From positions 22,651 through 86,650 of the forward strand of contig CACOYM010000011.1 in assembly GCA_902631395.1 (NCBI GenBank): a DNA stretch of 64,000 bases. Reading direction: 5' to 3'. Below, piece by piece: positions 1 to 64,000 of the stretch; within the stretch, counting starts at the first letter, position 1; every line of letters starts with the position of its first letter. The position numbers were made by a program, and so were the translations under genes. The notes below the pieces were generated by a model, which saw only the letters and a list, made by a program, of their open reading frames with translations, searched no databases and was not told where the DNA came from. The stretch comes from Halieaceae bacterium (GTDB taxonomy: Bacteria > Pseudomonadota > Gammaproteobacteria > Pseudomonadales > Halieaceae).

Positions 1-590
1 ACGCTCTTAGGAATGCTCTCAAACCCACTGTTTGGCCCCTCAATCACGTACATGATGCAGGCGAATACGATCACTACGAGCATTACCATGATGAGAAATA
101 CAAAGATCGACCGACCAGTATTTTTAAGGGCGCTCAGGATTTCGTTTAGCTCGGTAAACAGTGTCATGAGCCTCAGAATTCGAAATACCCGGACTACCCG
201 CAGCAGACGGACAACGACCAAAGGTGCAGCCTCTGGCACAAAAATAGCGATGTAGGTTGGCAAAATCGCTAAAAGGTCGATCACTCCCCAGAAGCTAAAT
301 ACATAAGCTCGCCTTTGTTGGGTACACCAGACTCGAGTTATATACTCGACGGTGAAAATTCCGGTGAAGAAGATTTCGCATCGCCACAGGATCATTTCGT
401 ATTCAACATGCAAGCTAGGCACGGAATCGATGATGACGGCAGTGACGCTACTCAGTATCAAAAAGAGTAGAGTAATATCAAAGTTCCTACCCGCGGTGGT
501 GCTGGTTCCGAAGATGATCACTTCTAGCCGGTGGCGCCAACCGTGTTCAGTCGTGGCGGGATTATTCTCGATGGCGGGATCCTCTCTCAC
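1..590 (-). CDS. Voltage-gated ion channel (Kv-like), 3'-truncated by the window edge; probable GTG start at 590
   Basis: Manual minus-strand translation is open from GTG at 590 to position 1. It contains an S4 voltage sensor VVRLLRVVRVFRILRL (Arg every third residue) preceded by S1-S3-like hydrophobic segments. Not in the ORF track because it runs off the edge. Confidence 0.8.
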   Translation of the reverse strand, partial: MREDPAIENNPATTEHGWRHRLEVIIFGTSTTAGRNFDITLLFLILSSVTAVIIDSVPSLHVEYEMILWRCEIFFTGIFTVEYITRVWCTQQRRAYVFSFWGVIDLLAILPTYIAIFVPEAAPLVVVRLLRVVRVFRILRLMTLFTELNEILSALKNTGRSIFVFLIMVMLVVIVFACIMYVIEGPNSGFESIPKS

Positions 591-1235
591 TCATAGCAGT
601 TCTTTTAGGGCTCGCCACACGCTTTCCATAATAATCGGTTGAGCGTCCCCCGTGGGATGGATGCCATCTGGCTGCATCAATGTGCCATCGAGTGCCACTG
701 AACTGAGGGGAAATTCAGCTAACGTTGCGCTGGTGCCTTCCGCAGCGTCTGCGAAGCTGGCCCTGAAGGCATCAGTGTAGAGCTTGCCGAAGTTGGGCGG
801 TATTTCCATTGGCACAATTAGCACCTTGGCCTGTGCTTGCTCCGAGAGTGAGACCAACTGCTTGAGATTCTCCCGGAGCTGGCTTATAGGGTAGCCTCGC
901 AGGCCGTCGTTTCCACCCAATTCAATCACGACGATTCTGGGGGTATAGCTTGTCAGTAGCTTAGGTAAACGCCGCAAGCCGCCGCCAGAAGTGTCGCCTG
1001 ATATACTCGCGTTAACCACGCGGTAACTAGGTTTTTCCGTCTTGAGTCGCTCGTCGAGCAACGATACCCAGCCCTGCTCCAGCTGCATGCCGTAAGCGGC
1101 GCTGATGCTATCACCCACGACCAAAACCGTTTCCCGTGCATCGGGCGAGGCGGCCAAAAGGCAGGGCACGATCGTCAGCAATCCAAGCCAGCCGCGCAGG
1201 CGTACTCGTCGGGCGAGGGCCTTCAGAATGATCAA
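591..1235 (-). CDS. tesA: Arylesterase / acyl-CoA thioesterase I (GDSL, TesA-like)
   Basis: VLVVGDSISAAYGM (GDS block), GGNDGLRG, and DGIHPT C-terminal His block; signal-like N-terminus; divergent from ybbA-like gene. Confidence 0.9.
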   Translation of the reverse strand: MIILKALARRVRLRGWLGLLTIVPCLLAASPDARETVLVVGDSISAAYGMQLEQGWVSLLDERLKTEKPSYRVVNASISGDTSGGGLRRLPKLLTSYTPRIVVIELGGNDGLRGYPISQLRENLKQLVSLSEQAQAKVLIVPMEIPPNFGKLYTDAFRASFADAAEGTSATLAEFPLSSVALDGTLMQPDGIHPTGDAQPIIMESVWRALKELL

Positions 1236-1890
1236 AGTCAGTCAACTCCTAAAAACGGTCTCCACAGCGGATGGCAATCTCGACATCCTGTGTGGTATTG
1301 ATCTCGAGATCGAGCCGGGTGCGTCGGCGGCGATCGTCGGTGCCTCAGGTTCGGGTAAGTCTACCTTGCTTGGGCTCCTAGCGGGCATGGATGTGCCCTC
1401 TGGCGGCGAAATATGGCTGGACGGCGAGTCGCTTAAAAATCTGGATGAGGATCAGCGTGCGCGGCTTCGGGCGGAAAAAGTGGGATTTGTCTTTCAAAGC
1501 TTTCAGTTGCTCCCGGCACTGACAGCGCTCGAGAACGTGATGCTGCCGCTCGAGCTTGCTGGGGTGAACGACGCGGATAAGATTGCCAAGAAATATCTCG
1601 TTGAGGTTGGCCTAGGAGAGAGGTTATCGCACTATCCCACGACACTCTCCGGTGGTGAGCAGCAGAGAGTAGCGATTGCGCGGGCGTTCGCCAGGCAGCC
1701 ACGGATACTGTTTGCAGACGAGCCAACCGGTAATCTTGACACGCGGACCGGTGAGCTAATCATCGAACTGCTGTTCGATTTGAACGACCGAGCTCATACC
1801 ACTTTGGTGCTGGTGACCCATGATGAGCGGTTGGCGGCGCGCTGTGACCGATGTTTCGCCATGACCGCAGGAGAAATAGTCGAGCGGTGA
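1228..1890 (+). CDS. ybbA: ABC transporter ATP-binding protein (YbbA-like)
   Basis: Walker [10 protein letters not shown], signature [14 protein letters not shown], Walker [13 protein letters not shown]; internal ATG 1228 preferred ([11 protein letters not shown]). Confidence 0.9.
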
Positions 1891-1920
1891 TAATCCGGTG
1901 AGCGCAACAGGAGTCTTTCA

Positions 1921-4404
1921 ATGACGTCGCGGTTGAGTTGGAAACTTTTGTCCAGAGAGTGGCGCAGCGGTGAGCTGAGCATACTGCTTTTGGCACTCGT
2001 GATGGCTGTCTCGGTCGTCGTGGGAGTGAGCAGTTTCGTAAGTCGGCTGCAGTCTGCCCTGCTGTCGGAGAGTGCGCGATTTCTTGCGGCAGACATGGTG
2101 GTTGTCAGTCGCACGCCGTTCTCAGACGAGTGGGTGCGAGAAGCCGAAGCGCAGGGGTTGGCGACAAGTTTGGGCGTCGGATTTCCCTCCATGGCCGTCG
2201 CTGACATTGACCATATGGCACTGGTCTCTATAAAGGCTGTCTCTGACGGTTACCCACTTCGCGGCGATTTGAGATGGTCGCGTGAACCCTATGGGGATGT
2301 TCTCGCCGAGGGATCAGTTCCAGCTGTTGGGGAGGTCTGGCTCGCGCCGAGGCTATTTGCCCTGCTAGATGTCGCGCTGGGCGATCGAATTTTAGTGGGC
2401 GAGGCAGGGTTGCTTGTCACGGGTGCTGTGAGAGCTGAGCCTGATGCGACAACTGCTGTGTTTGGCTTTGGTCCTCGCTTGTTGATGAATGTTGAGGATA
2501 TCCCAGCCACAGGTGTCATCCAGCCGGGGAGCAGAGTCGAGTACCGCTTATTGGTAGGCGGAGATCGGGAGGCGGTTTCATCGTTTACGGAATGGGTTGA
2601 GCCGTTGCTAGAGCAGGGCCAGCGTGTGGACTCGATCGACGGATCGCAGCCCAGAATCGGTGATACCTTGGACCGCGCTAAAGGTTTCTTGTTACTCGCG
2701 GGTAGTTTGGCGGTCGTGTTGGCGTCGGCTGCAATCACTCTGGCAAGTCGTCGATTCGGCGAACGTCATACTCAATACGTCGCCATTCTCAAATCCCTTG
2801 GTGCGCGATCTTGGGAAATCTCTCGTCTGTATGGTCTTAGCCTGGCGGTGTTGGGTGCGATTGGCACGATCTTGGGATGTGTCGTCGGTTGGGCGATTCA
2901 GGCAGGATTTATTACGTTGCTTGGGGATCTACTGCCGGTAAGGCCCGGGCACGCAGGGTGGACACCGGTGTACATTGGCGTGGTAACAGCCGCGGTGTGC
3001 ATGCTGTTTTTTGCATGGCCCCCCCTCAGACGTTTGGGCCTGGCCTCGCCGCTGAGTGTGCTGCGTACCGATGTGGGTATTGCAGAATCGCAGCGTCCGC
3101 AGGATTATTTGCTCGGCGGCCTGTCGATCGTCGGGTTGATGTGGTGGTATAACGGGAGCGCGGCGGTCACCATGGCTGTGGTCGCAGGTTTGTTAGTGGT
3201 AATGGTTTTGGGCTTCTTGGCCGCGCGTGGTCTTCTGTATGGAGGGCGCAGAGTCGGCGGATTCGCGGGCAGTATATGGCGAGTCGCGCTGTCAGGATTG
3301 CAGCGACGCGGACACGCCAACGCGCTGCAAATGGTTATTTTCGCAATGGCCATAATGCTAATGCTGCTCCTGTCCATTGTCCGATCCTCACTGGTTGTTC
3401 AGTGGCAAGCGCAGTTACCTGCCGACGCCCCGAACCATTTTCTGCTGAATCTGGCACCCGATGAGAAGCTGGTTTTAGAGGACTTTTTTGAGGAACAGGG
3501 CGTGACCGTTGAAGCGCTATACCCGATGACGCGCGGTCGTGTCCTGAGCGTGAATGCCGAAGAGCTGCCGAAGAGTGGCGAATTTGAATGGGAGGGCATT
3601 CCACGCCAGCGCGAGGCCAACTTTACTTGGTCTGACTCACTTCCAGAGGGCAACCTGTTGATCGAGGGTGAGTGGTGGGATGCCGACGATGCTCGCGCCT
3701 CGCTCTCGCTTGAGGAGAGCTTCGCGCAGGACGTCGGAGCGGGGTTGGGGGATCGGCTCACTCTCCGTATCGGTGCCGAAGAGTTTGAAGCTGAGGTCAG
3801 GAGTATTCGACGGGTTGATTGGCAATCAATGCGGCCAAATTTTTACGTCGTGTTTCCGCGGCAGGTTCTGGAGCAATATCCTGGCATGTACATGACCAGC
3901 TTCAGACTGTTACCGGATCAAAAGCCAGTGCTAAATCAGCTGGTCAGCGTCTTACCTACAGTCACGGTGATCGAGCTGGATCTTGTTCTACGGGAGATGC
4001 GCACTGTAATCGATCAGGTTGCCGGCGCGCTTGAGTTGGTTCTCAGCGTTATTCTCGCCTCAGGCGCACTGGTATTGATCTCGGGCGTTCGGTCCAGTCT
4101 TGATGCGAGACTGAGAGAGAGCGCACTGATGCGCGCGCTGGGAGCCCGCGCTCGTGTGGTTTTGGGGACCTTGTGGATAGAGTTTCTGGTGTTGGGTGCT
4201 ATGGCGGGAACCCTTGCGGCGGCGGGTACCGAGGTGGCTGCCTGGGCTCTGCAGACCCAAGTGTTCGATATGACGTGGTCACCTACAATTGCGCTGTGGT
4301 GGGTAGGGCCCGTGACCGGTGCCCTCATAATCGGCGCCTTGGGCGTCTGGTCTTGTCGGCGCGTCGTGAACACCACGCCTGTGGCTCTGCTCAGAGAGGT
4401 GTAA
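1921..4404 (+). CDS. ybbP: ABC transporter permease, FtsX-like (YbbP-like)
   Basis: 827 aa, multiple TM segments, FtsX-like C-terminus; downstream of ybbA-like ATPase. Confidence 0.88.
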   Translation: MTSRLSWKLLSREWRSGELSILLLALVMAVSVVVGVSSFVSRLQSALLSESARFLAADMVVVSRTPFSDEWVREAEAQGLATSLGVGFPSMAVADIDHMALVSIKAVSDGYPLRGDLRWSREPYGDVLAEGSVPAVGEVWLAPRLFALLDVALGDRILVGEAGLLVTGAVRAEPDATTAVFGFGPRLLMNVEDIPATGVIQPGSRVEYRLLVGGDREAVSSFTEWVEPLLEQGQRVDSIDGSQPRIGDTLDRAKGFLLLAGSLAVVLASAAITLASRRFGERHTQYVAILKSLGARSWEISRLYGLSLAVLGAIGTILGCVVGWAIQAGFITLLGDLLPVRPGHAGWTPVYIGVVTAAVCMLFFAWPPLRRLGLASPLSVLRTDVGIAESQRPQDYLLGGLSIVGLMWWYNGSAAVTMAVVAGLLVVMVLGFLAARGLLYGGRRVGGFAGSIWRVALSGLQRRGHANALQMVIFAMAIMLMLLLSIVRSSLVVQWQAQLPADAPNHFLLNLAPDEKLVLEDFFEEQGVTVEALYPMTRGRVLSVNAEELPKSGEFEWEGIPRQREANFTWSDSLPEGNLLIEGEWWDADDARASLSLEESFAQDVGAGLGDRLTLRIGAEEFEAEVRSIRRVDWQSMRPNFYVVFPRQVLEQYPGMYMTSFRLLPDQKPVLNQLVSVLPTVTVIELDLVLREMRTVIDQVAGALELVLSVILASGALVLISGVRSSLDARLRESALMRALGARARVVLGTLWIEFLVLGAMAGTLAAAGTEVAAWALQTQVFDMTWSPTIALWWVGPVTGALIIGALGVWSCRRVVNTTPVALLREV

Positions 4405-4435
4405 GAGAACTCTGTTTGGCGTTTTCTGAGGGCGT

Positions 4436-5416
4436 TCAGCCTAATAGGTGCGCTACTGCATCCCTCTCCTCGGCCAACTCCTGTGCCGTTGCGTCCAGTT
4501 TTTCTCGACTGAAAGCCGAGATATCCAAGCCCTCTATGATTTCCCATTCACCTCCAGAGCAGCGACAGGGGAACGAGAAAATTAATCCCGGCTCGATCCC
4601 GTATGAGCCGTCTGATATGACGCCCATCGACACCCAGTCATTATCAGGTGTGCCCATTGCCCAGCTGCGCATGTGATCGATTGCTGCGTTCGCTGCAGAG
4701 GCAGCAGAGGAGGCGCCTCTGGCTTCAATAATGGCTGCGCCCCGTTGCTGAACGGTGGGAATGAATTCTAAGGCATACCAATCCATGTCAAGGTCCGCTG
4801 TAGCTGGGGTATTGCTGATGAGTGCGTTGTGCAGGTCCGGGTACTGGGTGGCGGAGTGGTTGCCCCAGATAGTCATTCTGCTGATATTGTTTACCGTCGT
4901 GCCGTTTTTCTGAGCGAGCTGCGTTATGGCACGGTTGTGATCAAGCCGAGTCATCGCTGTAAACTGTCTGGGGTTGATGTTTGGTGCATTGCGCTGTGTG
5001 ATCAGTGCATTGGTGTTTGCGGGATTGCCGACCACCAATACTTTGATATCGCGGTTGGCGGCCTTGTTGATGGCTTTGCCTTGCACCCCGAATATAGCGG
5101 CATTGGCTTCTAGCAGATCTTTGCGCTCCATGCCGGGGCCCCGGGGTCGGGCGCCGACAAGCATGGCGTAGGCGCAGTCCTTGAACGCGACTTCAGGGTC
5201 ATCAGTGCAGATCACGTCCGCGAGGAGTGGGAAGGCGCAGTCATCCAGTTCCATCTTGACGCCCTTAAGTGCATCCATCGCTGGAGTAATGTCCAGCATC
5301 TGCAGAATGACAGGTTGGTCATTCCCCAGCATTGAACCCGACGCGATGCGGAAGAGCAGAGCGTAGCCAATCTGACCGGCTGCTCCGGTAACGGTAACGC
5401 GCACGGGTGCTTTCAT
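4436..5416 (-). CDS. mdh: Malate dehydrogenase
   Basis: [60 protein letters not shown] motifs. Confidence 0.96.
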
Positions 5417-5746
5417 GATGGGATCCTCAGTAATGTCTTGGGGGTCAAGATGTCCAGACGGCCGCGATTGTCGTGTCAGAAGCCCAAAAAGACAAGTCTT
5501 CGCAGGCCATAGGCCAATCAGAGCTCATTTTCTAACTGCCACTGTTTTGCGTGTTGGTGTGGTGTCTCCTATCATCCGCGCTAGCCGGGTCGCGAGGGCT
5601 GCTGACAATGCATTTTGCCTCGCGTCTGTCGGTGCATGTTAAAGCCTAGGTAACAAGCGGATAGGCGCGTAAATTGGAGTATGCAGCGCTGTCAGGATAA
5701 AAACGGCGGGTTTTTTAGGTCGAAGGAGATTTCGTCAGGAGAGTGA

Positions 5747-6625
5747 ATGAAGGCGTTAAATGACAACACGGTAGGGAACGCTGGGTCTAGGGATGAACGC
5801 AAGGAGCGGTTTGAATACAACAAATTGCGCAAGCGACTTCGGAGACAGATGGGGAAAGCAATCTCCGACTTTAATCTGATCGAGCCCGGAGATCGCGTTA
5901 TGGTTTGTGTTTCGGGAGGTAAGGACTCCTATGCGATGTTGTCGCTGCTAATCGCGTTGAGAGAGCGCGCACCCGTCTCTTTTGAAATTGTGGCGGTAAC
6001 CTTGGACCAAAAACAGCCCGGCTATCCTAAAGAGGTGCTCCCCAGATACCTAGAGACTTTAAATATTCCCTTCTACATAGTAGAGCGCGATACCTATAGC
6101 GTGGTGCGCTCCGTTATCCCCGACGGCAAGACGACGTGTGGGCTGTGTTCGCGATTGCGTCGCGGCACGTTATACGGATTTGCCGAGCGGATTGGCGCTA
6201 ACAAGATTGCACTGGGTCATCATCGCGATGACATCGTTGAGACGGCATTCCTCAACATGTTTTTTGGCGGCAAACTCAAGGCCATGCCCGTCAAATTGAA
6301 GAGCGATGATGGCCAACATATTGTGATTCGGCCCCTCGCCTATTGCCGCGAGAGTGATTTAGCAGCCTATGCGCAAACCATGGCGTTTCCGATTGTTCCC
6401 TGCAACCTTTGCGGCACGCAGGAGAATCTGCAGCGGCAAGAGGTGAAGCAGATGCTGCGCGCATGGGAAAAGCAATATCCGGGCCGCACGGAGACAATTT
6501 TCAGGGCGCTGGGTAACGTCGCGCCCTCACATCTCATGGATCGCAACCTTTTCGATTTCTCGGGCTTGCACGGGAACGTTGATGTTGTTGCCGAGTTGCC
6601 TGACATTCGCGTCGTCAATCTTTAG
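5747..6625 (+). CDS. ttcA: tRNA 2-thiocytidine(32) synthetase TtcA
   Basis: [12 protein letters not shown]-loop, [10 protein letters not shown] and CNLCG cysteine motifs. Confidence 0.95.
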
Positions 6626-7218
6626 TGGCACTGCTCACTGCAAATAATGTAGCGATCGAGCGAGGAGGGCGTCGACTGCTCTCAGGTCTCCGTTTAAGCG
6701 TTGAGTCTGGCGACATATGGCAGCTTGTTGGTGCCAACGGCGTGGGTAAAACAAGCTTACTGAGAGCTCTGGCTGGCGTTGCTAAATTGGGTGTTTCCGG
6801 CCAAATTAAACGCGATCAGCCGCGGCTGTATCTTGGGGATGCGCACGCACTGAAAAAAAATCTCAGCGCTCTCGATAATTTGCGATGTCATCCTGCTTGC
6901 GACATCCATGCCTCAGACGAGGCGATCTTTTCTGCGCTGGCGTCACTGCATCTTGCTGGATACGAGGAGCGGCCAGTTGGATCGCTTTCTGCCGGGCAGC
7001 AGCGTCGAGTTGCGCTAACCAGGTTACTGCTCAGTCAAGCACCTTTGTGGTTGTTGGATGAGCCCTTTACGGCATTGGATGTCAGCGGCTGTGATTGGCT
7101 GGACGCCCAAATCCGGTCGCATGTGTCAGCTGGCGGCGCCGTGGTCTACACCAGTCATCAATCCAGTCGCTTCGGCGCACTGCAGCAAGATATCGACCTG
7201 GTGCATCATGTCTGCTGA
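6625..7218 (+). CDS. ccmA: Heme exporter ATP-binding protein CcmA (GTG start)
   Basis: Walker A GANGVGKTS, LSAGQQRRVALTRL, LLDEPFTALD; first gene of ccm operon. Confidence 0.92.
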   Translation: MALLTANNVAIERGGRRLLSGLRLSVESGDIWQLVGANGVGKTSLLRALAGVAKLGVSGQIKRDQPRLYLGDAHALKKNLSALDNLRCHPACDIHASDEAIFSALASLHLAGYEERPVGSLSAGQQRRVALTRLLLSQAPLWLLDEPFTALDVSGCDWLDAQIRSHVSAGGAVVYTSHQSSRFGALQQDIDLVHHVC

Positions 7219-7906
7219 TATCCCATTGCTGAGCATCCGAGAGGCGTTCTCTCGGCAGTTTATGCGTCACTTCAAGGCGTTGATGGGAAGCCCTACTGAT
7301 ATGGCCAATCCGCTTCTGTTCTTCTTCATGGTCGTAACGCTTTTCCCGATGGGTCTGGGGCCAAACCCTGAGCGCTTGTCTGTGATGGCGCCCGGTTTAC
7401 TCTGGGTAGTGGCGCTTTTGTCGAGTTTGATGGTCAGTAGCAAACTGTTTGGCTCGGACTTTGAGGACGGTAGTTTGGAGCAGCTTGCTGTTGCACCCTA
7501 TCCCTTGGCAATATTGGTGATGGGGGAGGTTTCTGCTCATTGGCTTGGCACGGGTCTCCTGCTCGCAGTGGTGTCGCCCCTATTCGGTGTCATGTTGGGG
7601 TTGCCGGCACATGGCCTAGACGTTCTTTTCTACAGTTTGGTGCTGGGAACTGTTTGTCTCACGCTGATCGGAGCGATCGGTAGTGCACTGACGGTCAGTA
7701 TTCGACGCGGCGGGCTGCTGATGTCGCTGCTGGTTATACCGCTGAATGTGCCTGTGCTCATCTTTGGCAATACCGCTGTATCTGAGGCGGTGAGCGGCGG
7801 TAATCCCTCTACTTGGCTGGCACTTTTGGGTGGCTTTGCGATGGGTTCTCTTGCCCTCGTCCCAATCGCCATCAGCGCCGCACTGAGGGTCTCACTCGAC
7901 AATTGA
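7208..7906 (+). CDS. ccmB: Heme exporter permease CcmB
   Basis: FMRHFKALMGSPTDMANPLLFFFMVVTLFPMGLGP; in-frame ATG at 7208 overlaps ccmA end. Confidence 0.93.
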   Translation: MSADIPLLSIREAFSRQFMRHFKALMGSPTDMANPLLFFFMVVTLFPMGLGPNPERLSVMAPGLLWVVALLSSLMVSSKLFGSDFEDGSLEQLAVAPYPLAILVMGEVSAHWLGTGLLLAVVSPLFGVMLGLPAHGLDVLFYSLVLGTVCLTLIGAIGSALTVSIRRGGLLMSLLVIPLNVPVLIFGNTAVSEAVSGGNPSTWLALLGGFAMGSLALVPIAISAALRVSLDN

Positions 7907-7979
7907 ACGCCAGAAAAGCCTGACAGCAGTTTATCGGCGATTGCCTCATGTGTCCGGGCTAGGCGCTATAATAAGGGCC

Positions 7980-8717
7980 ATGTGGACCTTCATTCACAAA
8001 ATGGGATCACCGCCGTGGTTTTTTCGCTTCAGTGGCGCGGTTGTTCGGTGGCTGCTCCCCCTAACGATCGGGTTATTGCTCTTAGGTGCCGCGTGGGGCT
8101 TGCTGGTCGCGCCACCCGATTTCAGGCAGGGCAATTCCTATCGCATCATCTATGTCCACGTGCCTGCCGCAGTGGTCGCGTTGGCGGGATATTACGTGAT
8201 GGCATTTGCCGGGGCAGTGAGCTTAATTTGGCGCATCAAAATGGCGGACGTAACGATGCGTGCCGTGGCACCGGTTGGTGCCGTTTTGACGGCCGTGGCC
8301 TTGGTGACTGGCGCGATATGGGGGAAGCCTACCTGGGGCACGTGGTGGGTTTGGGACGCGCGCATTACCTCAATGCTGATTTTGCTCTTCCTCTATCTCG
8401 GTGTCATCGCATTGTTTGAGGCTTACGAGAACAAAACCGCAGCAGCGAGGGCGTGCGCTGTGTTGTCGCTGGTCGGTACCGTAAACATTCCGATCATCTA
8501 CAAATCTGTGGATTGGTGGTACGCGCTTCACCAGCCTGCCTCGATCAAATTCACCGGCGAGTCGGCGATCGATAGCAGTATGCTCCATCCGCTGCTTCTG
8601 ATGATCGGGGCTTTTTACTGCTTGTTTGCTTTGACAGTGTTGCTCAATATGCGGGCCGAGCTGGTGTGGAATCACCGAGAGGCCAGCTGGTTGAAGCAAA
8701 TGGTGAGGAACGTCTGA
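7980..8717 (+). CDS. ccmC: Heme exporter CcmC
   Basis: WWVWDARITSMLILLFLYLG tryptophan-rich motif; start MWTFIHKMG at 7980. Confidence 0.95.
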   Translation: MWTFIHKMGSPPWFFRFSGAVVRWLLPLTIGLLLLGAAWGLLVAPPDFRQGNSYRIIYVHVPAAVVALAGYYVMAFAGAVSLIWRIKMADVTMRAVAPVGAVLTAVALVTGAIWGKPTWGTWWVWDARITSMLILLFLYLGVIALFEAYENKTAAARACAVLSLVGTVNIPIIYKSVDWWYALHQPASIKFTGESAIDSSMLHPLLLMIGAFYCLFALTVLLNMRAELVWNHREASWLKQMVRNV

Positions 8718-8914
8718 TGTACTTTGCGTCCCTCTCGGCGCTATGGCACATGGATGGACACGGGTTCTATGTTTGGTTGTCCTATGCGGTGACTTTTTTG
8801 CCCGTCGCCATTATGTTGTGGCTGCCGATTCGGCGACAGCGGCAGCACTGGCAGTGGATTGCCGCCGAGCAGCGTCGCATTGATTCGCGTCGCGCGGAAG
8901 CGCCGGGCGAATGA
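8717..8914 (+). CDS. ccmD: Heme exporter CcmD
   Basis: Small single-TM protein FASLSALWHMDGHGFYVWLSYAVTFL between ccmC and ccmE; ATG overlaps ccmC stop. Confidence 0.85.
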   Translation: MYFASLSALWHMDGHGFYVWLSYAVTFLPVAIMLWLPIRRQRQHWQWIAAEQRRIDSRRAEAPGE

Positions 8915-8937
8915 GCCGATAAAGGTTTGACGATCGC

Positions 8938-9390
8938 ATGCACCCCTTACGGAAACAACGCTTGATCGTAGTGAGTCTTGTGGTAGTCCTTTCCAGCGCC
9001 GCAGTGGGTCTGGTGGCATTCGCGTTGAGAGACAATATCAATCTCTTTTATCCCCCGGCCGATGTGGTGGCTGGGAAAGCGCCGGTTGATCGCAATATTA
9101 GGCTAGGTGGGATGGTGGTAGAGGGCAGTATTGAGCGGAGTAGCACGGAACTGGACACGACGTTCTGGGTGACAGATTACGAGGCGTCTGTTGCGGTTCG
9201 CTATAGCGGCATTCTTCCAGACCTTTTTGCCGAAGGAGAGGGAGTCGTGGCAGAAGGCATGCTCGACGATAATGGAGTTCTGATTGCGACGCAGGTGCTG
9301 GCGAAACACGATGAAAATTATATGCCACCAGAAGTAGCGGCGGCGCTGGAAGGTAAGGCTGCGCTTGGTGAGGCCGCTGTCCTACCATGA
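8938..9390 (+). CDS. ccmE: Cytochrome c maturation heme chaperone CcmE
   Basis: N-terminal anchor, VEGSI..., and LAKHDENYMPPEV heme-binding HxxxY motif. Confidence 0.95.
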   Translation: MHPLRKQRLIVVSLVVVLSSAAVGLVAFALRDNINLFYPPADVVAGKAPVDRNIRLGGMVVEGSIERSSTELDTTFWVTDYEASVAVRYSGILPDLFAEGEGVVAEGMLDDNGVLIATQVLAKHDENYMPPEVAAALEGKAALGEAAVLP

Positions 9391-11363
9391 TTCCAGAGTT
9401 AGGGCACATCGCACTCATCATCGCTTTCTGTCTGGCGATTGCACTCACGTTTCTCCCAATGTGGGGTGCCGCCAGGCGCAATGTATCGGCCATGAACGTC
9501 GCGCCGACGCTGGCGGTGAGCGTGACACTGTTTGTCGCTATTGCATTTTCCCTGCTGACGACCAGCTTTTTGCGTGACGATTTTTCGGTGGCGGTTGTTG
9601 CTGCCAATAGCAATAGCCTGCTTCCCCCGATTTTCAAGTTTTCTGCTGTCTGGGGGAACCACGAGGGCTCCCTGCTGCTTTGGGTGCTTATTTTGTCAGG
9701 CTGGATGAGCGCGGTCGCGTTTTTTAGCCGCGGGTTACCGCTTATCATGGTGGCCCGAGTGCTTAGCGTAATGGGATTTGTCGCCGTTGGTTTTCTTGCC
9801 TTTTCGCTTCTCACTTCTAACCCCTTCGAGCGACTGCTGCCGAGCACTCCCCTCGATGGGAACGACCTCAATCCGCTGCTGCAGGACCCGGGGTTAATCA
9901 TTCACCCTCCGTTACTCTACATGGGGTACGTGGGACTCTCTGTACCGTTCGCTTTCGCCATCGCAGCTCTGCTTGGCGGCCGCCTTGATGCCTCATGGGC
10001 ACGGTGGTCCCGGCCGTGGACGAATGTCGCGTGGGGGTTCTTGTCTTTAGGCATCATGCTTGGCAGCTGGTGGGCATATTACGAATTGGGTTGGGGCGGG
10101 TGGTGGTTTTGGGATCCAGTTGAGAATGCCTCATTCATGCCCTGGCTCATGGGCACTGCACTGGTGCATAGTCTGGCTGTCACGGAGAAGCGCGGCGTAT
10201 TTCGCTCCTGGACCGTGCTGTTGGCGATTTTCGCTTTTTCTTTATCACTCTTGGGTACCTTCCTTGTTCGCTCTGGCGTGCTCACTAGCGTCCATGCCTT
10301 TGCAGCGGATCCAGAGCGTGGGCTGTTCATTTTGATCTTTCTTGCCCTAGTGGTGGGCGGCTCCCTCCTGCTTTATGCGATGCGCGCGCCCTCGGTGGCC
10401 AGCAGGGTGTTTTACACAGCGATCTCGCGTGAGTCATTGCTGATGGTAAACAATCTGGCGTTTACTGTGGCGACAATCGTTGTTTTGTTGGGTACTTTGT
10501 TTCCTCTCGTCATGGATGCGTTCTCGCTTGGCAAATACTCTGTCGGGCCGCCTTACTTCAATGCAGTGTTTGTGCCATTGATGGCTCTGGTAATGCCGTT
10601 CATGACTGTAGGGCCGCTGTCGCGATGGCGCGAAGACACAGTCGGTCGGTGGCTGCACGAGCTGATGGTTCCTGGCCTAGCTGTTGTCCTACTAGCGGCC
10701 CTTCTCGGCATCTTTGGTGATAGAGACTTTAACGTTTGGATTGCGTTAGCGGTGTTGCTCTCGGGTTGGGTTTCGCTCGGTGTGTTGCGGGATTTCTGGC
10801 GCCGGGTCGCGTCAGGTGACGGGCGAATGCGTTGGCATCGTGTAAGCCCGAGCTTTCTCGGCATGACCGCAGCACACCTTGGTTTCGCAGTGGTCGTGCT
10901 AGGAGCAGTCGTCGTCACTCAGCTCAACGAGGAGCGCGATCTCCGCATGGCGGTGGGCGACGTTGAGGAGTTGGGCGGCTATCGTTTTGAGTTGTTAGAG
11001 ATCGGTCAAAGTCAGGGGCCTAATTATGCGGCGGACTTTGCAGTTTTTGAGGTCACTGACGCAGGTCAGCGCATTGCCCTGCTGGCGCCGGAGAAGCGCC
11101 GGTATTTCGCTAGCGGTCAGGTTATGACAGAGGCGGCGATTGATGCTAGCTTCTGGCGGGATGTATATATTGCTCTAGGCGAACCGATTGGCGACGATGC
11201 TTGGGCCGTCCGTTTGCAATACAAGCCTATGGTTCGGTGGTTGTGGTTGGGGGGCCTGATGATTGGTTTGGGGTCGCTGATAACGGTTTTTGATCGCCGT
11301 TACCGCACGCAGTCCGCGCGCAGCGAGTCATCTGCCGTCGGAGCAGTCGGCTTTGCAGGCTAG
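9387..11363 (+). CDS. ccmF: Heme lyase CcmF
   Basis: WGNHEGSLLLWVLILSGW, GWGGWWFWDPVENASFMPWL motifs. Confidence 0.96.
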   Translation: MIPELGHIALIIAFCLAIALTFLPMWGAARRNVSAMNVAPTLAVSVTLFVAIAFSLLTTSFLRDDFSVAVVAANSNSLLPPIFKFSAVWGNHEGSLLLWVLILSGWMSAVAFFSRGLPLIMVARVLSVMGFVAVGFLAFSLLTSNPFERLLPSTPLDGNDLNPLLQDPGLIIHPPLLYMGYVGLSVPFAFAIAALLGGRLDASWARWSRPWTNVAWGFLSLGIMLGSWWAYYELGWGGWWFWDPVENASFMPWLMGTALVHSLAVTEKRGVFRSWTVLLAIFAFSLSLLGTFLVRSGVLTSVHAFAADPERGLFILIFLALVVGGSLLLYAMRAPSVASRVFYTAISRESLLMVNNLAFTVATIVVLLGTLFPLVMDAFSLGKYSVGPPYFNAVFVPLMALVMPFMTVGPLSRWREDTVGRWLHELMVPGLAVVLLAALLGIFGDRDFNVWIALAVLLSGWVSLGVLRDFWRRVASGDGRMRWHRVSPSFLGMTAAHLGFAVVVLGAVVVTQLNEERDLRMAVGDVEELGGYRFELLEIGQSQGPNYAADFAVFEVTDAGQRIALLAPEKRRYFASGQVMTEAAIDASFWRDVYIALGEPIGDDAWAVRLQYKPMVRWLWLGGLMIGLGSLITVFDRRYRTQSARSESSAVGAVGFAG

Positions 11364-11907
11364 GCGCTTTACCCCTCTGCTGGCTTTCGGTCTGCTCACA
11401 GGCTTGCTTTACAAGGGGCTGTCTATCGATCCGACAGCGCTGCCAGCCGCAAGGCTGGGACAGCCCTTTCCGCCCTTTACCCAAAGGGAGTTGATCAGCG
11501 GCGCCGAGTTGACCGAGCAGGCGTTGCTGCCGGGTCCCGCACTCGTGAACGTATGGGCGACATGGTGCTATTCGTGCCGGGTTGAGCATCCCTTTTTGCT
11601 GCAGCTGGCAGAGCGCGGGGTACCGATTTTCGGTTTAAATTACAAAGATGACTCCTCAAAGGCGCTCGACTGGTTGGCCCAGCTGGGCGATCCGTATCGC
11701 CTGAATATTTTCGACGCGGATGGTTTGGTGGGTCTGGATCTGGGTGTTTACGGCGCTCCCGAAACTTACGTCATAGATGAAAAAGGGCAGATCGTTCACC
11801 GTCATGTAGGCGTGCTTGATGCGAGGGTTTTTGCTCGGGATTTTCAACGTTGGTTTCCGACGGGTTTGACGACGAATAGGCTCTCTCTGGGCGGGGAGGA
11901 GCGATGA
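11290..11907 (+). CDS. ccmG: Thiol:disulfide interchange protein DsbE/CcmG (start uncertain; TTG 11353 is an alternative)
   Basis: Thioredoxin-fold motif VNVWATWCYSCRVEHP; position in ccm operon. Confidence 0.88.
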   Translation: MIAVTARSPRAASHLPSEQSALQARRFTPLLAFGLLTGLLYKGLSIDPTALPAARLGQPFPPFTQRELISGAELTEQALLPGPALVNVWATWCYSCRVEHPFLLQLAERGVPIFGLNYKDDSSKALDWLAQLGDPYRLNIFDADGLVGLDLGVYGAPETYVIDEKGQIVHRHVGVLDARVFARDFQRWFPTGLTTNRLSLGGEER

Positions 11908-12383
11908 ACGTGGGTCGCATTATTTCGTTTCTGATATTGCTCGCGCTCCTGCCCGCTGCAGCGTGGGCTGTGATCGAAACCTACAGGTTTTCCTCTCCTG
12001 AGTTAGAGGCGCGGTATCACAGCTTAAGCCAGGAGTTACGTTGCCCCAAGTGTCAGAATCAGAACATCGCAGACTCCAATGCACCGATCGCGCGTGATCT
12101 TCGCGTAGTCTTGCATGAGCAGCTGGAAGCGGGAGCCACTGACGAAGATATTCTGGCCTTTATGGTTGCGCGCTACGGTGAGTTCGTTCGTTATCGGCCG
12201 GGAGTAGACCGCAACACAGCACTGCTATGGGCCTCACCCGCGCTGCTGCTATTGGCGGGCGCGTTCGGTCTGGTCTGGCACTTCAAGGTTCGGCAAGCAA
12301 GCGCGCCACATCCCCTCACCGCGAGAGAACGCGATGAACTCGAGCGGTTAATGGCTCACTCCAACAAGGAATCCAGCCATTGA
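11904..12383 (+). CDS. ccmH: Cytochrome c maturation protein CcmH (CycL)
   Basis: LRCPKCQNQNIADSNAPIARDLR motif. Confidence 0.93.
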   Translation: MNVGRIISFLILLALLPAAAWAVIETYRFSSPELEARYHSLSQELRCPKCQNQNIADSNAPIARDLRVVLHEQLEAGATDEDILAFMVARYGEFVRYRPGVDRNTALLWASPALLLLAGAFGLVWHFKVRQASAPHPLTARERDELERLMAHSNKESSH

Positions 12384-13579
12384 TGCCGACTTTTCTTCTG
12401 GGCGTCGTCTCTCTCGTTGTGCTGGCGGTCGCCATGGTGTCAGTACTGCCCCGCGTGTGGCATCGTAGCGATCTCACTGAGACAAATAGCGATTGGTTGA
12501 CGCTTAGACAGCGAGAGCTCAAAGGTGACTCGGAGTCTCTCAGGGAGGAGGCGGCGCTGCGTGTGATGGAGGAGGGTGACGTGCCGCCGGATTCCCTCGA
12601 TGCTGCCACACCGCGATACGTTTGGTGGGTTCAGTGCCTGGGCGCAACCTTTTTAATTGGAGGGACTGGCTGGCTGTACTTGGCGTTGGGTGCCTGGGAG
12701 GACGTCGAGATCGCGGAGCAATTGGCTCGTCTCGACACTGCCCAACCCGCTGACGTTATAGCACTGATAGATCGCATTGAGGATCGCGCCGAGGTGCGTC
12801 AAGCCAACACGGATTACGCACTGTTGCTTGCTGAATACCACCTGTCGGGCAATGAGCCTGCCGCTGCAGCGCGCTACTTTGACCGATTGATCGCGGCTGG
12901 CGCAAATGCGCCCGAGATCCTCGGCAAAGCGGCACAGGCGGAGTTTTTGGCCGCGGATCGCGCGTTAAGTACACAAGCTCGATTCAGAGCAGAGCAGGCC
13001 TTGGCCAGGGATCCCACTCAGTCCGCGGCGCTTGCTACTCTTGGGATGGCGGCCTTTGAAGAGGCCGATTATCGCGGGGCGACCACTTATTGGCAGCGGT
13101 TACGTGCGCTTGAGACTCCCGGCAGCCCCGGACATACTATGCTTGGTCAGGTGATTACGCGTGCAGAGCAGGAACTGGCAGCCGCGACTGGCCTGACATC
13201 TGCTCCGCAGGAAGCCGAGTTGCAGTCCCTGCAGCCAGCAGTAAAGGGAGCGATATCGGTACAGATTATGCTGCCGACCCACCTCACAGTGCCGGTCGAT
13301 GCCGTGATGTTTATACTCGCGCGGCCGGCGGGTGTGGAGGCCGGTATGCCGATCGCGGTCGTTCGGGAGCCGGTCGGTGGTTGGCCGACGACTGTCATGC
13401 TGTCTGACGCCACCTCTATGGCGGGTCAACGCCTATCGGATTTCACCTCGGTTTCGATAGAGGTGCAGATCTCGCTGACAGGGCAGCCCGGCAGGGCCAA
13501 TGCCTGGAGATGGGCCCGACTCGACGACGTGCTGGTCTTGGGCGATGAGCCCGTGAACATCCTTTTGGCAGGCGATTAG
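12380..13579 (+). CDS. ccmI: Cytochrome c maturation TPR protein CcmI
   Basis: Two N-terminal TM segments followed by TPR-like helices and CcmI-like C-terminal domain; last gene of ccm operon. Confidence 0.82.
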   Translation: MMPTFLLGVVSLVVLAVAMVSVLPRVWHRSDLTETNSDWLTLRQRELKGDSESLREEAALRVMEEGDVPPDSLDAATPRYVWWVQCLGATFLIGGTGWLYLALGAWEDVEIAEQLARLDTAQPADVIALIDRIEDRAEVRQANTDYALLLAEYHLSGNEPAAAARYFDRLIAAGANAPEILGKAAQAEFLAADRALSTQARFRAEQALARDPTQSAALATLGMAAFEEADYRGATTYWQRLRALETPGSPGHTMLGQVITRAEQELAAATGLTSAPQEAELQSLQPAVKGAISVQIMLPTHLTVPVDAVMFILARPAGVEAGMPIAVVREPVGGWPTTVMLSDATSMAGQRLSDFTSVSIEVQISLTGQPGRANAWRWARLDDVLVLGDEPVNILLAGD

Positions 13580-13704
13580 GTGATATTATTCTCGACCAAA
13601 CATAGTGTTGTGTCTGAGAAGCGGATACACTAAATGTTGTGCTTTTAAGTGTACTGCGGCGATCCTTTTCTGGCGCGCGGTAAGTTGATAATCCGGGAAC
13701 TTTA

Positions 13705-16700
13705 ATGCGCCTGAAATCCATCAAACTGGCCGGCTTCAAATCCTTCATTGACCCTACTTTGGTGCAGTTTCCGGGCAACATGTGTGCGGTCGTGGGACCA
13801 AATGGCTGCGGCAAGTCCAACATTATCGATGCTGTGAGATGGGTAATGGGTGAGAGCTCCGCAAAAACGCTTCGCGGCGAGTCCATGACTGACGTGATCT
13901 TCAGTGGCACCATCAGCCGACAACCAGTCAGCCAAGCATCTATTGAACTGGTGTTCGATAATTCGCAGGATAAGGTTGTGGGTGAGTTCGCCGCTTACAG
14001 CGAGATCTCCGTGCGGCGCGTTGTGACGCGCGAGTCACAGTCGGAGTACTACCTTAATGGTGCAAAGTGCCGAAGGCGAGACATCACAGATCTGTTCTTA
14101 GGCACTGGTCTGGGCCCACGCAGCTACGCCATTATCGAGCAGGGTGTGGTGTCGCGCTTGATTGAATCAAAACCTGAGGAGCTGCGAGTCTTCGTTGAAG
14201 AGGCTGCGGGGATCTCCAAGTATAAGGAGCGACGGCGCGAGACGGAGAATCGGATACGCCGGACAACTGAAAACCTCGATCGCCTGACGGATCTGCGAGA
14301 TGAACTGCAGCGCAATTTGGCGCATCTGGATCGACAGGCGCGTTCTGCGGAAAAGTACGCAGAACTCAAGGAAGAAGAGCGCATTGCGCAAAGTGAGCTC
14401 TTCACTATTCATTGGCGTAATCTCAATGAGACGAGCGCTACTGTCTCCCGCGAGATAGGCGCTTTGGATGTTCAGCGAGAAGCTGTTAGAGCGGAGTCTA
14501 CCCGTATTTTCAGCGAGATCGAGGCACGGCGATCTGAGCAGTCCGTGGCCGCAGACGCACTGAATGGTGCGCAAGAAAAGTACTACTCGATCGGCGGTGA
14601 GGTGACTCGCGTTGAGCAAGCGCTGAAGTACGCGCAGGAACGTCGTGGCGAGTTGCGAAGACATCTTGATCAGACCAGAAACAACCTCGAACAGACTCGC
14701 GATCACCTCGATGTTGATAGGAAGAATCTCAACGAGTGGGAGAGAGAACTTGAGCAGTCTGCACCGTCTTTGATTGAGTTTAAATCTGTTGCTGAGGAGG
14801 CGGGGGAAGCGCTTGCAGCGGCAGAAGCTGCCGTCCAGACTTGGTCTCAGACTTGGGACTGCTTTAACGAGCGGGCGCGTGAGCCCAGTCAGTCCGCAGA
14901 GGTGCAGCAGAGCCGCATCACCTATCTCGAGCAGGTGCTGATAAAGTTGCAAGAGCGCTTGCAACACCAACGTGCCGAACTGGAGCCTCTCTCCGCCACA
15001 ATGGGCGGCAGTGGGGAATCACACTTAGACTTAAAAATCGAAGAATCTGATCGGAGGATCGCGGGGTTTGAAGCTGAGCTCGGCGATTTGAAGGAGAAGG
15101 TTGAGGTAGCTCACACGTCGCTAGAACAGTATCGACAGCAGCAAGACGATATTCGGGCGAGCATTCAGGAAATACGGGGATTGATGACCTCTTTGGTCGC
15201 GCTTCAGGAGGCCGCCTCTGATGAGCAGGAACGTGCCGCTCTGAATGCTTGGATAGAGAGCGAAGTTTTAAGCACAGATGGCACAGTTTACTCCGCGCTT
15301 GAAGTCGATCCCGGTTGGGAGGGCGCTGTTGAGCAAGTGCTAGGGGAGGCACTCTCCGCTCAAGTACTGACAGACAGGCAAATTGACGCGTTGCCGGGTA
15401 TCAATGCGTTACCGGCAGGGGCTTTCCTGTTGGATGATCAGGTCGATCCACCATCGAACACGGCGGATACGTTGGCGGCAAAAGCGCGCGGGCCTGCCCG
15501 CGTTCTGCACTGGCTGTCGGCGGTAAGGACCGCGTCAAATCTCAGTGACGCGCTGAAGATAATTGAGCAGTTATCAATAGGTGAATCCGTTGTAACCAAA
15601 AACGGGCATTGGCTCGCCAGGGGATGGCACCGAACACGCTCAGGAGCGGATGCGGCAGCAGGGACTATCGCGCGTCAAGCTCAGATTGAGTGCCTTACAG
15701 CAGAGCTAAACACTGCGCGTGAGCAAGCTTCAGACATTGAAAAGCGGATTGCAGATCTGCTCAAGGGTCGCGCGGAGCTCGAAAAACAGGTGTCGCAAGT
15801 CCAGCATGAGCAGCAGATGGCAGTTACCGAGCGGGCAGAGTGCGTGGCCGAGCAGCGCGCTGTGGCCACCAGACTTGAGCAGCAGCTTCAGAGTAGAAAT
15901 CGTCTGCAAGCGGAGATCAAAGAGGCTGAAAAGCAGTATGAAGAAGAGCAACAGCATCTCGCTGATGCTCGTGGCTCATTGTCTATTGCGCTTGAGCAGT
16001 TGGAGGCGGATCAGTTAGAACGCGACCGACTCCAGCAGGAGCGAGCTGCGCTCAGCGAGCACTTAACACAGCAGCGTCACGCGTCCCGGGAAGCCGCAGA
16101 TGCGCTGATGCGCAGCGAGCTTCAAAGCCAGAATTTGAGCACGCAGGTTGCGACTCTCCGCGAGGGTATCCTCCGGATGGAGACACAGTTGCGTGATTTA
16201 GAGTCGCGCGAAAGCGAATTGACTGGTTCACTTAGCACGGCTGCAGATCCTGACGCCGATAATGAGGCGCGCCTCTCGGAGCTTCTGGATCAGCGCATCG
16301 CAGCTGAGGGTGAGCTGAATGCCCAACGCGCTCGGTTTGGTGATATCGAAGCAAAACTTCGGCAATTGGAGCAGGCGCGGGTTGACCAGCAGGGAGTAGC
16401 AGATCGCCTTCAGGCCGATATCGAGCGCCTGCGGCTGCAGGAGGCTGAGACCGCGGTGCGGCTTGAAACTCTGGTTGAGGAGATCTCACGGCGCGGTGGG
16501 GTGCCACACGAAATTGCGGCAACGTTACCTGAGGAAGCAAGGGAAACCGATTGGCAGACCAAGGTAGAGAGGGCCGCCGCCAGGATTAACCGTCTGGGAC
16601 CGATTAACTTGGCGGCGATCGACGAGCACGCCAAGGCCTCAGAGCGAAAGCAGTACCTCGATGCGCAGAACGCCGACCTCGAAGCGGCGTTGGAGACGTT

Positions 16701-17208
16701 GCAAGCTGCTATCCGTAAAATTGATAAAGAAACTCGGCAGCGATTTAAAGACACCTTCGATCAAATTAATATCGGTTTTGCTCAGCTGTTCCCGCGCGTT
16801 TTCGGTGGTGGCACCGCTTGCTTAGAGATGACAGGCGACGACTTGCTCGATACCGGTGTGGCTATTTTCGCACGTCCGCCAGGCAAGAAAAACTCAACGA
16901 TTCACCTGCTCTCCGGTGGCGAAAAAGCGATGACTGCGATCGCGCTGGTGTTCTCCATTTTCCAACTTAATCCTGCGCCTTTTTGTATGTTGGACGAGGT
17001 GGATGCGCCGCTTGACGACGCTAACGTTGGACGTTATGCGCGTCTGGTTCGCGAAATGTCGGAAAAGGTGCAGTTCGTTTTTATCACGCATAACAAGATC
17101 ACAATGGAAGCGGCGGATCAGCTGATGGGGGTCACTATGTCAGAGCCGGGGGTGTCTCGGCTGGTGACGGTAGACGTGGAAGAGGCCGCTCAGTTAGCAG
17201 CCAGCTAG
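13705..17208 (+). CDS. smc: Chromosome segregation ATPase SMC
   Basis: MRLKSIKLAGFKSFIDPT, GPNGCGKSNIIDAVRWVMGE, long coiled coil, LLSGGEKAMTAIALVF, CMLDEVDAPLDDANV. Confidence 0.97.
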   Translation: MRLKSIKLAGFKSFIDPTLVQFPGNMCAVVGPNGCGKSNIIDAVRWVMGESSAKTLRGESMTDVIFSGTISRQPVSQASIELVFDNSQDKVVGEFAAYSEISVRRVVTRESQSEYYLNGAKCRRRDITDLFLGTGLGPRSYAIIEQGVVSRLIESKPEELRVFVEEAAGISKYKERRRETENRIRRTTENLDRLTDLRDELQRNLAHLDRQARSAEKYAELKEEERIAQSELFTIHWRNLNETSATVSREIGALDVQREAVRAESTRIFSEIEARRSEQSVAADALNGAQEKYYSIGGEVTRVEQALKYAQERRGELRRHLDQTRNNLEQTRDHLDVDRKNLNEWERELEQSAPSLIEFKSVAEEAGEALAAAEAAVQTWSQTWDCFNERAREPSQSAEVQQSRITYLEQVLIKLQERLQHQRAELEPLSATMGGSGESHLDLKIEESDRRIAGFEAELGDLKEKVEVAHTSLEQYRQQQDDIRASIQEIRGLMTSLVALQEAASDEQERAALNAWIESEVLSTDGTVYSALEVDPGWEGAVEQVLGEALSAQVLTDRQIDALPGINALPAGAFLLDDQVDPPSNTADTLAAKARGPARVLHWLSAVRTASNLSDALKIIEQLSIGESVVTKNGHWLARGWHRTRSGADAAAGTIARQAQIECLTAELNTAREQASDIEKRIADLLKGRAELEKQVSQVQHEQQMAVTERAECVAEQRAVATRLEQQLQSRNRLQAEIKEAEKQYEEEQQHLADARGSLSIALEQLEADQLERDRLQQERAALSEHLTQQRHASREAADALMRSELQSQNLSTQVATLREGILRMETQLRDLESRESELTGSLSTAADPDADNEARLSELLDQRIAAEGELNAQRARFGDIEAKLRQLEQARVDQQGVADRLQADIERLRLQEAETAVRLETLVEEISRRGGVPHEIAATLPEEARETDWQTKVERAAARINRLGPINLAAIDEHAKASERKQYLDAQNADLEAALETLQAAIRKIDKETRQRFKDTFDQINIGFAQLFPRVFGGGTACLEMTGDDLLDTGVAIFARPPGKKNSTIHLLSGGEKAMTAIALVFSIFQLNPAPFCMLDEVDAPLDDANVGRYARLVREMSEKVQFVFITHNKITMEAADQLMGVTMSEPGVSRLVTVDVEEAAQLAAS

Positions 17209-17218
17209 AGGCACCTTG

Positions 17219-20983
<3,765 letters not shown>

Positions 20984-21082
20984 ACCGACCAGTGCTGAGT
21001 GACACAGGTCTGTGGTGAAAAAATTCTAAATTTTGTGGTTCATTGACCGAAAGCCACAGCACGGTTAAAAAAGGGTGGAAAA

Positions 21083-21793
21083 GTGTCCGCGAAAAAAGTG
21101 CTCGTCGTTGAGGATGAATTCAGCATCCGCGAGATGCTGAGACTTGCTCTGGAGATGTCTGACTTTGAATGCGTGGAAGCGCAAGATATTCACGAGGCCT
21201 ATCGATTCATTACTGACGACGCGCCCGATATTGTATTGCTGGACTGGATGTTACCGGGTGGCAGCGGCATTGAGCTTTTGCGCCGACTTAAGAAAGAAGA
21301 GGCATTGCAGTCACTGCCGGTGATCATGCTTACAGCCAAAACCCAGGAAGACAACATAATTCAGGGGTTGGAGGTGGGTGCCGATGACTACATGACCAAA
21401 CCTTTCGTACCGAGAGAACTAATTGCAAGAATTAAGGCGCTGCTCCGTCGAACCTCGAGCGATCAAGAAGGCGATGCACTTAAGGTCGGTGATCTCGTGT
21501 TAGATATCGTTAGTCACCGGGTGCTACTTGAGAACAAGCCACTTGAAATGGGGCCGACAGAGTTCAGGTTACTGCACTTTTTCATGACCAACCCAGAGCG
21601 GGTGTACTCTCGTGCGCAATTACTTGATCGCGTATGGGGCGCAAATGTTTATGTAGAGGAGCGAACGGTAGACGTTCACATAAGACGTTTACGCAAGGCG
21701 TTACATGCAGCGAACGCAGCTTACGTAGATCTCATTCAAACTGTTCGGGGGACAGGGTACCGTTTTTCACCCAGAGACTTGTCGGTATCGTGA
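21083..21793 (+). CDS. phoB: Phosphate regulon response regulator PhoB
   Basis: Receiver domain plus OmpR/PhoB winged helix; VLVVEDEFSIREML, DWMLPGGSGIELLRRLK, TVDVHIRRLRKAL. Confidence 0.92.
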   Translation: MSAKKVLVVEDEFSIREMLRLALEMSDFECVEAQDIHEAYRFITDDAPDIVLLDWMLPGGSGIELLRRLKKEEALQSLPVIMLTAKTQEDNIIQGLEVGADDYMTKPFVPRELIARIKALLRRTSSDQEGDALKVGDLVLDIVSHRVLLENKPLEMGPTEFRLLHFFMTNPERVYSRAQLLDRVWGANVYVEERTVDVHIRRLRKALHAANAAYVDLIQTVRGTGYRFSPRDLSVS

Positions 21794-23094
21794 CCCCGCC
21801 AAGCTTTTTTATTCTCGAGTTTCGTCGTCTCGTTGTTGCCGTAGGTCTGGCCGGTGTCTACTGGTTGATAAAGGGAGACTGGAAACTCTCAATCGCATTG
21901 TGTGTTGCCTGCCTCGCCCTTTCATGGGGTTGGCAATTGGCAAGGCTTTATAGGTGGTTAGCCGAGCCCGACGACTTGCCTCCCATCGGTGGTTCGAGTA
22001 TTGGTAGCGTGCTGCACGATGTCTATGTGCTCCGGAGTCGCACGACCTCGGGGCCGGCCCCAACTCAGAGGCCTCAGCTTCACCTCAAGAAATCCCTCGC
22101 TTCAATGCGCGATGCGGCCCTGATTATAAACTCCGATCACCGGCTGGTCTGGTGCAACGACGCGGCGGAGTATCTTCTTGGTATTCGCTTTGAGGAAGAG
22201 GAGGGTAAAACGCTATCCGATGTGATCCCCGGTAAGCAGCTCAAACGTTACGTAAAAAGAGAGGTTTTCCAAAAGCCGCTTCGCATTAAGCCCGGGCCGG
22301 ACCCCGAATTCTGCGTCCAGCTTGAGTTTGCACACTTTGGCTCTGATGATCGACTGGTATTCGTTAAGGACGTTACAGAGCAGGACAAACTGGAGCGCAT
22401 GCGACGAGACTTTGTTGGAAATGTTTCCCACGAACTCAGGACACCGTTAACCGTCATCAAGGGTTATATAGAGACCTTGCAGTCTTTTATTGACGGATCT
22501 GATAGAACGCTTCAAAGATCCCTCTGGTCAATGGATACACAGGTGAATCGCATGGAACGCCTGATCGAAGATTTGCTGTGGCTCTCTCGTATAGAAAGCA
22601 TTGAAGGTGAGCGAAAAGATGACGAAATACACGTCGCTGACCTCTTGGTTGATGTCCGCGATAACTTGGCAGCAGCTTGGCCTGAACGCGAGATTCAGTT
22701 GGACATCAGTTCCAATCGTGGGATTTTGGGGAGTGCCCTCGAGCTGAGGAGCGCGATCAGCAATCTTGTAGTGAATGCGCTCAAATATAGTGATGGGGTT
22801 GTGAAAATTCGCTGGGCTAATACTAGTGTGGGGCCGTCGCTGTCAGTTGAGGATATCGGCCAGGGTATCGAGCCCAAACACATTCCTCGCTTGACCGAGC
22901 GGTTTTACCGCGTTGAAAAAAGCCGTAGTCAAAAAACTGGCGGCACGGGACTGGGGCTCGCTATTGTGAAACATGTAGCGGTCTCTCATGACGCAAAGCT
23001 TTTTGTAGATAGTGAAGTTGGGAAGGGCAGTGTGTTCAGGTTGGTTTTCCCAAATGATCGTAGTGTGGTAGCGCAGGAGTCTGCGGTCATCTGA
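21790..23094 (+). CDS. phoR: Phosphate regulon sensor kinase PhoR (GTG start 21790)
   Basis: PAS region, VSHELRTPLTVIKGYIE H-box, GTGLGLAIVKH G-box; overlaps phoB stop. Confidence 0.92.
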   Translation: MTPPSFFILEFRRLVVAVGLAGVYWLIKGDWKLSIALCVACLALSWGWQLARLYRWLAEPDDLPPIGGSSIGSVLHDVYVLRSRTTSGPAPTQRPQLHLKKSLASMRDAALIINSDHRLVWCNDAAEYLLGIRFEEEEGKTLSDVIPGKQLKRYVKREVFQKPLRIKPGPDPEFCVQLEFAHFGSDDRLVFVKDVTEQDKLERMRRDFVGNVSHELRTPLTVIKGYIETLQSFIDGSDRTLQRSLWSMDTQVNRMERLIEDLLWLSRIESIEGERKDDEIHVADLLVDVRDNLAAAWPEREIQLDISSNRGILGSALELRSAISNLVVNALKYSDGVVKIRWANTSVGPSLSVEDIGQGIEPKHIPRLTERFYRVEKSRSQKTGGTGLGLAIVKHVAVSHDAKLFVDSEVGKGSVFRLVFPNDRSVVAQESAVI

Positions 23095-23170
23095 CGCTCC
23101 AGCACTTATCCATGCTCTGCGACCTGATATCATAGCCCTTAACTTACCTGTCTTTTTTTTGGATGGTTTG

Positions 23171-24235
23171 ATGAGTCGATTTTGGGTAAAAAAGGTCGAG
23201 GGTATGAAGCCCTATGTACCTGGCGAGCAGCCCGAGTCCCGCTCAGTCGTCAAGCTAAATACCAACGAGCACGCGCTTGAACCCTCGAATTCCGTGATGG
23301 CGGCGATTGCGCGGGTGCAGGCAGACCAGTTGCGCCGATACCCCGATCCCCTGGCGATTGATCTGAGGAAGGCGATTGCTGATTCCGAAGGCTTATCGGC
23401 AGCACAGGTCTTTGTGGGGAATGGATCTGATGAGGTGCTTGCCCACTCATGGTCAGCGTATTTATTGGGCCGGACCGTGCAGACACTCGATACGACTTAC
23501 GGATTCTATCCAGTTTGGGCAGATCTCTACGACTCCCAACTGATAGAGGTGCCGCTTCAGCGCGATTTCTCAGTAGACATCGCAGCATTGTGCGACTCGC
23601 CGCATCCTGTTGTTCTAGCAAACCCCAATGCCCCTACTGGTATCGCGTTGTCGGTAGGTGAGATTGAGTCTCTTGTGAACTCGAACTGCGATCGACTGGT
23701 CATTATAGACGAGGCTTATCACGGTTTTGGTGCGGATACAGCGGCGCAACTAGTGGATCAGCATGACAACCTTATCGTGAGTCGAAGCCTGTCGAAGAGT
23801 CATGCGCTGGCGGGAATGCGAGTGGGCTATGCATTGGCGAATACAGAACTGATCGATGGGCTAAATCGGATCAAAGATTCTTTCAATTCATATCCGCTTG
23901 ATGCGATAGCGCAGGCGGCTGGGGCGGCGGCTATGCGCGATCATGCCTGGTTTGAGCAATCTGCAGATCTTGTCATTCGGAGTCGCGAGGTAATGCGGCA
24001 GGGGCTGATTGAACAGGGTTTTGAAGTACTCCCTTCTTCTGCAAATTTTCTCTTTGTGAGGCATGCACAGATATCAGGCAAGACGATATTTGAGGCTTTG
24101 CGAGCACAAGATGTGATTGTGCGACGGTGGGACAAGCCTCGCATCGCCGAGTGGCTCCGAGTCTCGGTCGGGACACTAGAGCAGACGGCGCATCTACTGA
24201 ACGCAGTGTCGGAAGCATTGCTAGAGGAACCCTAA
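23171..24235 (+). CDS. hisC: Histidinol-phosphate aminotransferase-like PLP enzyme
   Basis: VKLNTNEHALEPS, SRSLSKSHALAGMRVGYA PLP-lysine motif. Confidence 0.85.
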   Translation: MSRFWVKKVEGMKPYVPGEQPESRSVVKLNTNEHALEPSNSVMAAIARVQADQLRRYPDPLAIDLRKAIADSEGLSAAQVFVGNGSDEVLAHSWSAYLLGRTVQTLDTTYGFYPVWADLYDSQLIEVPLQRDFSVDIAALCDSPHPVVLANPNAPTGIALSVGEIESLVNSNCDRLVIIDEAYHGFGADTAAQLVDQHDNLIVSRSLSKSHALAGMRVGYALANTELIDGLNRIKDSFNSYPLDAIAQAAGAAAMRDHAWFEQSADLVIRSREVMRQGLIEQGFEVLPSSANFLFVRHAQISGKTIFEALRAQDVIVRRWDKPRIAEWLRVSVGTLEQTAHLLNAVSEALLEEP

Positions 24236-24281
24236 TGGCTTTTTATGCGAAGCGCCGCATGACAGTCTGGAGCAAGGGCCT

Positions 24282-25406
24282 TCAACGACATCTTAAAATG
24301 ATGGACCCGATGCTGTATCCCGCCCCGAACGAACACAGAACGGCCAGATCCCCTGAATCTAAATCCGCGCTGTGTTTATGGAACGCAATGATTGATCCCG
24401 CCGAGGAGGTGTTGGCGTATTGATCGAGAATGGTTGGCGACTCCTCGGGTGAGGGGTCCCTGCCAAAAACCTTCCGCGCGATCAAATCATTCATATTGCG
24501 ATTAGCTTGGTGCAGCCAGATGCGCTTCAGATCACCTGAGGATATGCCCATCGAATCGAGCTGTGAGCTGATCTGCTGGGCAACTGCAGGGCACACTTCT
24601 TTGAATACCTTACGGCCCTCCTGCACAAAAAGTTTGTCTAATTGACCTATGCCTGATTCGTCAGCACGGTTCAGGAAGCCGAAGTTGTTCCGGATATTAT
24701 TAGAAAACAGCGTTTGCATGCGGGTATCCAAAATTTCCCAGCCCTGTTGTTTTGAGGCCGACTCGGTGCTCTCCACAACGACCGCGGTCGCGACGTCGCC
24801 AAAAATGAAGTGGGAGTCACGGTCGCGAAAATTTAAGTGCCCAGTACAGATCTCCGGGTTGACAACTAGCACTCTGCGCGCGCTGCCGGATTTCACGGCG
24901 TCACTGGCTTGCTGAATGCCAAAGGTTGCCGATGAGCAGGCAACATTCATATCGAATGCGAAGCCCGTCGCGCCGAGTGCAGCCTGCACCTCAATGGCCA
25001 TAGCAGGGTAGGCGCGCTGCATATTTGATGCGGCAACAATAACGGCATCTATGTCTGCAGCCATTATGCCCGCTGCTTGCATAGCCTCACGTGCTGCGTG
25101 ACAGGCGATCTCGCACATCACAGAGTTTTCTGTGTTTTCGCGCTCGGGAATATCTGGAACCATTCGATGGGGGTCCAGAATGCCGGCTTTGTTAATCACA
25201 TATCTAGACTTGATGCCCGATGCTTTCTCAATGAATTCGGCGGAGGAAGGTGTCTTGGGCTCTATTTGGCCGCTTGCAATCTGATCACCATAGGCTTCGT
25301 TATGAAGATCCACCCAAGCGTTGAAAGACGCCACGAGCTCTTCGTTGCTGATTTTATCTGGGGGCGTGAAAAGCCCCGAGCCAGAGATGACCACAGAGGC
25401 AGACAT
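24282..25406 (-). CDS. Beta-ketoacyl-ACP synthase III (FabH-like; long variant)
   Basis: C-H-N triad in NVACSSATFG, IWLHQANRNMN, NTSSAGS. Confidence 0.87.
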   Translation of the reverse strand: MSASVVISGSGLFTPPDKISNEELVASFNAWVDLHNEAYGDQIASGQIEPKTPSSAEFIEKASGIKSRYVINKAGILDPHRMVPDIPERENTENSVMCEIACHAAREAMQAAGIMAADIDAVIVAASNMQRAYPAMAIEVQAALGATGFAFDMNVACSSATFGIQQASDAVKSGSARRVLVVNPEICTGHLNFRDRDSHFIFGDVATAVVVESTESASKQQGWEILDTRMQTLFSNNIRNNFGFLNRADESGIGQLDKLFVQEGRKVFKEVCPAVAQQISSQLDSMGISSGDLKRIWLHQANRNMNDLIARKVFGRDPSPEESPTILDQYANTSSAGSIIAFHKHSADLDSGDLAVLCSFGAGYSIGSIILRCR

Positions 25407-25412
25407 GCGAAT

Positions 25413-26708
25413 TTATCGCTGGTCTAGAGCAACAAAATCTCGCTGCGCCTCACCCGTATAGAGTTGTCGAGGGCGCCCAATGCGGTATGACCCACTTATC
25501 ATTTCGTTCCAATGGGCAATCCAGCCCACAGTTCTTCCGATGGCAAATATCACAGTAAACATTGAGGTGGGTATGCCCAGCGCTTTCAAGATGATGCCGG
25601 AGTAAAAGTCCACGTTAGGATAAAGTTTTTTCTCTATGAAATACTCGTCTCTCAAAGCGATTTCTTCCAGCCGCTTCGCGATCTCCAGATTCTCGTCCTT
25701 TATGCCGAGTTCAGCGAGTACTTCATCAGCCGCCTGTTTCATGACCTTGGCGCGCGGATCAAAATTCTTATAGACCCTGTGCCCAAATCCCATCAGTCGG
25801 AAGGGATCGTTCTTGTCCTTGGCCTTGGCCACAAACTCTTCGATGCGATCAACGGAACCGATTTCCTCCAGCATTTTGACGACTGCTTCGTTTGCGCCGC
25901 CGTGGGACGGCCCCCACAGCGCAGCGATACCGGCAGCGATACAGGCGAAGGGGTTCGCCTGCGACGAGCCCGCTAATCGGACCGTAGAGGTAGAGGCGTT
26001 TTGCTCATGGTCAGCATGCAGTAAGAAAATGCGGTCCATCGCGCGGGCACTGGTCGGCGAGACTGTGGTGGGCTCGCAGGGATTGCCAAACATCATGTGA
26101 AGAAAGTTCGCTGCGTAGTCGAGCCGGTTGTCCGGATACATGAACGGTTGACCGATCGAGAACTTATAACTCATTGCTGCGATCGTTGGCATTTTCGCTA
26201 TCAAGCGGAATGCGGCAACCTCGCGATGCCAGGAGTCTGAGATATCCGTGGAGTCATGATAAAAGGCCGATAGAGCACCCACAACGCCGCACATGATGGC
26301 CATGGGATGTGCGTCGCGTCTGAATCCGTTGAAGAACGTTCTGATTTGCTCATGGACCATTGTGTGGCGCGTCATGATACCCACGAACTCATCTTTTTGC
26401 CCGGCGGTTGGTAACTCACCGTTTAGCAGCAAATAGCACGTTTCCAAATAATCCGAGTGTTCAGCTAATTGCTCGATAGGATAGCCGCGGTGGAGAAGAA
26501 TGCCCTTTTCGCCATCTATGAATGTGATTTGTGACTCACAGGAGGCGGTTGAGGTGAATCCCGGATCGTAAGTGAAATAACCGTTCGCGGTCAGTTTGCC
26601 CACATCAACGACGTCCGGACCCAACGTGCCTGAACGGACGGTGAGATCGATGCTCTGCTCTGAGCCGTCCTGTTGGGTGAGGTTCAGGGTGGCGTGTTTT
26701 TCAGACAT
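25413..26708 (-). CDS. gltA: Citrate synthase
   Basis: [43 protein letters not shown]; start MSEKHATL at 26708 likely. Confidence 0.96.
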
Positions 26709-26944
26709 ATGGATGGTTACCACAACAGATTTCAGGAGGCTGCCAAACTAATGCTGCCGGCTTGTCATGTCAATTTGAATGGCGCTGTAACTGGTACTTT
26801 CGTCGCATCGCGTAACGCTTAACGTCATCCCTGCTGCACCATCGACTCTCGGGCTTCGTGGCAAATTGTAATCAATTCTTCGCGCACCTATACTTTCGCC
26901 CGCCACCGATCGTAGATCGGCGTAGGCGCTTTGGCCACACCGTA

Positions 26945-27358
26945 ATGACCCTGAGAGTAAACGTGAGATCGACTTCAAAAGACACGCGTCCCGTCAATCT
27001 TGATATTGGCACGATTAGCTTGCCTGTAACGGCCTATGCCTCGATCACACATCGGGTAACGGGTGTAGTGATGTTCTTTGCCAGCTTTTTGATGTTGTGG
27101 GCTCTGGATATGAGTCTCGCCTCTGAAGCCTCTTTTAATAACGTGGCGGCGATTCTCGGCTCACCACTGGCTCGCTTCATCTCATGGGGCATAGCATCTG
27201 TGCTCACCTACCACGCTTTGGCAGGTATCAAGCATCTGATAATGGACGCGGGCGTGGGAGAAACCATGCGAGGAGGTGTCATTGGAGCCCGCATTGTCTT
27301 TACACTGGCCATCGGCGCCGCCGCCATTTGGGGGGTGTTGATATGGCGACTTCAATAA
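26945..27358 (+). CDS. sdhC: Succinate dehydrogenase cytochrome b556 subunit (start uncertain)
   Basis: RPVNLDIGTISLPVTAYASITHRVTGVVMF; three TMs; HALAGIKHLIMD heme-ligand region. Confidence 0.92.
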   Translation: MTLRVNVRSTSKDTRPVNLDIGTISLPVTAYASITHRVTGVVMFFASFLMLWALDMSLASEASFNNVAAILGSPLARFISWGIASVLTYHALAGIKHLIMDAGVGETMRGGVIGARIVFTLAIGAAAIWGVLIWRLQ

Positions 27359-27702
27359 TAAGCCTCCGACGCACAGGGCTCTCAGATTGGTTGATTCAGC
27401 GCGCCAGCGCTTTAGTGCTGCTTACGTATTTTATCTTGATTGCATGCCAGTTGCTTGGTTCAGTTGATTACATTTCGTGGCGCGGCCTTTTTGATCAAAC
27501 CTGGATGAAGATATTCACGTTGCTAGCGGCTTTGTCACTGGCAGCACATGCATGGATAGGACTTTGGTCTGTTACCACCGATTACTTGACAGAAAGGTTG
27601 TTGGGACCGAAGGGCAAGTCCATTAGGCTTCTATGCCAGATAGGGACGTCATCGGCTCTCATCGGATATGTCATCTGGATCATCGTCATCGTCTGGAGAT
27701 AG
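27343..27702 (+). CDS. sdhD: Succinate dehydrogenase membrane anchor subunit
   Basis: DWLIQRASALVLLTYF, AAHAWIGLWSVTTDY; between sdhC and sdhA. Confidence 0.92.
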   Translation: MATSIISLRRTGLSDWLIQRASALVLLTYFILIACQLLGSVDYISWRGLFDQTWMKIFTLLAALSLAAHAWIGLWSVTTDYLTERLLGPKGKSIRLLCQIGTSSALIGYVIWIIVIVWR

Positions 27703-27771
27703 CAGACGGCGGGTGGTATTCAACTGGGAAAGGGTGCTAGCGGTAACAGGTTTGCCGGGAAAATTTTTGTT

Positions 27772-29535
27772 ATGAGAACGATATCGTTTGACGGGGTGAT
27801 TATTGGCGGCGGCGGAGCTGGAATGCGCGCGGCACTTCAGCTTGCCCAGTCTGGGTACAAGACTGCAGTTATTTCGAAAGTTTTTCCGACGCGGTCACAC
27901 ACAGTCTCTGCACAGGGCGGCATCACCTGTGCGATTGCGAGTGCTGATCCACAAGATGATTGGCGCTGGCATATGTACGACACCGTCAAGGGCTCTGACT
28001 ACATTGGCGATCAAGATGCGATCGAATATATGTGTTCGGTGGGCCCCGAGGCAATCTTCGAGCTGGAGCATATGGGGCTACCATTCTCTCGTACAGATGA
28101 GGGCCGTATTTACCAGCGTCCGTTCGGGGGCCAGTCAAAAAACTTTGGTGAAGGCGGTCAGGCAGCGCGGACCTGTGCGGCAGCAGACAGGACAGGGCAT
28201 GCTTTGCTTCACACGCTCTACCAGAACAACATTAAGAACGAGACAGTCTTCTTTAATGAGTGGTTCGCCGCTGATCTCGTAAAGAATCAGGACGGTGCGG
28301 TTGTGGGCGTTATCGCAATTTGCATCGAAACAGGCGAGACCGTCTACGTGAAGTCCAAAGCTACAGTATTCGCAACCGGTGGCGCGGGGCGGATATACGC
28401 CTCAACGACGAATGCTCATATCAACACGGGCGATGGTATGGGAATGGCGCTGCGCGCAGGAGTCCCCGCGCAGGACATGGAGATGTGGCAGTTCCACCCG
28501 ACAGGCATTTACGGTGCCGGTACGCTGGTTACCGAGGGGTGCCGAGGAGAGGGCGGGTACCTCATCAACAAGGATGGTGAGCGCTTCATGGAGCGATATG
28601 CGCCAAACGCCAAGGACCTAGCGGGACGAGATGTGGTTGCACGCTCCATGGTTCTCGAAATTTTGGAGGGGCGTGGCTGCGGGCCCAATGGAGACCACGT
28701 CAAATTAAAGCTTGACCATCTCGGGGAGGAGGTACTTGAGTCGCGACTGCCCGGGATCTGTGAGCTCAGCCGGACTTTTGCTCATGTTGACCCCGTCAAA
28801 GAGCCTATTCCTGTTGTGCCGACCTGCCATTACATGATGGGCGGTATCCCTACTAATGTGCATGGTCAAGCCCTGACGGTCGACGCTGGCGGTGATGATG
28901 CTGTTATTCCAGGGTTGTATGCCTGCGGCGAGGTTGCTTGCGTATCGGTGCACGGCGCAAATCGTTTGGGTGGTAACTCTCTCCTAGATCTCGTGGTATT
29001 CGGTCGCGCCTCTGGTTTGTTTATCGAGAAGTCGCTGCGCGAAGGTATAGAGCTTCGTGATGCGTCGCAGACCGACATTGAAGCAGCAGGTGACCGGCTT
29101 AACGCTCTGAACGAACGTGAGTCGGGCGAGCAGGTCGCACCACTGCGGCATGAGTTGCAGGAGATTATGCAGAATCATTTTGGGGTGTTTCGCACCGGTG
29201 AATTTATGCGCGAGGGAATCAAGAAGTTGGCGGATCTTCGTGAACGAGTTGAAAATGTTGCGCTTGCCGACCGCTCAAGCGCTTTCAATACCTCCCGTAT
29301 CGAATGTCTTGAGTTGCAGAATTTGTTTGAGACTGCTGAGGCGACCGCTATAGTCGCTGAGGCTCGAGATGAAAGTCGCGGGGCACACGCGCGAGAAGAC
29401 TTTACAGAGCGGGACGACGAAAATTGGTTATGTCATTCGCTCTATTTCAGTGAAAATAAAAAGGTGGCGAAGCGCGGTGTGAATTTCACACCTAACACTG
29501 TTGAGACATTTCAGCCCAAAGCCAGAAGTTACTGA
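27772..29535 (+). CDS. sdhA: Succinate dehydrogenase flavoprotein subunit
   Basis: [51 protein letters not shown]. Confidence 0.98.
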
Positions 29536-29555
29536 TTATTTTGGAGTATCAGTCA

Positions 29556-30263
29556 ATGCTACAGGTGAGCCTCTACCGTTATAACCCCGAGACCGATGAC
29601 GCTCCATTCATGCAGGATTTCGCTGTGGAGACTGGCGGGAGAGATTTGATGGTGCTGGATGTTCTGGAGCTCATCAAGGCTGAGCACGATGGCAGCGTCA
29701 CGTATCGTAGAAGTTGCCGGGAAGGTGTATGCGGCTCGGACGGGCTCAACATGAACGGTAAAAATGGCTTGGCCTGCATCACGCCCCTATCTGACACGGT
29801 AAAACACGGTCGCTTGGTTATCCGGCCGTTACCAGGTTTGCCAGTCATACGGGACTTAGTAGTTGATATGAGCCTGTTCTACGCACAGTATGAGAAGATT
29901 CAGCCTTATCTCCAGAACCCAACGCCCGCGCCTACGATTGAGCGCCTTCAGTCGCCAGAAGAGCGAGCACAGTTGGACGGGCTTTATGAGTGCATTCTCT
30001 GCGCTTGTTGCTCGACTAGTTGTCCGTCCTTCTGGTGGAACCCAGATAGATTTGTCGGGCCTGCGGGCTTGTTGCAGGCTTATCGCTTCCTCGCCGACAG
30101 TCGTGACACTGCAACCGAGGATCGGTTGTCGAAACTTGAGGACCCGTTCAGCGTCTTTCGGTGCCATGGTATCCAGAACTGTGTCAACGTTTGTCCCAAA
30201 GGCTTAAACCCCACCAAGGCTATTGGCCACATCCGCACGATGTTACTTAATCGCGCCACTTGA
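29556..30263 (+). CDS. sdhB: Succinate dehydrogenase iron-sulfur subunit
   Basis: SCREGVCGSDGLNMNGKNGLAC; CILCACCSTSCPSFWWN; CHGIQNCVNVCPKGLNP. Confidence 0.98.
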   Translation: MLQVSLYRYNPETDDAPFMQDFAVETGGRDLMVLDVLELIKAEHDGSVTYRRSCREGVCGSDGLNMNGKNGLACITPLSDTVKHGRLVIRPLPGLPVIRDLVVDMSLFYAQYEKIQPYLQNPTPAPTIERLQSPEERAQLDGLYECILCACCSTSCPSFWWNPDRFVGPAGLLQAYRFLADSRDTATEDRLSKLEDPFSVFRCHGIQNCVNVCPKGLNPTKAIGHIRTMLLNRAT

Positions 30264-30311
30264 GCCGCTCGAAGCAAAGGCATACCCCTAAGTTATATTT
30301 TAACTGAAATT

Positions 30312-30330
30312 GGTTATGGATATCATAACC
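30312..30330. promoter_or_regulatory. Perfect inverted repeat GGTTATG-gatat-CATAACC in the sdhB-sucA intergenic region
   Basis: 7-bp perfect arms, 5-nt spacer, about 160 nt upstream of sucA. Confidence 0.45.
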
Positions 30331-30490
30331 TATATGAATAATTGACTCCTGCGCGGCGTATTTTGTCAGTATTGCCATGGTTACAAGTGAACGCCATAGC
30401 GCTTTTTAGAGCGTCTCGTCCTAAACTCAACTGATAAAAGGGCGCAGGTCTCTGCGACAACATAAATATCGCTGAAGGAAGGGGGCTTCT

Positions 30491-33358
30491 GTGACGCAGG
30501 CAACTCCACTAAAGGGAATGCTGGCCCAATGGGCTTCCTCGCATATAGCAGGTGGCAACTCAGCTTACGTTGACGCGCTTTACGAAGGTTACTTGCAAGA
30601 CCCCAACGGCGTACCCGCCGATTGGCGTGATTATTTCGACCAACTTCCTCGCGTCTCTACTGAAGCCACCGCACCTCATGACATTCCTCACTCAGTATTG
30701 CGGAAGCGATATGCGCGGATCTCCAAGATGCGCGTGCGAACGGACGCGACCGCCTCTCATGACTCTCACGCAACGGACTACGAGCGAAAGCAGGTTAGAG
30801 CCGTACAGCTGATATCTGCTTATCGTCAGCGGGGGCATCAGCAGGCCAAGCTTGACCCTCTAGGGCTTGCAGATCGGGCAACCGTTCCCGACTTGACGCT
30901 CGGATTCCATGAGCTGAGCGAGGCAGATCTAGATACAACATTTCAGGTCGGCACTGTCTATTTCGGGCGCGCGGAAGCGACATTGGCGCAGATCCGCGCG
31001 GATCTGCAAGCAACCTATTGCGGTCAGGTTGGCGCGGAATTCATGCACATTGTCGACACCGAAGAGCGACATTGGATTATGAGTCGCATGGAGGCGGTGC
31101 GCAGTGCGCCCGAGTTCAGCCCGCAGCAGCGCCTGAACATATTGCGACAGCTTAATGGTGCGGAGGGTTTAGAGCGCTCGTTGGGTAGTAAATACCCGGG
31201 AACAAAGCGTTTTGGTCTGGAGGGGGGTGAGAGCCTCATTCCGATGATGGCTGAGGCGATCCAGCGAATTGGTGGGTATGGCGCCAAAGAAATCTGTATC
31301 GGTATGGCCCACCGCGGTCGATTGAATGTGCTGGTCAACATTCTCGGCAAGAATCCCGTCGACTTATTTGACGAATTTGAGGGACGCGCAACCTACATTG
31401 GATCGGGTGACGTTAAGTACCATCAGGGTTTTTCTTCCAACATGATGACGCCCGGCGGCGAAGTGCACCTGTCACTATCGTTTAATCCCTCACATCTGGA
31501 AATTGTTTCACCGGTGGTGGAAGGATCTGTTCGCGCCCGACAAGACCGTCGCGAGGATCCGCTAGGCAAGTCCGTGGTGCCGATTGTGATTCATGGTGAT
31601 GCGGCTTTTGCTGGTCAGGGCGTCGTGATGGAAACGTTCCAGATGTCTCAAACACGGGCCTATCGCACGGGCGGTACCCTGCACATAGTGCTGAATAACC
31701 AGATTGGCTTCACTACCAGCGAGCGAGCGGACGCGCGTTCCACTGAGTACTGTACCGATATTGCAAAGATGGTTCAGGCCCCCATTTTTCACGTCAATGG
31801 TGATGACCCAGAGGCAGCAGTATTTGTTGCGCAGCTAGCGGTGGATTACCGAAATCAGTTCAACAAAGACGTGGTGATTGATCTTATCTGTTATCGGCGC
31901 CGTGGCCACAACGAGGCAGATGAGCCCTCGGTCACCCAGCCGGCCATGTACGAAAAGATTAAATCCCACCAGTCCACCAGAGCGCTATACGCGCAGAGCC
32001 TGATTGCCGATGGTCTTCTGAGTGATCAAGATGATAGCGATTGGGTAGAACAGTATCGTGAGGCGCTTGAGCGTGATGCGCCTTTAGTCAGTTCGCTTGT
32101 ATCGGAGCCAAATAAAGCCATGTTCGTCGACTGGTCTCCTTATCTCGGGCATCGCTGGGATGCGGCGGCAGACACCTCTGTACCATTGGGCACCTTGAGG
32201 ATCTTGTCAGAGCAGGTCAACGCTGTCCCGGAGGGCGAAGCGGCCCATCGCATAGTCAAAAAGCTCATGTCAGATCGACTCAAAATGGGCACCGGTGCGG
32301 CGGAGGTGGACTGGGGCTTTGCGGAGACAATGGCTTACGCGTCATTGCTGGACGAGGGCTACCCCGTCAGGCTAACAGGACAAGATGTCGGACGGGGGAC
32401 GTTCAGTCATCGGCACGCGGTGGTGCACAGTCAGCTAGACGGCAAGGCGTATGTGCCGCTCATGCATCTCAATGAAAATCAGGCGCCCTTCAGGATTTAC
32501 GATTCTTTGTTGTCAGAGGAAGCTGTACTGGCATTTGAGTACGGATATGCTACTACCTCTCCCACTGGACTCGTGGTGTGGGAAGCGCAGTTTGGTGACT
32601 TCGCTAATGGCGCACAGGTTGTGATTGATCAGTTTATCTCCAGTGGTGAGTACAAGTGGAGCCGTCTCTGTGGCTTAACTATGCTCCTGCCCCATGGGTA
32701 TGAGGGGCAGGGCCCCGAGCACTCGTCCGCGCGGCTTGAGCGGTTTTTACAACTGTGTGCGGAGGACAACATTCAGGTGTGCATTCCGAGTACGCCGGCA
32801 CAGGTTTTTCACATGTTGCGGCGTCAAGCGATAAGGCCTTTGCGTAAGCCGCTCATCGTCATGACCCCGAAGAGCCTTCTCCGCCACAGGGAGGCCGTCT
32901 CGAGGCTCGAGGAATTATCTAGCGGTAGCTTCCAGACGGTCATCGACGAGACAGACGCTATCGATTCGCGGGGCGTGAAACGCGTCGTGATGTGCTCTGG
33001 TAAGGTTTTCTATGACCTGAGGTCCGCAAGGCGAGACCGCGAGATCACCGATATCGCGATCATCCGTATCGAGCAGATGTATCCTTTCCCTAGGTTGGAT
33101 CTTCAAGAGGTGCTCACGAGGTATTCCAACCTAGAGGACGCGGTCTGGGTACAAGAGGAACCGAAAAATCAGGGATCTTGGTACGCGATGCAGAGCCGCC
33201 TTTCTACCGTTGTGCAGCTGGGGAACGTGGACGTGGATTTACGCTACGTAGGTCGCCAGCCGTCGGCGTCAGCCGCAGCAGGTTATCCCGCGCTGCATAA
33301 GCGTGAGCAGGAAGCATTCATCGATGAAGCTCTGGGGCCGATGCCCTGTGGCTCCTAA
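30491..33358 (+). CDS. sucA: 2-oxoglutarate dehydrogenase E1 component
   Basis: IGMAHRGRLNVLVNILGKNP, GDAAFAGQGVVMETFQMS, MLLPHGYEGQGPEHSSARLERFLQL. Confidence 0.98.
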   Translation: MTQATPLKGMLAQWASSHIAGGNSAYVDALYEGYLQDPNGVPADWRDYFDQLPRVSTEATAPHDIPHSVLRKRYARISKMRVRTDATASHDSHATDYERKQVRAVQLISAYRQRGHQQAKLDPLGLADRATVPDLTLGFHELSEADLDTTFQVGTVYFGRAEATLAQIRADLQATYCGQVGAEFMHIVDTEERHWIMSRMEAVRSAPEFSPQQRLNILRQLNGAEGLERSLGSKYPGTKRFGLEGGESLIPMMAEAIQRIGGYGAKEICIGMAHRGRLNVLVNILGKNPVDLFDEFEGRATYIGSGDVKYHQGFSSNMMTPGGEVHLSLSFNPSHLEIVSPVVEGSVRARQDRREDPLGKSVVPIVIHGDAAFAGQGVVMETFQMSQTRAYRTGGTLHIVLNNQIGFTTSERADARSTEYCTDIAKMVQAPIFHVNGDDPEAAVFVAQLAVDYRNQFNKDVVIDLICYRRRGHNEADEPSVTQPAMYEKIKSHQSTRALYAQSLIADGLLSDQDDSDWVEQYREALERDAPLVSSLVSEPNKAMFVDWSPYLGHRWDAAADTSVPLGTLRILSEQVNAVPEGEAAHRIVKKLMSDRLKMGTGAAEVDWGFAETMAYASLLDEGYPVRLTGQDVGRGTFSHRHAVVHSQLDGKAYVPLMHLNENQAPFRIYDSLLSEEAVLAFEYGYATTSPTGLVVWEAQFGDFANGAQVVIDQFISSGEYKWSRLCGLTMLLPHGYEGQGPEHSSARLERFLQLCAEDNIQVCIPSTPAQVFHMLRRQAIRPLRKPLIVMTPKSLLRHREAVSRLEELSSGSFQTVIDETDAIDSRGVKRVVMCSGKVFYDLRSARRDREITDIAIIRIEQMYPFPRLDLQEVLTRYSNLEDAVWVQEEPKNQGSWYAMQSRLSTVVQLGNVDVDLRYVGRQPSASAAAGYPALHKREQEAFIDEALGPMPCGS

Positions 33359-33373
33359 AAAGAGGACGCTGCT

Positions 33374-36062
<2,689 letters not shown>

Positions 36063-36088
36063 TAACAAAGACACAAGCGGAATCGATT

Positions 36089-36117
36089 ACCCGGTCGCCG
36101 GTGCTTATGAACCGGGT
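36089..36117 (+). promoter_or_regulatory. Hairpin-forming inverted repeat ACCCGGT...ACCGGGT in the lpd-sucC gap
   Basis: 7-bp perfect arms (36089-36095 / 36111-36117) directly upstream of sucC (36136). Confidence 0.4.
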
Positions 36118-36135
36118 GCGTATTGAGGGAAAACT

Positions 36136-37305
36136 ATGAACTTGCATGAGTACCAAGCTAAGACGCTATTTGCAGACTACGGGCTTCCCGTCTCAGCGGC
36201 GGTTGCGGTTGATTCTGCTGAGGCCGCGGTGAAGGCCGCTACCGACATTGGTGGAGAACGTTGGGTAGTCAAGGCGCAGGTTCATGCGGGGGGCCGGGGC
36301 AAGGCAGGCGGGGTTAAACTGGTAGACAGTCCGGAAGCCGCGGGTCAGTTTGCTGAGCAGTGGCTCGGTGAGCATTTGGTGACGTATCAAACTAATGCGT
36401 CCGGGCAGCCAGTGTCTCGCATTTTGGTTGAATCGTGCATCGGTATCAGGGACGAGCTGTATTTGGGCGCGGTTGTAGATCGCGCCTCACGACGTATCGT
36501 CTTCATGGCCTCTACTGAGGGCGGTGTTGAGATCGAAAAAGTGGCGGAAGAAACGCCCGAAAAGATACTCAAGGCTGAGATTGATCCCCTGCTTGGGGCA
36601 CAGGCGTTTCAGGGCAGAGATCTGGCCTTCCGCCTGGGCTTGGCGGGTGTGCAGATCAAGCAGTTTGTCACTATTTTTCTGGGCCTGGCAAAGCTCTTTA
36701 CGGACAAAGATCTTGCACTTATCGAGGTCAATCCATTAGTAATTACGGATGAGGGCAACCTGCACTGCTTAGATGCCAAGGTAGTGGTAGATTCCAACGC
36801 CCTGTACCGTCAACCTGAACTTGAGGCGATGCACGACCCCTCTCAGGAAGACGAGCGCGAGGCACACGCCGCGCAGTGGGAACTGAACTACGTGGCGCTG
36901 GATGGCAGCATCGGCTGCATGGTCAATGGTGCGGGCTTGGCCATGGGTACTATGGACATCGTCAAGCTGCATGGCGGCATGCCGGCTAATTTTCTTGATG
37001 TCGGGGGCGGCGCCACGAAAGAGCGGGTCACCGAGGCGTTCAAGATCATCCTGTCTGACAACAATGTGAGAGCCGTACTGATCAATATATTTGGCGGTAT
37101 TGTTCGTTGCGACCTCATTGCAGAGGGCGTGATCAGAGCAGTAGAAGGTGTGGGCGTTGCAGTGCCTGTGGTTGTTCGCCTTGAGGGTAATAACGCGGCA
37201 CTGGGCCGTCAGGCACTCGCTGAGAGTGGATTAAATATTGAGGCAGCAGAGAGTCTCGCGGATGCTGCTCAAAAAGTCGTGGCTGCCGCGGGAGGTGCGG
37301 CATGA
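36136..37305 (+). CDS. sucC: Succinyl-CoA synthetase beta subunit
   Basis: [53 protein letters not shown]. Confidence 0.98.
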
Positions 37306-38174
37306 GTATCTTGGTTAACGCCGGGACTCGCGTGGTTTGTCAGGGATTTACTGGTTCTCAAGGAACCTTCCACTCGCAACAGGCGATTGCCTATGGCACA
37401 CAGTTGGTGGGTGGCGTAACCCCTGGGAAAGGAGGGCAGACACATCTGGGCCTACCAGTATTCAACACGGTTACCGAGGCAGTCGCTCAAACATCGGCCA
37501 ATGCATCGGTCATCTACGTGCCAGCGCCGTTTTGCAAGGACTCTATTCTCGAGGCGGCTTACGCCGGGATTGAGCTCATTGTTTGCATTACCGAAGGCGT
37601 ACCGACCCTCGACATGCTGGATGCCAAGGTGAAATGTGACGAATTGGGCGCGAGGTTGATAGGCCCGAATTGTCCTGGCGTGATTACGCCCGGAGAGTGC
37701 AAAATCGGCATCATGCCCGCGGAAATACATCTGCCCGGCAGGGTTGGTATTGTCTCGCGTTCCGGTACGCTGACTTATGAAGCGGTCAAACAAACGACAG
37801 ATGTGGGGTATGGGCAGTCCACCTGCGTGGGCATTGGTGGCGACCCCATTCCGGGATCAAACTTCATCGACATCTTGGGACTCTTCCAGGATGACGCCTC
37901 CTCAGAAGCCATCGTAATGATTGGCGAGATTGGCGGTACGGCGGAGGAGGAGGCGGCAGAGTTTATCCGCAGCAATGTCTCAAAGCCGGTAGTGTCGTAC
38001 ATTGCCGGCGTGACGGCTCCAAAAGGTAAGCGCATGGGCCATGCAGGCGCTATCATTTCTGGCGGCAAAGGCACTGCCGATGAGAAGTTTGCTGCTTTAG
38101 AATCCGCAGGCGTCAGCACAGTGCGATCGCTGGCTGATATCGGTGCCGCACTGCAAGAAGTCACCGGCTGGTAA
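37302..38174 (+). CDS. sucD: Succinyl-CoA synthetase alpha subunit
   Basis: [48 protein letters not shown]. Confidence 0.98.
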
Positions 38175-38241
38175 GCCCGCAGTTGTTATCGATAAAGCCC
38201 GCTCACGCTGGTTTTTTTTTACCTCTCTCCGCAGGCGATGC

Positions 38242-38270
38242 CTTGAAAATAGGCGATTCAAGCCCCATCT
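38242..38270 (+). promoter_or_regulatory. Sigma-32 heat-shock promoter upstream of htpG
   Basis: CTTGAAA (38242-38248), 14-nt spacer, CCCCATCT (38263-38270); matches sigma-32 consensus CTTGAAA-N(11-16)-CCCCATNT; 31 nt before htpG ATG. Confidence 0.85.
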
Positions 38271-38301
38271 CCCCACCATACGCAAACTAAGGAACCTTAT
38301 A

Positions 38302-40215
38302 ATGACGGCTGAAGCCACACAAACGATGGGCTTTCAGACTGAAGCAAAACGTCTGCTTCACCTGATGATTCATTCGCTCTACTCAAATCGAGAGATCTTT
38401 CTCCGGGAACTGATATCGAACGCCTCGGATGCAATAGATAAGCACAGGTTTGCGGTAATCAATGACTCCGCCATGGGTGGTGCTAACGGTGACTATCGGA
38501 TTCGCGTCTACCCAGATGAAAAAAACAAAACTATTACTATCGACGACAACGGCATTGGTATGTCGCGTGAGGAGGTTATTGAGAACCTTGGCACGATCGC
38601 CAAATCCGGTACGGCGGCTTTCATGGAACAACTGAGTGGCGATCAGAAATCTGACAGCCAGTTGATCGGGCAATTTGGCGTGGGTTTTTATTCTTCGTTT
38701 ATCGTAGCGGATCGTGTTGAGGTACTGACGCGTAAGGCGGGTGAGACCGGCGCAACGCATTGGGAGTCTGCCGGTGAGGATGACTTCACGGTGAGTGAGG
38801 CAGAGCGGGAAAGTGCGGGCAGCACCATTATTTTGCATTTGAAATCCGACGCAGAGGAGTTTGCAGACAGCTGGCGAGTCAGGTCGGTGATCAAGAAGTA
38901 CTCCGACCATATTTCGGTTCCGGTCATGATGCCTGAGCCGCCAAAGCCGGTCGAAAATGAGGAGTCGGTCGAGGAGAGTGAGGCGGGAGAGACTGAGTGG
39001 CAGCCCGTTAACGAAGCAAAGGCACTGTGGACGAGAAGCCGCACCGATATTAATGATGAAGAATATCAGGCATTTTATAAGCACATCTCTCACGATTTCG
39101 AGGATGCCCTGACTTGGAGCCATAATGCAGTCGAGGGTAAGTTGGAGTACACCTCCTTACTGTATTTGCCCAAGCGAGCGCCCTTTGACTTATGGCATCG
39201 AGAGGGTGCGAGGGGCCTCAAGCTTTATGTGCAGCGCACGTTCATCATGGACGAAGCGGAGCAATTTCTTCCTATATACCTGCGATTCGTGAGGGGGGTA
39301 CTGGACTCCAGTGATCTACCCCTGAACGTGTCGCGGGAAATCCTGCAGCAAAATCAGCAGGTGGAATCAATCCGCGGTGCCTTGACCAAACGTGTGCTGG
39401 ATATGCTGTCAAAAATGGCCAGCAAGCAGCCGGGGGACTACGAAGAGTTCTGGGACACTTTTGGTGCGGTGTTGAAGGAGGGGCCCGCGGAGGATTTTGC
39501 CAATCGAGAAAAGATTGCCGGCCTACTCAGGTTCGCTACCACGGATGATGACGAGCCGCTGCAGCGTCGCTCATTGAAGCAATATGTGGAAAGCATGCAG
39601 GAAGGTCAGCAATCGATTTACTACGTAGTAGCTGAGAATCACGCTACCGCCAAAAACAGCCCCCATATCGAGGCGCTTCGCCGGCAGGGTGTAGAGGTGC
39701 TTTTGTTGTCCGATCGCGTTGATGAGTGGCTGATGAGTCACTTGGGCGAGTATGACGGCAAGCCGCTGCGCGATTGCGCAAAGGGAGAGTGGGGTGATGA
39801 GGCCGATAGCGACGACGCTAAGAAGGCGCTCGAAGAAGCTGAAAAAGCAAGCGAATCGCTGATTGAGCGTATGCAAGGCGTTCTTGCCGAGCGCGTGGCC
39901 GGCATTCGGCCGACCATTCGTCTGACGACCTCGCCTGCTTGTCTGACCGTAGCGGAGCATGAGATGGGTGCTCAGATGCGCCGGATTATGGAGGCCGCGG
40001 GCCAAGAGATGCCCGAGACTAAGCCGACCATGGAGATCAACGTTGAGCACCCATTACTCAAGCGGCTGGATGAGGAAGCTGATGAGGACCGGTTTGCAGA
40101 CCTTGCGCAAATCTTGCTAGATCAGGCCGTGCTGGCGGAGGGGTCGATGTTAGAGGATCCGGCCTCATATGTTGCACGACTCAATAAGTTGCTCGTGGAG
40201 ATGAGCGACGCATAA
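38302..40215 (+). CDS. htpG: Molecular chaperone HtpG (Hsp90)
   Basis: [51 protein letters not shown]. Confidence 0.97.
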
Positions 40216-40226
40216 GGTGGTATTGA

Positions 40227-40700
40227 CGTCGTGGCGAGGCAGAGTCGAAGCGTTCGGATCAGCAGGGCGCACTCGGCCGTCTGGGCCAAAGGTGTTTGCG
40301 CGTCATGGCGGAGAGCTGTGAGCAGTGGTGCTCAAGCGCTGAGATCGCGCCAGTTGCAGCGCTTCTCTGTAGCCCCTTCCGTAGTACCCGCGAGACAGCA
40401 GAGGTGCTGGCCGATGTATTTCATCCAAACAGATTAGAGGTGCTCGATACGTTGGCGCCCGGTGCACGCCTTGAGATTTTTAGCGAGTAGCAGTTTGGAA
40501 TGGACTGGCATATCGTCATAGTGCCCCATCGGCCTTTTGTTTCTCTCGCCATCTCTTGTTGGGCTGACGATACGAGACTTACGCCGCTCGCCCCTGGAGG
40601 GTATCCGGCACTCGAGGTATTGAGTCTGCAATGCGGCGGTGTCTCCCCTTTGCACCACTGCCCAGACCCCAGTGCGTTGATGGATGAGGATTGTGTTTAG
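40227..40700 (+). pseudogene. sixA: Degraded SixA-type phosphohistidine phosphatase
   Basis: One reading frame gives RRGEAESKRSDQQ...LLCSPFRSTRETAEVLADVF...EIFSE*QFGMDWHIVIVPHRPFVS...CWADDTRLTPLAPGGYPALEVL. No start codon, RHG changed to RRG, in-frame TAG at 40488-40490. Confidence 0.75.
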
Positions 40701-41556
40701 AGCAGCGGCATCTCGCGCGATAGCAGTATCGGCAGACGGACTGAACTACTCTGGTCTGGAATGGGGTAATCCAGAGGGACATCCGATTATTGCCTTGCAC
40801 GGCTGGCTGGATAATGCGCTATCGTTCGCTTCACTGGCCCCGTTGCTATGCGACTTTCGCGTTATCGCACTTGATTTGTCTGGTCATGGTCTCAGCGACC
40901 ATCGCTCTCCTGACGCGACTTACAACATCTGGGATGACGTCCCGCAACTACTGTCGATCTTCGAACGGCTTGATCTGCCCAGGCTCGCCCTCCTGGGTCA
41001 TAGCCGGGGTGCGGCGATCTCGGTATTACTCGCCGCCGCACTGGGCTCGCGCTGCTCGCATCTAGTGCTTTTAGACGGCATGTTGCCCTACCCGACTGAG
41101 GATGTTTCAGCGGCCTCGCAGTTTCTGCAGGCCCAAAAGGATCACGAGGCCCTAAGTAGCTATGAACCCAGAATATTTCGCGATTATGCGGAGTTTGTCG
41201 CTGCACGGGTCAGATTAGGATTTTCGGAGGAAAGTGCCCAAATCCTAGCTCCACGCGCTATTCGCCGAGTATCAGATGGATTTGTGCTCAACCATGACCC
41301 GCGTTTGAACCATAATTCCGCCATCAAGCTGACGCCGACCATGTGCTCAGCGTTTTACGATGCCGTTACCGCGCCAACACTCGCACTGATTGCCGAGAAT
41401 GGGCTAAGAGTCAGAGCGGGCTTAGGGGCGGCGCTTGCGACTGTGGCAGAAATCGCCCAGTGCAAAGTAATCCCTGTGCCCGGTTCACATCACACCCATA
41501 TGGAGGAGGGTGCGACGGCGATTGCTGATCACATGAGGTCGTTTATGGATGCTTAG
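40684..41556 (+). CDS. Alpha/beta hydrolase
   Basis: HGWLDNALSF, LALLGHSRGAAISVLLA nucleophile elbow, C-terminal PGSHHTHME. Confidence 0.85.
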   Translation: MRIVFRAAASRAIAVSADGLNYSGLEWGNPEGHPIIALHGWLDNALSFASLAPLLCDFRVIALDLSGHGLSDHRSPDATYNIWDDVPQLLSIFERLDLPRLALLGHSRGAAISVLLAAALGSRCSHLVLLDGMLPYPTEDVSAASQFLQAQKDHEALSSYEPRIFRDYAEFVAARVRLGFSEESAQILAPRAIRRVSDGFVLNHDPRLNHNSAIKLTPTMCSAFYDAVTAPTLALIAENGLRVRAGLGAALATVAEIAQCKVIPVPGSHHTHMEEGATAIADHMRSFMDA

Positions 41557-41560
41557 TTGG

Positions 41561-42253
41561 TCAGCTCAGAAATTCGGCACGTGACGCGGGGTCTGTTTTG
41601 AAGACCCCACCCAGTGACGTCGTGCGAGTGCTGCTGTTCCCGTCTTTCACACCGCGGGCTTTCACACAGTAGTGTATTGCTGAGATGGTTACCGCGACGT
41701 TATCGGTGCCAAGCAGGGTTTGCATCGCCACCAATACCTGCTGCGTTAATCGCTCTTGCACCTGAGGTCGCTGAGCGAAAAATCTGACGAGGCGATTGAT
41801 TTTGCTCAGACCGATGACCTTCTCATTGGGGATGTAGGCTACCTTGGCGGATCCGTCGATTGTTACAAAGTGGTGCTCACAGGTACTGGTCAGATCAATA
41901 TCTTCAACACAGACCATTTCCTCAACATTCATCTTGTTCTCGATCACTGTAATTTTCGGAAACTGCGAGTAGTCCAATCCACTGAAGACCTCATCGACGT
42001 ACATTTTAGCGATGCGATGGGGTGTTTCTTCGAGGCTGTCGTCACGTAAATCAAGCCCAAGCGCGTTCATGATGTCGCCAAATGCATCACGGATGACCTC
42101 GTATCGCTGGTCTCTGTTGAGGCCGTTATTGATCATCGGCGTTTCGAGGCCGCGCTCGAGCAAAGCCCCCCGCACGGCAATCGCCTCATCGGTCAGTGAC
42201 CCAGGAAGGGGGGTGGCAATGCTGGATGCTGCGCGATTGATTGACATGTTCAC
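41561..42253 (-). CDS. folE: GTP cyclohydrolase I
   Basis: [52 protein letters not shown]. Confidence 0.96.
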
Positions 42254-42524
42254 TTCTCTCCGAGTTTGTGACGAGTCTTAATTGGTATGTACTGTGGTGG
42301 CGTCGGTTCAGATTGCCCGTCCGAGAGACCGATTGGTGCGTGAACGGCGCAAAGCCCCCTTTTGGACCCTTGCCAAAGGGGGTATGGCCATCATCTTGAT
42401 GCCAGCCGGCTTCTCGTTAATTCAATGAATCTCTGCCTTTAGTAGACCGATCATTAAGGTGCGAGTGCCGAAGCATCCTCTGAACAGAGTATCATGAGCT
42501 GTCAGAAAAACTAGACAGATTCGT

Positions 42525-43418
42525 ATGGAGACTTTTCGGACAAAACTGGGTCAAGTGGAACGCTTGTTGCTCGATGCTAATGTTTTTTGTGGGCACGGGT
42601 ACCTATCGCCTCATGACGAGGCAGTGGCGCTGTTGCTGGGCGCCGCGGGTCTGGGCCCGGATCAGGATCAGTCTCTGCTTGGTTTGCCATTCCCTCCCGA
42701 GGCCGTTGCGCAACTCGATAGCTGGGTGAAGGAGAGATGCGTGGGCAGAAAGCCGATAGCCTACATATTGGGAGAGGCTTATCTGGGCGGTTGTAGGTTT
42801 CTCTCAGACGAGCGGGCCCTCATCCCACGCTCTCCTATTGCTCACCTGCTTCTAGATGAACTCAGCTCTTGGTGGACCGCAGATCTTCCGCCGGGCACAA
42901 TTGTCGAAGTCTGCTGTGGTGGCGGGAATCTGGGTATTCTGGCGGCGCAAGTTTTTCCAGAGGCCCAGGTTTGGTTGGCCGATTTGGACGGATCGGCTTT
43001 ATCACTCGCGCTGGATAACGTGGCCTTACATCGGCTCTCAAGCAGAGTGGGTTGCTACCGCGGGGATCTATTAGGCGCGATCGCGCCGGAGAGCATTGAT
43101 TTAATTATCGCTAACCCGCCCTACGTTTCGGCTCAAGAAATGGAGGCCTTGCCACCGGAATACGGACATGAGCCTGCGGTGGCTCTGCTGGCTGACGAGG
43201 ATGGGACGCGACTGGCACGACACCTTATGCAGCAGGCTGCAAAAACGCTTCGCCCTGGTGGATTGATGGTGCTGGAGGTGGGCGAAACCATGTGGGAGAT
43301 GGAAGCGCGTTTCCCCAAAGTGCCATTTCTCTGGCTCGATTTGCCTCATGGAGGCGATGGCGTTACTGCTATGCGTGCGCAGGAATTACGGGACTGGAGT
43401 GCCGCAGGCATCCTATAA
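42525..43418 (+). CDS. prmB: Ribosomal protein L3 N5-glutamine methyltransferase
   Basis: RKPIAYILGEAYLGG, LIPRSPIAHLL, NPPYVSAQEM; adjacent to aroC as in other gammaproteobacteria. Confidence 0.9.
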   Translation: METFRTKLGQVERLLLDANVFCGHGYLSPHDEAVALLLGAAGLGPDQDQSLLGLPFPPEAVAQLDSWVKERCVGRKPIAYILGEAYLGGCRFLSDERALIPRSPIAHLLLDELSSWWTADLPPGTIVEVCCGGGNLGILAAQVFPEAQVWLADLDGSALSLALDNVALHRLSSRVGCYRGDLLGAIAPESIDLIIANPPYVSAQEMEALPPEYGHEPAVALLADEDGTRLARHLMQQAAKTLRPGGLMVLEVGETMWEMEARFPKVPFLWLDLPHGGDGVTAMRAQELRDWSAAGIL

Positions 43419-43436
43419 TTGCAGCCGGAGGCGAGG

Positions 43437-44543
43437 ATGTCTGGCAATACTTTCGGCAAACTATTTACGGTGACGACCTATGGAGAGAGTCATGGGGGCG
43501 CGCTGGGCTGCATCATTGATGGGTGCCCCCCTGGACTTGCTTTATCTGCGGCTGATCTACAGCCTGACCTGAATCGCCGCAAGCCTGGGCAATCACGGTA
43601 CACGACACAGCGCCGTGAGGATGATGAGGTCGAGATTTTGTCGGGGCTTTTCGAAGGCGTGACCACGGGAACGCCGATCGGGATGGTTGTTAGAAATAAA
43701 GACCAAAAGTCAAAGGATTACAGTAAAATCAAAGATTTATACCGACCAGCTCATGCAGACTATACCTATGATCGCAAATACGGTCTGCGCGATTACCGTG
43801 GAGGTGGTCGTTCTTCTGCGCGCGAGACCACGATGCGTGTAGCGGCCGGTGCGGTGGCAAAAAAGTGGTTAGCGGAGCGGTATGGAGTACAGATTAGAGG
43901 GTATCTCAGTGCACTGGGGCCACTTGTAGCGGCGCAGCATGATTGGGAGTTGGTGGAAAAAAACCCGTTTTTCTGCGGTGACGCGAAGCTCGTGCCCCGA
44001 TTGGAGAGCTATATGCAAGATCTGATCAAGCAAGGTGATTCGGTCGGTGCTCGGATTAATGTGGTGGCAGAGAATGTGTTGCCTGGCTGGGGCGAGCCAG
44101 TCTTCGACCGCTTGGACGCCGATATTGCGCATGCCATGATGGGGATTAATGCAGTGAAAGGCGTTGAGATTGGCGACGGCTTTGCCTCTGTCAAGCAGTT
44201 GGGCAGCGAACACCGTGATCTGATGACGCCTGAAGGGTTTTTGTCCAACCACGCTGGTGGCACTTTAGGCGGTATTTCCTCAGGACAGCCGCTATTGGTG
44301 AGTCTCGCACTAAAGCCGACATCGAGCATCCGTTTGCCCGGCGATACAGTGCGCTCGGACGGTGAGGCTGCAGAAGTCGTCACCACAGGGCGCCATGATC
44401 CGTGTGTGGGTATTCGCGCTACGCCTATTGCGGAGGCGATGCTTGCCCTGGTGCTAATGGATCACGCATTGCGTCAGCGTGCTCAAAACGGCGATGTCGC
44501 GCTGACTACCCGACCGATACCGGGTAGCGCGCCGGAGCAATGA
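43437..44543 (+). CDS. aroC: Chorismate synthase
   Basis: [50 protein letters not shown]. Confidence 0.98.
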
Positions 44544-44743
44544 TTCGGCGACAGCGGGCGCGGACCGTTTTCTTAGCGCTTGCTGCTTGTGTGGCGCTCT
44601 TTTGGGGTGCCGTCGATATTGTAGGCGTTTCAGCGCTGCAGCTCGGCATTCAACTCGTGTGGGTCAGCTTTGGCGTAAGCGCCGTAATTGGGGTTTCGGC
44701 AGCCACCGGATGGTTGCTAAGCCGACGGCGCAGGGCGCGCTAG
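44540..44743 (+). CDS. Small two-TM membrane protein, translationally coupled to aroC (ATGA)
   Basis: 67 aa, two hydrophobic segments, ATG overlaps aroC TGA. Confidence 0.5.
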
Positions 44744-44767
44744 CGGCTTTAGCGCCGAAACTTTTTT
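44737..44767 (+). terminator. Candidate rho-independent terminator
   Basis: GCGCTA-gcggctt-TAGCGC stem (44737-44755), then CGAAAC and a T6 run (44762-44767). Confidence 0.45.
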
Positions 44768-44839
44768 GAAGCCTGGCTGAATCGCAGGCTTCGTTGTGAT
44801 GTAAAACATGACTTTAATGCTTTGAGAAGGGTAAGCAAT

Positions 44840-45643
44840 ATGGCAATCAAGCAATGGACAGTGGCGTTCTCAGTGCTCTTGACGGCTCAGTGGGCAACCG
44901 CAGAGCTAGCGTGGCAAAGCGCGCTCGCAGGTGAGCATCGCACTGCAGAAAGTCGAGAGAGGGATGCTCACCGTCACCCGCAGGAGACGCTCGCATTTTT
45001 TGGAATTGATGAGGGTATGACAGTAATGGAGGTTTCGCCAGGCGGTGGTTGGTACACCGAAGTGTTGGCGCCTCTTTTGAAGGACAAGGGCACCTTAATC
45101 GCGGCGCATTCCAGCCCAAATGGTGGCAGCTATGCGCGTCGCTCCCTCGGTAGCTTTCTGCGGAAGCTAGGGGAGAACGATGAGGTGTACGGTTCTGTTC
45201 AGGTCGTGGCCTTGCAGCCCCCCATGGCGGTTTCTAATGTTGCGGCAAACTCCGTTGACCTCGCTCTGACTTTCCGAAACGTACATTCCTGGTTGCGTGC
45301 GGATCAGGCCGAGATGATGTTTTCTGCAATTGCAGAGACGCTCAAGCCGGGCGGTGTGTTGGGTATCGTGCAGCATCGGGGTGACAATGAACTGTCGCTT
45401 GCGCAGATGAAAAGCACGGCCTACGTCAGTGAGGAGAAAGTGATCGAATTGGCGGAATTGGCCGGCCTCAAGCTGGAAGGGCGGAGCGAAATTAATGCGA
45501 ATCCACGTGATACTAAAGATCACCCGCGTGGCGTATGGACGTTGCCCCCATCATTAGCTGAAGGCAACAAGGACAGGGACCGCTATCTTGCAATCGGTGA
45601 GAGCGATCGAATGACGCTCCGCTTTGTCAAGGCGGCGGATTGA
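44840..45643 (+). CDS. SAM-dependent methyltransferase-like protein with predicted signal peptide
   Basis: Signal-like MAIKQWTVAFSVLLTAQWATA; GMTVMEVSPGGGWYTEVLAPLL motif I; LKPGGVLGIVQHR. Confidence 0.8.
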   Translation: MAIKQWTVAFSVLLTAQWATAELAWQSALAGEHRTAESRERDAHRHPQETLAFFGIDEGMTVMEVSPGGGWYTEVLAPLLKDKGTLIAAHSSPNGGSYARRSLGSFLRKLGENDEVYGSVQVVALQPPMAVSNVAANSVDLALTFRNVHSWLRADQAEMMFSAIAETLKPGGVLGIVQHRGDNELSLAQMKSTAYVSEEKVIELAELAGLKLEGRSEINANPRDTKDHPRGVWTLPPSLAEGNKDRDRYLAIGESDRMTLRFVKAAD

Positions 45644-45896
45644 CCTTGTGGGGGACGGTGAGCCTCGAAAGAATATTGATGCGACTGGGTTGAAGTGCCC
45701 GGAACCCTTAATGCTCCTGCACGCCGCGATGCGTCGGCTGAGAGCTGGTGAAGAGCTGACGCTGGACGCCACTGACCCCTCTACCGAGCGCGATGTGCCA
45801 AACTTTTGTGAGTTCCTGGGGCACTCGTTGCTTTTGGCGGAGCGCCACGAGCACGTCTTTCACTACCGCATCAGAAAATCTCAGGGCGCCAGGTGA
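45624..45896 (+). CDS. tusA: TusA-like sulfurtransferase (start uncertain)
   Basis: IDATGLKCPEPLMLLHAAMRRLRAGEELTLDATDPS... CPxP motif and TusA fold. Confidence 0.85.
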   Translation: MSRRRIDLVGDGEPRKNIDATGLKCPEPLMLLHAAMRRLRAGEELTLDATDPSTERDVPNFCEFLGHSLLLAERHEHVFHYRIRKSQGAR

Positions 45897-46423
45897 GTGC
45901 CGGCAGTCATAGCGTCAGTGCGCAACAGCTCGTAGACACATTTAACCTAACTTTTGAGCACAGTGAACGCACAATCCTGCGCGGTGGTGCGGAAGAGCCG
46001 TATTACGAGCCGGGCGAGCCGCATCGCATTGTGTTTAGAGAGAACTTTGTGCGCAGCGCATTGCACGAGGTTGCTCACTGGTGCTCGGCGGGAGAACGCA
46101 GGCGCCGCCTACCCGATTATGGCTACTGGTACAGCCCCGACGGCAGGAATCGCATGCAACAGGCAGCATTCTTTTCGGTAGAAGCGCGTCCGCAGGCCAT
46201 TGAGGCTATGTTCTGTGCTGCCTGCGGTATCCGATTCTTTCCGAGCGTGGATAACATTTCAGCGTCGATTTCATCGGACGAGATTAGCGCGTTCTCCGCG
46301 CGGGTTGATGCGTGGATGATGAGGTTTGAGGTAACGGGATTGCCTATCCGCGCTGCGCGATTCATCAGTGCGCTCTCCGACGAGCAGAGTTGGCGGTCAG
46401 CGACAGACTGGAATTCATCGTGA
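45893..46423 (+). CDS. epmC: Elongation factor P hydroxylase EpmC-like
   Basis: SALHEVAHWCSAGERRRRLPDYGYWYSPDGRN; QAIEAMFCAACG. Confidence 0.88.
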   Translation: MSAGSHSVSAQQLVDTFNLTFEHSERTILRGGAEEPYYEPGEPHRIVFRENFVRSALHEVAHWCSAGERRRRLPDYGYWYSPDGRNRMQQAAFFSVEARPQAIEAMFCAACGIRFFPSVDNISASISSDEISAFSARVDAWMMRFEVTGLPIRAARFISALSDEQSWRSATDWNSS

Positions 46424-47622
46424 GCCAGATCGATACACGCAGGTTGGCATGGGTCGTTGATGATGGCATTCCGCTGACGCCCCATTTGCAGGAGCTTGTG
46501 GGTGAGACGTCCGTGCTTCCTGGGAGAGATATTAACGCAGAGACAGTTGTTGACGCGGATATCTTGCTTGTGCGCTCGATTACCCCTATCACGCGTGAAT
46601 TACTTGAGCGAAGTGCATTGAAATTTGTTGGGACAGCGACCGCTGGGCACGATCATATCGATACTCGTGCGTTGGCTGACCTCGGACTTGCGTGGGCTGC
46701 GGCGCCCGGTTTCAATGCAATCTCCGTAATGGAATATGTACTGGCAGCGCTTGTTGAAACGAAATGGCTGCGTGCCGTGCTCGAGGGTGCGCCAGTGGGT
46801 GTTGTGGGCTTGGGAGAAGTTGGTCGTCGGCTTGCTGAACGTCTGGTGGCGATGGGGGCAACCGTGGTGGCATATGACCCCCTGGCCGAGCATTGGCCAT
46901 CGGGGGTTGCGCGGTCTGAAATTGATGTTGTCCTTCGACAGCCTGTGGTTACGCTTCATGCAAGCCTGACCGATACAGGGCCCTACCCCTCACGGCACAT
47001 AATCGATATTCCGCAGACGCATATTATGCTCAAGGCGCTGGCCGAAAGACCTTGCGGTGGCCTGTTCATTAACGCGGCAAGAGGAGGTTTGATCTCGGAG
47101 TCTGCTCTGGATAGATTGCTCGAGAGTGAGTGGACTATTGTGCTGGATACCTGGCCAGGGGAGCCTGCGCTGAGTGCCTCGAATTTGTCGCAGTGTGACT
47201 GGATCTCTCCGCATATTGCTGGGCATTCTGCGCAGGCAAAGCCGCGAGGCAGCGATATGCTGGCGGTGGCAATCGCGCGATGGTCGCAACATCCAGACCT
47301 GATTAGAATACCGCCAAGCGATGATGTAACGACATCGCGGCGCTCGCTCCAAGTGCCCAGCATTGGACCAGACGCCGACGCTATTGATTTTCTGGCTGCT
47401 TTCTTGCTCGAGCACAGCGTGCTGGCGAGAGAGGACGCCAGGTTACGTGACAGCGTTGGAAGGGGGCTGAGTGCAGGTCTATTCGATCACCTCCGCAGTC
47501 ACTACCAGCAACCCGATGAGTGGACTGGTCAATCCATTACGCTTGAGGATGCGACTAACTCTTGGGGAACTGCAATGAGGACGATGGGTCTGAGGGTGCT
47601 TTCTGAACAAGGAGAGGTGTAA
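46420..47622 (+). CDS. pdxB: Erythronate-4-phosphate dehydrogenase (GTG start 46420)
   Basis: D-2-hydroxyacid dehydrogenase NAD motif [30 protein letters not shown]-terminal PdxB dimer domain. Confidence 0.92.
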
Positions 47623-48023
47623 TGTCTGAGCGGGAAAAAGGCGAGGCGGGTTGGCGCGAACAACTTACGCCAGAAGAGTTCTATGTGCTGCGTCAAAAAG
47701 GTACTGAGCGCGCTTTCACGGGTGAATACTGGAATGTGTGGGAGGAGGGTTCTTATCGTTGTCGTGGTTGTGGTGAGCTGTTGTTTCAATCCGAAACCAA
47801 GTTTGACGCAGGGTGCGGTTGGCCAAGTTTCGATAGGCCAGCGCGAGTCGGTGTGATTGCGGAGGAGCGTGACACGAGTCATGGTATGGTCAGAACTGAA
47901 GTGATGTGTCAGAAATGCGGGGGGCACTTGGGGCACGTGTTCCCTGACGGACCCACTGAGACAGGACAGCGTTATTGCATCAATAGCCTGTCGATCACGC
48001 TGGAAAAGAAAGAGCAGGGTTAG
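47622..48023 (+). CDS. msrB: Peptide-methionine (R)-S-oxide reductase
   Basis: [36 protein letters not shown]. Confidence 0.97.
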
Positions 48024-48068
48024 TCCGCCAAACTACTTCCGTATTGAGTAGAGTTGACTGAAAAAAAG

Positions 48069-48144
48069 TGGAGCGGGAAACGAGGTTCGAACTCGCGACC
48101 TCAACCTTGGCAAGGTTGCGCTCTACCAACTGAGCTATTCCCGC
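48069..48144 (-). tRNA. tRNA-Gly (anticodon GCC)
   Basis: Reverse complement GCGGGAATAGCTCAGTTGGTAGAGCGCAACCTTGCCAAGGTTGAGGTCGCGAGTTCGAACCTCGTTTCCCGCTCCA folds as cloverleaf; encoded CCA. Confidence 0.97.
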
Positions 48145-48149
48145 AGAAA

Positions 48150-48225
48150 TGGCGTCCCCTAGGGGGTTCGAACCCCTGTTCCCGCCGTGAAAGGGCGGTG
48201 TCCTAGGCCACTAGACGAAGGGGAC
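48150..48225 (-). tRNA. tRNA-Glu (anticodon TTC)
   Basis: Reverse complement GTCCCCTTCGTCTAGTGGCCTAGGACACCGCCCTTTCACGGCGGGAACAGGGGTTCGAACCCCCTAGGGGACGCCA; encoded CCA. Confidence 0.97.
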
Positions 48226-48366
48226 GTTGTCCTAACACCAGAAGGCGCGCATGTTAGTGACCCCCCAAAGGCGCGTCAAGGGGGGAATTTGCGTTCCTTC
48301 TGATGCGCCAAATGATTCGTTACACTACGCGCGCCCAGGTAGTCTGCACAAACAGGATTTGTCCTC

Positions 48367-49284
48367 ATGTCTCAAGCGCTGAAAATCAAGGGCCTGCAGA
48401 AGATCTATGCCAATGGTTTTAGAGCACTGAAGGGCATTGACCTCGAGGTGAGGGAGGGGGACTTCTTCGCGCTGTTGGGGCCTAACGGCGCGGGCAAGAG
48501 CACGACGATTGGTGTGATCTGCTCGCTGGTCAACAAGACCGCAGGTACGGTATTGGTAAAAGGCGTTGACATTGACGAGGACTTTCCCGGCGCTAAACGC
48601 CATCTTGGCGTTGTGCCTCAAGAGTTCAATTTTAACGTGTTTGAAACGGTCGAAGATATCCTTATACATCAGGCTGGCTACTACGGTATCCCAATGAAAA
48701 CAGCCCTTGAGCGCATCGATTCATGCCTCCTCAAGCTTGGATTGTCGGAGCAACGCAATACTCGTGCAAGAATGCTCTCAGGTGGGATGAAGCGTCGATT
48801 GATGATCGCGCGAGCGCTCATCCACGAACCGAGCGTATTGATATTAGATGAGCCAACCGCAGGCGTTGATATCGAGATGCGGCGCTCGATGTACGAATTC
48901 CTTAGAGAGATCAATGAAGCCGGCACGACCATTATTTTGACTACGCATTACCTAGAAGAGGCTGAAAGCCTCTGCCGCAATATCGCCATCATTAACAACG
49001 GTGAAATTGTGACCAACACATCGATGAAAAATCTGCTGCGCGAACTTCATCGAGAAACATTCATCCTCGACACGCGCGAGCCGCTGCCTGAGAGAATTCA
49101 GGTTCCCGGATTTGAAGTGTCGAGAGTAGATGATTTTTGCCTAGAAGCGCAGATCGAGCAAGGCCAGGATTTGGCAGAGCTGATGTCCCGGTTGCACGGG
49201 TCGGGGGTAAGTATTATCAGTATGCGCAATCGCGAGAATCGCCTCGAGCAAATATTTGTATCATTGTTGGAGCAGGCCTCGTGA
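48367..49284 (+). CDS. yadG: ABC-2 type exporter ATP-binding protein (YadG-like)
   Basis: LLGPNGAGKSTTIGVI, LSGGMKRRLMIARALIHEPSVLILDEPTAGVD. Confidence 0.9.
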   Translation: MSQALKIKGLQKIYANGFRALKGIDLEVREGDFFALLGPNGAGKSTTIGVICSLVNKTAGTVLVKGVDIDEDFPGAKRHLGVVPQEFNFNVFETVEDILIHQAGYYGIPMKTALERIDSCLLKLGLSEQRNTRARMLSGGMKRRLMIARALIHEPSVLILDEPTAGVDIEMRRSMYEFLREINEAGTTIILTTHYLEEAESLCRNIAIINNGEIVTNTSMKNLLRELHRETFILDTREPLPERIQVPGFEVSRVDDFCLEAQIEQGQDLAELMSRLHGSGVSIISMRNRENRLEQIFVSLLEQAS

Positions 49285-50054
49285 GCCCCTATGAGCAGTA
49301 CATCGCCTTATTGACCCTGATGCGCAAAGAGATCCGGCGTTACACCCGGATCTGGTCTCAGACACTGTTGCCCTCGGCGATAACGATGTCGTTGTATTTT
49401 CTTATATTCGGGGGGCTAATTGGCTCTCGCATCGGTGAGATGGGTGGCGTGAGCTACATGGAATTTGTTGTGCCCGGGCTGATCATGATGGCGATTGTGA
49501 CCAACTCTTACGCCAACGTTGTGGCATCCTTTTTCGGCGCTAAATTTAACAACAGCATTGAAGAACTCCTAGTTTCGCCGACGCCAAACCAAATCATCTT
49601 GCTAGGGTTTGTGTCAGGCGGTGTCACTCGGGGCATGTTGGTCGCTGTTATCGTGACACTTGTTGCATCGCTGTTCGTAGATCTCAATATTCATAGTTAT
49701 GCGGTGGTCATTACGGTAGTCGCGCTTACCTCCGCCCTCTTTTCGCTGTGTGGGCTCATCAACGGCGTCTTCGCGAATACATTCGATGACATCAATATCG
49801 TACCTGCATTTGTATTAACGCCGCTCACCTATTTGGGTGGCGTATTTTACTCCCTTGAGTTACTGCCCGAGTTCTGGGCTACCGTCTCGCAAGCCAATCC
49901 GTTGGTGTATGTGGTGAATGCCTTTCGATTCGGGGTTTTGGGCGTAAGTGACGTCAGCTTGGGTTTTGCTTTTGGCATGATTGGTGCATTCACCGTGGGG
50001 GCCTATTGGTATGCGGCGTACTTGTTGCGCACGGGCACCCGACTGAGAACCTGA
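49281..50054 (+). CDS. yadH: ABC-2 type permease (YadH-like; GTG start)
   Basis: SYMEFVVPGLIMMAIVTNSYANVVASFFGAKFNNSIEELLVSP; six TMs; coupled to yadG. Confidence 0.9.
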   Translation: MSPYEQYIALLTLMRKEIRRYTRIWSQTLLPSAITMSLYFLIFGGLIGSRIGEMGGVSYMEFVVPGLIMMAIVTNSYANVVASFFGAKFNNSIEELLVSPTPNQIILLGFVSGGVTRGMLVAVIVTLVASLFVDLNIHSYAVVITVVALTSALFSLCGLINGVFANTFDDINIVPAFVLTPLTYLGGVFYSLELLPEFWATVSQANPLVYVVNAFRFGVLGVSDVSLGFAFGMIGAFTVGAYWYAAYLLRTGTRLRT

Positions 50055-50845
50055 TGGGCATGGTAGGTGTCCTCGGACAGACAGTCGCCGCGCCTGAGTC
50101 ATACGCTCCCGAGGTCTTGGAGCCTATCCAGCGAGTTGACCGAGAATCCTCGGCACCCTACGGATGGGATGTCTGGCATCTCTATGAGCTCTCTTGGTGT
50201 TTGGGTGGTTCCATAGCGCACTGGGTTGGCTGGCTATCGATACCGGCGCACTCACCTGCGACGGTAGAATCTAAATCTCTCAAGCTTTATCTCAACTCTT
50301 TGAACTTCCATCGCTTCGAGAGCGATGAATCGGCGTTTGCTACGATCGTCTCTGACGTTTCCCGGGCCATAGGTGCGGAAGTGCAACTTCAATTCGTCGA
50401 GGTCGATCAGTTGGATTCCATCACCGAAGAATTGTCTGGCGTAAATCTGCCTGTTTGCGGCGAAGATGAGATTCTTGAGACCATCTCACACGAGGTGTTA
50501 TCGCATTCACCGTGGAAGCAGAGCATAGTATCTGAAGAATTAGTTAGTCATAGCCTTAGGTCTTTGTGCCCCGTTACGGCGCAGCCGGATTGGGGCAGTC
50601 TGTCCATTCGCTATACAGGTGAGCCGATAGACCACAAGAGTGTGTCTCAATATCTCGGCGCTTACAGAACCCATCAGGGTTTCCATGAGCAATGCGTTGA
50701 TCAGATTTATGCCGATCTGATGACACTACATCCAACATCACTGCAGGTGGCGGCTTTTTATCAGCGTCGCGGTGGTGTGGATATCACCCCTTGGAGAAGC
50801 TCTGAGCCTATGGCGATTCAGCCCCGGCGATTAGGGCGTCAGTAG
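50054..50845 (+). CDS. queF: NADPH-dependent 7-cyano-7-deazaguanine reductase QueF
   Basis: LCPVTAQPDWGSLSIRYTGEPIDHKSVSQYLGAYRTHQGFHEQCVDQIY. Confidence 0.95.
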   Translation: MGMVGVLGQTVAAPESYAPEVLEPIQRVDRESSAPYGWDVWHLYELSWCLGGSIAHWVGWLSIPAHSPATVESKSLKLYLNSLNFHRFESDESAFATIVSDVSRAIGAEVQLQFVEVDQLDSITEELSGVNLPVCGEDEILETISHEVLSHSPWKQSIVSEELVSHSLRSLCPVTAQPDWGSLSIRYTGEPIDHKSVSQYLGAYRTHQGFHEQCVDQIYADLMTLHPTSLQVAAFYQRRGGVDITPWRSSEPMAIQPRRLGRQ

Positions 50846-50957
50846 TCTCCATGCTCTCTGAACATACTGGCTTTAGTGCCCTATGCGGAGAATGCCTCAG
50901 TATTACTTCTGCGCTGTCCTCTGAGACGTCTCGGAGAGCGCCTTCCCTGAAACGGAT

Positions 50958-51320
50958 TTGAAGGCTTTGTTTCTCTTGGGCTTGCAGCAATTTGTGGGGT
51001 GGCAGGAAAGTCAGCTTGACAGCGCATTCCCTGTCGGTGAGGGTTCGGAGGTGGCGTCTCTGCCGTCAGATACAATTGCGTCTGACCCCAATAAGAGGGA
51101 GGTTTTACCAATCGAAACGGGGCTCCTCACGCAGTGTGACGCTGCGTTTGGTGTGTCTGAGTCGCAGCAATCGGTAACTGGAAGGCCGCAGCTATGGGTG
51201 AGCGACGTATCGTGTCTCACTCGCAGTGTTGAGATGGTCGACTTGACGCGCCATGGTGCCCGCATGCGTGTGGTCGTCACCGTCGACGCACCTACCTTAG
51301 AGATTGGGGCGTCTTTCTAG
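50958..51320 (+). CDS. Hypothetical protein (TTG start in track; possible upstream frame contribution)
   Basis: Open frame LKALFLLGLQQFVGWQ...RMRVVVTVDAPTLEIGASF in the queF to tRNA-Ser gap; no family recognised. Confidence 0.35.
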   Translation: MKALFLLGLQQFVGWQESQLDSAFPVGEGSEVASLPSDTIASDPNKREVLPIETGLLTQCDAAFGVSESQQSVTGRPQLWVSDVSCLTRSVEMVDLTRHGARMRVVVTVDAPTLEIGASF

Positions 51321-51369
51321 CGATCTGTGGTCTGGGGCGACGAGCCGCTGTGCTAAACTCAGCACTCCC

Positions 51370-51457
51370 GGAGAGATGGCCGAGTGGTCGAAGGCGCACG
51401 CCTGGAAAGTGTGTATACGGCAACGTATCGAGGGTTCGAATCCCTCTCTCTCCGCCA
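51370..51457 (+). tRNA. tRNA-Ser (anticodon GGA)
   Basis: GGAGAGATGGCCGAGTGGTCGAAGGCGCACGCCTGGAAAGTGTGTATACGGCAACGTATCGAGGGTTCGAATCCCTCTCTCTCCGCCA; long variable arm; encoded CCA. Confidence 0.97.
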
Positions 51458-51573
51458 TCTGCCTGTAACCGCTGGATACCTTAGCCGCCAGTTAAGGGAC
51501 TCCGACTTCTGATTTAGGCCCCCACGGCCCTGATATGATCGGTCAGGTCTGAGATTTCAGAGAGTCGGACAGG

Positions 51574-52143
51574 ATGAGAAAAAAAATCAAACTGCTCACC
51601 GTCGCTGTCGAGTCAGCCGCTGTAGGCACGGCCACCTTTTTCGCAACGGGGTATGGAATTGCGACAGTAGTTGAAGAAAACGGCGGCAGAACCTGGGGCG
51701 AGAATGGGTTACTCATCGGCCTCGCGGCCGTCGTTTCTTCTGGGTTAGCAGCCTATAAGTGGTTCCAGACTCGCTGGAAAGGCAACGCAGCAGGCTTGTA
51801 TGACATCGCAGCTACTGCGAAATCAGAGTGGGACTCGCTCGATAAGCGCAAGGAAAAAATAGGCTTTGCTGCCGCCGCTTGGTTGGCCTTCTTTAACGCA
51901 GTCATGGTAGTGAACGTCCCTGTATTTATCGTAGTCTGCAGTAAGTGCGATATGTTTGAGAGTAAAAGTCTCTACTACCGGTTGACGCACGGATACTACG
52001 ATCTTCTGGCGACACTACCCGGCCAGGGATTATGGTTGTTGTTAGGTCTGTCGCCGGTAACTTGGATATTGCTCTACATTTGGACGGGGGCCACGGGGAT
52101 CCTGCCCTGGAGACGGCCGCCGCGCACTGGGAATAACTCATGA
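51574..52143 (+). CDS. Hypothetical membrane protein between tRNA-Ser and its 3'-end duplicate
   Basis: 189 aa, several TM segments, CSKCDMF; no recognised family. Confidence 0.6.
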   Translation: MRKKIKLLTVAVESAAVGTATFFATGYGIATVVEENGGRTWGENGLLIGLAAVVSSGLAAYKWFQTRWKGNAAGLYDIAATAKSEWDSLDKRKEKIGFAAAAWLAFFNAVMVVNVPVFIVVCSKCDMFESKSLYYRLTHGYYDLLATLPGQGLWLLLGLSPVTWILLYIWTGATGILPWRRPPRTGNNS

Positions 52144-52467
52144 GGCGGCTATGCGCTTTTGCCACCCCACTCATTCACCGCCTGACGGTGTTTTTACATA
52201 CTGCCAACTTGACGCCCGAATCCTCTATAAGGAAGGCCGCTTACATAAAAATGCGAGCCGCCATGACGAGAGATGACGACTGAAACGCGAAGGCTTTCGA
52301 TTGGTCATTTCATATATCCACCCTAAAGGGGTCCATATCTCACACGGGGGGACGCCGCCAGCCGGATACGCCCAGGGTGGGGATATCCGGTGGTAGGGCA
52401 GGGCGGCCAGCTGGTGAGAGGGCCTTGCTGCCAGTGACTCGATAGCAGCGTTCAGACAGCGAGCTTC

Positions 52468-52489
52468 TGGGGGGACATTTGGGGGGACA
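52468..52489 (+). repeat. Tandem direct repeat TGGGGGGACA / TTTGGGGGGACA
   Basis: Two adjacent copies at 52468-52477 and 52478-52489; a related CGGGGGGAC lies at about 52345-52353. Confidence 0.7.
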
Positions 52490-52541
52490 TGGGGAGTCAG
52501 TGATTGGTGAATGTATCAATGGCAATGGATTCAGGCCCGTA

Positions 52542-52565
52542 TTCGACGCACTCTCTCTCCGCCAT
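52542..52565 (+). repeat. Imperfect duplicate of the tRNA-Ser 3' end (candidate att site)
   Basis: TTCGACGCACTCTCTCTCCGCCAT versus TTCGAATCCCTCTCTCTCCGCCAT at 51435-51458: 21/24 identity, last 15 nt identical. Confidence 0.75.
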
Positions 52566-52667
52566 TGCCGCATTGCGGTAGCTGGTTTGATGTTGGTGTA
52601 GGCCCTGCCTATTACGACTGATGACTAAACCACTTCGCGCCATCCTGCTGTTCCTGTTATCGGCTCC

Positions 52668-53087
52668 TCATACTGAAAGCGCTGCAAAAATCTCCATTGA
52701 AATCATTGAGAGCAGAATCAAAGAAGAGTTTGCGAAACATGCTGCTCGCCAGGAGACATTATTAACAGTCAGCTGTATAGCTGAGTGAATCACCCTGAGA
52801 GATACGTAGGCCCATGCGAGCCAAATATTTGTCTGGCTTACCGTGTCAACAAGATGTATGTAAATCAAAACAGCGTAAAAAAGCGTTGGCTGCTCAAATA
52901 TGTGATTGTAGTTATCAGTTACATATCTGAATTTTTCAGACATTTTTGGACGCAATTCATCCGAGTGCTTCGCGAACTGCAGATTGCCCCACTGCTTTAT
53001 AACTACTGGTACTCGGGTCATCACTAAGATTGCGGTAATCAATCCAGACCACGCCATCATTGCTAACATTGGATCCAATATGCTCAT
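52668..53087 (-). CDS. MAPEG-family membrane protein
   Basis: Four TMs; RPKMSEKFRYVTDNYNHIFEQPTLFYAVLIYIHL and WAYVSLRVIHSAIQL typical of bacterial MAPEG. Confidence 0.8.
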   Translation of the reverse strand: MSILDPMLAMMAWSGLITAILVMTRVPVVIKQWGNLQFAKHSDELRPKMSEKFRYVTDNYNHIFEQPTLFYAVLIYIHLVDTVSQTNIWLAWAYVSLRVIHSAIQLTVNNVSWRAACFANSSLILLSMISMEIFAALSV

Positions 53088-53404
53088 ATCAAATACTCTT
53101 TACCAGGACTCACAAATGATAGCTTTCTGAGCTATCCACTCGGCTATAGAGATGCCCCTACTGTATCTGGGCTGTAACCATCACAGTCGCAACCGCGGTT
53201 AGCCCCCCCCATCGGGGGGCAATGCGGATTTTGCTGAGACTCCTAAGCCAAATTAACTGCACTCGGAAGTGATCTAACATAAGCGAGGGGGGCGTTTGAC
53301 TTTTAGCGGGGTGGGTTGTCTTGTGTGGTGCCAGTGTAAAGGGAACTTAATACCCCTCGATCATTGCGATCGTGCCGGTTTAAGTCAGGCCTTGGGCATC
53401 ACAA

Positions 53405-53983
53405 TCAACTTAATAAAAACAGGTCTTTGATCTCCAATCGCTGCGAGGCATTTATTGAGCCGTTATATTCAATAGATGCGACGTAGCCGAGAGCAATTTT
53501 CCCTTCATCAAGCTTCACATCTACCAAGTGATATTCCATTGAGGTATTACCCTCACTATCGGTCATAGTCAGCATCTGTCCGGTCGCCAACCACTCCTTC
53601 ATCTCACCTTCGTCGTTTTCAGCATTGTTTGGAATAATCCATTGTATTTCCCAAGTGGTATTCGACTCTTGAATCCAGCCTTCTAATGTTTTTCGTTGAG
53701 CCTCACTACCTACAACTATTTGGCCGTTCGCCATCACAACGCTGAAATCCTCAGCATTCATTGATGCGATCTTTTCAAAGTCTCTGTCATTGTGAGCTTG
53801 GATGTATTCCTCCCAAATCTTCATGTTTGACAAATCGCCTGCGTACAGTGGTTTGGACTCACCTCCTACTGAGAGGCCCATGCCAATCACGGGCAGTTTT
53901 TCGTTCTCCTCGTGATGTCCTGCTTCCACGATAGACGCTGTGACCAAAAGTGCTGATAACGCTGTAAAAATCATGTGTCTCAT
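53405..53983 (-). CDS. Exported NTF2/SnoaL-like domain protein
   Basis: Start MRHMIFTALSALLVTASIVEAG (signal peptide); YIQAHNDRDFEKIASMNAEDFSVVMANGQIVVGSEA cone-fold pattern. Confidence 0.65.
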   Translation of the reverse strand: MRHMIFTALSALLVTASIVEAGHHEENEKLPVIGMGLSVGGESKPLYAGDLSNMKIWEEYIQAHNDRDFEKIASMNAEDFSVVMANGQIVVGSEAQRKTLEGWIQESNTTWEIQWIIPNNAENDEGEMKEWLATGQMLTMTDSEGNTSMEYHLVDVKLDEGKIALGYVASIEYNGSINASQRLEIKDLFLLS

Positions 53984-54041
53984 AGGTTTTTCCTTGCTGA
54001 AGTCAAAATCCGCCGAACGTTCACAAAGTGTCACATTTGCG

Positions 54042-54076
54042 CTGACATGACTCCTCGCATTGAGATAGTCCTGCGG
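54042..54076 (+). repeat. Dispersed 35-nt intergenic repeat, copy 1
   Basis: CTGACATGACTCCTCGCATTGAGATAGTCCTGCGG; about 29/35 identity to 55196-55230. Confidence 0.6.
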
Positions 54077-54123
54077 AGGGCTAAAGGAACGGAGCGGCGT
54101 TCGGAGAGATTGACATAGGGAAA

Positions 54124-54300
54124 ATGACCGCGGGGTGTTTATGCGGAGAAATTCGGTATGAGGCGGATGCCACCCCCATTATGGCCGGCCCTTGTTATTG
54201 CACAGATTGTCAGCAAGTTAGCGGCTCTGTAATGACCACGGTATCCCCAAAGCGAGTGTTTAAGGGGGTTTTAGAGGACTCTAACTCCGCCATTCTATAG
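54124..54300 (+). pseudogene. Truncated GFA (glutathione-dependent formaldehyde-activating enzyme-like) N-terminal fragment
   Basis: MTAGCLCGEIRYEADATPIMAGPCYCTDCQQVSGS matches the N-terminal GFA zinc motifs, then loses the expected pattern and stops at 54298-54300. Confidence 0.55.
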
Positions 54301-54651
54301 TTACGATACTGTCCGAGAAGTTTAAAATTAGCTCTGAAAACCCGTAATTTTCTGTTGTCACCTGTGCGAAGGCTAAGTCTATCTATCTGTATCAACCTGA
54401 GTGTTGACCATACCGTTAGCAGTTTGATGGCTGCCAAAAAAGTTTCGGGCTGGCATCGTTATGGAAATGATCTGCTATTTTGTGTGAACAACTTTGGGCT
54501 CGCTATTGGTTTTAGAAAATCCAGTGCAACAGCAAATTAAAGAGTGCGCCCTGGGCGAATATCCGCAGGAGGCATTTACCGCCTTCTTCAATACTACGTG
54601 CGCTGTGACACGTCCTCTCCCATTCAGAGGGACATCTGGTAACATCTTCTT

Positions 54652-54843
54652 ATGAACCAGCTAAAACATACACTGGGTGTAATAGTAGCGTGGTTAGGTT
54701 TTGCGACACTGCTCCTGGGCCCCGTAGCAGCATTAATGTCCCAATCTGTTGGGCCTCTAGCGGTTTGCAGTGCTATCTGGCTTTTTATCCTTACCACCAA
54801 CTATGTCTTCTGGGATAGATTCAGAATCTTACCTTGGAATTAG
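54652..54843 (+). CDS. Small hydrophobic protein (63 aa)
   Basis: Two hydrophobic segments; isolated ORF. Confidence 0.35.
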   Translation: MNQLKHTLGVIVAWLGFATLLLGPVAALMSQSVGPLAVCSAIWLFILTTNYVFWDRFRILPWN

Positions 54844-55195
54844 GTTGCTTTGTGTGGCCAAGGTGATCTCACTACTCGGTTGCTGCTATCGTTACTCATC
54901 CCATAGGACGCCGCGCAATTCCCAATCCATATTGATGGTGCCTTGATGTTCAAGACTATCTTTCTCTATCTGGTGATTCTATCGGTTTCACTTTGGTTGG
55001 CTCGCGGGGTAGCAGACTTTTTAATTGCCTCGGCTAACTTGTGATCATGGAGGCGCCAGCTGGCGCTTGGGATGTCCTCTAAACGGTTGATCTCAGCCTC
55101 CCCGCAGCCCTATTTTTCTAAAAACGACTAGACCTCCCAATGCAACCGGTTGCTAACTACCACTTACACACCGGCAGTTAGTCCTCGATTTTTCT

Positions 55196-55230
55196 CTGAC
55201 ATTACATCTCACATTGAGACGGTCCTGCGG
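55196..55230 (+). repeat. Dispersed 35-nt intergenic repeat, copy 2
   Basis: CTGACATTACATCTCACATTGAGACGGTCCTGCGG; see 54042-54076. Confidence 0.6.
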
Positions 55231-55269
55231 TAAGCTGAACGTAAACAAAATTAAGCCTCTTTACCGAAT

Positions 55270-56382
55270 ATGATTGGCAAAAAGTTTATGTCGATGGCAA
55301 GCAAGAGTGTTGTCTTCTGGTTGCTTAGTGCGGCTACTTTTCATGTTGGCGCGGACAGCTTCACCGTCGGGGAGGTCACTGTGACTCGGGGTGAGCAGTC
55401 GTCGGGGTTCATCATGATTCCCGACGGTATAGACGAAGGCAGCAGGATACCCGTGACCGTCTCCCATGGGGCCAGCGATGGACCAGTTCTGGCCTTGATT
55501 GCCGGCATTCATGGCTACGAATATCCCCCTATCACCGCTCTGCAGGCATTGAGAGGAAAAGTAGATCCTGCGGCCCTAAGCGGCACTATTGTCATGGTGC
55601 ACATCGCCAACATGCCCTCATTTTTGGGTCGCACCATCTACTACAGCCCCGCAGATGGAAAAAATTTGAATCGGATGTTTCCGGGTGATCCCAACGGTAG
55701 CATCAGCCAGCGTATCGCCCATTTTCTTACCACCGAGGTCATCGATCAGGCCGACTACCTTGTTGATTTGCATGGCGGGGACGGTAATGAGGCTCTGCGA
55801 CCTTATGTGTATATGCCGGTCACAGGCGACGCCTCGTTTGACGCCAGAACAGAGGGTCTAGCGCTAGCCTTTGGCTTGGACCATATAGTTATCGATACGG
55901 GGCCTCAGAGCGCCAGCGGCGCCTCTTTGTTTACAGATCAAACAGCGCTTGTTCGTGGAATACCAGCTATTACCACTGAGACAGGACAGTTGGGATCTAA
56001 CGATTCTTACTGGGTAGAACTAGCAGAGCGGGGAGTATGGAACGTTTTGCGGCACCTAGACATGATCACTGAGGATGAAGTGGTCAACACAGGAGTTACG
56101 TGGTTGAGTGAATATAAGGTGATCAAGAGTCCGCAGTCTGGCATTTTTCGCGCGTTCACTAGAGACGGCTACGTAGTTTCCGAGGGTGCGGTTCTTGGTG
56201 TGCTTGCCGACTTTTTCGGCAACGAGTTGGCAACAATACGAGCGCCTTTTTCCGGGATCGTGAACTATGTGATCAGCACACCCCCTGTGAATGAGGGCGA
56301 GCCCGTAGCGATGATCAGCAAGATTGCAGATCTCGATCACTGCTTTAGCAAGCGGTTACAGGAACCCTGCCGCTACCGATAG
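55270..56382 (+). CDS. Succinylglutamate desuccinylase/aspartoacylase-family protein, signal-peptide bearing
   Basis: N-terminal SMASKSVVFWLLSAATFHVGADS; GIHGYEYPP (HxxE), LVDLHGGDGNE zinc ligands. Confidence 0.82.
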   Translation: MIGKKFMSMASKSVVFWLLSAATFHVGADSFTVGEVTVTRGEQSSGFIMIPDGIDEGSRIPVTVSHGASDGPVLALIAGIHGYEYPPITALQALRGKVDPAALSGTIVMVHIANMPSFLGRTIYYSPADGKNLNRMFPGDPNGSISQRIAHFLTTEVIDQADYLVDLHGGDGNEALRPYVYMPVTGDASFDARTEGLALAFGLDHIVIDTGPQSASGASLFTDQTALVRGIPAITTETGQLGSNDSYWVELAERGVWNVLRHLDMITEDEVVNTGVTWLSEYKVIKSPQSGIFRAFTRDGYVVSEGAVLGVLADFFGNELATIRAPFSGIVNYVISTPPVNEGEPVAMISKIADLDHCFSKRLQEPCRYR

Positions 56383-56665
56383 GAGCCAAGCAGTCAGCGT
56401 CACTACTAAAAAAAGACTAGCTTTTTCACGTTGCACTCTCCACTGGCAAACCTGATAAAACAAGTGGTGGGAGGGGGCTAGCCTCGCCAAAAATCTCCCC
56501 CTCAAACACATTTAGGCGTTAACCATCGCAACCACAACGCCGCTCTCTTCCGTGGGGCCGGCAAGAAGCCTTTCGCAAAAATTGACGCACTGCACCTTCT
56601 TTAGAAAAAAGTGATGTTGATGTAAAAGAAAAGTCCTGCAATGAGAGAACGAAGGCTGTGACAAA

Positions 56666-57433
56666 ATGAGAATGAAGGAAAAAGTTGTCTTAATCACCGG
56701 CGCAACAGGCGAGATCGGTACGGAGATGACGCGACGATTTCTCACCGAGGGGGCTTCAGTCTTTATTACTGGCCGGTCAGCAGAAAAGCTTGCGGACATG
56801 GTTCAGTCCATGGGCGTCGGAGCGAGACTGAAAACTTGTTTGGTAGATGCTCTTGACGAGTCAGCAGTTTCATTTTCTGTGGAGAGGTGTGTTGCTGAGT
56901 TTGGCGGCATCGACGCGATCATCGCTAACGCAGGCACGGAGGGGAAAGTCCAACCGCTGGAAAAATATTCAGTCGAGGAATTCAACGAAACCCTCCTCGT
57001 AAATGTAACTGGTGTATGGCTCTACCTGAAACATGGACTTCCTCCGATGCGTGCGAGGGGAAGCGGCAGTTTTGTGGCGATATCTTCGGGTGCAGGCATA
57101 GTGGGTTTCCCTGGTTTGTGCCCCTACGCAGCCAGTAAACATGCGGTAAATGGATTAGTGAGAACGGCCTGTCTTGAAAATGCCGGTTTTGGCATAAGAG
57201 TTAATGCGCTGGCGCCGGGACCGACAGATACGCGAATGATGGAATCTGTTGGATTACAAGCTAATTCTAGCGACCCCACGGCTTTTAAGAGCGCTGTCAT
57301 CTCCACGATCCCAATGCAGCGTTACGGAAAAGTAGAGGAGATTGCTAACCTCGCAGTTTTTCTAGCTTCAGAAGACTCGTCTTTTTGTAACGGCGGGGTC
57401 TACATGGCAGACGGAGGATTTACAGCAGCTTGA
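56666..57433 (+). CDS. SDR-family oxidoreductase (candidate sugar/sugar-acid dehydrogenase of the fucose cluster)
   Basis: ITGATGEIGTEM (TGxxxGxG), YAASKHAVNG (YxxxK), NALAPGPTDT. Confidence 0.85.
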   Translation: MRMKEKVVLITGATGEIGTEMTRRFLTEGASVFITGRSAEKLADMVQSMGVGARLKTCLVDALDESAVSFSVERCVAEFGGIDAIIANAGTEGKVQPLEKYSVEEFNETLLVNVTGVWLYLKHGLPPMRARGSGSFVAISSGAGIVGFPGLCPYAASKHAVNGLVRTACLENAGFGIRVNALAPGPTDTRMMESVGLQANSSDPTAFKSAVISTIPMQRYGKVEEIANLAVFLASEDSSFCNGGVYMADGGFTAA

Positions 57434-57893
57434 GTAATTTACCGTGGGAATGGCGTTGCAAGGTTTATGTCTGGGCGGCAAGCATCACACTTGTCACGGC
57501 CGCGGAATCCCCTCGTAAAGGTATTTCAGTGACACATAGGTGGCACAGCTAGGTATGCACAACGCAGCTCGGTACAGCAAAAATGGCTTCATAATTGGGG
57601 TTTGTGTTGCGATGAGGTTCACTGCGATGCGAGGGGGATAAAGTACCAACCGCATAAAATCCCTTGCCCATTGAGGTCATGCCATTTCAAATTTAGCCCC
57701 TAGCGCTGCGCCTATCCCCTTTTGCGAGCAGCTTCCACATCGCATGTCTGGTAAGGTGTTTTGGAGATTCTTGGCGAGTAGATTTAACTAAAAACGAGCA
57801 CTTTTGCATGGCTCTTCCCCCTAGATCGCAACTCAGACGGACTGTAAGTTCGTTATGTGGGGCTCTTAGCTACTGAGGTGCACTGTCGCAACA

Positions 57894-59210
57894 ATGGGAG
57901 ATGGTCTGGTAGCTGTGCGGAAAAACAACGAGATACTTATCGGCGCGGGGCAAATTGTACCGTTCATCTTGGTAACCAGTTTGTTCGCGCTTTGGGGATT
58001 TGCAAACGATCTTACAAACCCATTGGTGAAAGTGTTCAAGGAAGTGCTTCAGATATCGAACACCCAATCTAGCTTCATACAAGTTTCATTTTACTTGGGA
58101 TATTTCACCATGGCGTTGCCGGCAGCTTTGTTTGTCCGTCGACATGGCTACAAACCTGGCATCGCAGCAGGCCTGCTTTTGTATTCGCTCGGCGCTTTCA
58201 TGACCTACCCTGCCACCGTCACCACGAATTTTTGGTTCTTTGTGGCGGCTCTATATGTACTGACCTTTGGTCTCGCCTTTCTAGAGACCAGTGCCAATCC
58301 ATACATTCTCTCGCTAGGGCCAACGAGTACTGCAACCCGTCGGCTCAACTTAGCTCAGGCGTTCAATCCCATAGGATCGCTGTTTGGAATGTTTGTTGCT
58401 GCTAGTTTTGTCATGAGTCAACTTACCTTACTTGAGAAATCTGCCGCCGAAAAAATGAATATGTTGACAGCTGATCCCACGCTATTTCAAAGTCTACAGG
58501 CTGCTGATTTGGCGGTGGTGCGTCTTCCATATCTTGCCGTGGGCGCAGTAACGATGCTGATGTTTCTGGTTTTTGTCGCCTCGCGACTGCCAGAACCCAA
58601 AGACGAGTCAGCAGTGGTAACAGGCCTGGCTGAGTCGATCAAAATACTTGCGAGGAACAAACAATATCGCGAGGGCGTTCTAGCTCAGGCGTTCTACGTT
58701 GGCGCTCAGATTTCTTGCTGGACTTACATCATTCACTACGGTGTTGATGTGCTGGGCCTTTCTGGGACCCAGTCACAGCATTACAACATTCTGGCAATGG
58801 TGCTTTTTTTGGCCGCACGCTTTGGTTGCCTTTGGTTAATGAGAATCTACGATCCAGCGTACCTTCTTCAATTCTTTTCGTCGCTTGCTGCGGTGCTAGT
58901 CATTGGAGCGATGCTGTTCGACAGCATGCTGGGCTTATATTGTCTAATTGCAGTTTCGGGGTGCATGTCGCTTATGTTCCCAACTATTTATGGGCTCTCT
59001 TTGTCAGCGGTGGGTTCACAGACACAAATTGCATCAGCAGGCATGGTTATGGCCATCGCAGGCGGCGCTCTAATGCCATTACTTCAGGCTGTTTTAATCG
59101 ATACGGATCCTTTTCCAGATTTATTTCATACAGTTCAGTTTAGTTTTGTACTGCCGCTTGCATGCTTTTCTGTTGTAGCGTGGTATGCGTCACGTCGCAT
59201 CTTTAGTTGA
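57894..59210 (+). CDS. fucP: L-fucose:H+ symporter FucP-like MFS transporter
   Basis: SLFALWGFANDLTNPLVKVFKEVLQISNTQSSFIQVSFYLGYFTMALPAALFVRRHGYKPGI; FLETSANPYILSLGP. Confidence 0.9.
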   Translation: MGDGLVAVRKNNEILIGAGQIVPFILVTSLFALWGFANDLTNPLVKVFKEVLQISNTQSSFIQVSFYLGYFTMALPAALFVRRHGYKPGIAAGLLLYSLGAFMTYPATVTTNFWFFVAALYVLTFGLAFLETSANPYILSLGPTSTATRRLNLAQAFNPIGSLFGMFVAASFVMSQLTLLEKSAAEKMNMLTADPTLFQSLQAADLAVVRLPYLAVGAVTMLMFLVFVASRLPEPKDESAVVTGLAESIKILARNKQYREGVLAQAFYVGAQISCWTYIIHYGVDVLGLSGTQSQHYNILAMVLFLAARFGCLWLMRIYDPAYLLQFFSSLAAVLVIGAMLFDSMLGLYCLIAVSGCMSLMFPTIYGLSLSAVGSQTQIASAGMVMAIAGGALMPLLQAVLIDTDPFPDLFHTVQFSFVLPLACFSVVAWYASRRIFS

Positions 59211-59241
59211 AAATAAAAATTGGCTGGAGGGACGTTTGGCT

Positions 59242-59589
59242 ATGCAGCAACATGTGTTGATGATCGATTTGGTCGACGATGAGACGATGATAGGGGAATA
59301 CGTTGCATGGCATGCGTCGGGCGCCGTGCCAGCTTCGGTAATAAGTTCGATACGGGACAGTGGCATCACAGCTATGAATATTTACCGGGTTGCTAATAGG
59401 TTGGCGATGGTGATTGAGGTGACTGATGATTTCAGTTTTAAGTCCAAGGCTGTCAGCGACCGTGAAGATCCGGATGTGGTCGCTTGGGAAGCCCTCATGG
59501 CTCGCTTTCAGCGGCCTCTACCATGCGCAGAGCCTGGCGAAAAATGGGTAATTGGCGAGCTCATTTTCAATCTGACAGCTACGAGTTGA
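59242..59589 (+). CDS. L-rhamnose/L-fucose mutarotase-like protein
   Basis: MIDLVDDETMIGEYVAWHASG...SIRDSGITAMNIYRVANRLAMVIEV typical of RhaM/fucose mutarotase family; RBS GGAGGGA upstream of 59242. Confidence 0.82.
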   Translation: MQQHVLMIDLVDDETMIGEYVAWHASGAVPASVISSIRDSGITAMNIYRVANRLAMVIEVTDDFSFKSKAVSDREDPDVVAWEALMARFQRPLPCAEPGEKWVIGELIFNLTATS

Positions 59590-59806
59590 AGATTGAATTT
59601 TGCTAACTGCGAGGTCACTGGACGGCTCTTGAGGTTGACATTGATACTGATCTTATTTCACTCAGCTAATCTGTTCTCGTTCGAGATCGCGGGCTGCCAT
59701 CAGTGTCTCCCATCGGGCCGCCGATAGCATGAAGATATAGTGTCGCGTCTCTATGTTTACATAGCTAAAAGTCCATACAGAACCATAGCTTAAAGGCTGA
59801 AGTTTA

Positions 59807-61114
59807 GTGAATTCGAACCAAATTACGGTGTTATCCGCACAGGATGTGCGGTTTCCGACGTCAGAAACGTCCTCCGGATCAGACGCCATGAATGTCGATC
59901 CGGATTATTCGGCTACGTACATCACGTTGGAAACCGAGAGTGGGGCATGCGGTTACGGTCTGGTTTTCACTATCGGCCGCGGAAATGATTTGTGCTGCCG
60001 CGCCGTAGAAGCGATGGCCGATCGAGTTTTGGGCTATGATTTCGCGAAGATTCAATCGGATATTCTTGGCTTTTATCGGCATCTCCAGGCAGACAGCCAA
60101 CTTCGTTGGCTTGGGCCTGAGAAGGGCCTAATGCATATGGCGGCGGGGGGCATTATGAATGCTGCCTGGGACCTTTGGGCGCGACTCGAACGGAAGCCGC
60201 TTTGGCGACTCTTGTCTGACATGCCACCAGAGCAGTTTATCGCTTGCGTTGACTTTCGATATCTTGAAGATGTGATGTGTCGCAGTGAAGCTTTAGCGTT
60301 GGTTCAGGCTAACGAAGCCACCAAGACGGAACGGATAGATACTCTCAAGAATGAGGGATATCCCGCATACACAACGTCTGCGGGTTGGTTGGGGTATAAC
60401 GACGAGAAGATTGAGTCGCTGGTCCGTGAAGCCGTTGATCAGGGTTTTCGCCATGTCAAACTGAAGATAGGCCAATCATTGGATGACGACTTGCGCAGAG
60501 TGGGCCTGGTGAGAAAATGTGTGGGTGATGACGTAAAAATAATGGTCGACGCAAATCAGATTTGGGAGGTCGATGAGGCTGTTGAGTGGGTAAATTCGCT
60601 CGCCGAGATGCGGCCTTGGTTTATCGAGGAGCCGACAAGTCCCGATGACATCCTGGGTCATCGTGCTATCAAATCCCGAGTTGCTCCAGTGCTAGTGGCC
60701 ACCGGTGAGCAGTGCCATAATCGGGTGATGTTCAAGCAGTTCATCGCACATGACGCCATTGATATTGTGCAAATCGATAGTTGCCGTCTGGCGAGTGTGA
60801 ACGAGATATTGGCGGTATTGCTCATGGCTGCTAAGTATAAAAAGCCGGGCTGCCCACACGCGGGGGGGGTTGGGCTTTGTGAAATGGTCCAGCACCTTTC
60901 CATGGTTGACTATGTTCGCATTTCAGCTGATATGACCGATCGCGTTATCGAGTTTGTGGACCACTTGCACGAGCATTTTGAGGATCCGTGTCAAATTAAG
61001 AATGGTGCTTACGTTACCCCAAGCCAACCCGGGTATAGCACCAAAATGCTCTCGAAATCGATTGACCACTTCGCTTTCCCTGAGGGGCGTGAATGGGTTC
61101 TTAGGTCAGCTTGA
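59807..61114 (+). CDS. L-fuconate dehydratase (enolase superfamily; GTG start)
   Basis: HVKLKIG (KxK), MVDANQIW, PHAGGVGLCEMVQHL catalytic motifs; fuconate dehydratase-like N-terminus DPDYSATYITLET. Confidence 0.92.
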   Translation: MNSNQITVLSAQDVRFPTSETSSGSDAMNVDPDYSATYITLETESGACGYGLVFTIGRGNDLCCRAVEAMADRVLGYDFAKIQSDILGFYRHLQADSQLRWLGPEKGLMHMAAGGIMNAAWDLWARLERKPLWRLLSDMPPEQFIACVDFRYLEDVMCRSEALALVQANEATKTERIDTLKNEGYPAYTTSAGWLGYNDEKIESLVREAVDQGFRHVKLKIGQSLDDDLRRVGLVRKCVGDDVKIMVDANQIWEVDEAVEWVNSLAEMRPWFIEEPTSPDDILGHRAIKSRVAPVLVATGEQCHNRVMFKQFIAHDAIDIVQIDSCRLASVNEILAVLLMAAKYKKPGCPHAGGVGLCEMVQHLSMVDYVRISADMTDRVIEFVDHLHEHFEDPCQIKNGAYVTPSQPGYSTKMLSKSIDHFAFPEGREWVLRSA

Positions 61115-61169
61115 CGATGCGTGGTTCGGTTACTTTATTAGTGTGCTGCAGAGATTGCGTCGGTAACCG

Positions 61170-62216
61170 ATGCTGACTAGGCGGTTGGGCGCCTCAGACC
61201 TTCACGTCTCGGTATTGGGATTTGGCGGGGCTCCACTCGGCAATCTTTACAAGCCGGTTTCTGATAAGGATGCCAGAGATACTCTCACCGCAGCATTAAA
61301 TTGTGGTCTGAATTTCTTTGATACGGCGCCTCATTATGGCGCTGGGCTGAGCGAGCGTCGGATCGGTGACGCGGTTCGTGGGGCTGATATCAAAAACTGC
61401 ATTGTCTCGACAAAGGTTGGTCGTTTACTGTATCCCGATTCAGATGCTGATGTAAAAACTCTTCGACATGGCTTTATGACCCCCATGGCTTTTGAGCAGC
61501 GTTACGACTATAGCTACGACGGCATTATGCGATCCTGGGAGGACAGCCTTATGCGGCTGGGGCTAGCAAGCGTCGACATGCTTCTGGTACATGATATCGG
61601 GTTTGATACTCATCATGAGTTGCATGAGGACCGCTGGACGGAGTTAACGGTGGGAGGGGGTTACCTTGCGCTAGAGAAGTTACGCACAGGCGGCCAGGTA
61701 CGGGCAATTGGACTGGGGGTTAACGAGATAAAGGTTTGCGAGGCAGCACTGGGCGTAGGGCAGTTTGACTGCTTTTTGCTCGGGGGGCGTTACACCTTAC
61801 TCGAGCAAGAGGACGCCCTTGCACTTTTTTCTCGATGCTCAGCTATAGGCACCAGCATCATCGCCGGCAGTCCATTCAACAGTGGCATCCTGATAACAGG
61901 TGCTGCAAGTCCTCAAACCGGAAACTACAACTACGTTCCCGCCACCGCTGAGATTGTGAAGAGGGTGCGGGCAATTGAGACCGTGTGCCGTGATTTTGAT
62001 GTTCCTTTGGCCGCGGCAGCATTGCAATTACCCCTTGCGCATAACGCGGTCGCCTCGGTTATACCCGGACTCTCATCTGTGGCCTCTGTCAATCAAGCGC
62101 TGAGCTGGATCAACACTAGAACTCCGGCAGAGTTTTGGAATGTGCTGAAGGAATCAGACCTTCTTGCGGCCGAGGCGCCAATACCGCTGTTTGAGGATCG
62201 GCATGGAAGTTGTTGA
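61170..62216 (+). CDS. Aldo/keto reductase, L-fucose / D-threo-aldose 1-dehydrogenase-like
   Basis: LGFGGAPLGNLYKPVSDKDA, FFDTAPHYGAGLSERRIGDA. Confidence 0.87.
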   Translation: MLTRRLGASDLHVSVLGFGGAPLGNLYKPVSDKDARDTLTAALNCGLNFFDTAPHYGAGLSERRIGDAVRGADIKNCIVSTKVGRLLYPDSDADVKTLRHGFMTPMAFEQRYDYSYDGIMRSWEDSLMRLGLASVDMLLVHDIGFDTHHELHEDRWTELTVGGGYLALEKLRTGGQVRAIGLGVNEIKVCEAALGVGQFDCFLLGGRYTLLEQEDALALFSRCSAIGTSIIAGSPFNSGILITGAASPQTGNYNYVPATAEIVKRVRAIETVCRDFDVPLAAAALQLPLAHNAVASVIPGLSSVASVNQALSWINTRTPAEFWNVLKESDLLAAEAPIPLFEDRHGSC

Positions 62217-63042
62217 TTCTCATATTCATCTTTGGCGTCGTGCGCGTGGTGACTATGACTGGCTGACTTCAGATTTGAAAGAAATTTTTCGGGACTTTGG
62301 CCCAGAAGATTACGTTTCCGCTAAGGACGGTTTTGAAACTGTTGGTGCGGTTTTGGTGCAGGCAGCCCCTTCGGTTACGGAGACTGAATACTTACTCGAG
62401 CTTGCACGAGATGTTCCGTGGATAAGGGGTGTGGTCGGTTGGATTAATTTTGAATCAAATGCTGTGGCGACACTGCAGCGACTTGCACGTAATCCTTTTT
62501 TTAAGGGTGTGCGGCCAATGTTGCAGGATATTACGCATACCGACTGGGTGCTTAAGCGCGAATTCTCATCAGTTTTCGAGACATTAGATTCACTAAGCCT
62601 TACATTCGATGCTTTGGTACAGCCGCGACATTTGGACGTAATCGCTCGTCTAATGGAACGCCATCCTAATCTGCGTCTGGTCATTGATCATTGTGCTAAG
62701 CCTAATGTTTCTGCTGGGCAATTCGATGATTGGGCAGTAAGCATCGGGCGCCTCGCCGAATTCCCGGGTGTTTTCGTGAAGTTTTCCGGACTCACGACGG
62801 AAGCGAAAAAGGGAGAATCTGCTGCATCAGTTTATGCGCCCTATTTGAAGCATCTCTTCGCCACTTTTGGCGAAGACCGAGTTATGTGGGGGAGTGACTG
62901 GCCCGTTGTGAACTTGAGCACCAGTTTCCAAAAATGGTCTCTAGTCAGCGAGGAATTAATGCGTGATGTATCCTTCGGGCATCGGCAGAAATTTTGGTCT
63001 CGCAATGCGCAGCTTTTCTACGGTCTAGATCTTTCAACATAA
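62203..63042 (+). CDS. L-fuconolactonase, amidohydrolase 2 family
   Basis: MEVVDSHIHLWRRARGDYDWL; VIDHCAKP; VMWGSDWPV. Confidence 0.88.
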   Translation: MEVVDSHIHLWRRARGDYDWLTSDLKEIFRDFGPEDYVSAKDGFETVGAVLVQAAPSVTETEYLLELARDVPWIRGVVGWINFESNAVATLQRLARNPFFKGVRPMLQDITHTDWVLKREFSSVFETLDSLSLTFDALVQPRHLDVIARLMERHPNLRLVIDHCAKPNVSAGQFDDWAVSIGRLAEFPGVFVKFSGLTTEAKKGESAASVYAPYLKHLFATFGEDRVMWGSDWPVVNLSTSFQKWSLVSEELMRDVSFGHRQKFWSRNAQLFYGLDLST

Positions 63043-63663
63043 ACGTTTTCGTTAACGGAATCTGAAAAGATATATCCATACTTATCGAATCGAGCAGTGG
63101 CACAGGGCGAGCGTTCACTCGAAAACAGCAGGTGATGGCTTCTATGTGGCTCTGATAGGATTGTGAAACCATCCACACGTAGTTTTCAGCGCCAACGTCG
63201 GCAACATATTTTCGTACAAAAGTTACTGCGACGCTTGCTAATTTGACTCGGGCGCTATTTATCAATGCTAGCCCTTGCAGCGATATTCCGGCGTCCGATA
63301 ATTTGGTAATCGCGTTCAGGAAGTTTGAAGATCAATTGGTGCGGGTCGGCTTGATTTATTGATGCATAAATCGGCGTCTCACAGATTGTTAAAAACAGCT
63401 TTTCGGTGTGGAAAGATTCTCTGTGTGCCCCTGAATGTGGCGAAATAGAAGGGAATTTACCTCACTGCAGCTTTCGCAATAAATTGGACATCTCAGTGTT
63501 GCTTCGCTGTGTTTTTGAGGCTAGGAAAATGCGACGCTTGGAACTTCTCTGTAAGCGGTCCAATTCCAATCACGACTAGGCGTAATCTTGTGAGAGAAAA
63601 TATACTGACTGCACCGTAACACGATTGCGCACTGTTTATCTCTGGGAGGGGAGCACGAGCGAG

Positions 63664-64000
63664 ATGGCAGATTCTGAGATCACAGAGGTCCTGATTATTG
63701 GCGCTGGAGCTGCTGGCCTTACCGCGGCTGTGGCCGCTCACGATAGCGGCGCGAAAGTGACTGTTATCGAGAAGTGCGCAAAACTTGGCGGCACTGCTGC
63801 GGTTTCTGGCGGTATTGTCTGGGTGCCCAGTAACCCTCAGATGCAAGAAAAGGGCATTCCAGACAATCGGGAGGATGCGCTCGCCTATTTCAGGTCGCTG
63901 GATCACGGCGAGATGAAAGACGACACTCTTGAGGCATTTGTAGATGAGGGAGCCAGCGCACTGAAGTTTCTCACCGAGCGGGGTGCGTTGCAGCTTCACC
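63664..64000 (+). CDS. FAD-dependent dehydrogenase (fumarate reductase/ketosteroid dehydrogenase family), 3'-truncated by window edge
   Basis: Manual translation MADSEITEVLIIGAGAAGLTAAVAAHDSGAKVTVIEKCAKLGGTAAVSGGIVWVPSNPQM; Rossmann GxGxxG. Confidence 0.85.
   Translation, partial: MADSEITEVLIIGAGAAGLTAAVAAHDSGAKVTVIEKCAKLGGTAAVSGGIVWVPSNPQMQEKGIPDNREDALAYFRSLDHGEMKDDTLEAFVDEGASALKFLTERGALQLH

Follow-up and report, generated by a model that had tools for sequence, protein, structure and literature searches.

We propose that the two copies of a tRNA-Ser(GGA) tail found on contig C11 in the genome of a marine Halieaceae bacterium are attachment-site (att) repeats, produced when a mobile element recombined with the 3' end of the tRNA gene through a tyrosine recombinase, and we consider this origin very probable. 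The stretch of DNA that was analysed, termed the window, comprises 64,000 nucleotides, and its source is a 2.3-Mb draft genome in 60 contigs that is 88.8% complete. The evidence comprises the repeats themselves, an insertion hotspot in the genus, occupied and empty sites, the integrases of full islands and a pair of arm-like repeats. Taken by itself, the islet is an additive island of an ordinary, known kind, and the novelty rests on the modules around it, which are associated with a ~45-bp repeat termed D. The features of the window are as follows.

51370..51457, + strand: tRNA-Ser(GGA) gene (ARAGORN), the proposed integration target; a hotspot across 57 genus genomes
51435..51458, + strand: putative att repeat, copy 1; exact 15-nt block at 51444-51458
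51458..52541, no strand: islet between the copies; shared as a block by no relative
51477..51580, + strand: recurrent leader, also near tRNA-Gly(CCC), on contig C17 of the same genome and three times in genome G015
51574..52143, + strand: membrane-type ORF of 189 aa, family unknown; last ~90 aa recur in tRNA-side islands
52386..52407, + strand: anchor motif common to the D-to-tRNA-tail stretch of islands in G062 and G064
52466..52489, + strand: pair of arm-site-like 12-bp direct repeats (TYTGGGGGGACA) preceding att copy 2; analogues in G039 and G062
52542..52565, + strand: putative att repeat, copy 2; exact block at 52551-52565
52619..52656, + strand: truncated copy of a recurrent module gene, start only (MTKPL...)
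52668..53087, - strand: MAPEG-family gene, forming with D a module also present at another G064 locus
53153..53209, + strand: D repeat, putative boundary site of module arrays
53340..53402, + strand: degenerate tRNA-Leu(TAA) 3' end, putative att tail belonging to another type of island
55320..57450, + strand: AstE/AspA-type and SDR genes, present in the tRNA-Leu island of G064 at 78% and 83% DNA identity
56501-56539: D repeat, second copy in the window

The two tail copies (51435-51458 and 52542-52565) lie on the same strand and are identical at 21 of 24 positions; the TTCGA at the start and a terminal block of 15 nt (CTCTCTCTCCGCCAT) match exactly, and the flanks do not match. When up to three mismatches are allowed, the tail sequence occurs at two sites only in the 64 kb, both strands having been searched, and it is absent from 100 dinucleotide shuffles of the window, which rules out a chance origin. 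The duplication of the tRNA-Ser 3' end reported in the earlier note is thus confirmed, with the correction that the first copy represents the last 23 nt of the tRNA gene plus one base, and not the last 24. Duplication of a tRNA tail is the textbook footprint of integration, and the exact 15-nt block is the core shared by the attL/attR-type ends in the window. Three of the 24 positions in the second copy differ from the first, and therefore either the copy is old or exchange was limited to the 15-nt core. A piece of tRNA with three mismatches might also be expected of a decayed duplicate tRNA-Ser gene in which no mobile element was involved, but the similarity begins sharply in the T-arm with none upstream, other genomes have true insertions ending in the same tRNA piece, and no intact second tRNA-Ser(GGA) is present at the locus in the 57 genus genomes, all of which make such an origin highly improbable.

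The second copy is preceded, at a distance of about 50 bp, by paired 12-bp direct repeats (TCTGGGGGGACATTTGGGGGGACA at 52466-52489), a hallmark that the earlier note had missed and one that did not appear in the shuffles. In sequence they resemble the arm sites of integrases, and analogous repeats precede the distal core of an island in genome G039 and a tmRNA tail in genome G062.

In a comparison of oriented loci from 57 genus genomes, one per species, the DNA downstream of tRNA-Ser(GGA) varied across the whole genus. A strong Rho-independent-type terminator directly follows the tRNA gene in 14 loci, an arrangement that we take as the native state, while in the window and about 20 other loci the native terminator is not adjacent. 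Three genomes contain a second tRNA tail and a displaced terminator downstream of the tRNA gene, at 14,148 bp in G039, 6,586 bp in G063 and 4,212 bp in G062 (the terminator being scored by a detector in G039 and G062, and identified by eye and by alignment in G063). In the 14.1-kb island of G039 and the 6.6-kb island of G063 a tyrosine recombinase of ~390 aa is encoded directly beside the tRNA gene; the domains of the G039 enzyme are Arm-DNA-bind_3, Phage_int_M and Phage_integrase, and the genes after it encode a CHC2 zinc-finger protein and an AAA ATPase. The 4.2-kb islet of G062 consists of intact gene modules, and no recombinase was found on the contig that holds its tRNA-Ser(GGA). Empty sites are represented by G058, whose downstream genes are the same as those of G062, and by G047, which matches the distal flank of the G063 island. 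Hence the comparison of relatives suggested in the earlier note yielded both the empty sites and the integrase islands ending in the same tail that it had asked about, although the presence and absence of inserts are seen between species only. The distal copy has in each case the acceptor-stem variant of its own host (CTCTCTCTCC in the window, CTCCCTCTCC in G062 and CTCCTTCTCC in G039). Synteny of the 51458-52565 segment in all close relatives, the outcome that the note had named as contrary to its reading, was not found, as no relative shares the block.

In the mechanism that we envisage, a mobile element would recombine with the 3' end of tRNA-Ser(GGA) by means of a tyrosine recombinase, and a crossover within the shared tail would leave the tRNA gene whole on the attL side, while the second tail, together with the arm sites of the element that precede it, would come to lie at the far end of the insert as an attR-type end. 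The islet would then be the remaining or the complete cargo of the insertion event, and successive inserts would pile up side by side in the hotspot to give an additive flexible genomic island.

The contents of the islet are consistent with this proposal. The 189-aa ORF (51574-52143) is the sole plausible gene between the copies, and neither an integrase nor a remnant of one was detected among the ORFs and domains of the 1.1-kb islet, so that the description of a single ORF without an integrase in the earlier note was borne out. The 189-aa protein has no match in Pfam, NCBIfam or PADLOC, while its last ~90 aa are 95% identical to a piece beside tRNA-Ser(GGA) in genome G051 and 73% identical to a piece 4 kb after tRNA-Ser(GCT) on contig C1 of its own genome, with weaker relatives ~0.4 kb after tRNA-Cys in genomes G065 and G022. 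With only its last ~90 aa matching other islands, the ORF looks like a fusion. The 22-nt anchor motif (52386-52407) is 81-86% identical to the D-to-tail stretches of the G062 islet and two G064 islands, with E values of about 0.003-0.03 in a search of six sequences. From the recurrence of its pieces in other islands and from the likeness of the anchor, the islet is therefore, judged by its sequence, island material whose right end resembles other att ends of the clade in its construction. The leader that precedes the ORF (51477-51580) is itself present as three copies at intervals of 350-470 bp after tRNA-Gly(CCC) in G015, and its occurrences outside the window are at L170 5367-6211 and L007 4143-4225.

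We infer an insertion event in the lineage of the window with an integrase that either acted in trans or was lost later, and these are two sub-cases of the proposed origin. If the islet is a deletion scar, a larger island with its own integrase once lay between the copies and lost that gene together with most of its cargo by internal deletion, so that a single gene and the two att ends remained. The full integrase islands at the same tRNA in G039 and G063 agree with this, as does the fusion-like ORF whose match to other islands is confined to its last ~90 aa, but the islet retains no integrase remnant and the G062 islet at the same tRNA likewise has no integrase and yet has intact gene modules; we see such a deletion as a realistic history that is somewhat short of an even chance. 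Alternatively, the islet may be complete as it stands, never having contained an integrase and relying on the enzyme of a resident island or phage. The arm-like repeats are retained at its right end, integrase-less islands built of modules are frequent beside tRNAs in the clade, and contig C17 of the same genome has a tyrosine recombinase gene; on the other hand, neither a link between that recombinase and the att core of the window nor an excised form of the islet is known, and there are no arm repeats at the left end of the islet beside the tRNA. We rate a mobile unit of this kind marginally higher than the deletion, still short of an even chance. Action in trans is slightly favoured over later loss because the G062 islet at the same tRNA and most of the module arrays that were read lack an adjacent integrase.

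The second copy of the tail is not the outer edge of the flexible DNA. The terminator detector found no strong native-type tRNA terminator after it, only a weak hairpin, and within 850 bases there is a second unit consisting of the MAPEG gene, a D repeat and a tRNA-Leu tail, past which island-type genes continue to the end of the contig. The module of MAPEG gene and D has an 82% match at another G064 locus, and the stretch from D to the tRNA-Leu tail is 67-74% identical to tRNA-Leu tails that recur after tRNA-Leu(TAA) in G064. Thus the attachment-scar interpretation in the earlier note holds with respect to a locus that is variable across the genus, with empty and occupied sites and integrase islands that have the same tail, but not with respect to a bounded islet of 1.1 kb: those bounds are too narrow, as no native terminator follows 52565 and a tRNA-Leu(TAA) tail and island genes do. 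Neither the core genes located after tRNA-Ser in relatives nor a full tRNA-Leu(TAA) gene was found in the assembly, and a 5' match on contig C20 proved to be an intact tRNA-Leu(CAG), which rejects a tRNA-Leu(TAA) gene split between contigs. The core genes missing between tRNA-Ser and tRNA-Leu reflect either a deletion or an assembly gap, and with neither these genes nor tRNA-Leu(TAA) found, the assembly gives no marker from which to position the outer boundary or a deletion. The same absences, the tRNA-Leu island end and genes that stand where core genes would be expected, and the fragmented state of the genome could also be accounted for if the contig joined tRNA-Ser and tRNA-Leu island DNA that is not contiguous in the cell. 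However, the same architecture of tRNA, modules, tail and D repeats is present in the separately assembled genomes G062 and G064, and an artefact alone would not create the arm repeats or a second tRNA-Ser tail; we regard a false join as improbable. Further along, the window has at 57894-62216 a gene for a FucP-type L-fucose permease (TIGR00885, over the cut-off) followed by enolase-superfamily, aldo/keto-reductase, sugar-acid-type and related genes; together these form a cluster for sugar catabolism within the flexible DNA.

The D repeat (~45 bp, core TCTGGGCGGTAACCATCACAATCACAACGGCRGTTAGC) is present as about 150 copies in 17 of the 57 genus genomes, 25 of them in the genome of the window. 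Neighbouring D copies within 5 kb of each other are co-oriented in 76 of 79 cases with a median spacing of 1.3 kb, and the intervals hold one or a few genes each, in either orientation. Where two D copies have homologous neighbouring modules (n = 22), the homology is upstream only in eight pairs, downstream only in 14 and on both sides in none. Because the shared modules lie on one side of D only in 22/22 pairs, D is the site at which modules exchange. The D clusters are associated with tRNA and tmRNA genes, as 21 of 33 lie within 7 kb of one (a hand tally of the fetched regions) versus about 17% expected, assuming some 28 tRNA clusters per genome, and the different t(m)RNA genes that the arrays adjoin number about a dozen; examples are L165 (G064:C1), L164 (G062:C2), L358-L360 (G062:C12 and C5) and L204-L205 (G064:C9). 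The array ends at tRNA-Cys, tRNA-Leu(CAG) and, in part, tRNA-Phe share a ~170-bp anchor that extends from the last D to the tRNA 3' end (L171 8110-8352, L221 27-280, L367 8848-9095, L008 5082-5310, L374 10667-10945 and L376 7220-7525), and TTGGGGAGTG direct repeats are found some 55 bp from the tRNA end at Cys, Leu(CAG) and Asn. Such a shared array end resembles a common landing platform, at least in its sequence, and in the cases that were read D points towards the att core. An orientation of D set by replication was considered: of 22 loci, 15 have positive GC skew on the D strand.

Several alternative identities of D were rejected. If D coded for the end of a protein, that end would read ...MYLGGNHHNHNGG followed by a stop, but the upstream frames share no protein and many of the substitutions change the residue. 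As a hairpin, it would have a GGGC(GG)TAACC/GGTTAGCCC stem, but the pairing of this stem does not exceed that of shuffled columns. Nor is it an attC site, as the boxes (R'' RYYYAAC, R' GTTRRRY) were present at 0 of 24 D sites and in 0 of 100 strand stretches of 205 bp around D, and no integron integrase (TIGR02249) scored over the cut-off in any of the 57 genus genomes. An exact 24-mer of the D core was found in no IMG/VR contig and, in a 257-Gb collection that may lack records near the genome of the window, only in four named Halieaceae assemblies.

Tyrosine-integrase islands and integrative elements have attL and attR at tRNA 3' ends, and their integrase-less remnants are known as cis-mobilizable elements. 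The window resembles them in its target, its repeat and its arm-like sites, and full versions with a P4-type integrase occupy the same tRNA, but it differs in that its islet has no integrase and its mobility is putative. It differs also from the islands of G039, G063 and G062, as there is no displaced native terminator to mark an outer boundary. Additive flexible genomic islands have been described in marine Alteromonas (PMC4119200) and 'Ca. Actinomarinales' (PMC7771536), and the Methylophilaceae fGI-2 has repeated tRNA-Lys ends (PMC10872708). In the portions of these accounts drawn on here, the common elements are that a tRNA is the target, that the inserts at a conserved location vary and comprise from a single gene to many, and that the tRNA end is directly repeated where the inserts end; unlike the islands as those portions describe them, neighbouring modules in the present case have a ~45-bp boundary site, D, of their own. 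Tycheposons, as far as the excerpted description goes, span 4-200 kb with a tyrosine recombinase (PMC10872708), and they are likewise tRNA-bordered marine bacterial islands with cargo genes, but the islet is 1.1 kb and has no recombinase.

The D arrays are comparable to integrons and CALINs in having small gene modules, co-oriented boundary sites and module exchange at the site, and they differ from them in the lack of IntI and of attC R' and R'' boxes, in a conserved inner sequence, in genes that have either orientation and in arrays that are located at many tRNAs. A CALIN does not need IntI. We tentatively suggest, while rating it below an even chance, that the island DNA represents an undescribed cassette system of a Halieaceae clade in which modules exchange at the non-attC site D via a non-integron recombinase, with tRNA 3' ends as parallel platforms. 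Co-oriented, D-bounded modules would form arrays that end in an anchor made up of arm-type repeats and a t(m)RNA 3' end or tail copy, the modules would move at D between tRNA sites and species, and many tRNA platforms would replace a single attI. Homologous recombination between D repeats is a possible source of the module exchange. In the literature collection searched, no paper joining Luminiphilus and integron was found, and the three papers on Halieaceae and genomic islands were off-subject by title and abstract.

A segment just after tRNA-Leu(TAA) in genome G011 (L176 10802-11200) and one ~3 kb after the tmRNA on contig C10 of the window's own genome (81517-81915) are 93% identical, compared with about 67-73% for the core DNA of the two species, indicating a recent transfer between tRNA-type sites. 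With regard to recombinases, contig C7 of the same genome encodes a lone tyrosine recombinase of 325-330 aa (L181 8186-9163), with orthologues in the clade of the window, that scores 132 bits with the XerC model (cut-off 335). The rest of the genus has two strong XerC/XerD-type matches versus this one in the clade of the window. Either the clade is a lineage with a single Xer, or the protein is a candidate recombinase for D.

Island insertion beside tRNAs is a common route of gene gain in ocean bacteria, and the tRNA-Ser(GGA) locus is one further hotspot of the kind already known from marine bacteria. The less ordinary part is the presence of arrays of swappable modules that have a conserved boundary site and no integron integrase. 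If their recombinase were found, they would constitute a second way, beside integrons, for bacteria to have cassette arrays, with tRNA genes as platforms.

Structured segments of another kind are also found at this tRNA. Segments of ~180 bp that end in a second tail in G048, G066, G006, G001 and G069 follow an intact terminator and were rejected as displaced-terminator insertions. In other congeners a ~130-bp multi-hairpin segment follows the tRNA-Ser(GGA) terminator (within the first ~190 bp after the tRNA at L077, L081, L082, L091 and L099, also at L085, L088 and L090); its stems differ between species, and in five congeners it ends in a second tRNA-tail copy. The IMES-1 RNA motif (RF02034) is located ~0.9 kb downstream of tRNA-Ser(GGA) in G001 (L091 2016-2200), and a partial match to it is near tRNA-Ser(GGA) in G018 (L084 1-101).
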